Source: a virus
IMG/VR virus record: IMGVR_UViG_3300025949_000075
Coordinates: 1-29,185 of that record
Length of the DNA stretch: 29,185 nt
Strand: one strand, 5' to 3'
The translations under genes and the position numbers were made by a program. This document shows positions 1 through 29,185 of this stretch, piece by piece (position 1 is the first letter of the stretch; each line of letters begins with the position of its first letter). Below the pieces are notes generated by a model. That model made no database searches, had not been told where the DNA came from, and worked only from the letters and a program-made list of their open reading frames with translations.

Positions 1-1
1 G

Positions 2-1564
2 ACGCTCGCTGGAACCGCGGTAACGGCAGGGTTTGAGCCGGCGCCGGGGCTCGTGCTGAATCCAGATGGCACGATCACGGGCACGCCAGCAGCGCAGGGC
101 GTATTCAATTTCGTCGCGCAGGTTGAGGACATCGGAAGCAACACGCATCCGGCATCGTTCTCGATCAACGTGCAGAGCGGCCTCGTGCCCGTCGTCTTTC
201 GCCCGACGATCGGCGAGGAGGGCATCGCCTACCGCTTCGAGTTCATCGTGCGCGATCTCGCAGGCGTCACGATCACGAGCGGATTTTCTGTCGCCTCTGG
301 CACGCTTCCGAATGGCCTCGCGATAGTTGGCGGAAATACGAACGTCATTGCTGGCACGCCTACCGCGCTTGCCGTCGGCGTGACGCAGGCAACGATCCGC
401 GTCACTGTCGGCAGCGCCTCGATTGACATACCTTGTACGTTTACCGTCGTCGAGGCGCTCGCGGTCGCTTTCGTACAGGACCGCAACCCGCCGACAGGAT
501 GGGGTGGCGGCGCCGGCTCGTGGCTTCCGACCGTTATCCGCGGCGTCGATTATCAGGCCGACATCGTCATAACCGGCGGCGTGCCGCCGTATAGCATCAG
601 CGTTCTGCCGGGCGATCCGTTCCCCGACGGCTTCAATCTCTATCAGCAGTTGCTCATCGTCAAAGGAAAGACGATGGATGTGGCGTCGCCGTTCCCGACG
701 ACGCTCGGCATAGGCGTTAGGGATGCGCTCGGCGCGTTCGAGAATGCAATACGCGCGTTTTTCATTCTCGACACACAACAGGGGCGAATAAATCCGCGGA
801 AAAATAGCGTCGATGTTCCCGGCGGCGATGGATTCCTGAATCTCGACTTCGTCGAGGGCGATAACGTTTCGCTGGACGTGACGAACGATGGCAACCTCTT
901 TCAGGTGCGAATCTCGTCGCACCCGTCGAGCGGCAACGCGATCGAGAAAATCAACGGCGTGGGGCCTGATACCGGCGGCGATATTTCGATAATCGGCGTC
1001 GTCGTCGATTCGAACGGGCATCTTCATGTCGTGCCCGGCCTGACCCTGTTCTCGGCCGGCAACCTCTCGCCGCTCTTCACGACGAACGTCGCGAATGCAT
1101 CGACGACGCCAGCGCTAACGTTCGCAGCCGTCAATCAGTCGCCAAACGTCATCTTTGCCGGGCCTGCCTCCGGCGGCTCAGCGGCTCCGACGTTCCGCGC
1201 ATTGGTCGCGGCAGATCTCCCTAGCAATACGAATAAGCGCGGCCCGGGCTGCGTCTTCACGAATGGCGGCCTTGTGCTCACGGGCACATTGACGAGCGAA
1301 ATAGAGGTGCCTTATGGATTTACCGGCACGGGATACACAATCGTCGCCGACGCGACGGGCTCGGCATCAATCGTCGTTCAGCATTCGACGTATTCCGGTT
1401 ATGACACCATGTCCACGCTTTTCACGGCAACGCTATCGAGCGCTAAGAAGAATCAGGCGTCGGTTTCGTTTAGCCTATCCGCGGGCGACATCATTCGCTT
1501 TTCAGGGTCGGGGTTCTCAGGCGCTACGCGAATCTCTATTCAATTGGATGGCTCGCCGACATGA
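2..1564 (+). CDS. Tail fibre protein with Ig-like (He_PIG) repeats, 5' end outside the window
   Basis: The reading frame is open from the first bases of the window, so the true start lies upstream; a GTG at 53 is internal to a repeat and is not a credible start. Repeats of putative-Ig (He_PIG) type are visible: LNPDGTITGTP near 56-90, a second with LPNGL and IAGTP near 305-360, and a third starting GGVPPYSISVLPG near 575-620. The C-terminal third carries the motif TTPALTFAAVNQSPNVIFAG (about 1108-1167), which I recognise from phage tail fibre stalks. The likely role is a virion surface fibre or receptor-binding protein. It overlaps the next gene by ATGA. The family assignment is from memory of motifs; the exact receptor role is inference. 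Confidence 0.75.
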   Translation, partial: TLAGTAVTAGFEPAPGLVLNPDGTITGTPAAQGVFNFVAQVEDIGSNTHPASFSINVQSGLVPVVFRPTIGEEGIAYRFEFIVRDLAGVTITSGFSVASGTLPNGLAIVGGNTNVIAGTPTALAVGVTQATIRVTVGSASIDIPCTFTVVEALAVAFVQDRNPPTGWGGGAGSWLPTVIRGVDYQADIVITGGVPPYSISVLPGDPFPDGFNLYQQLLIVKGKTMDVASPFPTTLGIGVRDALGAFENAIRAFFILDTQQGRINPRKNSVDVPGGDGFLNLDFVEGDNVSLDVTNDGNLFQVRISSHPSSGNAIEKINGVGPDTGGDISIIGVVVDSNGHLHVVPGLTLFSAGNLSPLFTTNVANASTTPALTFAAVNQSPNVIFAGPASGGSAAPTFRALVAADLPSNTNKRGPGCVFTNGGLVLTGTLTSEIEVPYGFTGTGYTIVADATGSASIVVQHSTYSGYDTMSTLFTATLSSAKKNQASVSFSLSAGDIIRFSGSGFSGATRISIQLDGSPT

Positions 1565-2523
1565 CATTAGGTCTACTCAAATACACAGAAGCGTCGGGCG
1601 GCCTTCCGAATAGCGGGCGCCTTTCCGGCACCGTCGGCGATCTCGTCGGAATCCTCGACGTCGCGCTGCCTGCAGCAGGTTGGTCGATTGAGTTCACCGC
1701 TACCAATCAGCGCGTCTATAGACCCGGCTCTGGCAACAGATTCCGTGTTGGCATTGATGAGACCACGGCGACATCTGGCGACGCCCGCCTCGCAACATTC
1801 AGAGGTATGGAGGGCGCGACAGGCGCAGCTCCGGCGAACTGGATTGACCCGTTTCCGACCGTTGCTCAGATCGCGAACAACGCAGCCAACATTTTGAAGT
1901 CAACGACGGCAAACACTACTGCGCGTAACTTCAATTTATACGTTTGGTCAACAGGATTTCTCCTATTCGTAAATATCAGTGGTGTATCAAACGTCTGGGA
2001 CTTCGTTGGATTTGCCGATTGTCCACCGGTTCTTTCTGGTGATGCTTACAACACAATCTGCATCACTCGTAATTCAACTGTTACCACTGGCATCGGCGTA
2101 GGCTGGAACGTAGGAAGCACAAGCAGCAGCGGCGTTTCAGCACTGCGTTGGACTCGGAGTTTTGACGCCAGCGTCAAATCAACGACTGGTGCTATTCCAT
2201 ATCAGAACAATCTAATTGGTCAGTTAACTGGCGCTCCGCCAGCACAGAGCGGGCCTAGTGTCGGCATCGACATGTCGAAGGCAGTGATTCTCGATAGCGG
2301 AGCAACCGGCACGTCAATGAGTGGAACGCTTGGTTTACCAAAGAGAGGTTTTCTTCCGTTCTTTTGGATACCTCTTCATGCGGGGCCGGGGGCAGTTGAC
2401 TCACGCGATACGATGACTAATACGCCATACAATGCCGCCGCTACATTCGATCTTATCGTCGGCTCAGGCACAGTATGGGCTATCATTGAGTCGTCCGATA
2501 CATGGAATGTTCCCAGTGGCTAA
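1561..2523 (+). CDS. Phage tail/fibre-region structural protein
   Basis: A 320-aa protein whose ATG overlaps the stop of the fibre gene (ATGA). The N-terminus (LKYTEASGGLPNSGRLSG, then a GWSIEF segment and RPGSGNRFRVG) and the C-terminal PFFWIPLHAGPG segment resemble a family often found beside tail fibre genes of phages of Gram-negative bacteria. No catalytic motif, signal peptide or membrane segment is visible. The second half (roughly 1900-2500) is clearly richer in A+T than the flanking genes, which suggests recent exchange of this segment. A virion or fibre-accessory role is inferred from position and family resemblance; the biochemical function is unknown. Confidence 0.7.
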   Translation: MTLGLLKYTEASGGLPNSGRLSGTVGDLVGILDVALPAAGWSIEFTATNQRVYRPGSGNRFRVGIDETTATSGDARLATFRGMEGATGAAPANWIDPFPTVAQIANNAANILKSTTANTTARNFNLYVWSTGFLLFVNISGVSNVWDFVGFADCPPVLSGDAYNTICITRNSTVTTGIGVGWNVGSTSSSGVSALRWTRSFDASVKSTTGAIPYQNNLIGQLTGAPPAQSGPSVGIDMSKAVILDSGATGTSMSGTLGLPKRGFLPFFWIPLHAGPGAVDSRDTMTNTPYNAAATFDLIVGSGTVWAIIESSDTWNVPSG

Positions 2524-2890
2524 CCTCGGCAATATCGGCCACTACGCGGCAACCGAAGCGGCATATATGCAGGCTTGGCATATCTGGGGGCTAGATAAGC
2601 ACCCAACACAAGTCGATATGGCATTTACCGGCATCAACGCAAGTTCCATTCCATTTTCATATCTGGCGCTTGTGCGAAACACCGTAGAGCTACTACGAAC
2701 ACGAACTGACGCAAGCGGTGTTGGTCATTTTTACGACATGGACGACAGCGGCGGACAGGTCTATTCGATCTCCGGCTATACGCAGGATGGCGCGACAGGC
2801 GAGGCGTGGACGGCAACCGTCGTCGGTAGCGTGGCGACGGTCACGAAAACATTCGCGGCGCAGCGCGCAGTCGCGACGGCATTCACATGA
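2507..2890 (+). CDS. Small tail-fibre-region protein
   Basis: The ATG at 2507 gives 127 aa (starts MFPVANLGNIGHYAATEAAY) and overlaps the preceding gene by 17 bases. An ATG at 2432 in the same frame would add 25 residues but lies deep inside the upstream gene. The product is soluble with no obvious motif. Its C-terminal part (GATGEAWTATVVGSVATVT) looks beta-strand rich. The stop overlaps the next start by ATGA. It sits in the fibre cluster and is probably a structural or fibre accessory protein. No shine-Dalgarno-like sequence is strong, so translational coupling to the upstream gene is likely. Confidence 0.6.
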   Translation: MFPVANLGNIGHYAATEAAYMQAWHIWGLDKHPTQVDMAFTGINASSIPFSYLALVRNTVELLRTRTDASGVGHFYDMDDSGGQVYSISGYTQDGATGEAWTATVVGSVATVTKTFAAQRAVATAFT

Positions 2891-3468
2891 CGGCCCGCGT
2901 CTTCTCACAATGGAACGCGAACGCACTCGGCGAGGGTCTGCTGCTCGCGCAGGGTAATCTCGTCGTCACGACGGGCGCAGACAATCTTTCGAACTCGCGG
3001 AAAGTGCTCGGCACGCTGCCGAAGGGAACCGCACCCGGCTTCTACGAAACCGTTTTCTGGTCAACGCCGCAAGTCAGCCTCGGCGACAACGTCGCGACGG
3101 GCGTCGCGCAACCCGACTCGCCGCTCGATCAAGCCGTCGGCGCCGACTCGAAGAGCTGCGGCTATTACCCGGCGACAGGTGAGATCAAGCTCAACGGAAT
3201 TGTGCTCACGACGACGGCGACGGCGCACGATCCCATCGAAGAGCAAATCGACATCGGCGTTTACTTTCACCCCTTCGGCGGGCATATGTACGTCTCTTTC
3301 ATCGTCGCGGGGTCGTGGATTTATGAGGTCGATCTCGGCACCTCCGGGCTCTGGGTTCCGGCGCAGACGCTCGCGGGCGGCATTGCCGGTGAGACGAGCT
3401 CCTATACCCGCTTCGGCGGCGGAGGCGTAGCCTTCAACTATCCCCGCATCATCGCGCCGCCGTCATGA
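2887..3468 (+). CDS. SPRY-like (B30.2-type) tail-region protein
   Basis: A 193-aa protein overlapping both neighbours by ATGA. The pattern resembles SPRY/B30.2 domains: KVLGTLPKGTAPGFYETVFW, then SLGDNVATGVA, LDQAVGADSKSCGYYPATGE (about residues 78-97), IKLNGIVL, an IDIGVYFHP strand and a final GLWVPAQTL. In such domains the core is a beta-sandwich used for protein or ligand recognition. Here it would be a virion-surface binding module. The pattern match is by eye; a profile search against the SPRY family would settle it. The Gly/Ser-rich C-terminus has no other motif. Confidence 0.6.
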   Translation: MTARVFSQWNANALGEGLLLAQGNLVVTTGADNLSNSRKVLGTLPKGTAPGFYETVFWSTPQVSLGDNVATGVAQPDSPLDQAVGADSKSCGYYPATGEIKLNGIVLTTTATAHDPIEEQIDIGVYFHPFGGHMYVSFIVAGSWIYEVDLGTSGLWVPAQTLAGGIAGETSSYTRFGGGGVAFNYPRIIAPPS

Positions 3469-5624
3469 CGCAACTCTTTCACCTGCAGGGCTGGTTCGAG
3501 CGCAATACCGAAGGGCTCGGCACCGTCTATTTCGCAATCATCGACGAGGGCCTGCTCACGCGCGAGAGCGATACGCCGTCGGGCGTTGCCTTCCCTCCGC
3601 GCATCATGAACCCAGACACGTTCTCGATCAGCCGAAAGGCGACGTTCTGGCCGTGGGGTGAAACGCAGGAGGCCGCGGCAGCCGTCGCCGATCTCGAAAT
3701 CTACAACTACGATGGCGCCTACGATTTTCTGCTCAACGCCGATCTGCGCGATGCGCCTGCCGTCTTCAAGATCGTTCCCGCCGGTATGCTCGGCGGCGCG
3801 ACGACGGTCGCGGATGGCCTTGTGGTTGCGACGGTCCTGATCGACGACATTACGAGCCCGAGCGAAGACGTTATCAGGGTGAAGTTTAAGGACGTGCTCG
3901 CGCGCCTCGACGCGCAGCTACCCGTCCGCTACAACCCGCCTTATGTGGACTCGAACGCTGCAAACAAAATGGTGCCGATGAGCTTCGGCGCATGCCGCAA
4001 CGTGCAGCCGCTTCTCATCTACGCCGCCGGCATCCATGCGAGCGGCGAGCCCGTCTATCAGATTCACGACATGCCGCTTGCGAACATTGCGCAGGCGCGC
4101 GACAAGGGCGCGATCCTCGACGTCAACGCAGATCCGCCGCAGGCGGTGCCGGCGCTGAATCGAAGCGGCATCCAACTCGCGACGTTGCCGGCCGGAAAGT
4201 TGCTCGTCGATTGCTCGAGCGAGGGCACGCAGGCGATCCAAGCCGGGGCCGTCGATATTCTCGGCGGCATCGGCGAGCTCACGACGTGGCCCGTCGCTGG
4301 ATCGCCGCCGACCGGATGGAGCTACGGCGGCAGCGGCACGCACGTTCGCGTCGGTACGCCGCAGTATCCGCAAGACTACTGCGCGCAGATGACGACGCAG
4401 GCGCAATTCATTCCGACGCTTGGCGCCGTAGGCGATTACATGTATGTGACGACGCCGTTTCTGCAGCCGGGCAGTGCCTACCGTTTTCGCTTCATCCCCG
4501 ATCAGGTGCTCGGCTCCGTCACGGCGACGCCCGGCGGCTTCATGCTGCGGACGAATCTCACCGTCGATCCGACCGGAGACGTTTCAGGGAATTGGGCCGG
4601 CCCCTATATCACGGCGCCGCAAGCGGGGCGGAGTCAGAGCTTCGTCTATCGCGCGCCGAACGATGGCAACATCAGAACCATTTACGTGATTATGGTCGGC
4701 GGTGGCGTCACCAATCCGGCTTGGACTGGCACATGGCACAAGCTCACCTGCGAGCTGCTAGGCCAGTTCGAAGAGCTGCCGCTCGAAGGCATCACGCTCG
4801 AGGCCTACGCCGAGGACATTCTCTTTCTTCGCGCGTATGAAGATACGTCGCTTTGGAATCCGACATCGCTCGCGAACATCGATGCCGCGACCGGCTACAC
4901 ATTCGGCATTCATTTCGACGAGCCGCCGAACATCCTCCGCGATTGCTTGCTAGGTCCGCTGCCGAGCTACTGCGCCGACATCGCGACCGATGCGAGCGGC
5001 CAGCTCTACGCGTTCCAGCTCAAAGACCCATACGCGGAGCTTCCGATCTGCGGCTTCGACATGACGAACACGCAGCGTCCGATCGTCATCGAGCAGGACA
5101 ATGCGCCGTTCCTCACAACCGTCATGGGCGCGCGCCGCAACTGGACGCTGTCGGGTCCATCCGATTTCGTCACGGACTACGATCTCGTGCCCGCTGACGT
5201 GCGCGCGCGCTACGGGCGCAAGTCGCAGTATCAGGTTACATCGAGCGTCACGCCCGCCGGCACCTATTCGCACGCGATCGGCGCGCCGATCTTCGATTCT
5301 CTGCTCGACGATCCCGACGACGCGCAGACGGAGATCGATCGCGTCGTCGGGTTCTACGCGCCGAAAGTCTACGGCAACGGTCACGTCTTCAACGGCAAGC
5401 GGAACTTCGTCACGTTCACGACGCTATTCGACGACGCGAGCGGGCAGATCGGAAATCAGATCATTGGCACCGTGAAGGCGCCGGAGCTGTTGCTCGGCGA
5501 CATCGTCACGTTGACATACGCGCATGCGGATGGGACTACGATGTTCGATGGAACGCCGATCTTTGTCTCGGGGACAGAACTGTTTCCCTTCGGCAACAAA
5601 CTCACGATAACGGGGTGGTACTGA
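3465..5624 (+). CDS. Large tail-tip/baseplate protein
   Basis: At 719 aa this is one of the two longest complete genes in the window, and it starts with an ATGA overlap. The N-terminal 200 residues include FSISRKATFWPWGE and VLIDDITSPSEDVIRVKFKD, which resemble tail or baseplate proteins that begin with a short beta-rich region. The middle (about residues 270-440) looks like an inserted beta-sandwich with SPPTGWSYGGSGTHVRVG, possibly carbohydrate-binding-like. The C-terminal third (from ADIATDASGQLYAFQLKD) ends in a beta-rich GTPIFVSGTELFPFGNKLTI segment. No peptidase or lysozyme motif is evident. A tail-tip or baseplate role is inferred from size and position between the fibre genes and the lysis region. 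Confidence 0.6.
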   Translation: MTQLFHLQGWFERNTEGLGTVYFAIIDEGLLTRESDTPSGVAFPPRIMNPDTFSISRKATFWPWGETQEAAAAVADLEIYNYDGAYDFLLNADLRDAPAVFKIVPAGMLGGATTVADGLVVATVLIDDITSPSEDVIRVKFKDVLARLDAQLPVRYNPPYVDSNAANKMVPMSFGACRNVQPLLIYAAGIHASGEPVYQIHDMPLANIAQARDKGAILDVNADPPQAVPALNRSGIQLATLPAGKLLVDCSSEGTQAIQAGAVDILGGIGELTTWPVAGSPPTGWSYGGSGTHVRVGTPQYPQDYCAQMTTQAQFIPTLGAVGDYMYVTTPFLQPGSAYRFRFIPDQVLGSVTATPGGFMLRTNLTVDPTGDVSGNWAGPYITAPQAGRSQSFVYRAPNDGNIRTIYVIMVGGGVTNPAWTGTWHKLTCELLGQFEELPLEGITLEAYAEDILFLRAYEDTSLWNPTSLANIDAATGYTFGIHFDEPPNILRDCLLGPLPSYCADIATDASGQLYAFQLKDPYAELPICGFDMTNTQRPIVIEQDNAPFLTTVMGARRNWTLSGPSDFVTDYDLVPADVRARYGRKSQYQVTSSVTPAGTYSHAIGAPIFDSLLDDPDDAQTEIDRVVGFYAPKVYGNGHVFNGKRNFVTFTTLFDDASGQIGNQIIGTVKAPELLLGDIVTLTYAHADGTTMFDGTPIFVSGTELFPFGNKLTITGWY

Positions 5625-6511
5625 TGCTGCTCATCTATGGCGACTATACGATGACGGCGGCCATCACCGGCCAGAGCGGAAGCGGCGCCGCATTCCTAAC
5701 CGATTCCGCCGCGCTCTTCGACGGACGCGCCGGCAGCGGCACCTCGCTTCGCTGGACGAATGGCACGCAGAATACGGCGAGCTATGTCGAGATCGCGGTC
5801 ACGATTACCGCGAACCCTTTCGGTGAGGCCTCGCCGCGCAAAGGCGGCGCCGGCCTCGTGAACGTCGTCGGCGTGCCCTACAACTTGAAAACGGTCATCG
5901 GCGGCATCACGCAGCGGCTTCGCAATGGTCCGCGCGGAGAGCTCTGCGCATGGGTATTCCCCGAGGCCAACGGAACGACGCTCGTCATCCGCCTCTACAA
6001 CGACGATGGCACGGGCACGCCACCGATTGCGGCTGCGGCAACGATCGGCATCGGCGAAATCATCGTCGGGCGCCTCATCAATGTCTGCACGCTCATCAAC
6101 TCATCGCCCGGCCGCGCGATTCAGGACACGACAGTGCAACAGGCGACAGCCGGCGGACAGTTGAACGAACTCATGCGGAAACCGTGGTGGGGCGTAGGGA
6201 CGCCGCTCGGCCGCTTCACGATGGATGAGGCCAAGGGCGGCAGCGCAGGCGGCGGCATCGACAACGGCGGCAACCCCGCCGGGAAGATCGACATTCAAAC
6301 GCTCGCGATGTTCCTCTCGACGACGCGCGTCTGCGCGATCTGCGACACCGCGCACGGACAGGCGAAGACGATCTCGGCCGATGGCATCATCTACGATCAG
6401 GACTTTATGCAGGGCAATTGGCTCCTCGCGCGGCCCGCGCAGATGCCGGGGCCTGTCCTCGACAAGGCGCCAAAGCACTCGTGGTCGCCGACATGGACGG
6501 AGGCGCGCTAG
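5624..6511 (+). CDS. Tail-associated protein of unknown function
   Basis: The ATG at 5624 overlaps the previous stop as TGATG and gives 295 aa; a GTG at 5615 is an alternative start only three codons earlier. The N-terminal part (ITGQSGSGAAFLTDSAALFD and GTSLRWTNGTQNTASYVEIA) looks like a beta-rich jelly-roll-like fold, as in other tail or carbohydrate-binding proteins; this is a weak, visual resemblance. The C-terminal half has the segments GRAIQDTTVQQATAGGQLNE and FLSTTRVCAICDTAHGQA. The latter holds a CAIC pair. The gene ends the run of overlapping tail genes; a 50-base gap follows. Confidence 0.55.
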   Translation: MLLIYGDYTMTAAITGQSGSGAAFLTDSAALFDGRAGSGTSLRWTNGTQNTASYVEIAVTITANPFGEASPRKGGAGLVNVVGVPYNLKTVIGGITQRLRNGPRGELCAWVFPEANGTTLVIRLYNDDGTGTPPIAAAATIGIGEIIVGRLINVCTLINSSPGRAIQDTTVQQATAGGQLNELMRKPWWGVGTPLGRFTMDEAKGGSAGGGIDNGGNPAGKIDIQTLAMFLSTTRVCAICDTAHGQAKTISADGIIYDQDFMQGNWLLARPAQMPGPVLDKAPKHSWSPTWTEAR

Positions 6512-6561
6512 CGTTCTCTTCCGTTTGCGGTAAACTTGGCAAAATATACGGAGGCAACCTC

Positions 6562-8205
6562 ATGCGATCGCTTCTCGCGTTCCTCCTCGTGCCGGTGCTC
6601 GCATTCGCCGCGCCGCAGCCGAAGCCACCGATCCCGACCGCAATCACGTTCACGCAAGGCACCGTCACGCGGTCCCTGCCCATCACCGGGGCCAACTGCA
6701 CGGATTACCGCGGCACACCGCTGAATGGCCCGCACGGGCAGACGCGCTTTCATGTGCTCTGCGGCAATGTCGCGCAGGGCAGTTTCGTTCAGTTTCAGAC
6801 GGATGCCGGGCCGATTTACCCACAATGGACGTGGCCGGCGCCGACATGCGGCCAGAAGCCAGCCATTGCCTCTCAGCACGCCGACTGCCCGCAGGGCACC
6901 GTTGGGGCGGGCTGGACGCAGACGCACGATTGGGCGTGCTCTGGCGGCGTCTGGCAGCCTCTCCCGTGGACGCCCGCAGATCCGCCGCCCGGGGCCTGCG
7001 CGCCGGCGCAAACGCCGTGGCAGGTGCCGCGCTACGTCGGCGGCGATCCTTTCCCCGCCAAGCCCGCGAAGGGTTCGAGCTTCGTCGGTCCCTACGGCCT
7101 GCGCGTGACGCGCGTCACCGATCACACGATCGACGCGCCCGGGCAGCCGTGGCTAGTGAGCTGGTACAACCGCTTTCAGGCCTTCAACGCCGACGGCTCG
7201 ATGTTCCTCGTCTACGAGGCCGATGGCTTCTGGCTCGCCTTCGACACGCAGACGCTCGCGCTCGTGCGGAAGCTGCAGGGGCCGGCCGCTGACGCCGAGC
7301 TGCAATGGGACGTGAGTGACCCGAACATCGCGCGTCACCTCCCGACGAATGGCGGGCGCGTGCTCTGGAAGATCAACGTTCGGACCGGCGCCGTCTCCGT
7401 CGATTGGGATTTCTCCGCCGCGGTCGGCGCGATCTTCCCGAACGCTACGCGCTACTGGACGAAGAGCGAGGGCTCGCCGACGGCAGACGGGCGCTACTGG
7501 TGCTTGATGGCCGAGGATGACGGCTTCCACAACGTTTACGGCTTCGTGAAGCTCGACATCGTGAACCGCGTCGTCGCGTGGTCGATGCCGAATCCGAACG
7601 GAACTGACATTCCCGACAACGTCAGTTGCACGCCATCGGGGCGCTGGTTCGTCGATGCAGGCACGACGTCGCGACCGACGATCGCCTACGCGACCGACGG
7701 CAGCGGGCGCTCACATGAGCTCTCGCACAAGGTCGAGCATGGCGAGCTCGGCATCCTCCGCAGCGGGCATGACTTCTATTTCGGCCCCGACTTCTCGAGC
7801 GGCAGCCCCGGCGAGGGATGGCTCTTCGTCGTTGACGTCGATACGGGCGTGCGCTCGAACCTCCTGCGAATTTACGAAAACCCGCTGCTCGGCAACTCGC
7901 CGGGCAACTGCCCGAATTGCGGCATTCATCCGAGCGCGCGCGCACGCGGGAAACCGGGATGGGCGATTGCGAGTTTCTATGGCGCGGCGCCGTCCAATAT
8001 CCTGCTCTTCAATGTCGAGGACGGTCGCGTGTTCGGGCTCGGCGCCGACTATGCGAACGTGCCGCCGTCTACGTACTGGCCGGAGCCGCATTGCACGGTC
8101 GATAGCGGCCTACGGTTCATGCTTTGCAGCGATAATCTGCACAACCTCTCGACGCCTCTCGACGTGGATGTATACCGAACCGAGTTGCCGGAGTTGCCTC
8201 AGTGA
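6562..8205 (+). CDS. Exported beta-propeller-like protein
   Basis: The start at 6562 is supported by GGAGG at 6550-6554 and yields a 547-aa product with a clear signal peptide: MRSLLAFLLVPVLAFA, probably cleaved before APQPK. An N-terminal Pro/Cys-rich region is followed by repeated blade-like strands such as FQAFNADGSMFLVYEADGFW, LVRKLQGPAADAELQWDVSD, SEGSPTADGRYWCLM and SCTPSGRWFVDAG. This suggests a propeller fold like those of WD40-like or oligogalacturonate-lyase-type proteins; the enzyme activity, if any, is unknown. A cleavable signal is unusual for a virion protein, so export by the infected or lysogenic host is more likely. It lies between tail and lysis genes and overlaps the next gene by GTGA. 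Confidence 0.65.
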   Translation: MRSLLAFLLVPVLAFAAPQPKPPIPTAITFTQGTVTRSLPITGANCTDYRGTPLNGPHGQTRFHVLCGNVAQGSFVQFQTDAGPIYPQWTWPAPTCGQKPAIASQHADCPQGTVGAGWTQTHDWACSGGVWQPLPWTPADPPPGACAPAQTPWQVPRYVGGDPFPAKPAKGSSFVGPYGLRVTRVTDHTIDAPGQPWLVSWYNRFQAFNADGSMFLVYEADGFWLAFDTQTLALVRKLQGPAADAELQWDVSDPNIARHLPTNGGRVLWKINVRTGAVSVDWDFSAAVGAIFPNATRYWTKSEGSPTADGRYWCLMAEDDGFHNVYGFVKLDIVNRVVAWSMPNPNGTDIPDNVSCTPSGRWFVDAGTTSRPTIAYATDGSGRSHELSHKVEHGELGILRSGHDFYFGPDFSSGSPGEGWLFVVDVDTGVRSNLLRIYENPLLGNSPGNCPNCGIHPSARARGKPGWAIASFYGAAPSNILLFNVEDGRVFGLGADYANVPPSTYWPEPHCTVDSGLRFMLCSDNLHNLSTPLDVDVYRTELPELPQ

Positions 8206-8546
8206 ACGAACTTCCGAGCGATTGGGCCGTCTTCGTTCTCGCGATCGCGATCCTAGCGCGCGCGGGTTCCGTCGTTCTGTCGCTCTTCAAGTCACCGAAG
8301 GAGCTCAATACCGATCTTGCGGAGCAGATGCGAAACGGGATCGGCCAAGTGCGTAATGAGATCAGCCAAGTTCGGACTGACGTCGAGGATCTGCGCGACG
8401 ATCATCACGATCTAGGCCGCGAGGTCTCAACGATTAGCGGCGCCATGCAGGCGCTAAAGGAATCGCTCGACGGCTTGCGCGATCAAGTCACGGCGCTGAC
8501 TAACGTGATGGGAGTATACAATGCCGGTCGAAACGGGCGCCGATGA
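8202..8546 (+). CDS. Membrane-anchored coiled-coil protein
   Basis: The GTG at 8202 overlaps the upstream stop (GTGA) and gives 114 aa. One N-terminal hydrophobic segment (about residues 8-29, WAVFVLAIAILARAGSVVLS) is followed by a long heptad-like region, roughly residues 36-105, with MRNGIGQVRNEISQVRTDVE repeats. This layout, a membrane anchor plus a coiled coil, fits inner-membrane spanins or small holin-associated proteins, but is also common in uncharacterised phage proteins. It lies upstream of the endolysin and overlaps the next gene by 26 bases. The specific function is not established. Confidence 0.6.
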   Translation: MNELPSDWAVFVLAIAILARAGSVVLSLFKSPKELNTDLAEQMRNGIGQVRNEISQVRTDVEDLRDDHHDLGREVSTISGAMQALKESLDGLRDQVTALTNVMGVYNAGRNGRR

Positions 8547-8856
8547 TTTCCTGACGCTTTCGCGACAGATCAAGAGTCAAACCGCTGAGCTGCAAAAGCT
8601 AGTCGCAACGTTGAAAGACAATGCGGCGGCGCAAGGTCACACGCAAACCATCGCCGTAAAATATAATATGGGCGGCTTCGTCGCCGGCATCGCGGTTGCC
8701 GCCTGCGTCTGCTCGATGTTCGTGACGATGTTCATCGCACGCTCGATAGCGAATGAAATGCGCGACGTGAAAGCATGGCAGGACGTGATGCGCGGTAAGA
8801 TCACCGTCCTCGAGGGCAAAGTGCAAACCCCACCGATCGGAGGAAAGCAGCAATGA
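8521..8856 (+). CDS. Small membrane protein of the lysis region
   Basis: A 111-aa protein starting with ATG inside the previous gene; GGGAG at 8510-8514 sits six bases upstream of the start. Residues about 7-40 form a polar, coiled-coil-prone region, followed by one membrane segment (about residues 51-75, GGFVAGIAVAACVCSMFVTM) and a short helical C-terminus. It is probably a membrane component of lysis, either holin-like or spanin-like, because of its place two genes before the endolysin. A single membrane segment makes it a weak holin candidate compared with the two-segment protein at 9594. It overlaps the next gene by ATGA. Confidence 0.55.
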   Translation: MPVETGADDFLTLSRQIKSQTAELQKLVATLKDNAAAQGHTQTIAVKYNMGGFVAGIAVAACVCSMFVTMFIARSIANEMRDVKAWQDVMRGKITVLEGKVQTPPIGGKQQ

Positions 8857-9038
8857 GCGTCGTCATCATCATCGGCGGAACTGGCCGCCTCCGCACGGAC
8901 ATTGACAATGCCAACCAAGCCGCGAGCGCGCATAGCTGGACGACGGCGCAAAAGGATTGGATGGCCGCCTATTTCGCCGAGTGCGCCGACGAGATCGAGA
9001 AGCGCATTCTCTCGTTCAATGCTGGCAATCCGCCGTGA
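8853..9038 (+). CDS. Hypothetical 61-aa protein before the endolysin
   Basis: The ATG overlaps the preceding stop (ATGA), and its own stop overlaps the endolysin GTG. GGAGG at 8840-8844 gives a good ribosome-binding site. The product (MSVVIIIGGTGRLRTDIDNA at the N-terminus, then SAHSWTTAQKDWMAAYFAEC) is short and mostly helical with no membrane segment. I do not recognise a family. The tight coupling on both sides supports it as a real gene. Confidence 0.55.
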   Translation: MSVVIIIGGTGRLRTDIDNANQAASAHSWTTAQKDWMAAYFAECADEIEKRILSFNAGNPP

Positions 9039-9607
9039 CGGTTGACGAGTTCGCCGCGATCCTCCGCGCGACGATGCCCGACAGTGGCACGCGCGCCGAT
9101 GCCTTCGCGCCGGCACTCTTCAATCACATGCCAGCGTTCGCGATCATCGGCCCGAAGCGCATCGCCGCTTTCCTCGGCACGATCGCCGAGGAGTCGGGCG
9201 AGTTCAAATGGACGCGCGAACTCTGGGGTCCGACGGAGGCGCAGCTCCGTTACGAGCCGCCGAGTGAGAAGGCCGCGGAGCTCGGCAACATCGAACCCGG
9301 CGACGGCTTTCGCTTCCGCGGCCGCGGCCTGATCCAGATCACGGGCCGCGCGAACTACGCCGAGGCCTCGAAGGCGCTCGGAATCGACTTCGTCGGCAAC
9401 TCGACGCTGATGCAGCTCCCAGACGACGCCGTGCTTACGGCGTGCTGGTGGTGGCAGGCGCACGGCTGCAACGAGCTCGCCGACGTGCCCGACTTCGAGG
9501 CCGTCACGCGCCGCGTAAACGGTGGCCTGACGCATTACGATCGCCGCAAGGCGTATTACGATCGCGCCCTCGCGGCGCTTCAGGAGAAGTCCGATGCTCA
9601 TGATTAA
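9035..9607 (+). CDS. Endolysin, glycoside hydrolase family 19
   Basis: The GTG at 9035 overlaps the upstream stop (GTGA) and gives 190 aa, a normal length for a single-domain GH19 phage endolysin. The diagnostic segments are AAFLGTIAEESGEFKWTREL (about residues 44-63, with likely catalytic Glu53 and Glu62), then DGFRFRGRGLIQITGRANYA (about 90-109), and the closing RRVNGGLTHYDRRKAYYDRA. GH19 endolysins cleave the glycan chains of peptidoglycan. There is no signal peptide, so release would depend on a holin. The usual His before the first catalytic Glu is replaced by Glu here (AEES). The assignment is secure at family level. Confidence 0.92.
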   Translation: MTVDEFAAILRATMPDSGTRADAFAPALFNHMPAFAIIGPKRIAAFLGTIAEESGEFKWTRELWGPTEAQLRYEPPSEKAAELGNIEPGDGFRFRGRGLIQITGRANYAEASKALGIDFVGNSTLMQLPDDAVLTACWWWQAHGCNELADVPDFEAVTRRVNGGLTHYDRRKAYYDRALAALQEKSDAHD

Positions 9608-9842
9608 CAACTGGTGGGGCGTGGTCCGCGTTTCGATCACGAGCTGGCTCGGCGTCATCCTCGGCGCCGCGCTCACGTTCTACGCATACGTCAATACGTC
9701 TGCCCCGAACATCCAAGAGGCACTGCACTTCTCGGCGTGGTCGCAGTGGGTTCCTTGGGTGCTCGGTCTCGCGACCGCGTTCGGCATTCCCATCGGCCGC
9801 GGCGTGAGACAGCAATCTGTGACCAACGCCGCAAACAAGTAA
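9594..9842 (+). CDS. Candidate holin, two membrane segments
   Basis: AGGAG at 9582-9586 sits seven bases before the ATG at 9594; an ATG at 9600 is an alternative. The 82-aa product has two hydrophobic stretches: about residues 13-33 (SITSWLGVILGAALTFYAYV) and about 48-66 (WSQWVPWVLGLATAFGIPIG), with a charged C-terminus (GRGVRQQ). This matches the size and two-segment form of class II holins. It directly follows and slightly overlaps the endolysin gene. The holin role is inferred from topology and place, not from a recognised family. Confidence 0.5.
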   Translation: MLMINNWWGVVRVSITSWLGVILGAALTFYAYVNTSAPNIQEALHFSAWSQWVPWVLGLATAFGIPIGRGVRQQSVTNAANK

Positions 9843-9855
9843 ACGGAGGAACGCA

Positions 9856-10188
9856 ATGAAGTTGATTCTCGCACTCGTCCTCGCCGTCACGCTCAGCGCG
9901 TGCGCCGGCAATGGACTCCACAAGCCGACGACAACCGGCAATGCAGGGACGACGGCGCTCGTCGCCTACTTCGCGGCGAATCAGGCCGCTACGAAGTACG
10001 TTGCGCTACCGCGCTGCGCGACGCCGCCGGTCTATCCATGCAATACGCAGGCGATCGTTGACAAGGTCGTTACTGCGGATACCGCGGCCTACAATGCCGC
10101 GCTAGCAGCCGACGCCGCATCGGCCACGCAGGCCGAGAAGGACGAGGCTAAGTCGAAGCTCGACGAGCTCAAGAAGGTGACGCCATGA
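9856..10188 (+). CDS. Small lipoprotein, candidate outer-membrane spanin or lysis accessory
   Basis: GGAGG at 9844-9848 precedes the ATG. The 110-aa product begins with a type II signal and lipobox, MKLILALVLAVTLSACAGNG, giving a lipid-anchored Cys16. The mature part has an Ala/Thr-rich region, two further Cys residues (LPRCATPPVYPCN) and a helical C-terminus (ATQAEKDEAKSKLDELKKVT). Outer-membrane spanin subunits are small lipoproteins beside the endolysin, but they are usually proline-rich, and no convincing embedded inner-membrane partner is seen here. So lipoprotein is firm while spanin is only possible. It overlaps the next gene by ATGA. Confidence 0.6.
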   Translation: MKLILALVLAVTLSACAGNGLHKPTTTGNAGTTALVAYFAANQAATKYVALPRCATPPVYPCNTQAIVDKVVTADTAAYNAALAADAASATQAEKDEAKSKLDELKKVTP

Positions 10189-10484
10189 TCGAGATCATTC
10201 TCGCGCTGCTCGCTTCGCTCGGCCAGTCGGTCGGCGGCAACGCCGGCAATCTCATCGGCCAGCTCGTCGGCACCATCGGCACCATCAAGCTTGATCGCGA
10301 TGAATGGCTCGCGACGGTCGGTCCGTGGGTCACATGGGCGAATGGCATCGTCGATGCAGGCCGAGATCCGACGCCCGAAGAGCACGCCGCGGCCCGAGCA
10401 CTTGCCACCGCCGCGCATGAGAACCTGCAATCACTCGCGCATGGCGGGCCGCCTGTTCCGCTGCCGTCGCCGCCGAGCGCATAA
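10185..10484 (+). CDS. Hypothetical protein ending the lysis operon
   Basis: A 99-aa product overlapping the lipoprotein gene by ATGA. Residues 1-34 are hydrophobic and Gly-rich (MIEIILALLASLGQSVGGNA), resembling a membrane-active or amphipathic segment; the remainder is soluble, with an acidic helical part (DPTPEEHAAARALATAAHEN) and a Pro-rich tail. It is the last rightward gene before the stem-loop at 10497. The role is unknown; a lysis accessory or virion-associated protein is possible from position alone. Confidence 0.55.
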   Translation: MIEIILALLASLGQSVGGNAGNLIGQLVGTIGTIKLDRDEWLATVGPWVTWANGIVDAGRDPTPEEHAAARALATAAHENLQSLAHGGPPVPLPSPPSA

Positions 10485-10496
10485 GACGCTTCAAAG

Positions 10497-10521
10497 GTAG
10501 CCGGGTGCAATGCCCGGCTAC
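10497..10521. terminator. Stem-loop between convergent operons, probable bidirectional terminator
   Basis: GTAGCCGGG at 10497-10505 pairs perfectly with CCCGGCTAC at 10513-10521 around a 7-base loop. It lies between the rightward stop at 10484 and the leftward stop at 10518, overlapping the end of the leftward gene by four bases. The following T-tracts are weak on both strands (TTCT on plus, CTTT on minus), so efficiency or Rho independence is uncertain. Confidence 0.6.
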
Positions 10522-11819
10522 TTCTCCGCCCCCTGCGCGGTGTCTGGCACAACGGCGCCGATGTCGGGATGTTTTGGTAATGGCATCCAGTGAGTGGGGT
10601 GCTCATCTATCAAATCTTCTTCGTGGATGCTTTCAGAGTTCACCCAACCGTTGGCGTAGTGACCAATGAAAACCTGCGGATGCCCGGATTTCCACGTCTG
10701 AAACATCAGCATCGATATTCCCGTTTTGGGTGCCGTTTCTATTGGTTGCCACCCATACCCCGGCTTGCGCGCGCGGTCAGCGGCTTCGAGGGCAGCAATC
10801 CATGCCGCATGTCGAATCTCGTCGATGTTGCCGGGTGACTTCTGGACCGTCTCGTTCCATGCCTGCCGCGCGGCTGCGATGCGGTCTTCCGTAACCCCGC
10901 CGCTCGCGTCGGGCGGTGGGGCTGGTGCTGCCGCGAGCACCGCATCCCACACTTCGCAGAAAAGGAAGTTCGCCGGATCGGTTGCGTCGGAAAACGCTGC
11001 GCGCATGTCATCCGTCAGCGTGCGCGGCACCAGCACAAACTCGCCAGCCTCTACCCGCTCGGGCTGCGCCCGGTCCGGTGAATTGGCTCGCGCATTATCA
11101 AGTTCGTCGGCACATTGTGTGAGAATGGTTTTGCCGTCTGGACTGCGCATGGCTGTTGCCTCGCCGCGCCATTCATTGGCGAGATTCCAAATGCGCTTCA
11201 CCAGCGCGGCATAGCTGTCTGAAAACGAAGCCGCTGCATTCTGGGAAGCAGCTAGCGCATCTATCGTTTCCTGTTCGCGCGGCTGCACCCGGTCCGGGGG
11301 CGGTGTGGTTATCCAGCCTGACCCGTCGCATAGATGGCACGCGACTTCGCTGCAATCATCGGAAGGTAGCGCGGCTACTTGACCCGTACCTCTGCAATTC
11401 GGGCAATCGCCTAGCGCAACCGCCTCCCGCTGCGCTCCCTCTGTCACGGTGGCGACTGCTGGATGTCCATACATGGGATCGCGCGTTACGTAGCATTTGC
11501 GCTCGGCATCCCAATCGGCGACAGCACACCAAGCGGGACCGGCTGGCTCATTGCGCGAACATACCGTGACAACGGACTGTACTGGCGGTGCTTTCCGCAG
11601 TTCCATCATGAGCGCCGAAAGCTGCTGACACGCCCAGAACATAGGGTCTTCGTCGCGCACTTCCTCGTCCGTCATATCGACGTAGTTAGGATCGGTGTCA
11701 CCTAGCGCGCTGTCGAGTGCACTGACAATGTGTTCGATGCGAGGCAGCAACTCGCTAGCGGCGCCGGGGGTGGGGGCCTCTGTCGCCGGATTCGAGGGGG
11801 TGGGGGATGAGCTGGTCAT
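10518..11819 (-). CDS. Modular Ea22-like protein with CxxCxGxG zinc motifs and a DUF551-like C-terminus
   Basis: The ATG at 11819 overlaps the previous stop (ATGA), giving 433 aa; a GTG at 11831 is an alternative. Three parts are visible. A Ser/Thr/Pro-rich, acidic N-terminus; a central pair of DnaJ-like cysteine motifs, CPNCRGTG and CHLCDGSG; then helical segments including QETIDALAASQNAAASFSDS. The C-terminus (GWQPIETAPKTGISMLMFQT through THWMPLPKHPD) matches DUF551. Such mosaic proteins with DUF551 tails resemble the lambda Ea22 group, early accessory proteins of unknown function. It is the last gene of the leftward operon. Confidence 0.7.
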   Translation of the reverse strand: MTSSSPTPSNPATEAPTPGAASELLPRIEHIVSALDSALGDTDPNYVDMTDEEVRDEDPMFWACQQLSALMMELRKAPPVQSVVTVCSRNEPAGPAWCAVADWDAERKCYVTRDPMYGHPAVATVTEGAQREAVALGDCPNCRGTGQVAALPSDDCSEVACHLCDGSGWITTPPPDRVQPREQETIDALAASQNAAASFSDSYAALVKRIWNLANEWRGEATAMRSPDGKTILTQCADELDNARANSPDRAQPERVEAGEFVLVPRTLTDDMRAAFSDATDPANFLFCEVWDAVLAAAPAPPPDASGGVTEDRIAAARQAWNETVQKSPGNIDEIRHAAWIAALEAADRARKPGYGWQPIETAPKTGISMLMFQTWKSGHPQVFIGHYANGWVNSESIHEEDLIDEHPTHWMPLPKHPDIGAVVPDTAQGAEK

Positions 11820-12022
11820 GGGTAATAACACCTGCGGTCGATGTACTTCGTGACCATGCGCTTACAGACAGGACAAGTAATTTGCATGAAGTCGCCGTCA
11901 CGCTGATCGGGAATGGTTTGTGCCTCATCCTGCGCAAACTCGAATACGGTTCCGCAGTTGCGGCATTTCACCCTGTGCTGCTTAGCAGCCTCAGGATCGA
12001 CACCGTGCTTGATGATTCTCAC
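11816..12022 (-). CDS. Small zinc-ribbon protein
   Basis: A 68-aa product with two CxxC pairs, CRNCGTVFEF near residue 20 and CPVCKRMVTKY near residue 50, spaced as in a zinc ribbon. It overlaps both neighbours by ATGA. Small proteins of this type are common in early regions of phages of Gram-negative bacteria; they may bind nucleic acid or protein, but no function is established for this one. The zinc-binding prediction rests on the four cysteines. Confidence 0.7.
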   Translation of the reverse strand: MRIIKHGVDPEAAKQHRVKCRNCGTVFEFAQDEAQTIPDQRDGDFMQITCPVCKRMVTKYIDRRCYYP

Positions 12023-12333
12023 GTCGTCCTCTCCTCTCCCGCTACCGGCTTCACCGGGGCGGCTGGTATCAGGTAATACGCAACGAGCGCTTCAACGAGC
12101 TTCGGGAACTTGATCGTTCCCGCACACGACTCGTCCCAGTGCAGACCGTTCTTCAGGTCCATCGCTGCAACCACAACCCTCTCCGCCGCATCCAGCCGCT
12201 CGGTGAGTTCGCGGTTGCGCTGCTCGGAGGCTGCGAGGGCGTCAATCGTGTTCTTGTGCTGCGGAGACAATTCCAGCGAATATCCACTCAGGCAACCTTT
12301 CTCCGTTCCACATGTCGGACACGTAAAGCTCAT
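12019..12333 (-). CDS. Early-operon protein with N-terminal CxxC and coiled coil
   Basis: The ATG at 12333 is preceded by a strong GGAGGAGGAGAA ribosome-binding site. The 104-aa product starts MSFTCPTCGTEKGC, possibly a zinc knuckle, followed by a helical stretch (HKNTIDALAASEQRNRELTE, about residues 26-45). The TIDALAAS segment recurs in the modular protein encoded at 10518-11819. The C-terminal half (FPKLVEALVAYYLIPAAPVK) has no recognised motif. The mix fits an Ea22-like accessory protein. The function is unknown. Confidence 0.6.
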   Translation of the reverse strand: MSFTCPTCGTEKGCLSGYSLELSPQHKNTIDALAASEQRNRELTERLDAAERVVVAAMDLKNGLHWDESCAGTIKFPKLVEALVAYYLIPAAPVKPVAGEERTT

Positions 12334-12393
12334 TTCTCCTCCTCCGCCCGACCTGATGAATCCGCCACCTGTTTCGGCGCGGTGGCTGTGTCC

Positions 12394-12738
12394 TCACCGC
12401 AGGAATGGCGCGAACCTGTAGCACTCAGTAGGGAAGTCGGCGCCGTACTCAGCGCACGAGCATGCTTCGCCACACGGCTCGGTAACTTCGACTTCAATCA
12501 GCAGCCCATGACGCTTGCCCATGTCCTGCATTTCGCCATCGCCTTCCCAAAACTCGTGCAGCGCATCGCGACAGAACGCGCGCATCTTCTCCGCATCCAC
12601 ACGGAGCCGGGCGAGTTCGTCGGCAGCATCTATCATCAGTTGCGGTGCGTAACGATACTTTGGATCGCGCAGCAACATTCCTGAGAACTCGCGCAAATCC
12701 TCGATCAACCGCCCGTTACCGTGTCCGGCGGTGGTCAT
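12394..12738 (-). CDS. Conserved phage early protein with C-terminal Cys cluster
   Basis: A 114-aa product starting by ATGA overlap with the XRE gene. The N-terminal half is helical (PQLMIDAADELARLRVDAEK) and the C-terminal part reads KRHGLLIEVEVTEPCGEACS followed by CAEYGADFPTECYRFAP. That cysteine-bearing ending is one I recognise from uncharacterised proteins of phages of Pseudomonadota, and it could bind a metal. No function is known. The 60 bases before the next gene hold its ribosome-binding site and no other feature. Confidence 0.65.
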   Translation of the reverse strand: MTTAGHGNGRLIEDLREFSGMLLRDPKYRYAPQLMIDAADELARLRVDAEKMRAFCRDALHEFWEGDGEMQDMGKRHGLLIEVEVTEPCGEACSCAEYGADFPTECYRFAPFLR

Positions 12739-12950
12739 GTCTGTGATTCCAATGCTGATGCGGCCAAAGCATTTACGGGGACGGCTAGCGCAATGCTAAG
12801 TCTCGTGGCCAGCAGCAGACCGATGTTCGCTGTCTTGCCGTTCTCTATCTCCCAGATATAACCCTTGGTTGCGCCAACCGCATCGGCTACGTCTTGCAGA
12901 GACATACCAGCCGTTTCTCTGCGCTGCTTAATCAAGTCGCCCAACTTCAT
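12735..12950 (-). CDS. XRE-family HTH regulator (small)
   Basis: The ATG at 12950 has GGGGAGAGGAAAA just upstream, which makes it the preferred start over upstream in-frame alternatives; the product is 71 aa. It is a single helix-turn-helix of XRE type: MKLGDLIKQRRETAGMSLQD, then VADAVGATKGYIWEIENGKT (recognition part about residues 17-40). There is no C-terminal multimerisation or peptidase domain, so it is not a full CI-type repressor. It lies deep in the leftward operon, far from the control region at 18400. Its target is unknown. Confidence 0.8.
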   Translation of the reverse strand: MKLGDLIKQRRETAGMSLQDVADAVGATKGYIWEIENGKTANIGLLLATRLSIALAVPVNALAASALESQT

Positions 12951-13134
12951 TTTTCCTCTCCCCTCCGATGTAAACCCGCCGCACCTTCCGATCGAACTCC
13001 GCGCGCGGCATGGACTTGACCGGCCCATCCGGCACCGCCGTATAGGTCACGTTCTTCGGCCCCTTCCACTTGAGCCAGTATTCCTGGAACCCGTCGCCGA
13101 GGCGGAAGAAGAAGGAGGGGCGTTTGCGTTTCAT
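12928..13134 (-). CDS. Hypothetical basic protein
   Basis: A 68-aa, lysine/arginine-rich product (MKRKRPSFFFRLGDGFQEYW, then PVKSMPRAEFDRKVRRVYIG). It starts with an ATGA overlap and its 3' end overlaps the XRE gene by 23 bases. The charge suggests nucleic-acid contact, but no known fold is evident. The operon context and tight overlaps support it being translated. Confidence 0.5.
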   Translation of the reverse strand: MKRKRPSFFFRLGDGFQEYWLKWKGPKNVTYTAVPDGPVKSMPRAEFDRKVRRVYIGGERKNEVGRLD

Positions 13135-13328
13135 CGTTCAAACCCCGAGCGGAAGAGGCCATCGCCTCGCGTTTCGACGATGGCCTTTCCGTTGACGATT
13201 CGCAGCGTATCGGCGCAGACGACGAAATGCGGCCCCGGCGTGTACGAGTGCGCGGAGCTCGTCCAATCGAGTTGCATCGGACAAGCCGCCACCGCGGCCG
13301 ATAGAACGTAGCGCGCGCCGATGCACAT
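13131..13328 (-). CDS. Hypothetical 65-aa protein
   Basis: The start overlaps the preceding stop as TAATG and the stop overlaps the next start as ATGA. The N-terminus (MCIGARYVLSAAVAACPMQL) is mildly hydrophobic and has two or three cysteines; this could be a weak signal or membrane segment but is short. The rest (HFVVCADTLRIVNGKAIVET) looks beta-stranded. I do not recognise a family. Confidence comes from operon packing only. Confidence 0.45.
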   Translation of the reverse strand: MCIGARYVLSAAVAACPMQLDWTSSAHSYTPGPHFVVCADTLRIVNGKAIVETRGDGLFRSGFER

Positions 13329-13708
13329 TAGCCGGCGCCGCCTTGGAACGTATAGTCACCGGCCTTGAGGTAGTCGGCGCGCCAATCCACGTCGCCGCCT
13401 GCCGCATCGAACTGCGCGCGCGTGATGGAAGCGGGCGCGTCCTGATCGTGGCCCCATGTGCCGATCTTGGAGCCGCTGGAGCGGTCTACGAATCCGTGCT
13501 TGACGCCGCCAGCGCCGCCGCCCTTCTGGGTCTGGCGAACGATGTAGGACTTGTTGAACGCGAGATCCCACGAAAGGTTAGTGGATGTGTCCGCAACGGC
13601 GTCGTGCGCCGTGAACTTGCCGACGTTGGTTTGCGTCTGCGCGAGAAGCTGCGAGGCGTGGGACGGATTGCTCGGCCCCGGATTGTTGTTACCGATGGTG
13701 TAGCGCAT
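13328..13708 (-). CDS. Hypothetical Gly/Asn-rich protein
   Basis: The ATG at 13708 is chosen over an earlier in-frame start because AGGAGAA lies just upstream and the resulting 126-aa product begins MRYTIGNNNPGPSNPSHASQ. It contains a Gly-rich stretch (QTQKGGGAGGVKHGFVDRSS) and ends in GDVDWRADYLKAGDYTFQGG. No catalytic or binding motif is recognised, nor a signal or membrane segment. It is separated from the upstream gene by a 46-base gap, one of the few gaps in this operon. Confidence 0.55.
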   Translation of the reverse strand: MRYTIGNNNPGPSNPSHASQLLAQTQTNVGKFTAHDAVADTSTNLSWDLAFNKSYIVRQTQKGGGAGGVKHGFVDRSSGSKIGTWGHDQDAPASITRAQFDAAGGDVDWRADYLKAGDYTFQGGAG

Positions 13709-13754
13709 GCGTATTCTCCTAGCTAGGGATTGCCGCGAACCCGCGCGGCGCGGT

Positions 13755-14075
13755 TTAGATATTGACATCGAAACCGGGTCCGCTGGTTGTGCCTTTGTTG
13801 ACTGGCGGCATGGCGCCTGCGCCATTTCCGCCTGCGCTACCCGCCTCGACGCGAACCGTCCGCGTCCACCCCTGTTCCTTCAAGCGCGCCTCGTGCGCGG
13901 CGATGCGGTCGGCGAAGATGCGTTCGGCTTCGGCGCGGGTGACGACTAGATCGCGCATGCCCTCGGGGTCGCGCTTGCCGTCATCATAGAACTTCAGCCA
14001 TTCGTCGCGGCGCTCGTGCTCTGCCTTCATTTCGCTCGTGAGCGCATGCAGCGCCTCTACGGTTTCAGAGTTCAT
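13755..14075 (-). CDS. Hypothetical helical protein
   Basis: The ATG at 14075 overlaps the previous stop (ATGA), giving 106 aa. It is strongly helical and charged (SETVEALHALTSEMKAEHER, then EAERIFADRIAAHEARLKEQ, about residues 2-70), so it may form a coiled coil. The C-terminal 30 residues are Gly/Ala/Pro-rich and probably disordered. The function is unknown. It sits two genes after the putative annealing protein. Confidence 0.55.
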   Translation of the reverse strand: MNSETVEALHALTSEMKAEHERRDEWLKFYDDGKRDPEGMRDLVVTRAEAERIFADRIAAHEARLKEQGWTRTVRVEAGSAGGNGAGAMPPVNKGTTSGPGFDVNI

Positions 14076-14680
14076 GCACACTTGGCGTTCTCCTTCAGCG
14101 ATTCGCGCAGCGCAGCAATCCACGCATTACGCTGGTTCGTGCGCTCGATTTCCTTCGCGTTCTCGGCCTCGTGATATGCAATCGAGCGGCGAATGTTCTT
14201 CAGCTCGCGCGTGCGCCACTCGGCTCCTGAAATCTTCGGTTCTTCATCTGGCCACAATGGCCTACAATCGAAATCTATGCTCTCGGCGATTTGCGAACGC
14301 ATGAAGTCACGAAGACCGATATGCTCAGGCGTCGGCGGTGTCCATCCGTTGACGCACGCTAGCATCGCTTCGTATTTGACGCGAAGCTCCGCCGTCTTTC
14401 TGATGTTTTCTTGTCGGCGATCCTCGGCTGCTTTCCATGACGCCGATGCTCTGCGCTCGCATGCCGCATCGTCCAGCGCTTCGAGTTCGGCCAGTTCCTT
14501 GCGCGATTCCGTCAGCGCCTTGACGTGGTAGTCGCTCGGCTCGAACGCTTCTGGAATCTTCTCCCCGCCTCCTGTCTCATCGCGCAGAATCACGCAGGCA
14601 CCGAACGCACGCGCACAATTCATCGCGAACGTGCGGAAGTCGATCCCGTCCTTTATCGCATCGGTGTATCCGGTAGGCAT
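14072..14680 (-). CDS. Early-operon helical protein beside the recombination genes
   Basis: A 202-aa product; the start overlaps the upstream stop as TAATG. It is highly charged and helical (TESRKELAELEALDDAACER, and later EWRTRELKNIRRSIAYHEAE), with one compact central segment around CVNGWTPPTPEHIGLRDFM. No catalytic motif is recognised. Translational coupling to the candidate annealing protein suggests a related DNA-metabolism role, but this is inference from position only. Confidence 0.6.
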   Translation of the reverse strand: MPTGYTDAIKDGIDFRTFAMNCARAFGACVILRDETGGGEKIPEAFEPSDYHVKALTESRKELAELEALDDAACERRASASWKAAEDRRQENIRKTAELRVKYEAMLACVNGWTPPTPEHIGLRDFMRSQIAESIDFDCRPLWPDEEPKISGAEWRTRELKNIRRSIAYHEAENAKEIERTNQRNAWIAALRESLKENAKCA

Positions 14681-15630
14681 TAGAACGTGCCCCCTGTAGC
14701 CTCACCAGCGGGCCGCTCCGGCGCTTCCGGCTCCGCGGGCGCCTCGGGTGCGGGTGCGTCGCCTGCTATCGCCTGAAGCGCGCGGGGACGCACTGGCGGG
14801 CCATCGCTGGCGCCACCCTGCACCGTCGTGAAGCCGAACCAGTCGCCCACTTTTGAGGCGCCGTCGCGGAGCGAGGTATAGATCGCGGTGAGGTCGGCGA
14901 TTTCATCGGGCGTCGTCTCGTCGATCGCGTGCCCGAGCTTCTTCTCGAGCTGCTCGGCGGTGACGCCGAACTTCGTGAAGGCGACAACCATCTTACGCAC
15001 GCGGTCTTTTATCGGCTCATCGCTGCCGCCGGCAACCGTCTTGCGGCACTGCTCGATCGCGGCCTCGATGATGTCGGGCGGGATGATCGCGAGGATGCGC
15101 GCGCGCAGGCGCCGCGCGGCATTATTCGCCGTGACTTCGTAGATGTCGCGCTCATCGATGAGGCGCACGCCGCCGCCTTGCTTGTCGCGGATATGGCGCA
15201 CGGTGAATTGCTGGACGCTTCGCACGTTCGTTTCTTCGTCCCATGCGAAGGCCTCCATTTCGGAGACGCCTTCTTTGCGCGAGAGCTCGCGCGTGCCGTA
15301 GCTCATGTTGCCCCAACACCGCGCGAGTTCTTCGGCGAGGCGAATCGACGGACCCGTGACCGTCTGTTTGCCGCGCGGGAAGGCATACATTGCGACTTCA
15401 GCCAGCGCAGGGCGCGAGCATGCTGCGATGACTGCGGCATAGGCGCGTGACTCGTCGCGCGGAAAACGCTTCGCGATGATGAGCTTTCCCTGCGCCTCGG
15501 CGACGGCGCGATCTGACTCGATCGACACCGCGCCCGCGTTCACATGCGCGGCGAGATCCCGACGCGCGAAAGGATTCTGCGGCTGATCGGTTCGCACGAT
15601 GTCGCTCTTCATGTCTTCGTCTTCGGTCAC
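14680..15630 (-). CDS. Candidate single-strand annealing/recombination protein
   Basis: GTG at 15630 with GAGGAG upstream gives 316 aa; an ATG at 15612 would shorten it by six residues. The N-terminal half contains AACSRPALAEVAMYAFPRGK and VTGPSIRLAEELARCWGNMS, and the middle has NNAARRLRARILAIIPPDII. The C-terminal tail is Pro/Ala/Glu-rich, as is common in DNA-binding phage proteins with acidic or disordered ends. I do not place it in a named Pfam family with certainty. The annealing role is inferred from the pairing with a YqaJ exonuclease in one operon, the general layout of RecT/Bet/ERF systems, and its size. Alternatives include another replication or repair factor. Confidence 0.5.
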   Translation of the reverse strand: MTEDEDMKSDIVRTDQPQNPFARRDLAAHVNAGAVSIESDRAVAEAQGKLIIAKRFPRDESRAYAAVIAACSRPALAEVAMYAFPRGKQTVTGPSIRLAEELARCWGNMSYGTRELSRKEGVSEMEAFAWDEETNVRSVQQFTVRHIRDKQGGGVRLIDERDIYEVTANNAARRLRARILAIIPPDIIEAAIEQCRKTVAGGSDEPIKDRVRKMVVAFTKFGVTAEQLEKKLGHAIDETTPDEIADLTAIYTSLRDGASKVGDWFGFTTVQGGASDGPPVRPRALQAIAGDAPAPEAPAEPEAPERPAGEATGGTF

Positions 15631-15659
15631 GTCTCTGCTCCTCGGTTCGAATTAGTGCC

Positions 15660-15671
15660 GGTGCGCGCACC
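15660..15671. repeat. 12-bp perfect palindrome in the 127-base gap of the leftward operon
   Basis: GGTGCGCGCACC is fully self-complementary and lies 30 bases upstream of the GTG at 15630, inside the only sizeable gap (15631-15757) of the leftward operon. It could be an operator or a weak hairpin in the mRNA. GC-rich sequence makes chance palindromes more likely. Confidence 0.3.
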
Positions 15672-15757
15672 GCCCCGGCTGCGGATCGTGGTCTCGCTGG
15701 CACCCGCGGGGATTGCGGGAGGGAGAGCCAGCGCACGCGCGCGCTGCGTGGGGGTTA

Positions 15758-15964
15758 CTACGCGCCGCCGCTACCTGCCGTCGCTGCGACGATCTTTCCG
15801 CGCGGCATGCCGCCGTCGAGCGCCTTGTCTTTGTCATCAGACGACGCGACGCGCACGTCTTCGAGCTTCAAGAGCCATTCCTTCCCGCCGACAGTGGCGA
15901 CGTAGGAGCGCTCGCCCTGCGGCTTCGTGCGCGGTTTCTTCGGTGCTGCCGTTGTCTCTGTCAT
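15758..15964 (-). CDS. Hypothetical small basic protein
   Basis: AGGAG precedes the ATG at 15964, which also overlaps the previous stop (ATGA). The 68-aa product has a basic, disordered N-terminus (MTETTAAPKKPRTKPQGERS), a short compact part (YVATVGGKEWLLKLEDVRVA) and a Gly/Ala-rich end. It may contact nucleic acid but has no recognised domain. It lies between the Fis-type HTH gene and the candidate annealing gene. Confidence 0.5.
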   Translation of the reverse strand: MTETTAAPKKPRTKPQGERSYVATVGGKEWLLKLEDVRVASSDDKDKALDGGMPRGKIVAATAGSGGA

Positions 15965-16161
15965 TGTGAACTCCTCTGGTTATGGATGCCATGCTTCTGC
16001 ATTTTCGCGCGTAATGCTTTCTGCCTTATATCCAGCGCCCGCGCAGTCGCCGAAATATCACCATTAAGTCGATTCAGTGTTCTAAAGATAGTCGCGAACT
16101 CCATCAACGCGATGGCGTCTCGAAGGCTTATCATCACGTCATATTGCGGACGCCGGCTCAC
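15961..16161 (-). CDS. Fis-type (HTH_8) DNA-binding protein, minimal
   Basis: A 66-aa product overlapping both neighbours by ATGA. The C-terminal half, LNRLNGDISATARALDIRQK (about residues 29-48) followed by LRAKMQKHGI, matches the Fis-type HTH (HTH_8) found at the end of NtrC-family regulators and in Fis. The N-terminus is a single helix pair with no other domain. It could bind DNA as a small dimeric architectural or regulatory protein. Being coupled to YqaJ, it might act on recombination or on operon control; both are inference. Confidence 0.7.
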   Translation of the reverse strand: MSRRPQYDVMISLRDAIALMEFATIFRTLNRLNGDISATARALDIRQKALRAKMQKHGIHNQRSSQ

Positions 16162-17054
16162 TTCGAGCCTCGCTCATGGATACGAAAGTCGCGGTAGCCT
16201 TTCCGCGTATAGGCGGCGATTTCCTTCTCGCCGATGACTTTTGCGCTGAGCGAGTAGCCGTCGCCGATCACCTTCTCGGCGTCGCCGATGAGCGTGAGCA
16301 GTTCGGCCTTGCACGCCTTCTTCGCCTTCTCGGCCTCAATCTCGGCGGCGCCGTGCGCCTTGTATGCGGCCATGAGCGAAAGCATGCGCTCGTCGGCGTC
16401 GATGACTTTGCCGGGCTTTGCCTGCGCGTATAACTGCGCGATGAAGTCAGCATCGGCGAGGAAATCAGGCTCTGGCTCCGGCGCTTGCCAGAACGCACGC
16501 GCTTCGCGTTCGAGGCGACTCGCAACCGCATTGTCCAGATCGCGGCGCAGCACATAGGTTTCGGTGCCGACGAGCACGCCGATGAAGAGGACAGGGATTT
16601 CGGCGAGCAGCATTTCTTGTTGGCATTGCGCCTCGATCTCGACTGGCGCCTGCAGGCCGAAGCCTTCTTCTTCTTTCCAGCCGCGCGCGAATTGGAACGG
16701 CCCGACGAGCTTGATCTCGAGGAGCGCCGAACGATCGCGCAGCACATAGTCGAAGGATGATCCAAGCCGCAGGGACGGATCGCGCCGGTATTCCTTCATC
16801 GGCTCAATGTCGAAGCCGTATTCAAGCGCAATGTGTCCTGCGATCGAGCCTTCGAGGCGCTTACCGAGACGCATGGCCTCGTTTTCGTCGCGTTCGACGA
16901 TCATTCCGCGGTGCTTCTCGTGCCATAGCTGATAGCGCGTCTTCCATGCGGAGACGCCACACATCGCAGCCGCATCTGTCGCGGTCACGTCTTGCGTGCG
17001 CGCCTGAAGCCACGAGGCTTCGTCAACGAATGGCAGGACTTCCCGCGAAGTCAC
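16158..17054 (-). CDS. YqaJ-like viral recombinase exonuclease
   Basis: The GTG at 17054 overlaps the upstream stop (GTGA) and gives 298 aa, close to the usual YqaJ size. N-terminal VTATDAAAMCGVSAWKTRYQ is the family signature. The PD-(D/E)XK active site is intact: Glu68 in GKRLEGSIAG, Asp102 in GSSFDYVLRD, Glu113 and Lys115 in LLEIKLVGP, and the Gln-rich helix EIEAQCQQEMLL (about 139-150). Such enzymes are 5'-3' dsDNA exonucleases that supply 3' single strands to an annealing protein. The C-terminal region from about residue 230 is helical and charged. The candidate partner is encoded at 14680-15630. Confidence 0.85.
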   Translation of the reverse strand: MTSREVLPFVDEASWLQARTQDVTATDAAAMCGVSAWKTRYQLWHEKHRGMIVERDENEAMRLGKRLEGSIAGHIALEYGFDIEPMKEYRRDPSLRLGSSFDYVLRDRSALLEIKLVGPFQFARGWKEEEGFGLQAPVEIEAQCQQEMLLAEIPVLFIGVLVGTETYVLRRDLDNAVASRLEREARAFWQAPEPEPDFLADADFIAQLYAQAKPGKVIDADERMLSLMAAYKAHGAAEIEAEKAKKACKAELLTLIGDAEKVIGDGYSLSAKVIGEKEIAAYTRKGYRDFRIHERGSK

Positions 17055-17368
17055 GGCGCGCAATCCAGCGTCAGCCGCGACCCGTGATTCGCGGTATAGG
17101 CGAACGTCGGGTAGCAGTTGCCGGCAAACGCGCGCTTGCCGCCGAGGTTGACGGACCACGCGCCGAGTACGGGCGCGGCCGCCGAGTCAGTGCCGGCGAC
17201 ATATGGGCCGCCAGCGACGTTGAACACGGCCTCGCCGTTGACGCCGTCGAGGTAGACGCGCTGCAGCGTGCCCTCGTAGAGCGTCTCGGTGCCGCGCTGG
17301 CTGATAACGAGCTCGTCGGCGCAGGCGACATTCGCGAACGCGGCGAGGGCGAGGAGATAGGTTTTCAT
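17051..17368 (-). CDS. Small exported (periplasmic) protein
   Basis: GGAGG precedes the ATG at 17368. The 105-aa product starts with MKTYLLALAAFANVACADEL, a signal peptide with probable cleavage after ACA; the mature part is beta-rich (RVYLDGVNGEAVFNVAGGPY) and carries two cysteines (GNCYPT and LDCAP), which could form a disulfide in the periplasm. An exported protein in a phage early operon is unusual; superinfection exclusion or envelope modification is possible, but no family is recognised. It overlaps both neighbours by four bases. Confidence 0.6.
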   Translation of the reverse strand: MKTYLLALAAFANVACADELVISQRGTETLYEGTLQRVYLDGVNGEAVFNVAGGPYVAGTDSAAAPVLGAWSVNLGGKRAFAGNCYPTFAYTANHGSRLTLDCAP

Positions 17369-17667
17369 CGGTAAGCCTCCATTTGCGCGACCGCATGCGC
17401 GACCGCTTTGAGTTTGTTGGCGTCGAGACGCCGATAGGGGATGAACGTGCCGGGGTGACGATGCGCGAGCGGATCGGACCGCTGCGCGCGCAGGCATGAG
17501 AGAAAGAGCTTGTCCTCGAGCGAGAGCCAATGGATGAACGAACGCTCGTGCGACTGCCCCTCGTAGGCGTCGCGCCGGTCGGCGAAGAAGTCGCGCGGCA
17601 CGTTGCGGTCACGCCAACGCGCGGCACGCAGATCGCTGCGGAGCTGGTAGCAGCGGGCGCGGGTCAT
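17365..17667 (-). CDS. Hypothetical basic protein
   Basis: The ATG at 17667 overlaps the previous stop (ATGA) and is preferred over an ATG at 17679. The 100-aa product is rich in Arg (MTRARCYQLRSDLRAARWRD), with a central segment HERSFIHWLSLEDKLFLSCL and a helical C-terminus. It may bind nucleic acid, but no motif is diagnostic. The function is unknown; operon coupling supports expression. Confidence 0.5.
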   Translation of the reverse strand: MTRARCYQLRSDLRAARWRDRNVPRDFFADRRDAYEGQSHERSFIHWLSLEDKLFLSCLRAQRSDPLAHRHPGTFIPYRRLDANKLKAVAHAVAQMEAYR

Positions 17668-17864
17668 ATGCCTATCCATTGCTGCGCGCCCTCTTCTGGC
17701 CTCGAAGGATCGAAGAGGAGGACATATTCACGCTGATGTGTCCGAGTCGTATCACGCATGCGGAAGAGGACTCGCACATTGGTCGGATACGGACCGCCGA
17801 CGTGATAGTCATACATGACGTCGGCGGAAACGACTTCCCGGCCGCGAATTATTTCATTACTCAT
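17664..17864 (-). CDS. Hypothetical 66-aa protein
   Basis: The ATG at 17864 overlaps the upstream stop (ATGA) and gives MSNEIIRGREVVSADVMYDY at the N-terminus. The rest alternates beta-like stretches (VRVLFRMRDTTRTHQREYVL) with no recognised motif. Placed third in the leftward operon. Function unknown. Confidence 0.5.
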   Translation of the reverse strand: MSNEIIRGREVVSADVMYDYHVGGPYPTNVRVLFRMRDTTRTHQREYVLLFDPSRPEEGAQQWIGI

Positions 17865-18100
17865 ACGGCACCACTTAGCGTCGGCGACTCCGATTCCCAT
17901 CCGGCCGGCGCCTTCATCAGCACATGATCGCCGTCGCGGTCGAGCTCGATGAAGCCGAAGGCGAGCAGGAGCGGATACTTCAGGCCGTGCACGTAGGCGA
18001 GCTCCGTCGTGCCGAGCAGCGCCGAGGCCGGGGCGAGAGTCTGCGCGCGCGGCTCCGTGGCGAAGCGGCGGCGCTCGGTGCGGAATTGGGTGCGGTTCAT
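17861..18100 (-). CDS. Hypothetical 79-aa protein
   Basis: The ATG at 18100 overlaps the first gene's stop (ATGA). The product has a basic N-terminus (MNRTQFRTERRRFATEPRAQ) and an aliphatic middle part (LLGTTELAYVHGLKYPLLLA) that is too short and mixed to be a confident membrane segment. No family is recognised. Second gene of the leftward operon. Confidence 0.5.
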   Translation of the reverse strand: MNRTQFRTERRRFATEPRAQTLAPASALLGTTELAYVHGLKYPLLLAFGFIELDRDGDHVLMKAPAGWESESPTLSGAV

Positions 18101-18339
18101 GCGCCCGCCTTCGCCAACGCGGCGCTAGCCATTGCGGCTACCTGAGTTCCATCGTGCTCGGCGTATTCCGCGATATTGCGCAGCGCCGCCACAAGCTCGT
18201 CATGCGCGTTGCAGGCGCGGACGATGAAGGCGGCGTTTTCTTCCGAGGTAGCCGAGCCGACATACGTGCTGTCCGGCCCCATGATCCGACGTGATGCGTA
18301 GACCCGATAAGGCGTCGGCGTGTGCGTTGCGGTGTTCAT
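18097..18339 (-). CDS. Conserved phage early protein, first gene of the leftward operon
   Basis: The ATG at 18339 has AGGGAG about six bases upstream and follows the predicted leftward promoter at 18375-18403. The 80-aa product contains the segment SEENAAFIVRACNAHDELVA (about residues 33-52), which I recognise from many small uncharacterised phage proteins. The helical C-terminus ends the protein. Being immediately downstream of the shared promoter, it is expected to be among the first leftward genes expressed. The function is unknown. Confidence 0.65.
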   Translation of the reverse strand: MNTATHTPTPYRVYASRRIMGPDSTYVGSATSEENAAFIVRACNAHDELVAALRNIAEYAEHDGTQVAAMASAALAKAGA

Positions 18340-18374
18340 GCTTTGCTCCCTTGCTGTTGACCTACGATGGGAAT

Positions 18375-18403
18375 AGCCTAGCAAAAAACAAGCTAGCTTG
18401 CAA
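18375..18403 (-). promoter_or_regulatory. Predicted leftward early promoter
   Basis: On the minus strand, TTGCAA (18403 to 18398) and TAGGCT (18380 to 18375) are separated by 17 bases. The first matches the minus-35 consensus at 4 of 6 positions, the second the minus-10 at 3 of 6. Start of transcription would be near 18368, leaving about 30 bases of leader with AGGGAG before the ATG at 18339. Weak by consensus alone; the symmetry with the rightward promoter strengthens it. Confidence 0.45.
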
Positions 18404-18424
18404 CTAGCTAAATTGTCCGCTAGG
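18377..18424. promoter_or_regulatory. Operator cluster of CTAG half-sites
   Basis: Four CTAG(C/G) motifs lie at 18378-18382, 18393-18397, 18404-18408 and 18420-18424. The outer pair (CCTAGC at 18377-18382 and GCTAGG at 18419-18424) is inverted around about 18400, and CAAGCTAGCTTG at 18389-18400 is a perfect 12-bp palindrome. They overlap both predicted minus-10 and spacer regions. Likely binding sites for the Cro-like protein encoded directly downstream; this is inference. Confidence 0.55.
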
Positions 18425-18426
18425 AT
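18398..18426 (+). promoter_or_regulatory. Predicted rightward early promoter
   Basis: TTGCAA (18398-18403) and TAGGAT (18421-18426) have a 17-base spacer; each matches 4 of 6 consensus bases. It reads into the Cro-like gene, with a start expected near 18433 and an ATG at 18436, so the transcript may be nearly leaderless. The self-complementary TTGCAA would serve as minus-35 for both directions. Confidence 0.45.
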
Positions 18427-18435
18427 CGCTTTGCC

Positions 18436-18615
18436 ATGACCAAAACCCAGCTCAAACGTAAGCTCAAGGCGCGCGGCGAGGAAAGCAACGACCGCGCCAT
18501 CGCCGCTTTGTTCGGCATCTATCCGCAAGCCGTTCAGGCTTGGCCGAAGGATCGGCCGATCCCTGAACTTCGCAAGCTGCAGTTGCAAAAGATGCGACCG
18601 GAGCTATTCGCATGA
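18436..18615 (+). CDS. Cro-like HTH repressor, 59 aa
   Basis: Encodes a 59-aa protein starting MTKTQLKRKLKARG. An HTH is visible at about residues 19-37 (DRAIAALFGIYPQAVQAW), followed by KDRPIPELRKLQLQKMRPEL; the pattern of A-x-x-G-x-x-x-x-A-V-x-x-W and the PIPE-x-R ending matches small Cro-type repressors of lambdoid phages. It overlaps the next gene by ATGA. Position right after the divergent operator fits an autoregulator and switch protein. No full-length CI gene lies beside it on the other strand, which is not the lambda layout. An AGGA lies ten bases upstream of the ATG. Confidence 0.75.
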   Translation: MTKTQLKRKLKARGEESNDRAIAALFGIYPQAVQAWPKDRPIPELRKLQLQKMRPELFA

Positions 18616-18836
18616 AGAAACCGAAGATTCATGTGCTACCTGGTTCGTTCGACAGTAAGCACGGCTATTGCGCGAAGCTGGTCTCGTTGGACGATTACGA
18701 AGATTTGCAATTCGCGCTCGAGCAGGAGCGAATCGCACATGTGGCCTTGCGGACAACGGTTAAGAAACGCTCAGATGCGTCGGCGATCATAGGCGCAGCG
18801 CATGATCTAGCGGTCAAGTTGGGGGCAGTGCAATGA
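18612..18836 (+). CDS. Hypothetical protein, second gene of the rightward early operon
   Basis: A 74-aa product overlapping Cro by ATGA. N-terminus MKKPKIHVLPGSFDSKHGYC, followed by one long helix (LDDYEDLQFALEQERIAHVA). No known domain. It probably works as a small early accessory protein; nothing in the sequence gives a function. Confidence 0.55.
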   Translation: MKKPKIHVLPGSFDSKHGYCAKLVSLDDYEDLQFALEQERIAHVALRTTVKKRSDASAIIGAAHDLAVKLGAVQ

Positions 18837-19264
18837 CCCGCGACGAACGCATTGTCGAAGCCTACCGCGCCGGCAACAAAACCATGCGCGATCTAGGCCG
18901 CGAGTGGGACATATCGCACGTCCGCGTCGCGCAGATCCTCCGCGCCGCTGGCGTCGCGAACATGCGCGAGCAGGGCCGGCCGCGCTCGCCGATTCCCGAC
19001 TACATGCGCCGAACGTTCGTGGGCGACGCCACGCTGACTCCGCTGCAGATCGCCGACGCCGTGCGCGGGCGCCTTGAACGCGCGAAGAGCGAAGTGCTCA
19101 TCTATGTGCTCTGCGAACGCGGTCGCGTCTATGCGCCGTTTAGCGGCCCCGTGCTCGCGGAGTTCGTCGAGGAGCGGAGCGATCTGCTCGTCGGCTGCTA
19201 CAGAAAAGGCTTCGACGTGCGCGATCTCGCGGCAGACGTCGAGGCGATGAGGGAGGCTGCGTGA
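18833..19264 (+). CDS. HTH-containing early protein
   Basis: A 143-aa product overlapping the previous gene by ATGA. The N-terminal 40 residues (RDERIVEAYRAGNKTMRDLG, then WDISHVRVAQILRAAGV) form a homeodomain-like helix-turn-helix of the type in resolvase C-termini or sigma-factor region 4. The rest (TPLQIADAVRGRLERAKSEV, FVEERSDLLVGCYRKGFDV) is helical and unassigned. It is likely a DNA-binding replication or regulatory factor, but no enzyme motif is present. A role as an activator of downstream early genes is possible. Confidence 0.6.
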   Translation: MTRDERIVEAYRAGNKTMRDLGREWDISHVRVAQILRAAGVANMREQGRPRSPIPDYMRRTFVGDATLTPLQIADAVRGRLERAKSEVLIYVLCERGRVYAPFSGPVLAEFVEERSDLLVGCYRKGFDVRDLAADVEAMREAA

Positions 19265-19533
19265 TGGCTACGTTCAAGGTTGGGCAGCGGGTGCGGATTG
19301 TGCGAGCTGATCGCTTGCCGTATCTGGTCGGCTCTGAAGCGACGATAGAACGCATTGAAATGACGCGCCGCGGATTAGGTTACCTGATCGCCCTGACGTG
19401 CCCGATACGTCGTGACGCCTGCGTAGCACATGCCTTGTCGTCAGAGCTGGAACCGCTGCAGCCCGAGCGAAACCGCGTCGTCGCATGGGAAGACTGCCCC
19501 TTCGATCCGCGCAAGATTGCGGAGATCGCATGA
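19264..19533 (+). CDS. Hypothetical protein with SH3/KOW-like start
   Basis: The ATG at 19264 overlaps the previous stop as TGATG; GTG at 19261 is an alternative one codon earlier. The 89-aa product begins MATFKVGQRVRIVRADRLPY and GSEATIERIE, a pattern of small beta-barrel (KOW/SH3-like) domains. The rest includes two cysteines (TCPIRRDACVAH) and no catalytic motif. The barrel resemblance is by eye. Confidence 0.55.
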   Translation: MATFKVGQRVRIVRADRLPYLVGSEATIERIEMTRRGLGYLIALTCPIRRDACVAHALSSELEPLQPERNRVVAWEDCPFDPRKIAEIA

Positions 19534-19730
19534 TGGAAATCGAGTGGCGTCTGCTAGTCGTGCGTCTCGTTGATGCAGGCTGCGTTTCTCCGACGCAAGA
19601 CGGCGGCGCGCAATGCCACTATTGCAATGCCTTCTACGATTACGATCCGCATGAGGTTGATTGCGCTTATGTCGCCGCACTAAAGAAAATTGGACGAGCG
19701 CTTTCAGCACATGAGGGTCGCGAATCGTGA
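19530..19730 (+). CDS. Small Cys-containing early protein
   Basis: The ATG at 19530 overlaps the previous stop (ATGA), with another ATG directly after it at 19533. The 66-aa product contains CHYCNAFYDYDPHEVDC (about residues 31-47), three cysteines plus a His that could form a zinc site. The N- and C-terminal parts are helical (WRLLVVRLVDAGCV and AYVAALKKIGRAL). Its stop overlaps the next gene's GTG. The function is unknown. Confidence 0.6.
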   Translation: MMEIEWRLLVVRLVDAGCVSPTQDGGAQCHYCNAFYDYDPHEVDCAYVAALKKIGRALSAHEGRES

Positions 19731-20023
19731 CCCGCTACGCACACCGTACCGACGCTAATCACGGCGATATCGTGAGCGCGCTTATGCAGATCGGCGTCGG
19801 CGTCGTCGATACGTCGGCGTTCGGCGAGTTCGTCGATCTCTGCACCTTCCACCGCGGCGCGATCAGGCTCGTCGAGATCAAAGACGGCGATAAGCCGCCG
19901 AGCGCGCGAAAGCTGACGCTCGCGCAAGTGCGATTGCATGAGGCGGCGCGCGTGCACGGGTGCCGTATTGATCTGGTGACGAGCGTCGATGAGGCGCTGC
20001 GGTTGCATGGGGCGCGCGTATGA
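19727..20023 (+). CDS. PD-(D/E)XK nuclease-like protein (VRR_NUC/resolvase-like)
   Basis: The GTG at 19727 overlaps the stop of the upstream gene (GTGA) and gives 98 aa. Residues 6-20 (HRTDANHGDIVSALM) are followed by a strand and Asp37 (GEFVDLCTF), then Glu50 and Lys52 in AIRLVEIKDGDKPPSA, and a helix with QVRLH. The spacing Asp, then about 13 residues to E-x-K, fits a minimal PD-(D/E)XK nuclease core such as VRR_NUC or a junction resolvase-like fold. Whether it is catalytically active is not shown. Its place in the replication operon supports a DNA-processing role. Confidence 0.65.
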   Translation: MTRYAHRTDANHGDIVSALMQIGVGVVDTSAFGEFVDLCTFHRGAIRLVEIKDGDKPPSARKLTLAQVRLHEAARVHGCRIDLVTSVDEALRLHGARV

Positions 20024-20391
20024 CTACGATCTTTCGCATACAGGACGCGGAAGGCCGCGGCCCGTGGCGCCCCGGCTTCTCCATGCGGTGGAGCGAACCA
20101 CGCGACGACATGGACAACCTACATCCGTGGTTCGTCGAGTTCAGCCATCGCGCGATCATGGAATCCGCGCGCGGCTTCATTGGCTGCGGGTGCCGCACGC
20201 TTCCGCAGATGCAGCGATGGTTCACGCCGCGCGAATACGCGAAACTGATTGCGCTCGGTTTCACTTGCGTTCGCATGCAAGTCGATCGCGTGCTCGCTGA
20301 GAGCGAAATACAGCTTGTCTTCGATCGCATGTTGCCATTGCATCGGGACGTGAAGCGCACCGCGCTCTATCCGAACAGGGAGACCGCATGA
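20020..20391 (+). CDS. Conserved phage protein with GCGC motif
   Basis: A 123-aa product overlapping its neighbours by ATGA. The core includes FRIQDAEGRGPWRPGFSMRW, then ESARGFIGCGCRTLPQMQRW (about residues 48-67) and a helical FTPREYAKLIALGFTCVRMQ. The C-terminal part has VDRVLAESEIQLVFDRMLPL. I recognise this combination from uncharacterised proteins in phages of Pseudomonadota, where it is usually annotated as hypothetical. The two close cysteines may bind a metal. Function is unknown. Confidence 0.65.
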   Translation: MTTIFRIQDAEGRGPWRPGFSMRWSEPRDDMDNLHPWFVEFSHRAIMESARGFIGCGCRTLPQMQRWFTPREYAKLIALGFTCVRMQVDRVLAESEIQLVFDRMLPLHRDVKRTALYPNRETA

Positions 20392-20567
20392 CAACCCAAG
20401 CCGACGAAGAGCTCGAGCAACAAATACGTTGGGCGCTGCTGACGTGGCAAAGTGCGCGCGGGCCGAAGGCGATCGCGAAGGCCTATCGCGAGTTCAATAG
20501 GCTCGTGGCGATGCGATCGCCGCAGCAGGTTCGGAAGATGGAAGAGGAGAAGGGGCTATGCAGGTAA
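20388..20567 (+). CDS. Small helical protein, 59 aa
   Basis: Starts with an ATGA overlap at 20388 and ends with TAA at 20565-20567. The product (MTTQADEELEQQIRWALLTW, then QSARGPKAIAKAYREFNRLV) is a two- to three-helix charged protein with no recognised family. The coupling and helical composition support it as a real gene; its 3' end overlaps the following gene by ten bases. Confidence 0.5.
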   Translation: MTTQADEELEQQIRWALLTWQSARGPKAIAKAYREFNRLVAMRSPQQVRKMEEEKGLCR

Positions 20568-20971
20568 TTGGAATCGTTCTTTGGGGAATCATCTTCGCGA
20601 CATGCGTTGCCTTGAGTGTCGTGAAGTTATGGTCTCCGCTGCGGCCTCGATGGCTAACAGCCGACTTCTGGACGCACGAAACGATCGATACGATGCAGGC
20701 GCGGATGCTGCGCGAGGTTTGGGCGCGCTATCACGAAATGCGCGGCGGCAATGCGACGTGGTATCCATCGGACGGCAGCAAGCCGATTCATATCTATCTT
20801 ACGAACGCCGATTTCGTGAATGATCTATCAGACGCGCAGCGCGAGGCCGATCGCATCGTGAAGTTATGGTCGCCGCATGCAAAGCGCGTGATTGACGAGG
20901 TCAAGGCGCGCGGGCCATTCGGCTATATGGCAAAAGCCGTCGAACAACTGGAAAGGGAGATTACGCTATGA
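20558..20971 (+). CDS. Membrane-anchored protein of the rightward early operon
   Basis: GAGGAGAAGGGG (20544-20555) is a good ribosome-binding site for the ATG at 20558. The 137-aa product starts with one membrane segment (MQVIGIVLWGIIFATCVALS, about residues 2-22), then a soluble domain with HETIDTMQARMLREVWARYH and IHIYLTNADFVNDLSDAQRE. KLWSP occurs twice, near residues 23 and 101, perhaps by chance. It is one of three consecutive membrane proteins before the methyltransferase. Function unknown. Confidence 0.6.
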   Translation: MQVIGIVLWGIIFATCVALSVVKLWSPLRPRWLTADFWTHETIDTMQARMLREVWARYHEMRGGNATWYPSDGSKPIHIYLTNADFVNDLSDAQREADRIVKLWSPHAKRVIDEVKARGPFGYMAKAVEQLEREITL

Positions 20972-21279
20972 CAACGAACGCAGAGCGCGCCGAGTTCCGC
21001 GCACGCCGCCGCGGCCACACATTCCAGTTTCCGCCGCCGCGCGAGGTCGAGGCATGGTCGGCGACGATCGAAGATCGAAGCCTCTTCCGCATGGTGCTCT
21101 GCGGGCTGCTGCTCGCGCTCCTCGTCGTGCTCGGGCTCGGATTTTTCACGCGCGCCGCCGAGGACTTCAAGCACGAGGCATGGGCGAAGCAGGCCGTCGA
21201 TGAGTGCGTCGCGAATGGGCAGACGCCGCACGTCTATCGCGACAATCGAGACTATGTTTTAGGAGTTCGCTGCGAATGA
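20968..21279 (+). CDS. Membrane protein, single segment
   Basis: An ATGA overlap with the preceding gene. The 103-aa product has a basic N-terminus (AERAEFRARRRGHTFQFPPP), one strong membrane segment at about residues 40-62 (RMVLCGLLLALLVVLGLGFF), and a C-terminal domain with two cysteines (VDECVANGQTPHVYRDN and VRCE). If the N-terminus is inside, the C-terminal part would be periplasmic and could hold a disulfide. No family is recognised. It belongs to the three-gene membrane cluster. Confidence 0.6.
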   Translation: MTTNAERAEFRARRRGHTFQFPPPREVEAWSATIEDRSLFRMVLCGLLLALLVVLGLGFFTRAAEDFKHEAWAKQAVDECVANGQTPHVYRDNRDYVLGVRCE

Positions 21280-21488
21280 ACTACCTCGTCGCACTCATCG
21301 TCGGCGCGTGGTTCACGCAGTGCCTTGTAACGGCGCACTACGAGCACGAGGCCGCGGGCATTTCGAAATGGGCGTATGCGCTGCTTGCGATGCTCATTTC
21401 CTTGTTCTGGCCGATCGCACTCGGCGTCGAGCTCCGTTATCTCATCCTCGGGAAACCGAAGATACCGAAGCCAAAACTCGACGCTTGA
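21276..21488 (+). CDS. Small two-segment membrane protein
   Basis: The ATG at 21276 overlaps the previous stop (ATGA). The 70-aa product has two hydrophobic parts: MNYLVALIVGAWFTQCLVTA and SKWAYALLAMLISLFWPIAL (about residues 30-49), followed by a basic tail (GKPKIPKPKL). It resembles small phage membrane proteins of holin-like topology, but it is in the early operon, so a superinfection-exclusion or membrane-remodelling role is as plausible. It ends the tightly overlapping run; a 173-base gap follows. Confidence 0.6.
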   Translation: MNYLVALIVGAWFTQCLVTAHYEHEAAGISKWAYALLAMLISLFWPIALGVELRYLILGKPKIPKPKLDA

Positions 21489-21526
21489 CGACACCGCGCC
21501 GCGCGCGCAAAGTTTTTCACCGCCGG

Positions 21527-21661
21527 GGACAAGGCCGCGCAGCCCTGTCCGACCTGACTCGGACTTCACCCGGCACTTCCGCAACGCCCGAGTCAGGGGG
21601 AACACATGAAGCAAACATTACGGCGACCGCCGAGGGGGAAATATCCCCGAGGTGGTCGCGC
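21527..21661 (+). promoter_or_regulatory. Structured mRNA leader of the methyltransferase gene
   Basis: The 173-base gap (21489-21661) contains overlapping inverted repeats. H0 pairs GGACA 21527-21531 with TGTCC 21546-21550. H1 pairs GTCCGA 21547-21552 with TCGGAC 21559-21564. H2 pairs CCTGACTCGG 21553-21562 with CCGAGTCAGG 21588-21597, ten perfect pairs. H1 shares bases with H0 and H2, so it excludes both. H3 pairs CGACCGCC 21624-21631 with GGTGGTCG 21651-21658, with an inner GGGG-CCCC stem, and covers the methyltransferase ribosome-binding site GAGGT at 21649-21653. Confidence 0.5.
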
Positions 21662-21665
21662 ATGA
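21606..21665 (+). CDS. Candidate 19-aa leader peptide upstream of the methyltransferase
   Basis: An ATG at 21606 with AGGGGGAA immediately upstream opens a 19-codon ORF, MKQTLRRPPRGKYPRGGRA, whose stop overlaps the methyltransferase start (ATGA at 21662-21665). The peptide is Arg/Pro/Gly-rich with a Pro-Pro pair. Its translation would pass through hairpin H3 and expose the next ribosome-binding site. Too short to judge by coding statistics; a chance ORF cannot be excluded. Confidence 0.4.
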   Translation: MKQTLRRPPRGKYPRGGRA

Positions 21666-22351
21666 GCGCGCGCGTCGAAGTCATCGGCAACGCCACGCTC
21701 TACCTCGGTGATTGCCGCGAGATTCTGCCGACGCTGCCGAAGGTCGATGCGCTGGTGACTGACCCGCCGTATGGGATTGGCTGGAAACCGAGAGTCAATC
21801 ACCAAGACCAGACATGGATTGACCGCATCGACTTCGACATACGTGACTTCTTGGCCGTTGGTACGCATCACCTGATTTGGGGCGCGCAGTATTTCGCTGA
21901 CAAATTGCCCGCGCATGAGGGCTGGCTGACGTGGTGCAAGCGACCTGTTGACATGGATTTTTCAAATGACGACAGAAGCTATGCGACGACCGAACTAGCG
22001 TGGCGCGACTGGGGCAAAGCTAAGTTCATCTGCCACGTTTGGGATGGCGGCATGCGTGCCGGTGCGCGCGAGAACCGAGATTTTTGCCATCCGTCGCAAA
22101 AGCCCGTCGAGGTGATGGAATGGTGCGTAAAACAGCTGCCGCCTGATCGGATGATTGTTCTCGACCCCTTCATGGGCTCCGGCACCACCGGTGTCGCCTG
22201 CATGAACCTCGGCCGCAAGTTCATCGGCATCGAGATAGAGCCGAAATACTTCGACATCGCATGCGAGCGCATTTCCCGCGCCGAGGCTCAACCGAGCCTT
22301 TTCTCGCCTCCTGACCCTGAGCAAATAGACGCCTTCGGCGGTGCCAAATGA
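21662..22351 (+). CDS. Orphan DNA methyltransferase (N6-adenine or N4-cytosine, beta-type order)
   Basis: The ATG at 21662 overlaps the leader ORF and has GAGGT eight bases upstream. The 229-aa product has the catalytic motif DPPYGIGW at about residues 34-41 and the S-adenosylmethionine motif DPFMGSGTTGVACMNL at about 168-183. The catalytic motif coming first is the beta-class order. DPPY is compatible with exocyclic amino methylation of adenine or cytosine. No restriction endonuclease partner is nearby, so it is likely an orphan enzyme that protects phage DNA or modifies regulation. Its stop overlaps the primase gene (ATGA). Sequence specificity cannot be read from here. Confidence 0.88.
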   Translation: MSARVEVIGNATLYLGDCREILPTLPKVDALVTDPPYGIGWKPRVNHQDQTWIDRIDFDIRDFLAVGTHHLIWGAQYFADKLPAHEGWLTWCKRPVDMDFSNDDRSYATTELAWRDWGKAKFICHVWDGGMRAGARENRDFCHPSQKPVEVMEWCVKQLPPDRMIVLDPFMGSGTTGVACMNLGRKFIGIEIEPKYFDIACERISRAEAQPSLFSPPDPEQIDAFGGAK

Positions 22352-24366
22352 CGCCGCTCGAGCAACGCCCCGAGGCGCCGGTCCTGCTCGTGCACGCCCG
22401 CGCCGACATCGCCGACGACTGGCTCGCCTCGCACGTCGCCGCGGCCGAGCGCGCCTACCCTGCCTTCGTCGTCCTGCCCCTGCACGGCCTCGACGTCGAC
22501 GCTGAAGCGCTTGCAGGGCGCGACGTCGTCATCTGGCCATGGATGGGTGCCCCGAGCCAGCGCGCGGCGTTACGGCCCGCTGCGGGCGTTCTGGCGCGTA
22601 CGGCGAAACGGGTGCGCCTCATCGCGCCCTCAGCCGACGAGGCCATCGGCCCCGGCGATCTGAACGGGCATGAGCCGATCGCATGGGCGAAAGCGCGCTG
22701 CGAGGACGTGGCCGCGACGCCCGTCGAGGATCTCGAGGCGCTCTGGTTCCCCGAGGAGCCGGATGCTCCGGTAATTCCGGAAATAGAAGAGCGCGCGCTC
22801 GTCAGCGCCTACGCGGACTCGCACCCGGACATCCTCGAGGAGCCGCCGCCCGAGCCCGTCGATCTCTTCGAGAAGCAGCCGCTTCCGCGCCTCGCCGAGC
22901 GGTTCCTGCCGCCCGCGATCGCGCCCTTCATCTTCGATCAGAGCCAGATCATCGGGTCCGACCCCTGCGTGCTCTTCATGTCGGCGCTCGTCGCGTGCGC
23001 GGCGGTGACGAGCGACTTCATCCGCATACAGCCGAAGCAGTTTGAACACGGCTGGAAAGAGAGCGCGCGGCTCTGGGGCGCCTTCGTCGGCGATCCCTCG
23101 GTGAAGAAGACGCCGCCGCTCGCGCGCGCCACCGCGCACCTTCGCAAGCTCGATCTCGAATACGCCGAGGCCGGCGCCGAGGCACAGACGCGCTACAAAA
23201 TCGCGCTCAAGGTGCACGCCAAGGCCGAAGCGCGCTGGATCGACGCGCAGGCCAAGCACGCGCCGTGTGCGCCCCTCGACGACGCGCCCGAGCGCCCGCC
23301 AACGAAGCGCATCATCGTCCAAGATGCGACGATCGAGGCCGTCGCCGACGTGCTCATCGACAATCCGCAGGGCGTGCTCGTGCTCCAAGACGAGCTCTCG
23401 GGCTTCTTCGGCTCGATGGACGCCTACCGCGCGCAGGGCGGCAAGGATCGGGCGTTCTGGCTCGAGGCCTACAACGGCGGGCCGCGGCGAATCGATCGCA
23501 TCGGCCGCGGAACCATGTCGGTTCCGAACCTGAGCGTTTGCATGCTCGGCGGCATCCAGCCCGCTGCGATCCGCGCCGTCGCGCAGAAGAGCGTCGAGGA
23601 CGGGCTCTTGCAGCGGTTCATGATCGTATGCGCGGAGGGCGGGGAGGCCGTCGGCGACGACCGGCGCGCGGACACGGGCGCGTCAACGCTCTACCGCGGC
23701 ATTCTCGACGAGCTCGCGCGGCAAACCGGAGACCCCGAGAAGCCGGTCCTGCTCGAGCCCGGCGCGCGCGAGATCATGCTCGACGCCGAGAAGAAGCTCA
23801 CGGCCTTCGCCAAGCTCGATCGCCTCCCGCTGCGGATGCGCTACCAGATGGGCAAATGGTCGGGCCTCTTCGCGCGGCTCTGCCTCACCTATCACGCGAT
23901 CGAGTGCGCGGCGCTCGGTATGCCTGTCGCCGGCGCCGTGGCCGCGGACATCGCCGCGCGCGTGCACGCCCTCCTCTTCGAGTATCTGTTCTGGCACCTC
24001 AAGCACTTCTATGAGGCCGTCATCGGCGACACCGCGAACGAAATGGAGCTGCTCTACCGCGTCGCCGACTGGATTCTCGCGGCCGCGCCAGATCGCTTCA
24101 CGGCATCGCACGTCGCCAAGGGCGTCTCTGCGTGGCGTGGTTCCACGTGGAACACCCGCCGGAACGTGCTCGATCAGCTCGAAGTGTGCGGATGGGTCAC
24201 GCGCGCCCAGACGGTTCGCTATGGGCACCATGCGTATTTGGTCAATCCGAGGACGCGGGAAATGTTCGGAGACCGCATAGAGGCCGAGCTGAAGAGGCGA
24301 CACGAGGGCCGGGCGGCGATCCTCGATGACGTCGTCGGAAGGCCTACTAAGTACGAGAATGAATGA
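22348..24366 (+). CDS. DUF3987 primase/helicase-like replication protein
   Basis: A 672-aa product starting by ATGA overlap. The N-terminal 165 residues (LLVHARADIADDWLASHVAA, DVVIWPWMG) look like a Toprim-like or Rossmann-like region, a weak visual resemblance. The DUF3987 core begins near PPAIAPFIFDQSQI. It has a Walker A-like loop GDPSVKKT at about residues 248-255, and GVLVLQDELSGFFGSM near 343-358. The KDRAFWLEAYNGG, DRIGRGTMSVPNLS and LGGIQPAAIR segments are typical of the family. The Gly before the catalytic Lys is replaced by Lys, as in some family members. It likely acts in phage DNA replication. Confidence 0.8.
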   Translation: MTPLEQRPEAPVLLVHARADIADDWLASHVAAAERAYPAFVVLPLHGLDVDAEALAGRDVVIWPWMGAPSQRAALRPAAGVLARTAKRVRLIAPSADEAIGPGDLNGHEPIAWAKARCEDVAATPVEDLEALWFPEEPDAPVIPEIEERALVSAYADSHPDILEEPPPEPVDLFEKQPLPRLAERFLPPAIAPFIFDQSQIIGSDPCVLFMSALVACAAVTSDFIRIQPKQFEHGWKESARLWGAFVGDPSVKKTPPLARATAHLRKLDLEYAEAGAEAQTRYKIALKVHAKAEARWIDAQAKHAPCAPLDDAPERPPTKRIIVQDATIEAVADVLIDNPQGVLVLQDELSGFFGSMDAYRAQGGKDRAFWLEAYNGGPRRIDRIGRGTMSVPNLSVCMLGGIQPAAIRAVAQKSVEDGLLQRFMIVCAEGGEAVGDDRRADTGASTLYRGILDELARQTGDPEKPVLLEPGAREIMLDAEKKLTAFAKLDRLPLRMRYQMGKWSGLFARLCLTYHAIECAALGMPVAGAVAADIAARVHALLFEYLFWHLKHFYEAVIGDTANEMELLYRVADWILAAAPDRFTASHVAKGVSAWRGSTWNTRRNVLDQLEVCGWVTRAQTVRYGHHAYLVNPRTREMFGDRIEAELKRRHEGRAAILDDVVGRPTKYENE

Positions 24367-24387
24367 ATGATAAACCTGAATGCCCTT

Positions 24388-24459
24388 GTTCACCCTCGCG
24401 CACATGTGAGTCAGTCAGTCGCATTTCTCAATCTTTCCTATGTGTGCGCGAGGGTGAAC
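24388..24459. repeat. Perfect 17-bp inverted repeat with 38-base spacer
   Basis: GTTCACCCTCGCGCACA at 24388-24404 is exactly complementary to TGTGCGCGAGGGTGAAC at 24443-24459. The spacer holds a GTCAGTCAGTC run and then a T-rich stretch. Downstream, CGTTTA occurs twice at 24471-24476 and 24482-24487, 11 bases apart. The arms lie in the 134-base gap after the primase gene. Possible roles are a replication origin, an RNA hairpin or a protein-binding site. Confidence 0.75.
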
Positions 24460-24500
24460 GTGGGAAGAAGCGTTTAACTACCGTTTAGGAGTGTGAAGAC

Positions 24501-24776
24501 ATGGGTATGATGTGCGAGGACTGTAGATTCTGGGATGACGGCGGCTCCGGCGCTGCGGGGTGGAAGCTCGGTCACGGCATGTGCCGGCGCAACGCGCCCG
24601 CTGTCACGCGCCAATGGAACACGGGCGTGCTATGGCCGCTCACGAAGGCCGACGACTGGTGCGGCGAGTTCGAGCCCATCGAAGACGAAGAGGCCAAGCC
24701 CGACGAGACGCTTGATGCCGATCTCGGACTGCCGAGCGATGCGGACTACGGCTATGGCAAGCCCGATGCGCTCTGA
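24501..24776 (+). CDS. Small Cys-rich zinc-binding protein
   Basis: AGGAG at 24487-24491 precedes the ATG at 24501; nearby in-frame ATGs at 24507 and 24510 are alternatives. The 91-aa product has CEDCRFW near the N-terminus, CRRNAPAV, then DDWCGEFEP; the four cysteines in a C-x2-C...C...C pattern are common in small phage proteins that precede HNH genes. The C-terminal half is acidic and probably disordered. The role is unknown, although a protein cofactor for packaging or transcription is possible. Confidence 0.7.
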   Translation: MGMMCEDCRFWDDGGSGAAGWKLGHGMCRRNAPAVTRQWNTGVLWPLTKADDWCGEFEPIEDEEAKPDETLDADLGLPSDADYGYGKPDAL

Positions 24777-24978
24777 GCTCGCGGCTTTGGTCGGACGCTG
24801 GCACGTAGAGGCGAGCGAGCGCATGCGATCGGCGAAGGCCTACAAGTGCCGAAGCATGGACGGCGAGCGCTCGGGGCTGATAAAAGGGGCGCTAGCGCTC
24901 AGGCGCGCAGCCGATGAGCTACAGGCGATTCTCGATGCCGATGCAGCCGCAAACCCATCGAACCGGGAAACCTCGTGA
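24766..24978 (+). CDS. Hypothetical helical protein
   Basis: Start chosen at the ATG 24766, which overlaps the previous gene by 11 bases; ATG 24754 (MASPMRSEL) is an alternative four codons earlier. The 70-aa product is helical and charged (MRSELAALVGRWHVEASERM, then GLIKGALALRRAADELQAIL). No motif is recognised. It overlaps the start of the HNH gene by about 40 bases. The start choice is uncertain. Confidence 0.5.
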   Translation: MRSELAALVGRWHVEASERMRSAKAYKCRSMDGERSGLIKGALALRRAADELQAILDADAAANPSNRETS

Positions 24979-25237
24979 GCCGTGGCAGCGTAGGACCGCG
25001 CAGAAACGCCTCAGAGGCCGAGCTGCCGTTACCCGCAGGCAGAGCATAGCCATGCGGCAGGAATGGCGCTGTAGCCGCTGCGGTGAGCTTCTAGACGCAT
25101 CGTACGAGGTAGACCATCGAGTGCCTCTTGCCGATGGCGGCGTTGATCGCGACGAGAATCTGCAGGCGTTGCATCGGCAATGCCACGAGGCGAAGACGAA
25201 AGAGGATCGTTCACGTACGCGGACGATGGGGCGATGA
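24935..25237 (+). CDS. HNH endonuclease, packaging-associated
   Basis: The 100-aa product (start taken at ATG 24935; ATG 24914 or 24941 are alternatives) carries CSRCGELLDASYEVDHRVPL then ADGGVDRDENLQALHRQCHE. This is a complete HNH motif: two zinc cysteine pairs, the His of VDH, the Asn of ENL and the final His. In HK97-like phages a small HNH protein encoded next to the terminase is needed for cos cleavage and packaging. Its placement about 120 bases before the terminase genes fits that role exactly. The basic N-terminus (KPREPWQRRTAQKRLRGRAA) probably contacts DNA. Confidence 0.85.
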   Translation: MPMQPQTHRTGKPREPWQRRTAQKRLRGRAAVTRRQSIAMRQEWRCSRCGELLDASYEVDHRVPLADGGVDRDENLQALHRQCHEAKTKEDRSRTRTMGR

Positions 25238-25355
25238 AAATTCACCGGGGTGGGGCAAAAGTCTGCGTTTCATCCCGGGAAACCGGCGCCAACGTCCCTT
25301 TTTCGCAACAACATTAAGACATCGGGCCTAGATCGTTCACGCTACAGGACAGCCA
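25238..25355. other. Probable cos/packaging region between HNH and terminase genes
   Basis: A 118-base gap with a G-rich block, CCGGGGTGGGGCAAAAGTC (25245-25263), then CCCGGG and GGCGCC palindromes near 25274-25290, and a T-run TTTTTCGC near 25299-25306. Similar G-rich blocks followed by AAAAGTC and GC-rich then T-rich sequence occur upstream of small terminase genes in cos phages. The nick positions cannot be determined by eye. No promoter is evident. Confidence 0.4.
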
Positions 25356-25748
25356 GTGACGCGAATTGCTCAACCGGCCGAGGTTGCCGAGCGAAACGGG
25401 GCCTTGCAGCACAACCCGCAGCGGTTTTCGAACGGCGGCGCCAAGGCTGACGGTCCGCTCGGCGATCCGCCCGCGGGATCGTCGCCGGAGTTCGCCGCGA
25501 TCTGGGCGGAGATCGCCGGGAACGCCATCCCGGGCGTTCTGACGGTCGCCGATCGCATCATCTTCGAGCAGATCGTCGCGCTCTTCGAGGAGTTCCGGGC
25601 CGACCGGGCGCGGTTCACGGCCGCCAAGCACGGCAAACTCGCCGCACTCCTCGCCCACCTCGGCATGACGCCGAGCGGTCGCCGCGGCGTTTCTCCCCCT
25701 TCTGGTGCAAAACCGGCGGCGCCGAAGGCCGGCTTCGATGACTTCTGA
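25356..25748 (+). CDS. terS: Terminase small subunit (P27-like)
   Basis: The GTG at 25356 gives 130 aa. It is placed directly before the large terminase and overlaps it by 11 bases. The helical core (ADRIIFEQIVALFEEFRADR and FTAAKHGKLAALLAHLGMTP, about residues 66-105) fits the P27 family of small subunits, and the N- and C-terminal segments are Pro/Gly-rich and flexible. Small subunits recognise the packaging site and load the large subunit. The family match is moderate; the position is strong. The probable cos is just upstream. Confidence 0.75.
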   Translation: MTRIAQPAEVAERNGALQHNPQRFSNGGAKADGPLGDPPAGSSPEFAAIWAEIAGNAIPGVLTVADRIIFEQIVALFEEFRADRARFTAAKHGKLAALLAHLGMTPSGRRGVSPPSGAKPAAPKAGFDDF

Positions 25749-27447
25749 GCGCCCTGGCGGGTCCGCGCGCTGCCGGCGCTACGCGGCCGACATCCTCGGC
25801 GGCAAGATACTCGCGTGCAAGCTCGTGCACCTCGCCTGCCAGCGTTTCGTTGAGGACTTGGCGCGCGCCGAGACCGGCGATCCCGAGTTCCCCTACCGCT
25901 TCGACGACGAGCTCGGCGATCGCATCGTGCGATTCATTGAGCGCATGCCCCACACGAAGGGCAAGTGGGCGGCGCAGGGCGCGACGATCATCCTCGAAGA
26001 CTGGCAATGCTTCATCGAGGCGAATCTCTTCGGATGGGTGCACGTCGAGACCGGCAAGCGCCGATTCCGGCAATGCTACGAGGAGGAGCCGCGAAAGAAC
26101 GGCAAGTCGATCCGCCTCGCCGCGCGCGGAATCTATCTCTTCGCCGCCGACAACGAATGCGGCGCCGAGGTTTACTCGGGCGCGACGAGCGAGCGGCAGG
26201 CCTACGAAGTCTTCCGCCCGGCATGGGCGATGGTGCACAAGCTCGACGAGCTCCGCGCGCGCTTCGGCATCGAGCAGACGGGAAACCCGAAGAATCCGGG
26301 GACGATGTATACGTCCGCGGACATGTCCAAGTTCGAGACCATGATCGGAAAGCCGGGCGACGGCGCGTCGCCGCACGGCGCCCTCGTCGATGAGTACCAC
26401 GAGCACGACACCGATGACATGGTCGATACGATGCTCACGGGCATGGGCGCGCGCGAGCAGCCGCTTCTCTCGATCATCACGACGGCGGGCTCGAATCTCG
26501 GCGGACCCTGCTACGAGAAACGCCGCGACATCATCCGAATCCTCGAACGGCAGGTCTACGATGAAACCGTCTTCGGCATCATCTATGGCCTCGATCCCGG
26601 CGACGACTGGACGGACGCGAAGTCGCTGCGGAAGGCAAACCCGAACTTCGGCGTCAGCGTTTTCCCCGAGTTCCTGCAGGCGCAGCTCACCGAGGCGAAG
26701 CGTTCGGCGTCGAAACAGAACGCTTTCAAGACCAAACACCTGAATGAGTGGGTCGGCGCGCGCACGATTTGGATGAATATGCTCGCGTGGCAGCGGCAAA
26801 AGCGCGAGCAGAACCTCGACGACTTGCGTCCGTGCCGGTGCTGGATCGCCTGCGATCTCGCCTCAAAGAAGGACGTTGCCGCGGTCACGCGGTTGTTTGA
26901 GCTGCCGGGGCGGCAGTTTTTCGTCTCGCCGCGCTTCTTCGTGCCGGAATCGGCGGCGGAGGATCTCGAAAAGTACCGGGATTTCGCGACCGCGGGCGTC
27001 CTGACGCTGACGCCCGGGAACATGACGGATTACGCTTTCATCGAAGAGGAAATCAAGGCCGATTGCGCCCGCTTCAACGTCGTCGATATTGGCTGCGACG
27101 ACTGGCAGGCGAATTACCTGATGACGCGCCTGATGGCGGCCGGCCTCAAGGTGGTCGAGTACAACCAGACGGTTAAAAACATGTCCGAGCCCATGAAGGA
27201 GGTCGAGGCTCGTGTGCTGAACCGGACTTTGTGGCACGATGGCAACCCGTGCATGACGTGGATGATGGGAAATGTCGCTGCACGGGTCGATGCGAAGGAG
27301 AATATCTACCCGCGCAAGGACAATGAGCACGATCCGCGGTGCAAGATTGACGGACCCGTGAGCCTCATCATGGCGATGGGCAGAGCTATCCTCAACGAGG
27401 AATCGGGCGACATGGCCGGCTTCTTCGCTTCCCCGGTGATTGCATGA
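25738..27447 (+). CDS. terL: Terminase large subunit (HK97-like)
   Basis: The ATG at 25738 overlaps the small subunit and gives 569 aa. The ATPase has a Walker A-like EEEPRKNGKS at about residues 115-124 and Walker B at GALVDEYHEHD near residue 215; TTAGSN near 245 is the coupling motif. The C-terminal nuclease has IACDLASKKDVAAV (about 369-382) and DIGCDDWQ near 452, supplying the metal-binding aspartates. The enzyme powers DNA packaging and cuts concatemers at cos. A G-x-P-x-K-N-G-K-S-type loop is typical of this branch. Coupled to the portal gene by ATGA. Confidence 0.92.
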   Translation: MTSERPGGSARCRRYAADILGGKILACKLVHLACQRFVEDLARAETGDPEFPYRFDDELGDRIVRFIERMPHTKGKWAAQGATIILEDWQCFIEANLFGWVHVETGKRRFRQCYEEEPRKNGKSIRLAARGIYLFAADNECGAEVYSGATSERQAYEVFRPAWAMVHKLDELRARFGIEQTGNPKNPGTMYTSADMSKFETMIGKPGDGASPHGALVDEYHEHDTDDMVDTMLTGMGAREQPLLSIITTAGSNLGGPCYEKRRDIIRILERQVYDETVFGIIYGLDPGDDWTDAKSLRKANPNFGVSVFPEFLQAQLTEAKRSASKQNAFKTKHLNEWVGARTIWMNMLAWQRQKREQNLDDLRPCRCWIACDLASKKDVAAVTRLFELPGRQFFVSPRFFVPESAAEDLEKYRDFATAGVLTLTPGNMTDYAFIEEEIKADCARFNVVDIGCDDWQANYLMTRLMAAGLKVVEYNQTVKNMSEPMKEVEARVLNRTLWHDGNPCMTWMMGNVAARVDAKENIYPRKDNEHDPRCKIDGPVSLIMAMGRAILNEESGDMAGFFASPVIA

Positions 27448-29027
27448 GCGCTTTCCGCTGGCCTTGGTCGCGAGATCGCTCGAAACCTGACGAGAAAGCA
27501 TGCGAACCGACGTGCGCGCCGACGGATGGTAATGTCGGCTGGCGCCAATTCGGCATTCCGCCCGACAGCGGCAACGGCTTCGACTACAACCTCGATTACG
27601 CGCTCTGGTTTCGCGACGGCCGCCTCGTCACCGAACGCGCGATCCTGCAGCTCTCGACGGCATGGGCTTGCATCCGCCTGCTCTCGCAGACGATCGCGGG
27701 TTTGCCGCTGAACCTGTACCGGCGCGAGCCCGACGGCGATCGCGATCTCGCGCTCGATCATCCGCTCTATTCGATCTTGCACGATCAGCCGAATGCGGAT
27801 ATGACGGCGGTCGATTTCTGGCAGGTTGTCGTCGCGCTGATGCTTCTGCGCGGCAATGCCGTCTGCGAAAAGGACATGGTCGGAAATCGCGTCGTCGGTT
27901 TGACGCCGCTGCCGTGCGTTTCATGGGCGCGACAGCCCGACGGGCGCTATCGCTACACCGTCACGGAGTTCGGGAAGACGCGCATTCTCGACGAGTCGCA
28001 GGTTTGGCTCATCCCCGCATTCACGATCGACGGGCGGCATGGGCTATCGCCGATCTGCTATGGCTCGAAAGTGTTCGGCAGCGCGAGCGCATCCGACACC
28101 GCGAGCCGCTCGCTCTTCGACAACGGCATGAAGGCCTCGGGTTTCGTGACGTTCCCGCCTGGCTCGCCGTTTCTCACGGAAGCGCAGCGCGAGCAGTTCC
28201 ATAAGAGCCTCGCCGACTTCTCGAATCGCAGGAATGCGGGGCGTTCGTTCGTGCTCGAGGGCGGCGCCAACTACAGCCCCATGACGATGAACCCCGACGA
28301 CGCGCAGATGCTCGAGACACGCGGCTTCAGCGTCGAAGAAATCTGCCGCTGGTTCGGCGTTCCGCCCTCGCTCGTCGGTCACGGCGACAAAACATCGAAT
28401 TGGGGCACGGGCCTCGAGCAGCAAAACCTCTCGTTTTTGACGTATGGCCTCTCGCCGTGGCTGAAGAAAATCGAAGGCAGCATCAAGAAAAACTTGATCT
28501 CGCCGGCCGATAAGAAGTCGATTTTCGCCGAGTTCGCGGTCGAGGGCCTGCTGCGCGCTGATTCCGCGGCGCGCTCTGCGTTTTATTCGTCGATGACGCA
28601 AAACGGCATCATGACGCGCGACGAAGTTCGCAAGAAAGAAAATCTCCCAATGATGGGCGAAGGCGCCGACAAGCTCACCGTGCAGGCCGCGCTCGTGCCG
28701 CTCGATCAGCTCGGCGAACGTTTCGCCACTGCGACCAAGCCGAGCGCCACCGACCCGACGGGCGTCGCACCAGTCGCCGGAGATCCTGCCGCGGCAGCTG
28801 ACGTCGGGACCGTGCAGGCAACGGCGCTCAATGGCGCGCAGGTCACGGCGCTGCAGGGCCTGCTCACCGAGGCAGCAAACGGAACATTGCCGATTGAGAC
28901 CGTGCGCGCCGCAATTCGCGCCGCCTTCCCGCTGCTATCCGAAGAGGAGATTTCGGCTATGATCGGGCCGCTCAACTCTTTCACTCCGCCGGAGCCGGCG
29001 CCTACAGTGCCAGCGGTGACGCCATGA
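27444..29027 (+). CDS. HK97-family portal protein
   Basis: A 527-aa product overlapping the terminase by ATGA. The N-terminus includes STAWACIRLLSQTIAGLPLN and LYRREPDGDRDLALDHPLYS, and the middle has TIDGRHGLSPICYGS and EEICRWFGVPPSLVGHGDKT; these are the family signatures of the HK97-type portal. The C-terminal third, from GVAPVAGDPAAAADVGTVQA on, is Ala/Gly/Thr-rich and variable. It forms the dodecameric DNA gate at the head vertex. The length is slightly above average because of the low-complexity tail. It overlaps the protease gene by ATGA. Confidence 0.92.
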   Translation: MSAFRWPWSRDRSKPDEKACEPTCAPTDGNVGWRQFGIPPDSGNGFDYNLDYALWFRDGRLVTERAILQLSTAWACIRLLSQTIAGLPLNLYRREPDGDRDLALDHPLYSILHDQPNADMTAVDFWQVVVALMLLRGNAVCEKDMVGNRVVGLTPLPCVSWARQPDGRYRYTVTEFGKTRILDESQVWLIPAFTIDGRHGLSPICYGSKVFGSASASDTASRSLFDNGMKASGFVTFPPGSPFLTEAQREQFHKSLADFSNRRNAGRSFVLEGGANYSPMTMNPDDAQMLETRGFSVEEICRWFGVPPSLVGHGDKTSNWGTGLEQQNLSFLTYGLSPWLKKIEGSIKKNLISPADKKSIFAEFAVEGLLRADSAARSAFYSSMTQNGIMTRDEVRKKENLPMMGEGADKLTVQAALVPLDQLGERFATATKPSATDPTGVAPVAGDPAAAADVGTVQATALNGAQVTALQGLLTEAANGTLPIETVRAAIRAAFPLLSEEEISAMIGPLNSFTPPEPAPTVPAVTP

Positions 29028-29185
29028 AGCGAAAGGACGGACGGGCAGCCGATATTCAGCGCAAGGCCTTTGCGTTCAAGGCCGACGCGAACCCCGACGG
29101 CACGTTCACCGGCTACGCCTCCGTCTTCGGAGTGCTCGACAGTTACCGCGAGATCGTCGCGCCCGGCGCCTTCACGGCGTCGCTG
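29024..29185 (+). CDS. HK97-family prohead protease, 3' end outside the window
   Basis: The ATG at 29024 overlaps the portal stop (ATGA). The 54 residues visible include DIQRKAFAFKADANPDGTFT, GYASVFGVLDSYREIVAPGA and FTASL, the N-terminal pattern of HK97 prohead proteases (peptidase U35/S78 clan), which open with a GYAxVF...D...E.V.PGAF signature. The catalytic His and Ser lie beyond the window edge. The major capsid gene would be expected next. Confidence 0.85.
   Translation, partial: MKRKDGRAADIQRKAFAFKADANPDGTFTGYASVFGVLDSYREIVAPGAFTASL

Follow-up and report, generated by a model that had tools for sequence, protein, structure and literature searches.

The 96-bp gap that separates the leftward gene block (ending at 18339) from the rightward gene block (beginning at 18436) in this viral DNA is best read as a predicted fusion of the early-left and early-right promoters on one -35 box. 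The whole model, a single early control region in which the promoters would stand back to back on that -35 and Cro would close both, seems to us fairly probable.

Gene Layout Around the Site

The window, that is, the whole stretch analysed, is a linear piece of 29,185 bp with 62% GC from an IMG/VR virus record. The 2.6 kb around the site matched none of the annotated phages in a nucleotide search, and the Cro-like protein was not found in the bacterial genomes searched. By profile search, tail and lysis genes lie at the left of the window, the leftward block holds a YqaJ/RecE-like exonuclease, a phrog_3657 protein, and small unknown proteins, and the rightward block encodes, from 18436, the 59-residue Cro-like protein, a DNA methyltransferase, a helicase/primase-type protein, the terminase, and the portal. 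The genes that matter here are the following.

12735–12950, minus strand: XRE/HTH_3 protein of 71 aa, late in the leftward operon, with a good SD sequence; without counterpart in the nearest relative, L001
14680–15630, minus strand: phrog_3657 protein, of a family with no assigned function, adjoining the exonuclease (E 9e-102; 77% identity in L001)
16158–17159, minus strand: YqaJ/RecE-like recombination exonuclease of the leftward operon (phrog_434, E 5e-46; PF09588, E 1.6e-16)
18097–18339, minus strand: 80-aa protein with no function assigned, encoded first in the leftward early operon, with homologues in 14 other viral loci
18436–18615, plus strand: 59-aa Cro-like repressor, encoded first in the rightward early operon (phrog_409, E 1.6e-5; P22_Cro, E 4e-4)
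22348–24366, plus strand: helicase/primase-type replication protein of the rightward early operon (phrog_2373, E 6e-19)

The 80-residue leftward gene has an SD sequence, GGGAG, at 18346–18350, 6 nt ahead of its ATG, and no repressor domain was detected in its product by profile search. In other phages RecT/Erf annealases adjoin the exonuclease; since the phrog_3657 protein occupies that place directly beside the YqaJ exonuclease, it is, judged by position, the likely recombination partner. The 71-residue XRE/HTH_3 protein is a possible second, delayed regulator. Another contig (L075, IMGVR_UViG_3300005563_000723) encodes at 1–1563 the helicase at 100% identity and probably comes from the same phage population as the window.

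Predicted Promoters on One -35 Box

The promoter elements are as follows.

18375–18380, minus strand: TAGGCT (AGCCTA on the plus strand), predicted -10 of the leftward promoter, with a 17-bp spacer at 18381–18397
18398–18403, both strands: TTGCAA, self-complementary -35 common to both divergent promoters, rank 1 in the window
18421–18426, plus strand: TAGGAT, predicted -10 of the rightward (cro) promoter, with a 17-bp spacer at 18404–18420; the same hexamer is found in L078

The initial annotation had placed the self-complementary TTGCAA between two -10 boxes at 17 bp on both sides, and direct reading of the letters showed this to be exact. One hexamer is positioned as the -35 on both strands with -10 boxes at 16–18 bp on each side, the arrangement of divergent promoters with a shared -35; the -10 boxes themselves are separate, with 40 bp between 18375–18380 and 18421–18426. 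The leftward -10 also carries an extended TGn motif (TGCTAGGCT), which had been overlooked in that annotation. The predicted starts fall at about 18433 (plus) and about 18368 (minus), about 65 bp apart.

The hexamers are weak matches to the consensus (8/12 for the plus strand, 7/12 for the minus strand), and a weight matrix was adopted because a strict 9/12 consensus scan found no promoter. Scores were obtained with a simple sigma-70 matrix of approximate base frequencies, an E. coli matrix that may not be that of the host. The pair of divergent promoters with coincident -35s was the best in the window, its minimum score being 7.9 and that of the runner-up 5.9, and this score was matched by 1 of 300 shuffles in one run and by 0 of 300 in another. 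Among the 392 TTGCAA hexamers present in all collected loci, solely that of the window had both -10s at this level.

Comparison with Related Loci

The strongest support for a shared -35 at the junction of cro and the recombination genes came from a scan for TTG-N0-2-CAA that ignored gene positions and covered 42 GC-rich loci, 577 kb of phage DNA. A -10 score of at least 3 on both sides was found at 5 of 292 boxes, where 1.1 were expected, and four of these five are cro/recombination junctions, namely, those of the window, L001, L078, and L040 (hypergeometric 2e-6, a value that overstates the strength: the threshold of 3 was chosen with the sites already in view, and -10-like sequence is more frequent in intergenic DNA). 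The remaining box, in L028, does not adjoin cro.

L040 and L078 were reached through their phrog_3657 and helicase proteins, and both have the layout of the window, with cro and the replication genes on one side and the exonuclease on the other. The gap of L078 contains TTGTCAA flanked at 17 bp by TAGGAT on the right and TATCGT on the left, and that of L040 contains TTGACAA with -10 boxes at 16 bp on each side. In these two loci and in the window the best promoter for each direction, found independently, uses the same -35. In L001 we observed TTGCGCAA with usable -10s at 16 and 17 bp, and a separate TTGTGT-18-TAGAAT scores better as its cro promoter. Comparison with related phages, which the initial annotation had put forward as a check, was thus favourable in part: the shared -35 recurs at the junctions of L001, L078, and L040, but other divergent cro junctions (L002, L074, L079, L080, L081, and L084) have separate boxes or no shared ones. 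In the complete genome MW202484 a cro-like gene faces a recombination block, yet there is no shared -35.

L006 is a possible further case; at 5540–5720, between the gene of its Cro-like protein, which has no Pfam match, and a leftward operon, GGACAATTGTCC occurs twice; it lies over both -35s, with one copy over a shared -35. We did not accept L008 and L009, in which the ATG of the opposite gene appears within a few bases of the -35 and the leftward -10 would be intragenic, and L031, with a shared pair and poor -10s, was left uncounted. In a phage of lower GC content, L044, a shared TTGACAA was seen at 4392 at an ordinary cI/cro junction with an S24-type repressor opposite; the shared -35 geometry is therefore not confined to phages without cI.

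These loci bear on an unlikely alternative, in which only the rightward promoter, TTGCAA-17-TAGGAT, is real, the leftward match is a by-product of a palindrome in the operator, and the leftward operon is transcribed from another place. Although the leftward TAGGCT is weak, it has the TGn motif and optimal spacing, and no better leftward promoter was found in the intergenic region. A self-complementary -35 does yield a second -35 for free, and boxes of the TTGACAA type yield paired -35s in many phages, but the leftward promoters of L078 and L040 are stronger and stand on the same kind of shared box.

The Cro-Like Protein

The phrog_409 family is annotated as "transcriptional regulator," and the match to P22_Cro (PF14549) is below the Pfam curated cut-off (20.5 bits versus 30.2), which the Cro proteins of L031 and L008 exceed. 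The model of the protein, built on six sequences, consists of four helices with a pLDDT of 87, and the best-ranked PDB matches given by Foldseek include N15 Cro, and P22 Cro at an rmsd of 1.7, all with nonsignificant E values above 0.3 (0.4–0.7). Close relatives are rare; there is one, in L001, at 73% identity, and the start of the recognition helix differs between the two (YPQAVQAW in the window and KEQAVQAW in L001).

The predicted start at 18433 would give a cro leader of about 3 nt before the ATG at 18436. The predicted -10 ends 9 nt from the cro ATG in the window (18426–18436), 5 nt in L001 (5990–6001), and 8 nt in L008 (4838), so the cro mRNA would have no leader or almost none. A leaderless cro mRNA has been established in PY54 (PMC4488713). 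Near 4838 in L008, a record that bears an integrase, the cro promoter reads TTGCCA-17-TATAAT and has a perfect palindrome, ACGAGCATGCTCGT, in its spacer.

Candidate Operator Array

The tetranucleotide CTAG is located at 18378, 18393, 18404, and 18420. Its placement is as the initial annotation had it: each outer copy shares 3 bases with a -10 box, and the inner copies fall within the spacers. The count by itself is less striking, since 35 of 5000 shuffles reach four. These four copies form three overlapping palindromes of the type TAGC-N9/10-GCTA, a feature that had escaped the first reading.

18379–18395, no strand assigned: operator candidate A, TAGC-N9-GCTA, covering the leftward spacer and the edge of its -10
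18394–18410, no strand assigned: operator candidate B, TAGC-N9-GCTA, covering the shared -35
18405–18422, no strand assigned: operator candidate C, TAGC-N10-GCTA, covering the rightward spacer and the edge of its -10

No other TAGC-N9/10-GCTA was found in the window, and none of 5000 shuffled versions of the gap contained three of them. The region of candidate B can also be read as AGCTAG-N7-CTAGCT (18391–18409), and the outer arms, CCTAGC at 18377–18382 and GCTAGG at 18419–18424, mirror each other around the centre of TTGCAA. Taken over 24 pairs, the whole dyad is modest, with 12 of 24 paired and 477 of 29,137 centres doing equally well. The exact DNA pattern of the array was not found in viral contigs, and the TAGC/GCTA array is absent from L001. 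The operator sequence is not conserved between the window and L001, and the candidate array is tied to Cro by position only; its absence in L001, together with the change in the recognition helix, fits a changed specificity of Cro and proves nothing.

Lysogeny Functions and the Nature of the Switch

The initial annotation had called the site a compact bistable or lytic switch, and the bistable part was not borne out. A tyrosine integrase, a resolvase, and an S24-type repressor were not found in the records of the window, L001, L078, L040, and L006, which may be fragments, nor were tyrosine integrase and S24 found in the complete genome MW202484. With Cro alone, expressed from the rightward promoter, the circuit would be negative feedback and not mutual repression. 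The site is best read as a lytic timing device rather than a demonstrated bistable switch.

Bistability would call for another repressor, and the sole candidate, a weak one, is the XRE protein. It is quite improbable that this protein, or a CI encoded in a part of the genome that the window lacks, competes with Cro at the operators while polymerase exclusion sharpens the choice. An HTH_3 protein is indeed encoded late in the leftward operon, but its gene has no counterpart in L001 and no TAGC-N9/10-GCTA operators nearby; the array could serve two proteins and the window is a genome fragment, but the search for an integrase or S24 repressor was negative in the relatives as well. The idea that the inverted repeats act as RNA, forming a minus-strand terminator or attenuator with TTGTTTTTTGC after it, is hardly credible and was rejected: a terminator scan flags 18409–18391 on the minus strand, but its RNA folds do not surpass those of shuffles (z -0.15 and -0.65), 3 of the 8 pairs in the stem are G-C, and no known minus-strand transcript arrives from the right.

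Proposed Mechanism

For the fused early promoters closed by Cro, we infer promoter activity, start sites, exclusion, Cro binding, and the timing of shut-off in the following way. The phage, whose known sequence holds no S24-type cI or integrase, would have this site as its sole early control region, and from one self-complementary -35 the leftward promoter would serve the recombination operon and the rightward promoter cro and the replication operon. The host sigma-70-type RNA polymerase could sit facing either way, not both, and early infection would alternate leftward and rightward starts; simultaneous occupancy is unlikely considering that the predicted footprints overlap heavily. The rightward promoter would yield Cro immediately, from an mRNA almost without a leader, and Cro would then bind the three overlapping TAGC-N9/10-GCTA candidate sites. 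As these sites cover the shared -35 plus each spacer and -10 edge, one repressor would close both operons, in a simple negative feedback on two operons at one place. Probably one polymerase is present at a time and both directions are shut off by Cro.

The earlier proposal of divergent early promoters under one repressor gains partial support from the promoters on one -35, the palindromic array, the adjacent Cro-like gene, and the geometry in relatives. The further claim that polymerase could occupy only one direction at a time is sound on steric grounds, but competition need not follow at low basal activity (PMC12825309).

Relation to Known Systems

In the lambda-type pR/pRM-cro region (also in P22, N15, and PY54) a small Cro-type protein is, as in the window, encoded first in the rightward operon. 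Judged by sequence, the window also has an array of palindromic candidate operators of about 17 bp between divergent promoters, as that region does. It differs in that no cI stands opposite cro at the same operator (the window record has no Peptidase_S24), and integration functions were not found in the window, L001, L078, and L040, records that may be fragments. The leftward partner is instead the recombination operon, with pL and pR merged, and the -35 is shared, whereas those of lambda-type regions are separate. Lambda Cro shuts off the early genes at pL and pR, and our model would collapse the same action into one site.

The geometry, described at first as unusual, is only partly so: the divergent promoters flgAP2/flgBP2 of E. 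coli share the same -35, and activation of one lowers the opening of the other (PMC12781870). The E. coli pair depends on sigma-28, serves flagellar genes under MarA control, and has no repressor operator array. Bidirectional promoters with a shared -10 are common and compete only at higher activity (PMC12825309, Warman et al.). In these, as in the window, the symmetry of the sequence permits polymerase binding either way, one at a time (PMC12825309), but they share the -10 and have starts 10–23 bp apart, whereas the window shares the -35 and its predicted starts are about 65 bp apart; with two separate -10 boxes it falls outside the class in which divergent starts 10–23 bp apart lie over one -10. 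The overlapping divergent promoters Pc/Pr of pLS20, which are sigma-A promoters, form a plasmid switch under one regulator (PMC4207663), a likeness to the window; there, one promoter is proposed to have its -35 where the other has its -10, and the regulator, which employs DNA looping, is an activator of one of the two. A literature search, missing most subscription journals, found no paper describing a phage whose pL and pR are joined at one -35. Shared -35 divergent promoters being already known from flgA/flgB, the phage arrangement appears to be a partly new version of a known control circuit.

We tentatively propose, as a possibility that goes beyond the single site, that a group of cI-less, probably virulent phages has fused pL and pR into one promoter element. 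In these phages the near-palindromic shared -35 would double as the main Cro operator, and the balance of recombination and replication genes would be set by a single Cro dimer together with one polymerase at a time; each lineage would keep the 16-17/shared -35/16-17 spacing while the -35, the operator, and the recognition helix of Cro change together. The site offers a minimal and testable case in which both early operons would be governed from one place by one repressor, without a lysogeny arm. It would show how the direction in which polymerase faces at one -35 sets the proportion between recombination and replication genes, and it suggests that phages make repeated use of the shared -35 design known from a flagellar locus in bacteria.

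Follow-up and report, generated by a model that had tools for sequence, protein, structure and literature searches.

The window analysed here is a stretch of 29,185 nt of viral DNA (IMG/VR record IMGVR_UViG_3300025949_000075), in which a DNA methyltransferase gene (N6_N4_Mtase, PF01555; 21662-22351, plus strand) overlaps the replication gene of its operon, a DUF3987 gene (PHROG: DNA helicase; 22348-24366, plus strand). Upstream lies an ORF of 70 aa (21276-21488), for which relatives were searched and none were found. Reading of the sequence confirmed a gap of 173 bases (21489-21661) between the TGA stop codon of this ORF (21486-21488) and the methyltransferase ATG at 21662, in an operon whose genes a preliminary description had found to be joined almost throughout by four-base overlaps. 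A 19-codon ORF (MKQTLRRPPRGKYPRGGRA; 21606-21665, plus strand) begins within the gap and its stop codon overlaps the methyltransferase start as ATGA, so that the methyltransferase too obeys the four-base-overlap rule. For comparison we collected methyltransferase relatives from the best 80 of 407 IMG/VR loci and from 61 genome loci; 112 of these 141 entered the script and 103 were scored. An ORF of at least 40 codons overlapped the methyltransferase start by exactly four bases in 53 of the 103 loci of this sample and by 1-20 bases in 73. The frame of the methyltransferase is itself open for 354 bases 5' of its ATG (21308-21661), which is probably due to chance in GC-rich DNA.

Four stems had been reported for the gap, H0 (21527-21550), H1 (21547-21564), H2 (21553-21597) and H3, and all were found upon reading, H2 with its ten Watson-Crick pairs. 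Taken singly, the first three are ordinary for a GC-rich window, with 100, 136 and 121 plus-strand clusters at least as stable as H0, H1 and H2, respectively. H3 is exceptional: only three plus-strand clusters are at least as stable, H3 itself included, and its RNA fold (z -4.48) was equalled by 1 of 200 shuffles. Folding of the leader as the preliminary description had proposed gave a divided result, in that positions 21489-21700, including H3, folded better than shuffled sequences (z -2.20, 3/200 shuffles) and the 117 nt from 21489 to 21605 did not (z -0.24, 71/200 shuffles). Among the 104 methyltransferase loci scored (viral sample limited to the best 80 of 407) the window had the most stable start region. 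Stem stability in the window taken alone would not decide whether the leader is real.

Relatives of the DUF3987 gene were few in IMG/VR, namely L083 (59%), L084 (56%), L085 (46%) and L082, an identical DUF3987 fragment without the upstream part. A profile scan returned the same four contigs, and only distant relatives were found among named phages and plasmids. Upstream of the DUF3987 operon in L083, L084 and L085 we found a leader with the same skeleton as in the window. Hand alignment of the family gave the order P1 - GACA - P2 - P3 - A - P1' - P4, in which the P3 loop is complementary to the P4 loop. The conserved RNA spans 21522-21600 on the plus strand of the window and comprises a three-way junction (P1, P2, P3) and P4 at the ribosome-binding site. 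P1 is formed by GCCGGG (21522-21527) and CCCGGC (21569-21574) and is followed by the unpaired junction letters GACA (21528-21531), P2 by AGG (21532-21534) and CCT (21544-21546), and P3, which is identical to H1, by GTCCGA (21547-21552) and TCGGAC (21559-21564). A second junction stretch, TTCA (21565-21568), supplies the A before the 3' strand of P1. The P3 loop CCTGAC (PKa, 21553-21558) pairs with GTCAGG (PKb, 21592-21597), which is the core of H2 and lies largely in the loop of the P4 hairpin (GCCC/GGGG, 21586-21600), short in the window. By reading, PKb and the 3' strand of P4 contain the Shine-Dalgarno sequence AGGGGG (21595-21600). At a length of about 80 nt, the element is a compact leader with a conserved structured domain and a putative expression platform, as is expected of a riboswitch.

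This fold changes the picture of H1 and H2, which had been described as mutually exclusive. H1 is P3, and the six H2 pairs CCTGAC/GTCAGG are the loop-loop helix; since the H1 loop (21553-21558) pairs with 21592-21597, both can coexist, and their interpretation as alternative states is unsupported. Exclusion does apply to the outer four pairs of H2 (TCGG/CCGA), which compete with H1, and not to the conserved six. In 12 other members the pairing extended beyond six by no pair (10 members) or by one pair (L084 and L187), and the ten-pair H2, made by invading P3, is peculiar to the window. The minimum-energy fold of the window consists of H0 and the extended H2 rather than the family fold, which the unconstrained minimum-energy fold reproduces in L083 and L085 and not in L084. 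P1, P2 and the pairing of the H1 loop were absent from the preliminary description.

Leaders outside the helicase group were sought in IMG/VR with a pattern made from L083 and L084, GCCGGGACAN{34,62}ACCGGCRCHT. The scan gave 92 stretches, 80 of which were ranked by P3 and loop pairing; the remaining 12 were examined with a covariance model, R1, whereby L247 and repeats were added. Most members ranked high; the exceptions, L197 and a repeat of L083, were admitted by eye or on earlier knowledge. The leader RNA was found in 15 phage loci (the window, L083, L084, L085, L167, L172, L173, L187, L189, L191, L197, L206, L207, L214 and L247), with L189 and L206 being near duplicates; L195, L211, L238, L239 and L240 are repeats of members, and L218, L226 and L280 are contigs of L084, L083 and L085, respectively. 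Because the pattern behind ten of the members prescribes P1, GACA and the letters following P1, the conservation of these letters is overstated, and members were chosen among the pattern matches partly by P3 and PK pairing. GACA and the A before P1' are also present in the window and L085, neither of which matches the pattern, as well as in L083 and L084 from which it was made.

MAFFT alignments of mixed members misplaced P2 and P3, and R1 was therefore seeded from four similar pattern-found members (L172, L173, L191 and L214) and then extended by model. In 0.8 Mb, R1 found L085, which has a different P1 pair and came in via the helicase, with 45.5 bits (E 6e-9), and L207, L206, L189, L167 and L083 with 38-61 bits. 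L084 (22.7 bits) and L197 (21.6 bits) were barely above the best non-member, L157 (20.5 bits). Under default filters in 0.8 Mb the window was not among the R1 matches with E of at most 5; with filters off in 701 nt it reached 23.4 bits, no more than some chance matches under R2. This second model, R2, was built from 14 leaders with the window excluded from the seed, and its match to the window covered 21521-21604 and scored 38.2 bits (E 3.3e-8), compared to 11.2 bits for the next best match in the window. As the window carries GCCGGGGACA, which is outside the search pattern, it had no head start in this score. In 0.8 Mb, 22 R2 matches reached at least 38.2 bits; 21 of them were seed members or repeats of these, and the window (E 9e-7) came last and is the lowest-scoring member. 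The first match below it, L192 (29.8 bits), the best of the viral loci that share no more than the search pattern, was left out as uncertain. The best R2 score in 100 control loci (608 kb) was 17.2 bits; four regions of named phages or plasmids with a distant DUF3987 relative, out of six retrieved, were also run with R2 and gave no match.

Other searches added no members. A pattern independent of P1 gave seven loci, five of them known contigs and two chance matches, and a loose script descriptor applied to 157 sequences was too unspecific. Exact H3 or H2 patterns had no match in IMG/VR. The window leader had only chance-level blastn matches in phage and plasmid records, the L214 leader had one chance match in named phages, and locus L207 had none in named phages. 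The strict pattern found no member in approximately 687 bacterial genomes, and no cultured example is known here. The bare pattern matched 15 of 398 and 15 of 299 genomes (10 drawn twice), reversed-pattern controls matched 8 and 10, and the 31 bacterial loci sharing only the bare pattern scored up to 27.2 bits under R2. A scan of 10 bacterial genomes with R2, with 150 candidates scored per genome, gave a match in 0 of 10.

The preliminary description had suggested that homologous leaders be aligned and searched for compensatory changes, and these were found: P2, P3, P4 and the pairing of the P3 loop with the P4 loop covary. In a model-guided alignment of 14 leaders, which is fitted to the structure and thus leans towards it, 96.7% of cells paired and 14 of 19 pairs were changed on both sides. 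The covariation score was 0.454 compared to 0.122 (sd 0.021) for shuffled alignments (0/500 as good), and 0.05-0.11 when columns were slid by 1-3. In P4, 91.3% of cells were paired and all four pairs were changed on both sides; P1 hardly varied, at least partly because the search fixed it. When the 3' arms of P2, P3 and PK were re-dealt among members, pairing was 0.63-0.68 compared to 1.0 for the true arms, which were set by hand and therefore pair by construction, and none of 2000 re-deals was as good (the comparison left out L206 as a duplicate, L167 for PK, and a single bulged C of L083).

The loop-loop contact was also evident from single leaders. A member's own P3 loop, scored against the stretch before the start codon, had a mean of 6.07 and reached at least 6 in 13 of 15 leaders, compared to a mean of 3.42 for the loops of other members (at least 6 in 2% of 206) and 3.29 for shuffled loops (at least 6 in 2.9%). 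For the pair CCTGAC/GTCAGG of the window, 6 of 300 shuffled loops did as well; the corresponding numbers were 24/300 for L247 and 13/300 for L187, and L167 and L197 showed no convincing kissing pair. In each of the 13 leaders whose loops pair well, 5-11 nt separate the end of PKb from the start codon. The earlier proposal of a leader that acts in cis and sequesters its ribosome-binding site is supported, and the leader very likely controls translation.

The stretch before P1 was not part of any member search. Over the 15 leaders, the match to TATAAT was best for hexamers whose last base lies 6 nt before P1 (mean 3.13 of 6 positions compared to a background of 1.28, sd 0.26), and nAnnnT ending 5-8 nt before P1 occurred in 13 of 15 leaders; six further ranges of equal width gave 1-4 of 15. 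This spacing makes the first base of P1 the likely transcription start, which for the window is predicted at or near 21522. The candidate promoter of the window consists of a -35 box TTGACG (21485-21490), a 17-nt spacer and a -10 box CAAAGT (21508-21513) on the plus strand; the -10 box is weak (3/6) and ends 8 nt before P1. TTGACG with spacers of 17-19 was also found in L083, L084 and L214, the -35 box not being shared across the family. Complete -35/-10 promoters outscored most shuffles in no more than 7 of the 15 leaders, among them the window, for which 6 of 200 shuffles were as good, and a strict promoter scan gave no site at the window leader.

A replication gene (DUF1376 or other initiator, primase, DUF3987) lies downstream of the leader in 14 of 15 loci. 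For 11 leaders the downstream gene was not part of any search; five of these are followed by DUF1376, three by PHROG replication or replication-initiation genes two by CHC2-zinc primases and one (L187) by an unassigned gene. The remaining four loci are the DUF3987 operons. In 10 of 15 members nothing intervenes, the leader being followed directly by the initiator or primase as first ORF. In L084 and L085 the leader is followed by proteins of 85 and 71 residues without Pfam match, which overlap the DUF3987 gene, and in L083 by a 19-codon ORF and a C5 cytosine methyltransferase (2802-3989).

In all four phages of the helicase group a very long hairpin whose stem letters differ lies directly 3' of the DUF3987 gene, at 24383-24464 in the window, approximately 6030-6110 in L083, 4384-4475 in L084 and 5528-5617 in L085 (RNA z -5.45, -5.81, -5.77 and -5.07, respectively; 0/200 shuffles each). 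A strict inverted-repeat search found those of the window and L084 and another in L197 (approximately 5306-5392, 3' of the CHC2 primase); it missed the bulged hairpins of L083 and L085, and found none in the other 10 members. The stem rather than its letters seems to be conserved, and the hairpin might serve as an origin of replication, end an mRNA or mark a processing site.

The proposed purpose of the leader, dosing a DNA methyltransferase, does not agree with this gene content, as in other loci no methyltransferase stands between the leader and the replication genes. A control element specific to methyltransferases was not found either: 96 of the 100 control loci, none of which exceeded 17.2 bits under R2, are methyltransferase loci, and L083 has another methyltransferase class after the leader, from which it follows that the methyltransferase is a passenger. 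When the leader was compared with 84 loci by blastn, the matches lay around the methyltransferase start or were short and at chance level, and methyltransferase homologues as a source of leader homologues yielded none by blastn or R2. The slot between leader and DUF3987 gene holds unrelated methyltransferase classes in related phages, C5 in L083 (2802-3989) and N6/N4 in the window (21662-22351), and is perhaps an insertion hotspot. Upstream of the L084 leader, 47 bases (1390-1436) are 89% identical to part of the methylase gene gp50 of EBPR podovirus 1, on the strand opposite to the annotated gene, and are perhaps a remnant of another methyltransferase.

H3 (21623-21659, plus strand) has 9 + 4-5 pairs with opposed GA/GA bases and holds GAGGT (21649-21653), the Shine-Dalgarno sequence of the methyltransferase. 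The sole counterpart of the 19-codon ORF and H3 was found in L083, where an ORF of the same length (from 2746) overlaps the next gene as GTGA and a hairpin stands in the same place. The conservation expected for the short ORF is thus limited to one counterpart recognised by position, with 29 of 57 bases and, by reading, 6 of 19 residues identical; tblastn with the window peptide did not find it. The L083 hairpin has different letters and a weaker fold (z -1.46, 18/200 shuffles) than the window H3, and by reading both hairpins contain the Shine-Dalgarno sequence of the next gene. The 19-codon ORF and H3 may couple the methyltransferase to the leader, which would fit translational coupling and rests on two loci, and with two loci only, H3 may also be due to chance. 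By analogy with the uORF of the M. tuberculosis ppe2 riboswitch (PMC11260477), the likeliest role of the pair would be translation through H3 followed by reinitiation at the inserted methyltransferase. In attenuation of the erm type, a peptide carrying a conserved stalling sequence is translated, and the alternative hairpins are conserved as well. Such features were not found among the 15 loci, in which the peptide occurs twice with barely similar sequences, and the extension of H2 that would provide the alternative hairpin is absent from the 12 other members checked.

Based on the computed fold, covariation, loop-loop complementarity, Shine-Dalgarno position, -10 placement and association with replication genes, we infer with a probability of roughly two thirds that the leader is a translational switch for phage replication operons, in which a folded RNA hides the Shine-Dalgarno sequence. 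Unlike the features just listed, switching as such, the sign of control and the sensing of a small molecule or factor common to the phages or their hosts are inferred. The transcript would begin at P1, and the three-way junction with its unpaired GACA and A would present the P3 loop, which would kiss the P4 loop, the latter holding together with the P4 3' strand the Shine-Dalgarno sequence of the first ORF. From this position of the Shine-Dalgarno sequence the folded state should block initiation, so that with the kissing complex formed ribosomes could not load and the replication operon would be off, until a signal binding or loosening the junction frees the site (or with the reverse sign). 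In the window and L083, where the first ORF is a 19-codon minicistron, translating it would open H3, and ribosomes would be handed over at ATGA or GTGA to the methyltransferase and then to the DUF3987 gene. Since GACA and the A are kept in front of differing downstream proteins, a single signal common to all members is favoured over self-repression by a downstream product. A more specific form of this switch would be an orphan riboswitch class of phages, whose junction would sense a metabolite or nucleotide of the infected cell, whose P3-P4 kissing would time synthesis of the initiator, primase or helicase, and whose minicistron would pass the decision to the inserted methyltransferase; we consider this a tentative proposal with somewhat less than even odds.

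Control by a phage protein would also be in line with a leader sitting on the Shine-Dalgarno sequence of replication genes. A replication or single-strand binding protein might bind the leader and repress translation, as described in PMC535899 for gp32 of T4 and RB69, which are autogenous translational repressors. The first proteins after the leader differ between loci (DUF1376, other initiators, CHC2 primase, proteins of 71-85 aa, the 19-codon ORF), and binding by the own product thus cannot be general, although a shared protein encoded elsewhere might act in this way; we consider this explanation unlikely. Alternatively, the leader might be a constitutive 5'-terminal structure without any signal, P1 protecting the mRNA from decay at a fixed low translation. 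The -10 boxes do place the transcript start at P1, but protection would call neither for the complementarity between P3 loop and Shine-Dalgarno region that 13 of 15 leaders show nor for a covarying P4, and we regard a purely constitutive role as distinctly unlikely.

An antisense RNA might instead bind the P3 loop and block the loop pairing that opens or closes the initiator site, in the manner of IncI-alpha and IncB plasmids. Similar parts are present (a replication initiator, loop-to-leader pairing by the Shine-Dalgarno sequence, and a short ORF in two loci), and P3 loops that differ between members fit antisense control and kissing equally, but the unpaired junction letters would be left unexplained, and antisense control appears improbable. 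More improbable still is attenuation of the methyltransferase by exclusive H1 and H2 stems and a regulatory 19-residue peptide, as first described, for which the exceptional H3 and the 19-codon ORF at the same place in L083 speak. The leader is shared by phages without a methyltransferase after it, none of the 12 other members checked has the outer four pairs of H2, the two peptides are identical at 6 of 19 residues and are not linked by tblastn, and 96 methyltransferase loci are without such an RNA. Chance pairing in GC-rich DNA would account for H0, H1 and H2 being individually common and for a 117-nt leader that folds like shuffled sequence, but it is hardly credible in view of the covariation, the model scores and the -10 spacing.

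No match at gathering threshold was found for the window among 4227 families of Rfam 15, and the match to mir-631 in a permissive search was attributed to chance (22.4 bits compared to a threshold of 59, E 0.28). In the 10 of 15 members covered, L084 had no Rfam match, L085 and L083 had one each far below threshold, and L172, L211 (the L173 leader), L214, L207, L189 and L187 had none up to E 1; L191, L206, L167, L197 and L247 were outside this scope. In the openly licensed PMC literature we found no phage replication leader of this kind, and a description elsewhere is possible. The leader family thus seems to be a switch for the replication of phage DNA that has gone unrecognised. Its individual parts are known from B12 riboswitches, the repZ leaders of plasmids and gene 32 of T4, a resemblance of parts rather than established kinship.

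Purine riboswitches combine a three-way junction, whose junction letters are conserved, with kissing of the loops of two aptamer hairpins. The leader has in common with them the three-way junction, the conserved junction letters and a loop contact, but its contact is with the Shine-Dalgarno hairpin instead. The operator of T4 gene 32 is a pseudoknot, and the repZ and repA leaders of plasmids are antisense-regulated, with a leader ORF that precedes the pseudoknot, whereas in the phage leader the ORF follows. Leader pseudoknots of ColIb-P9 (IncI-alpha) repZ and IncL/M repA are cited in PMC10724649, and resemble the proposed phage switch in that RNA pairing switches translation of a replication initiator. 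PMC535899 describes the gp32 mRNA targets of T4 and RB69 as diverged in sequence and similar in structure; as proposed for the leader family, a leader RNA structure controls a phage replication gene there, but the gene 32 operator is bound by its own product and belongs to one gene family. For the ppe2 gene of M. tuberculosis, PMC11260477 proposes a new Class IIb variant of the B12 riboswitch that is a translational OFF switch, names the kissing loop as a conserved feature of B12 riboswitches, and gives evidence for termination-reinitiation at a downstream ORF which is without its own Shine-Dalgarno sequence and overlaps a short uORF as AUGA. This overlap is the layout of the 19-codon ORF and methyltransferase in the window, although the methyltransferase has its own Shine-Dalgarno sequence inside H3, and B12 riboswitches have a central four-way junction and a B12 box, while the window leader had no Rfam match. 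Riboswitch-type RNAs in phages are represented by the glutamine riboswitch of phages such as Melnitz, which according to PMC9004378 resembles the glnA family and adjoins a tmRNA gene, whereas none of the leader members scanned matched an Rfam model.

The timing of the replication initiator is a core decision of phage infection. The leader, apparently with its own promoter, would represent a general control of replication at the RNA level, in which a conserved RNA on the ribosome-binding site of the initiator is common to differing families of replication proteins. Its size of about 80 nt makes ligand, sign of control and structure directly testable. The occurrence of the leader before a minicistron and a methyltransferase further suggests how inserted genes can borrow leader control.
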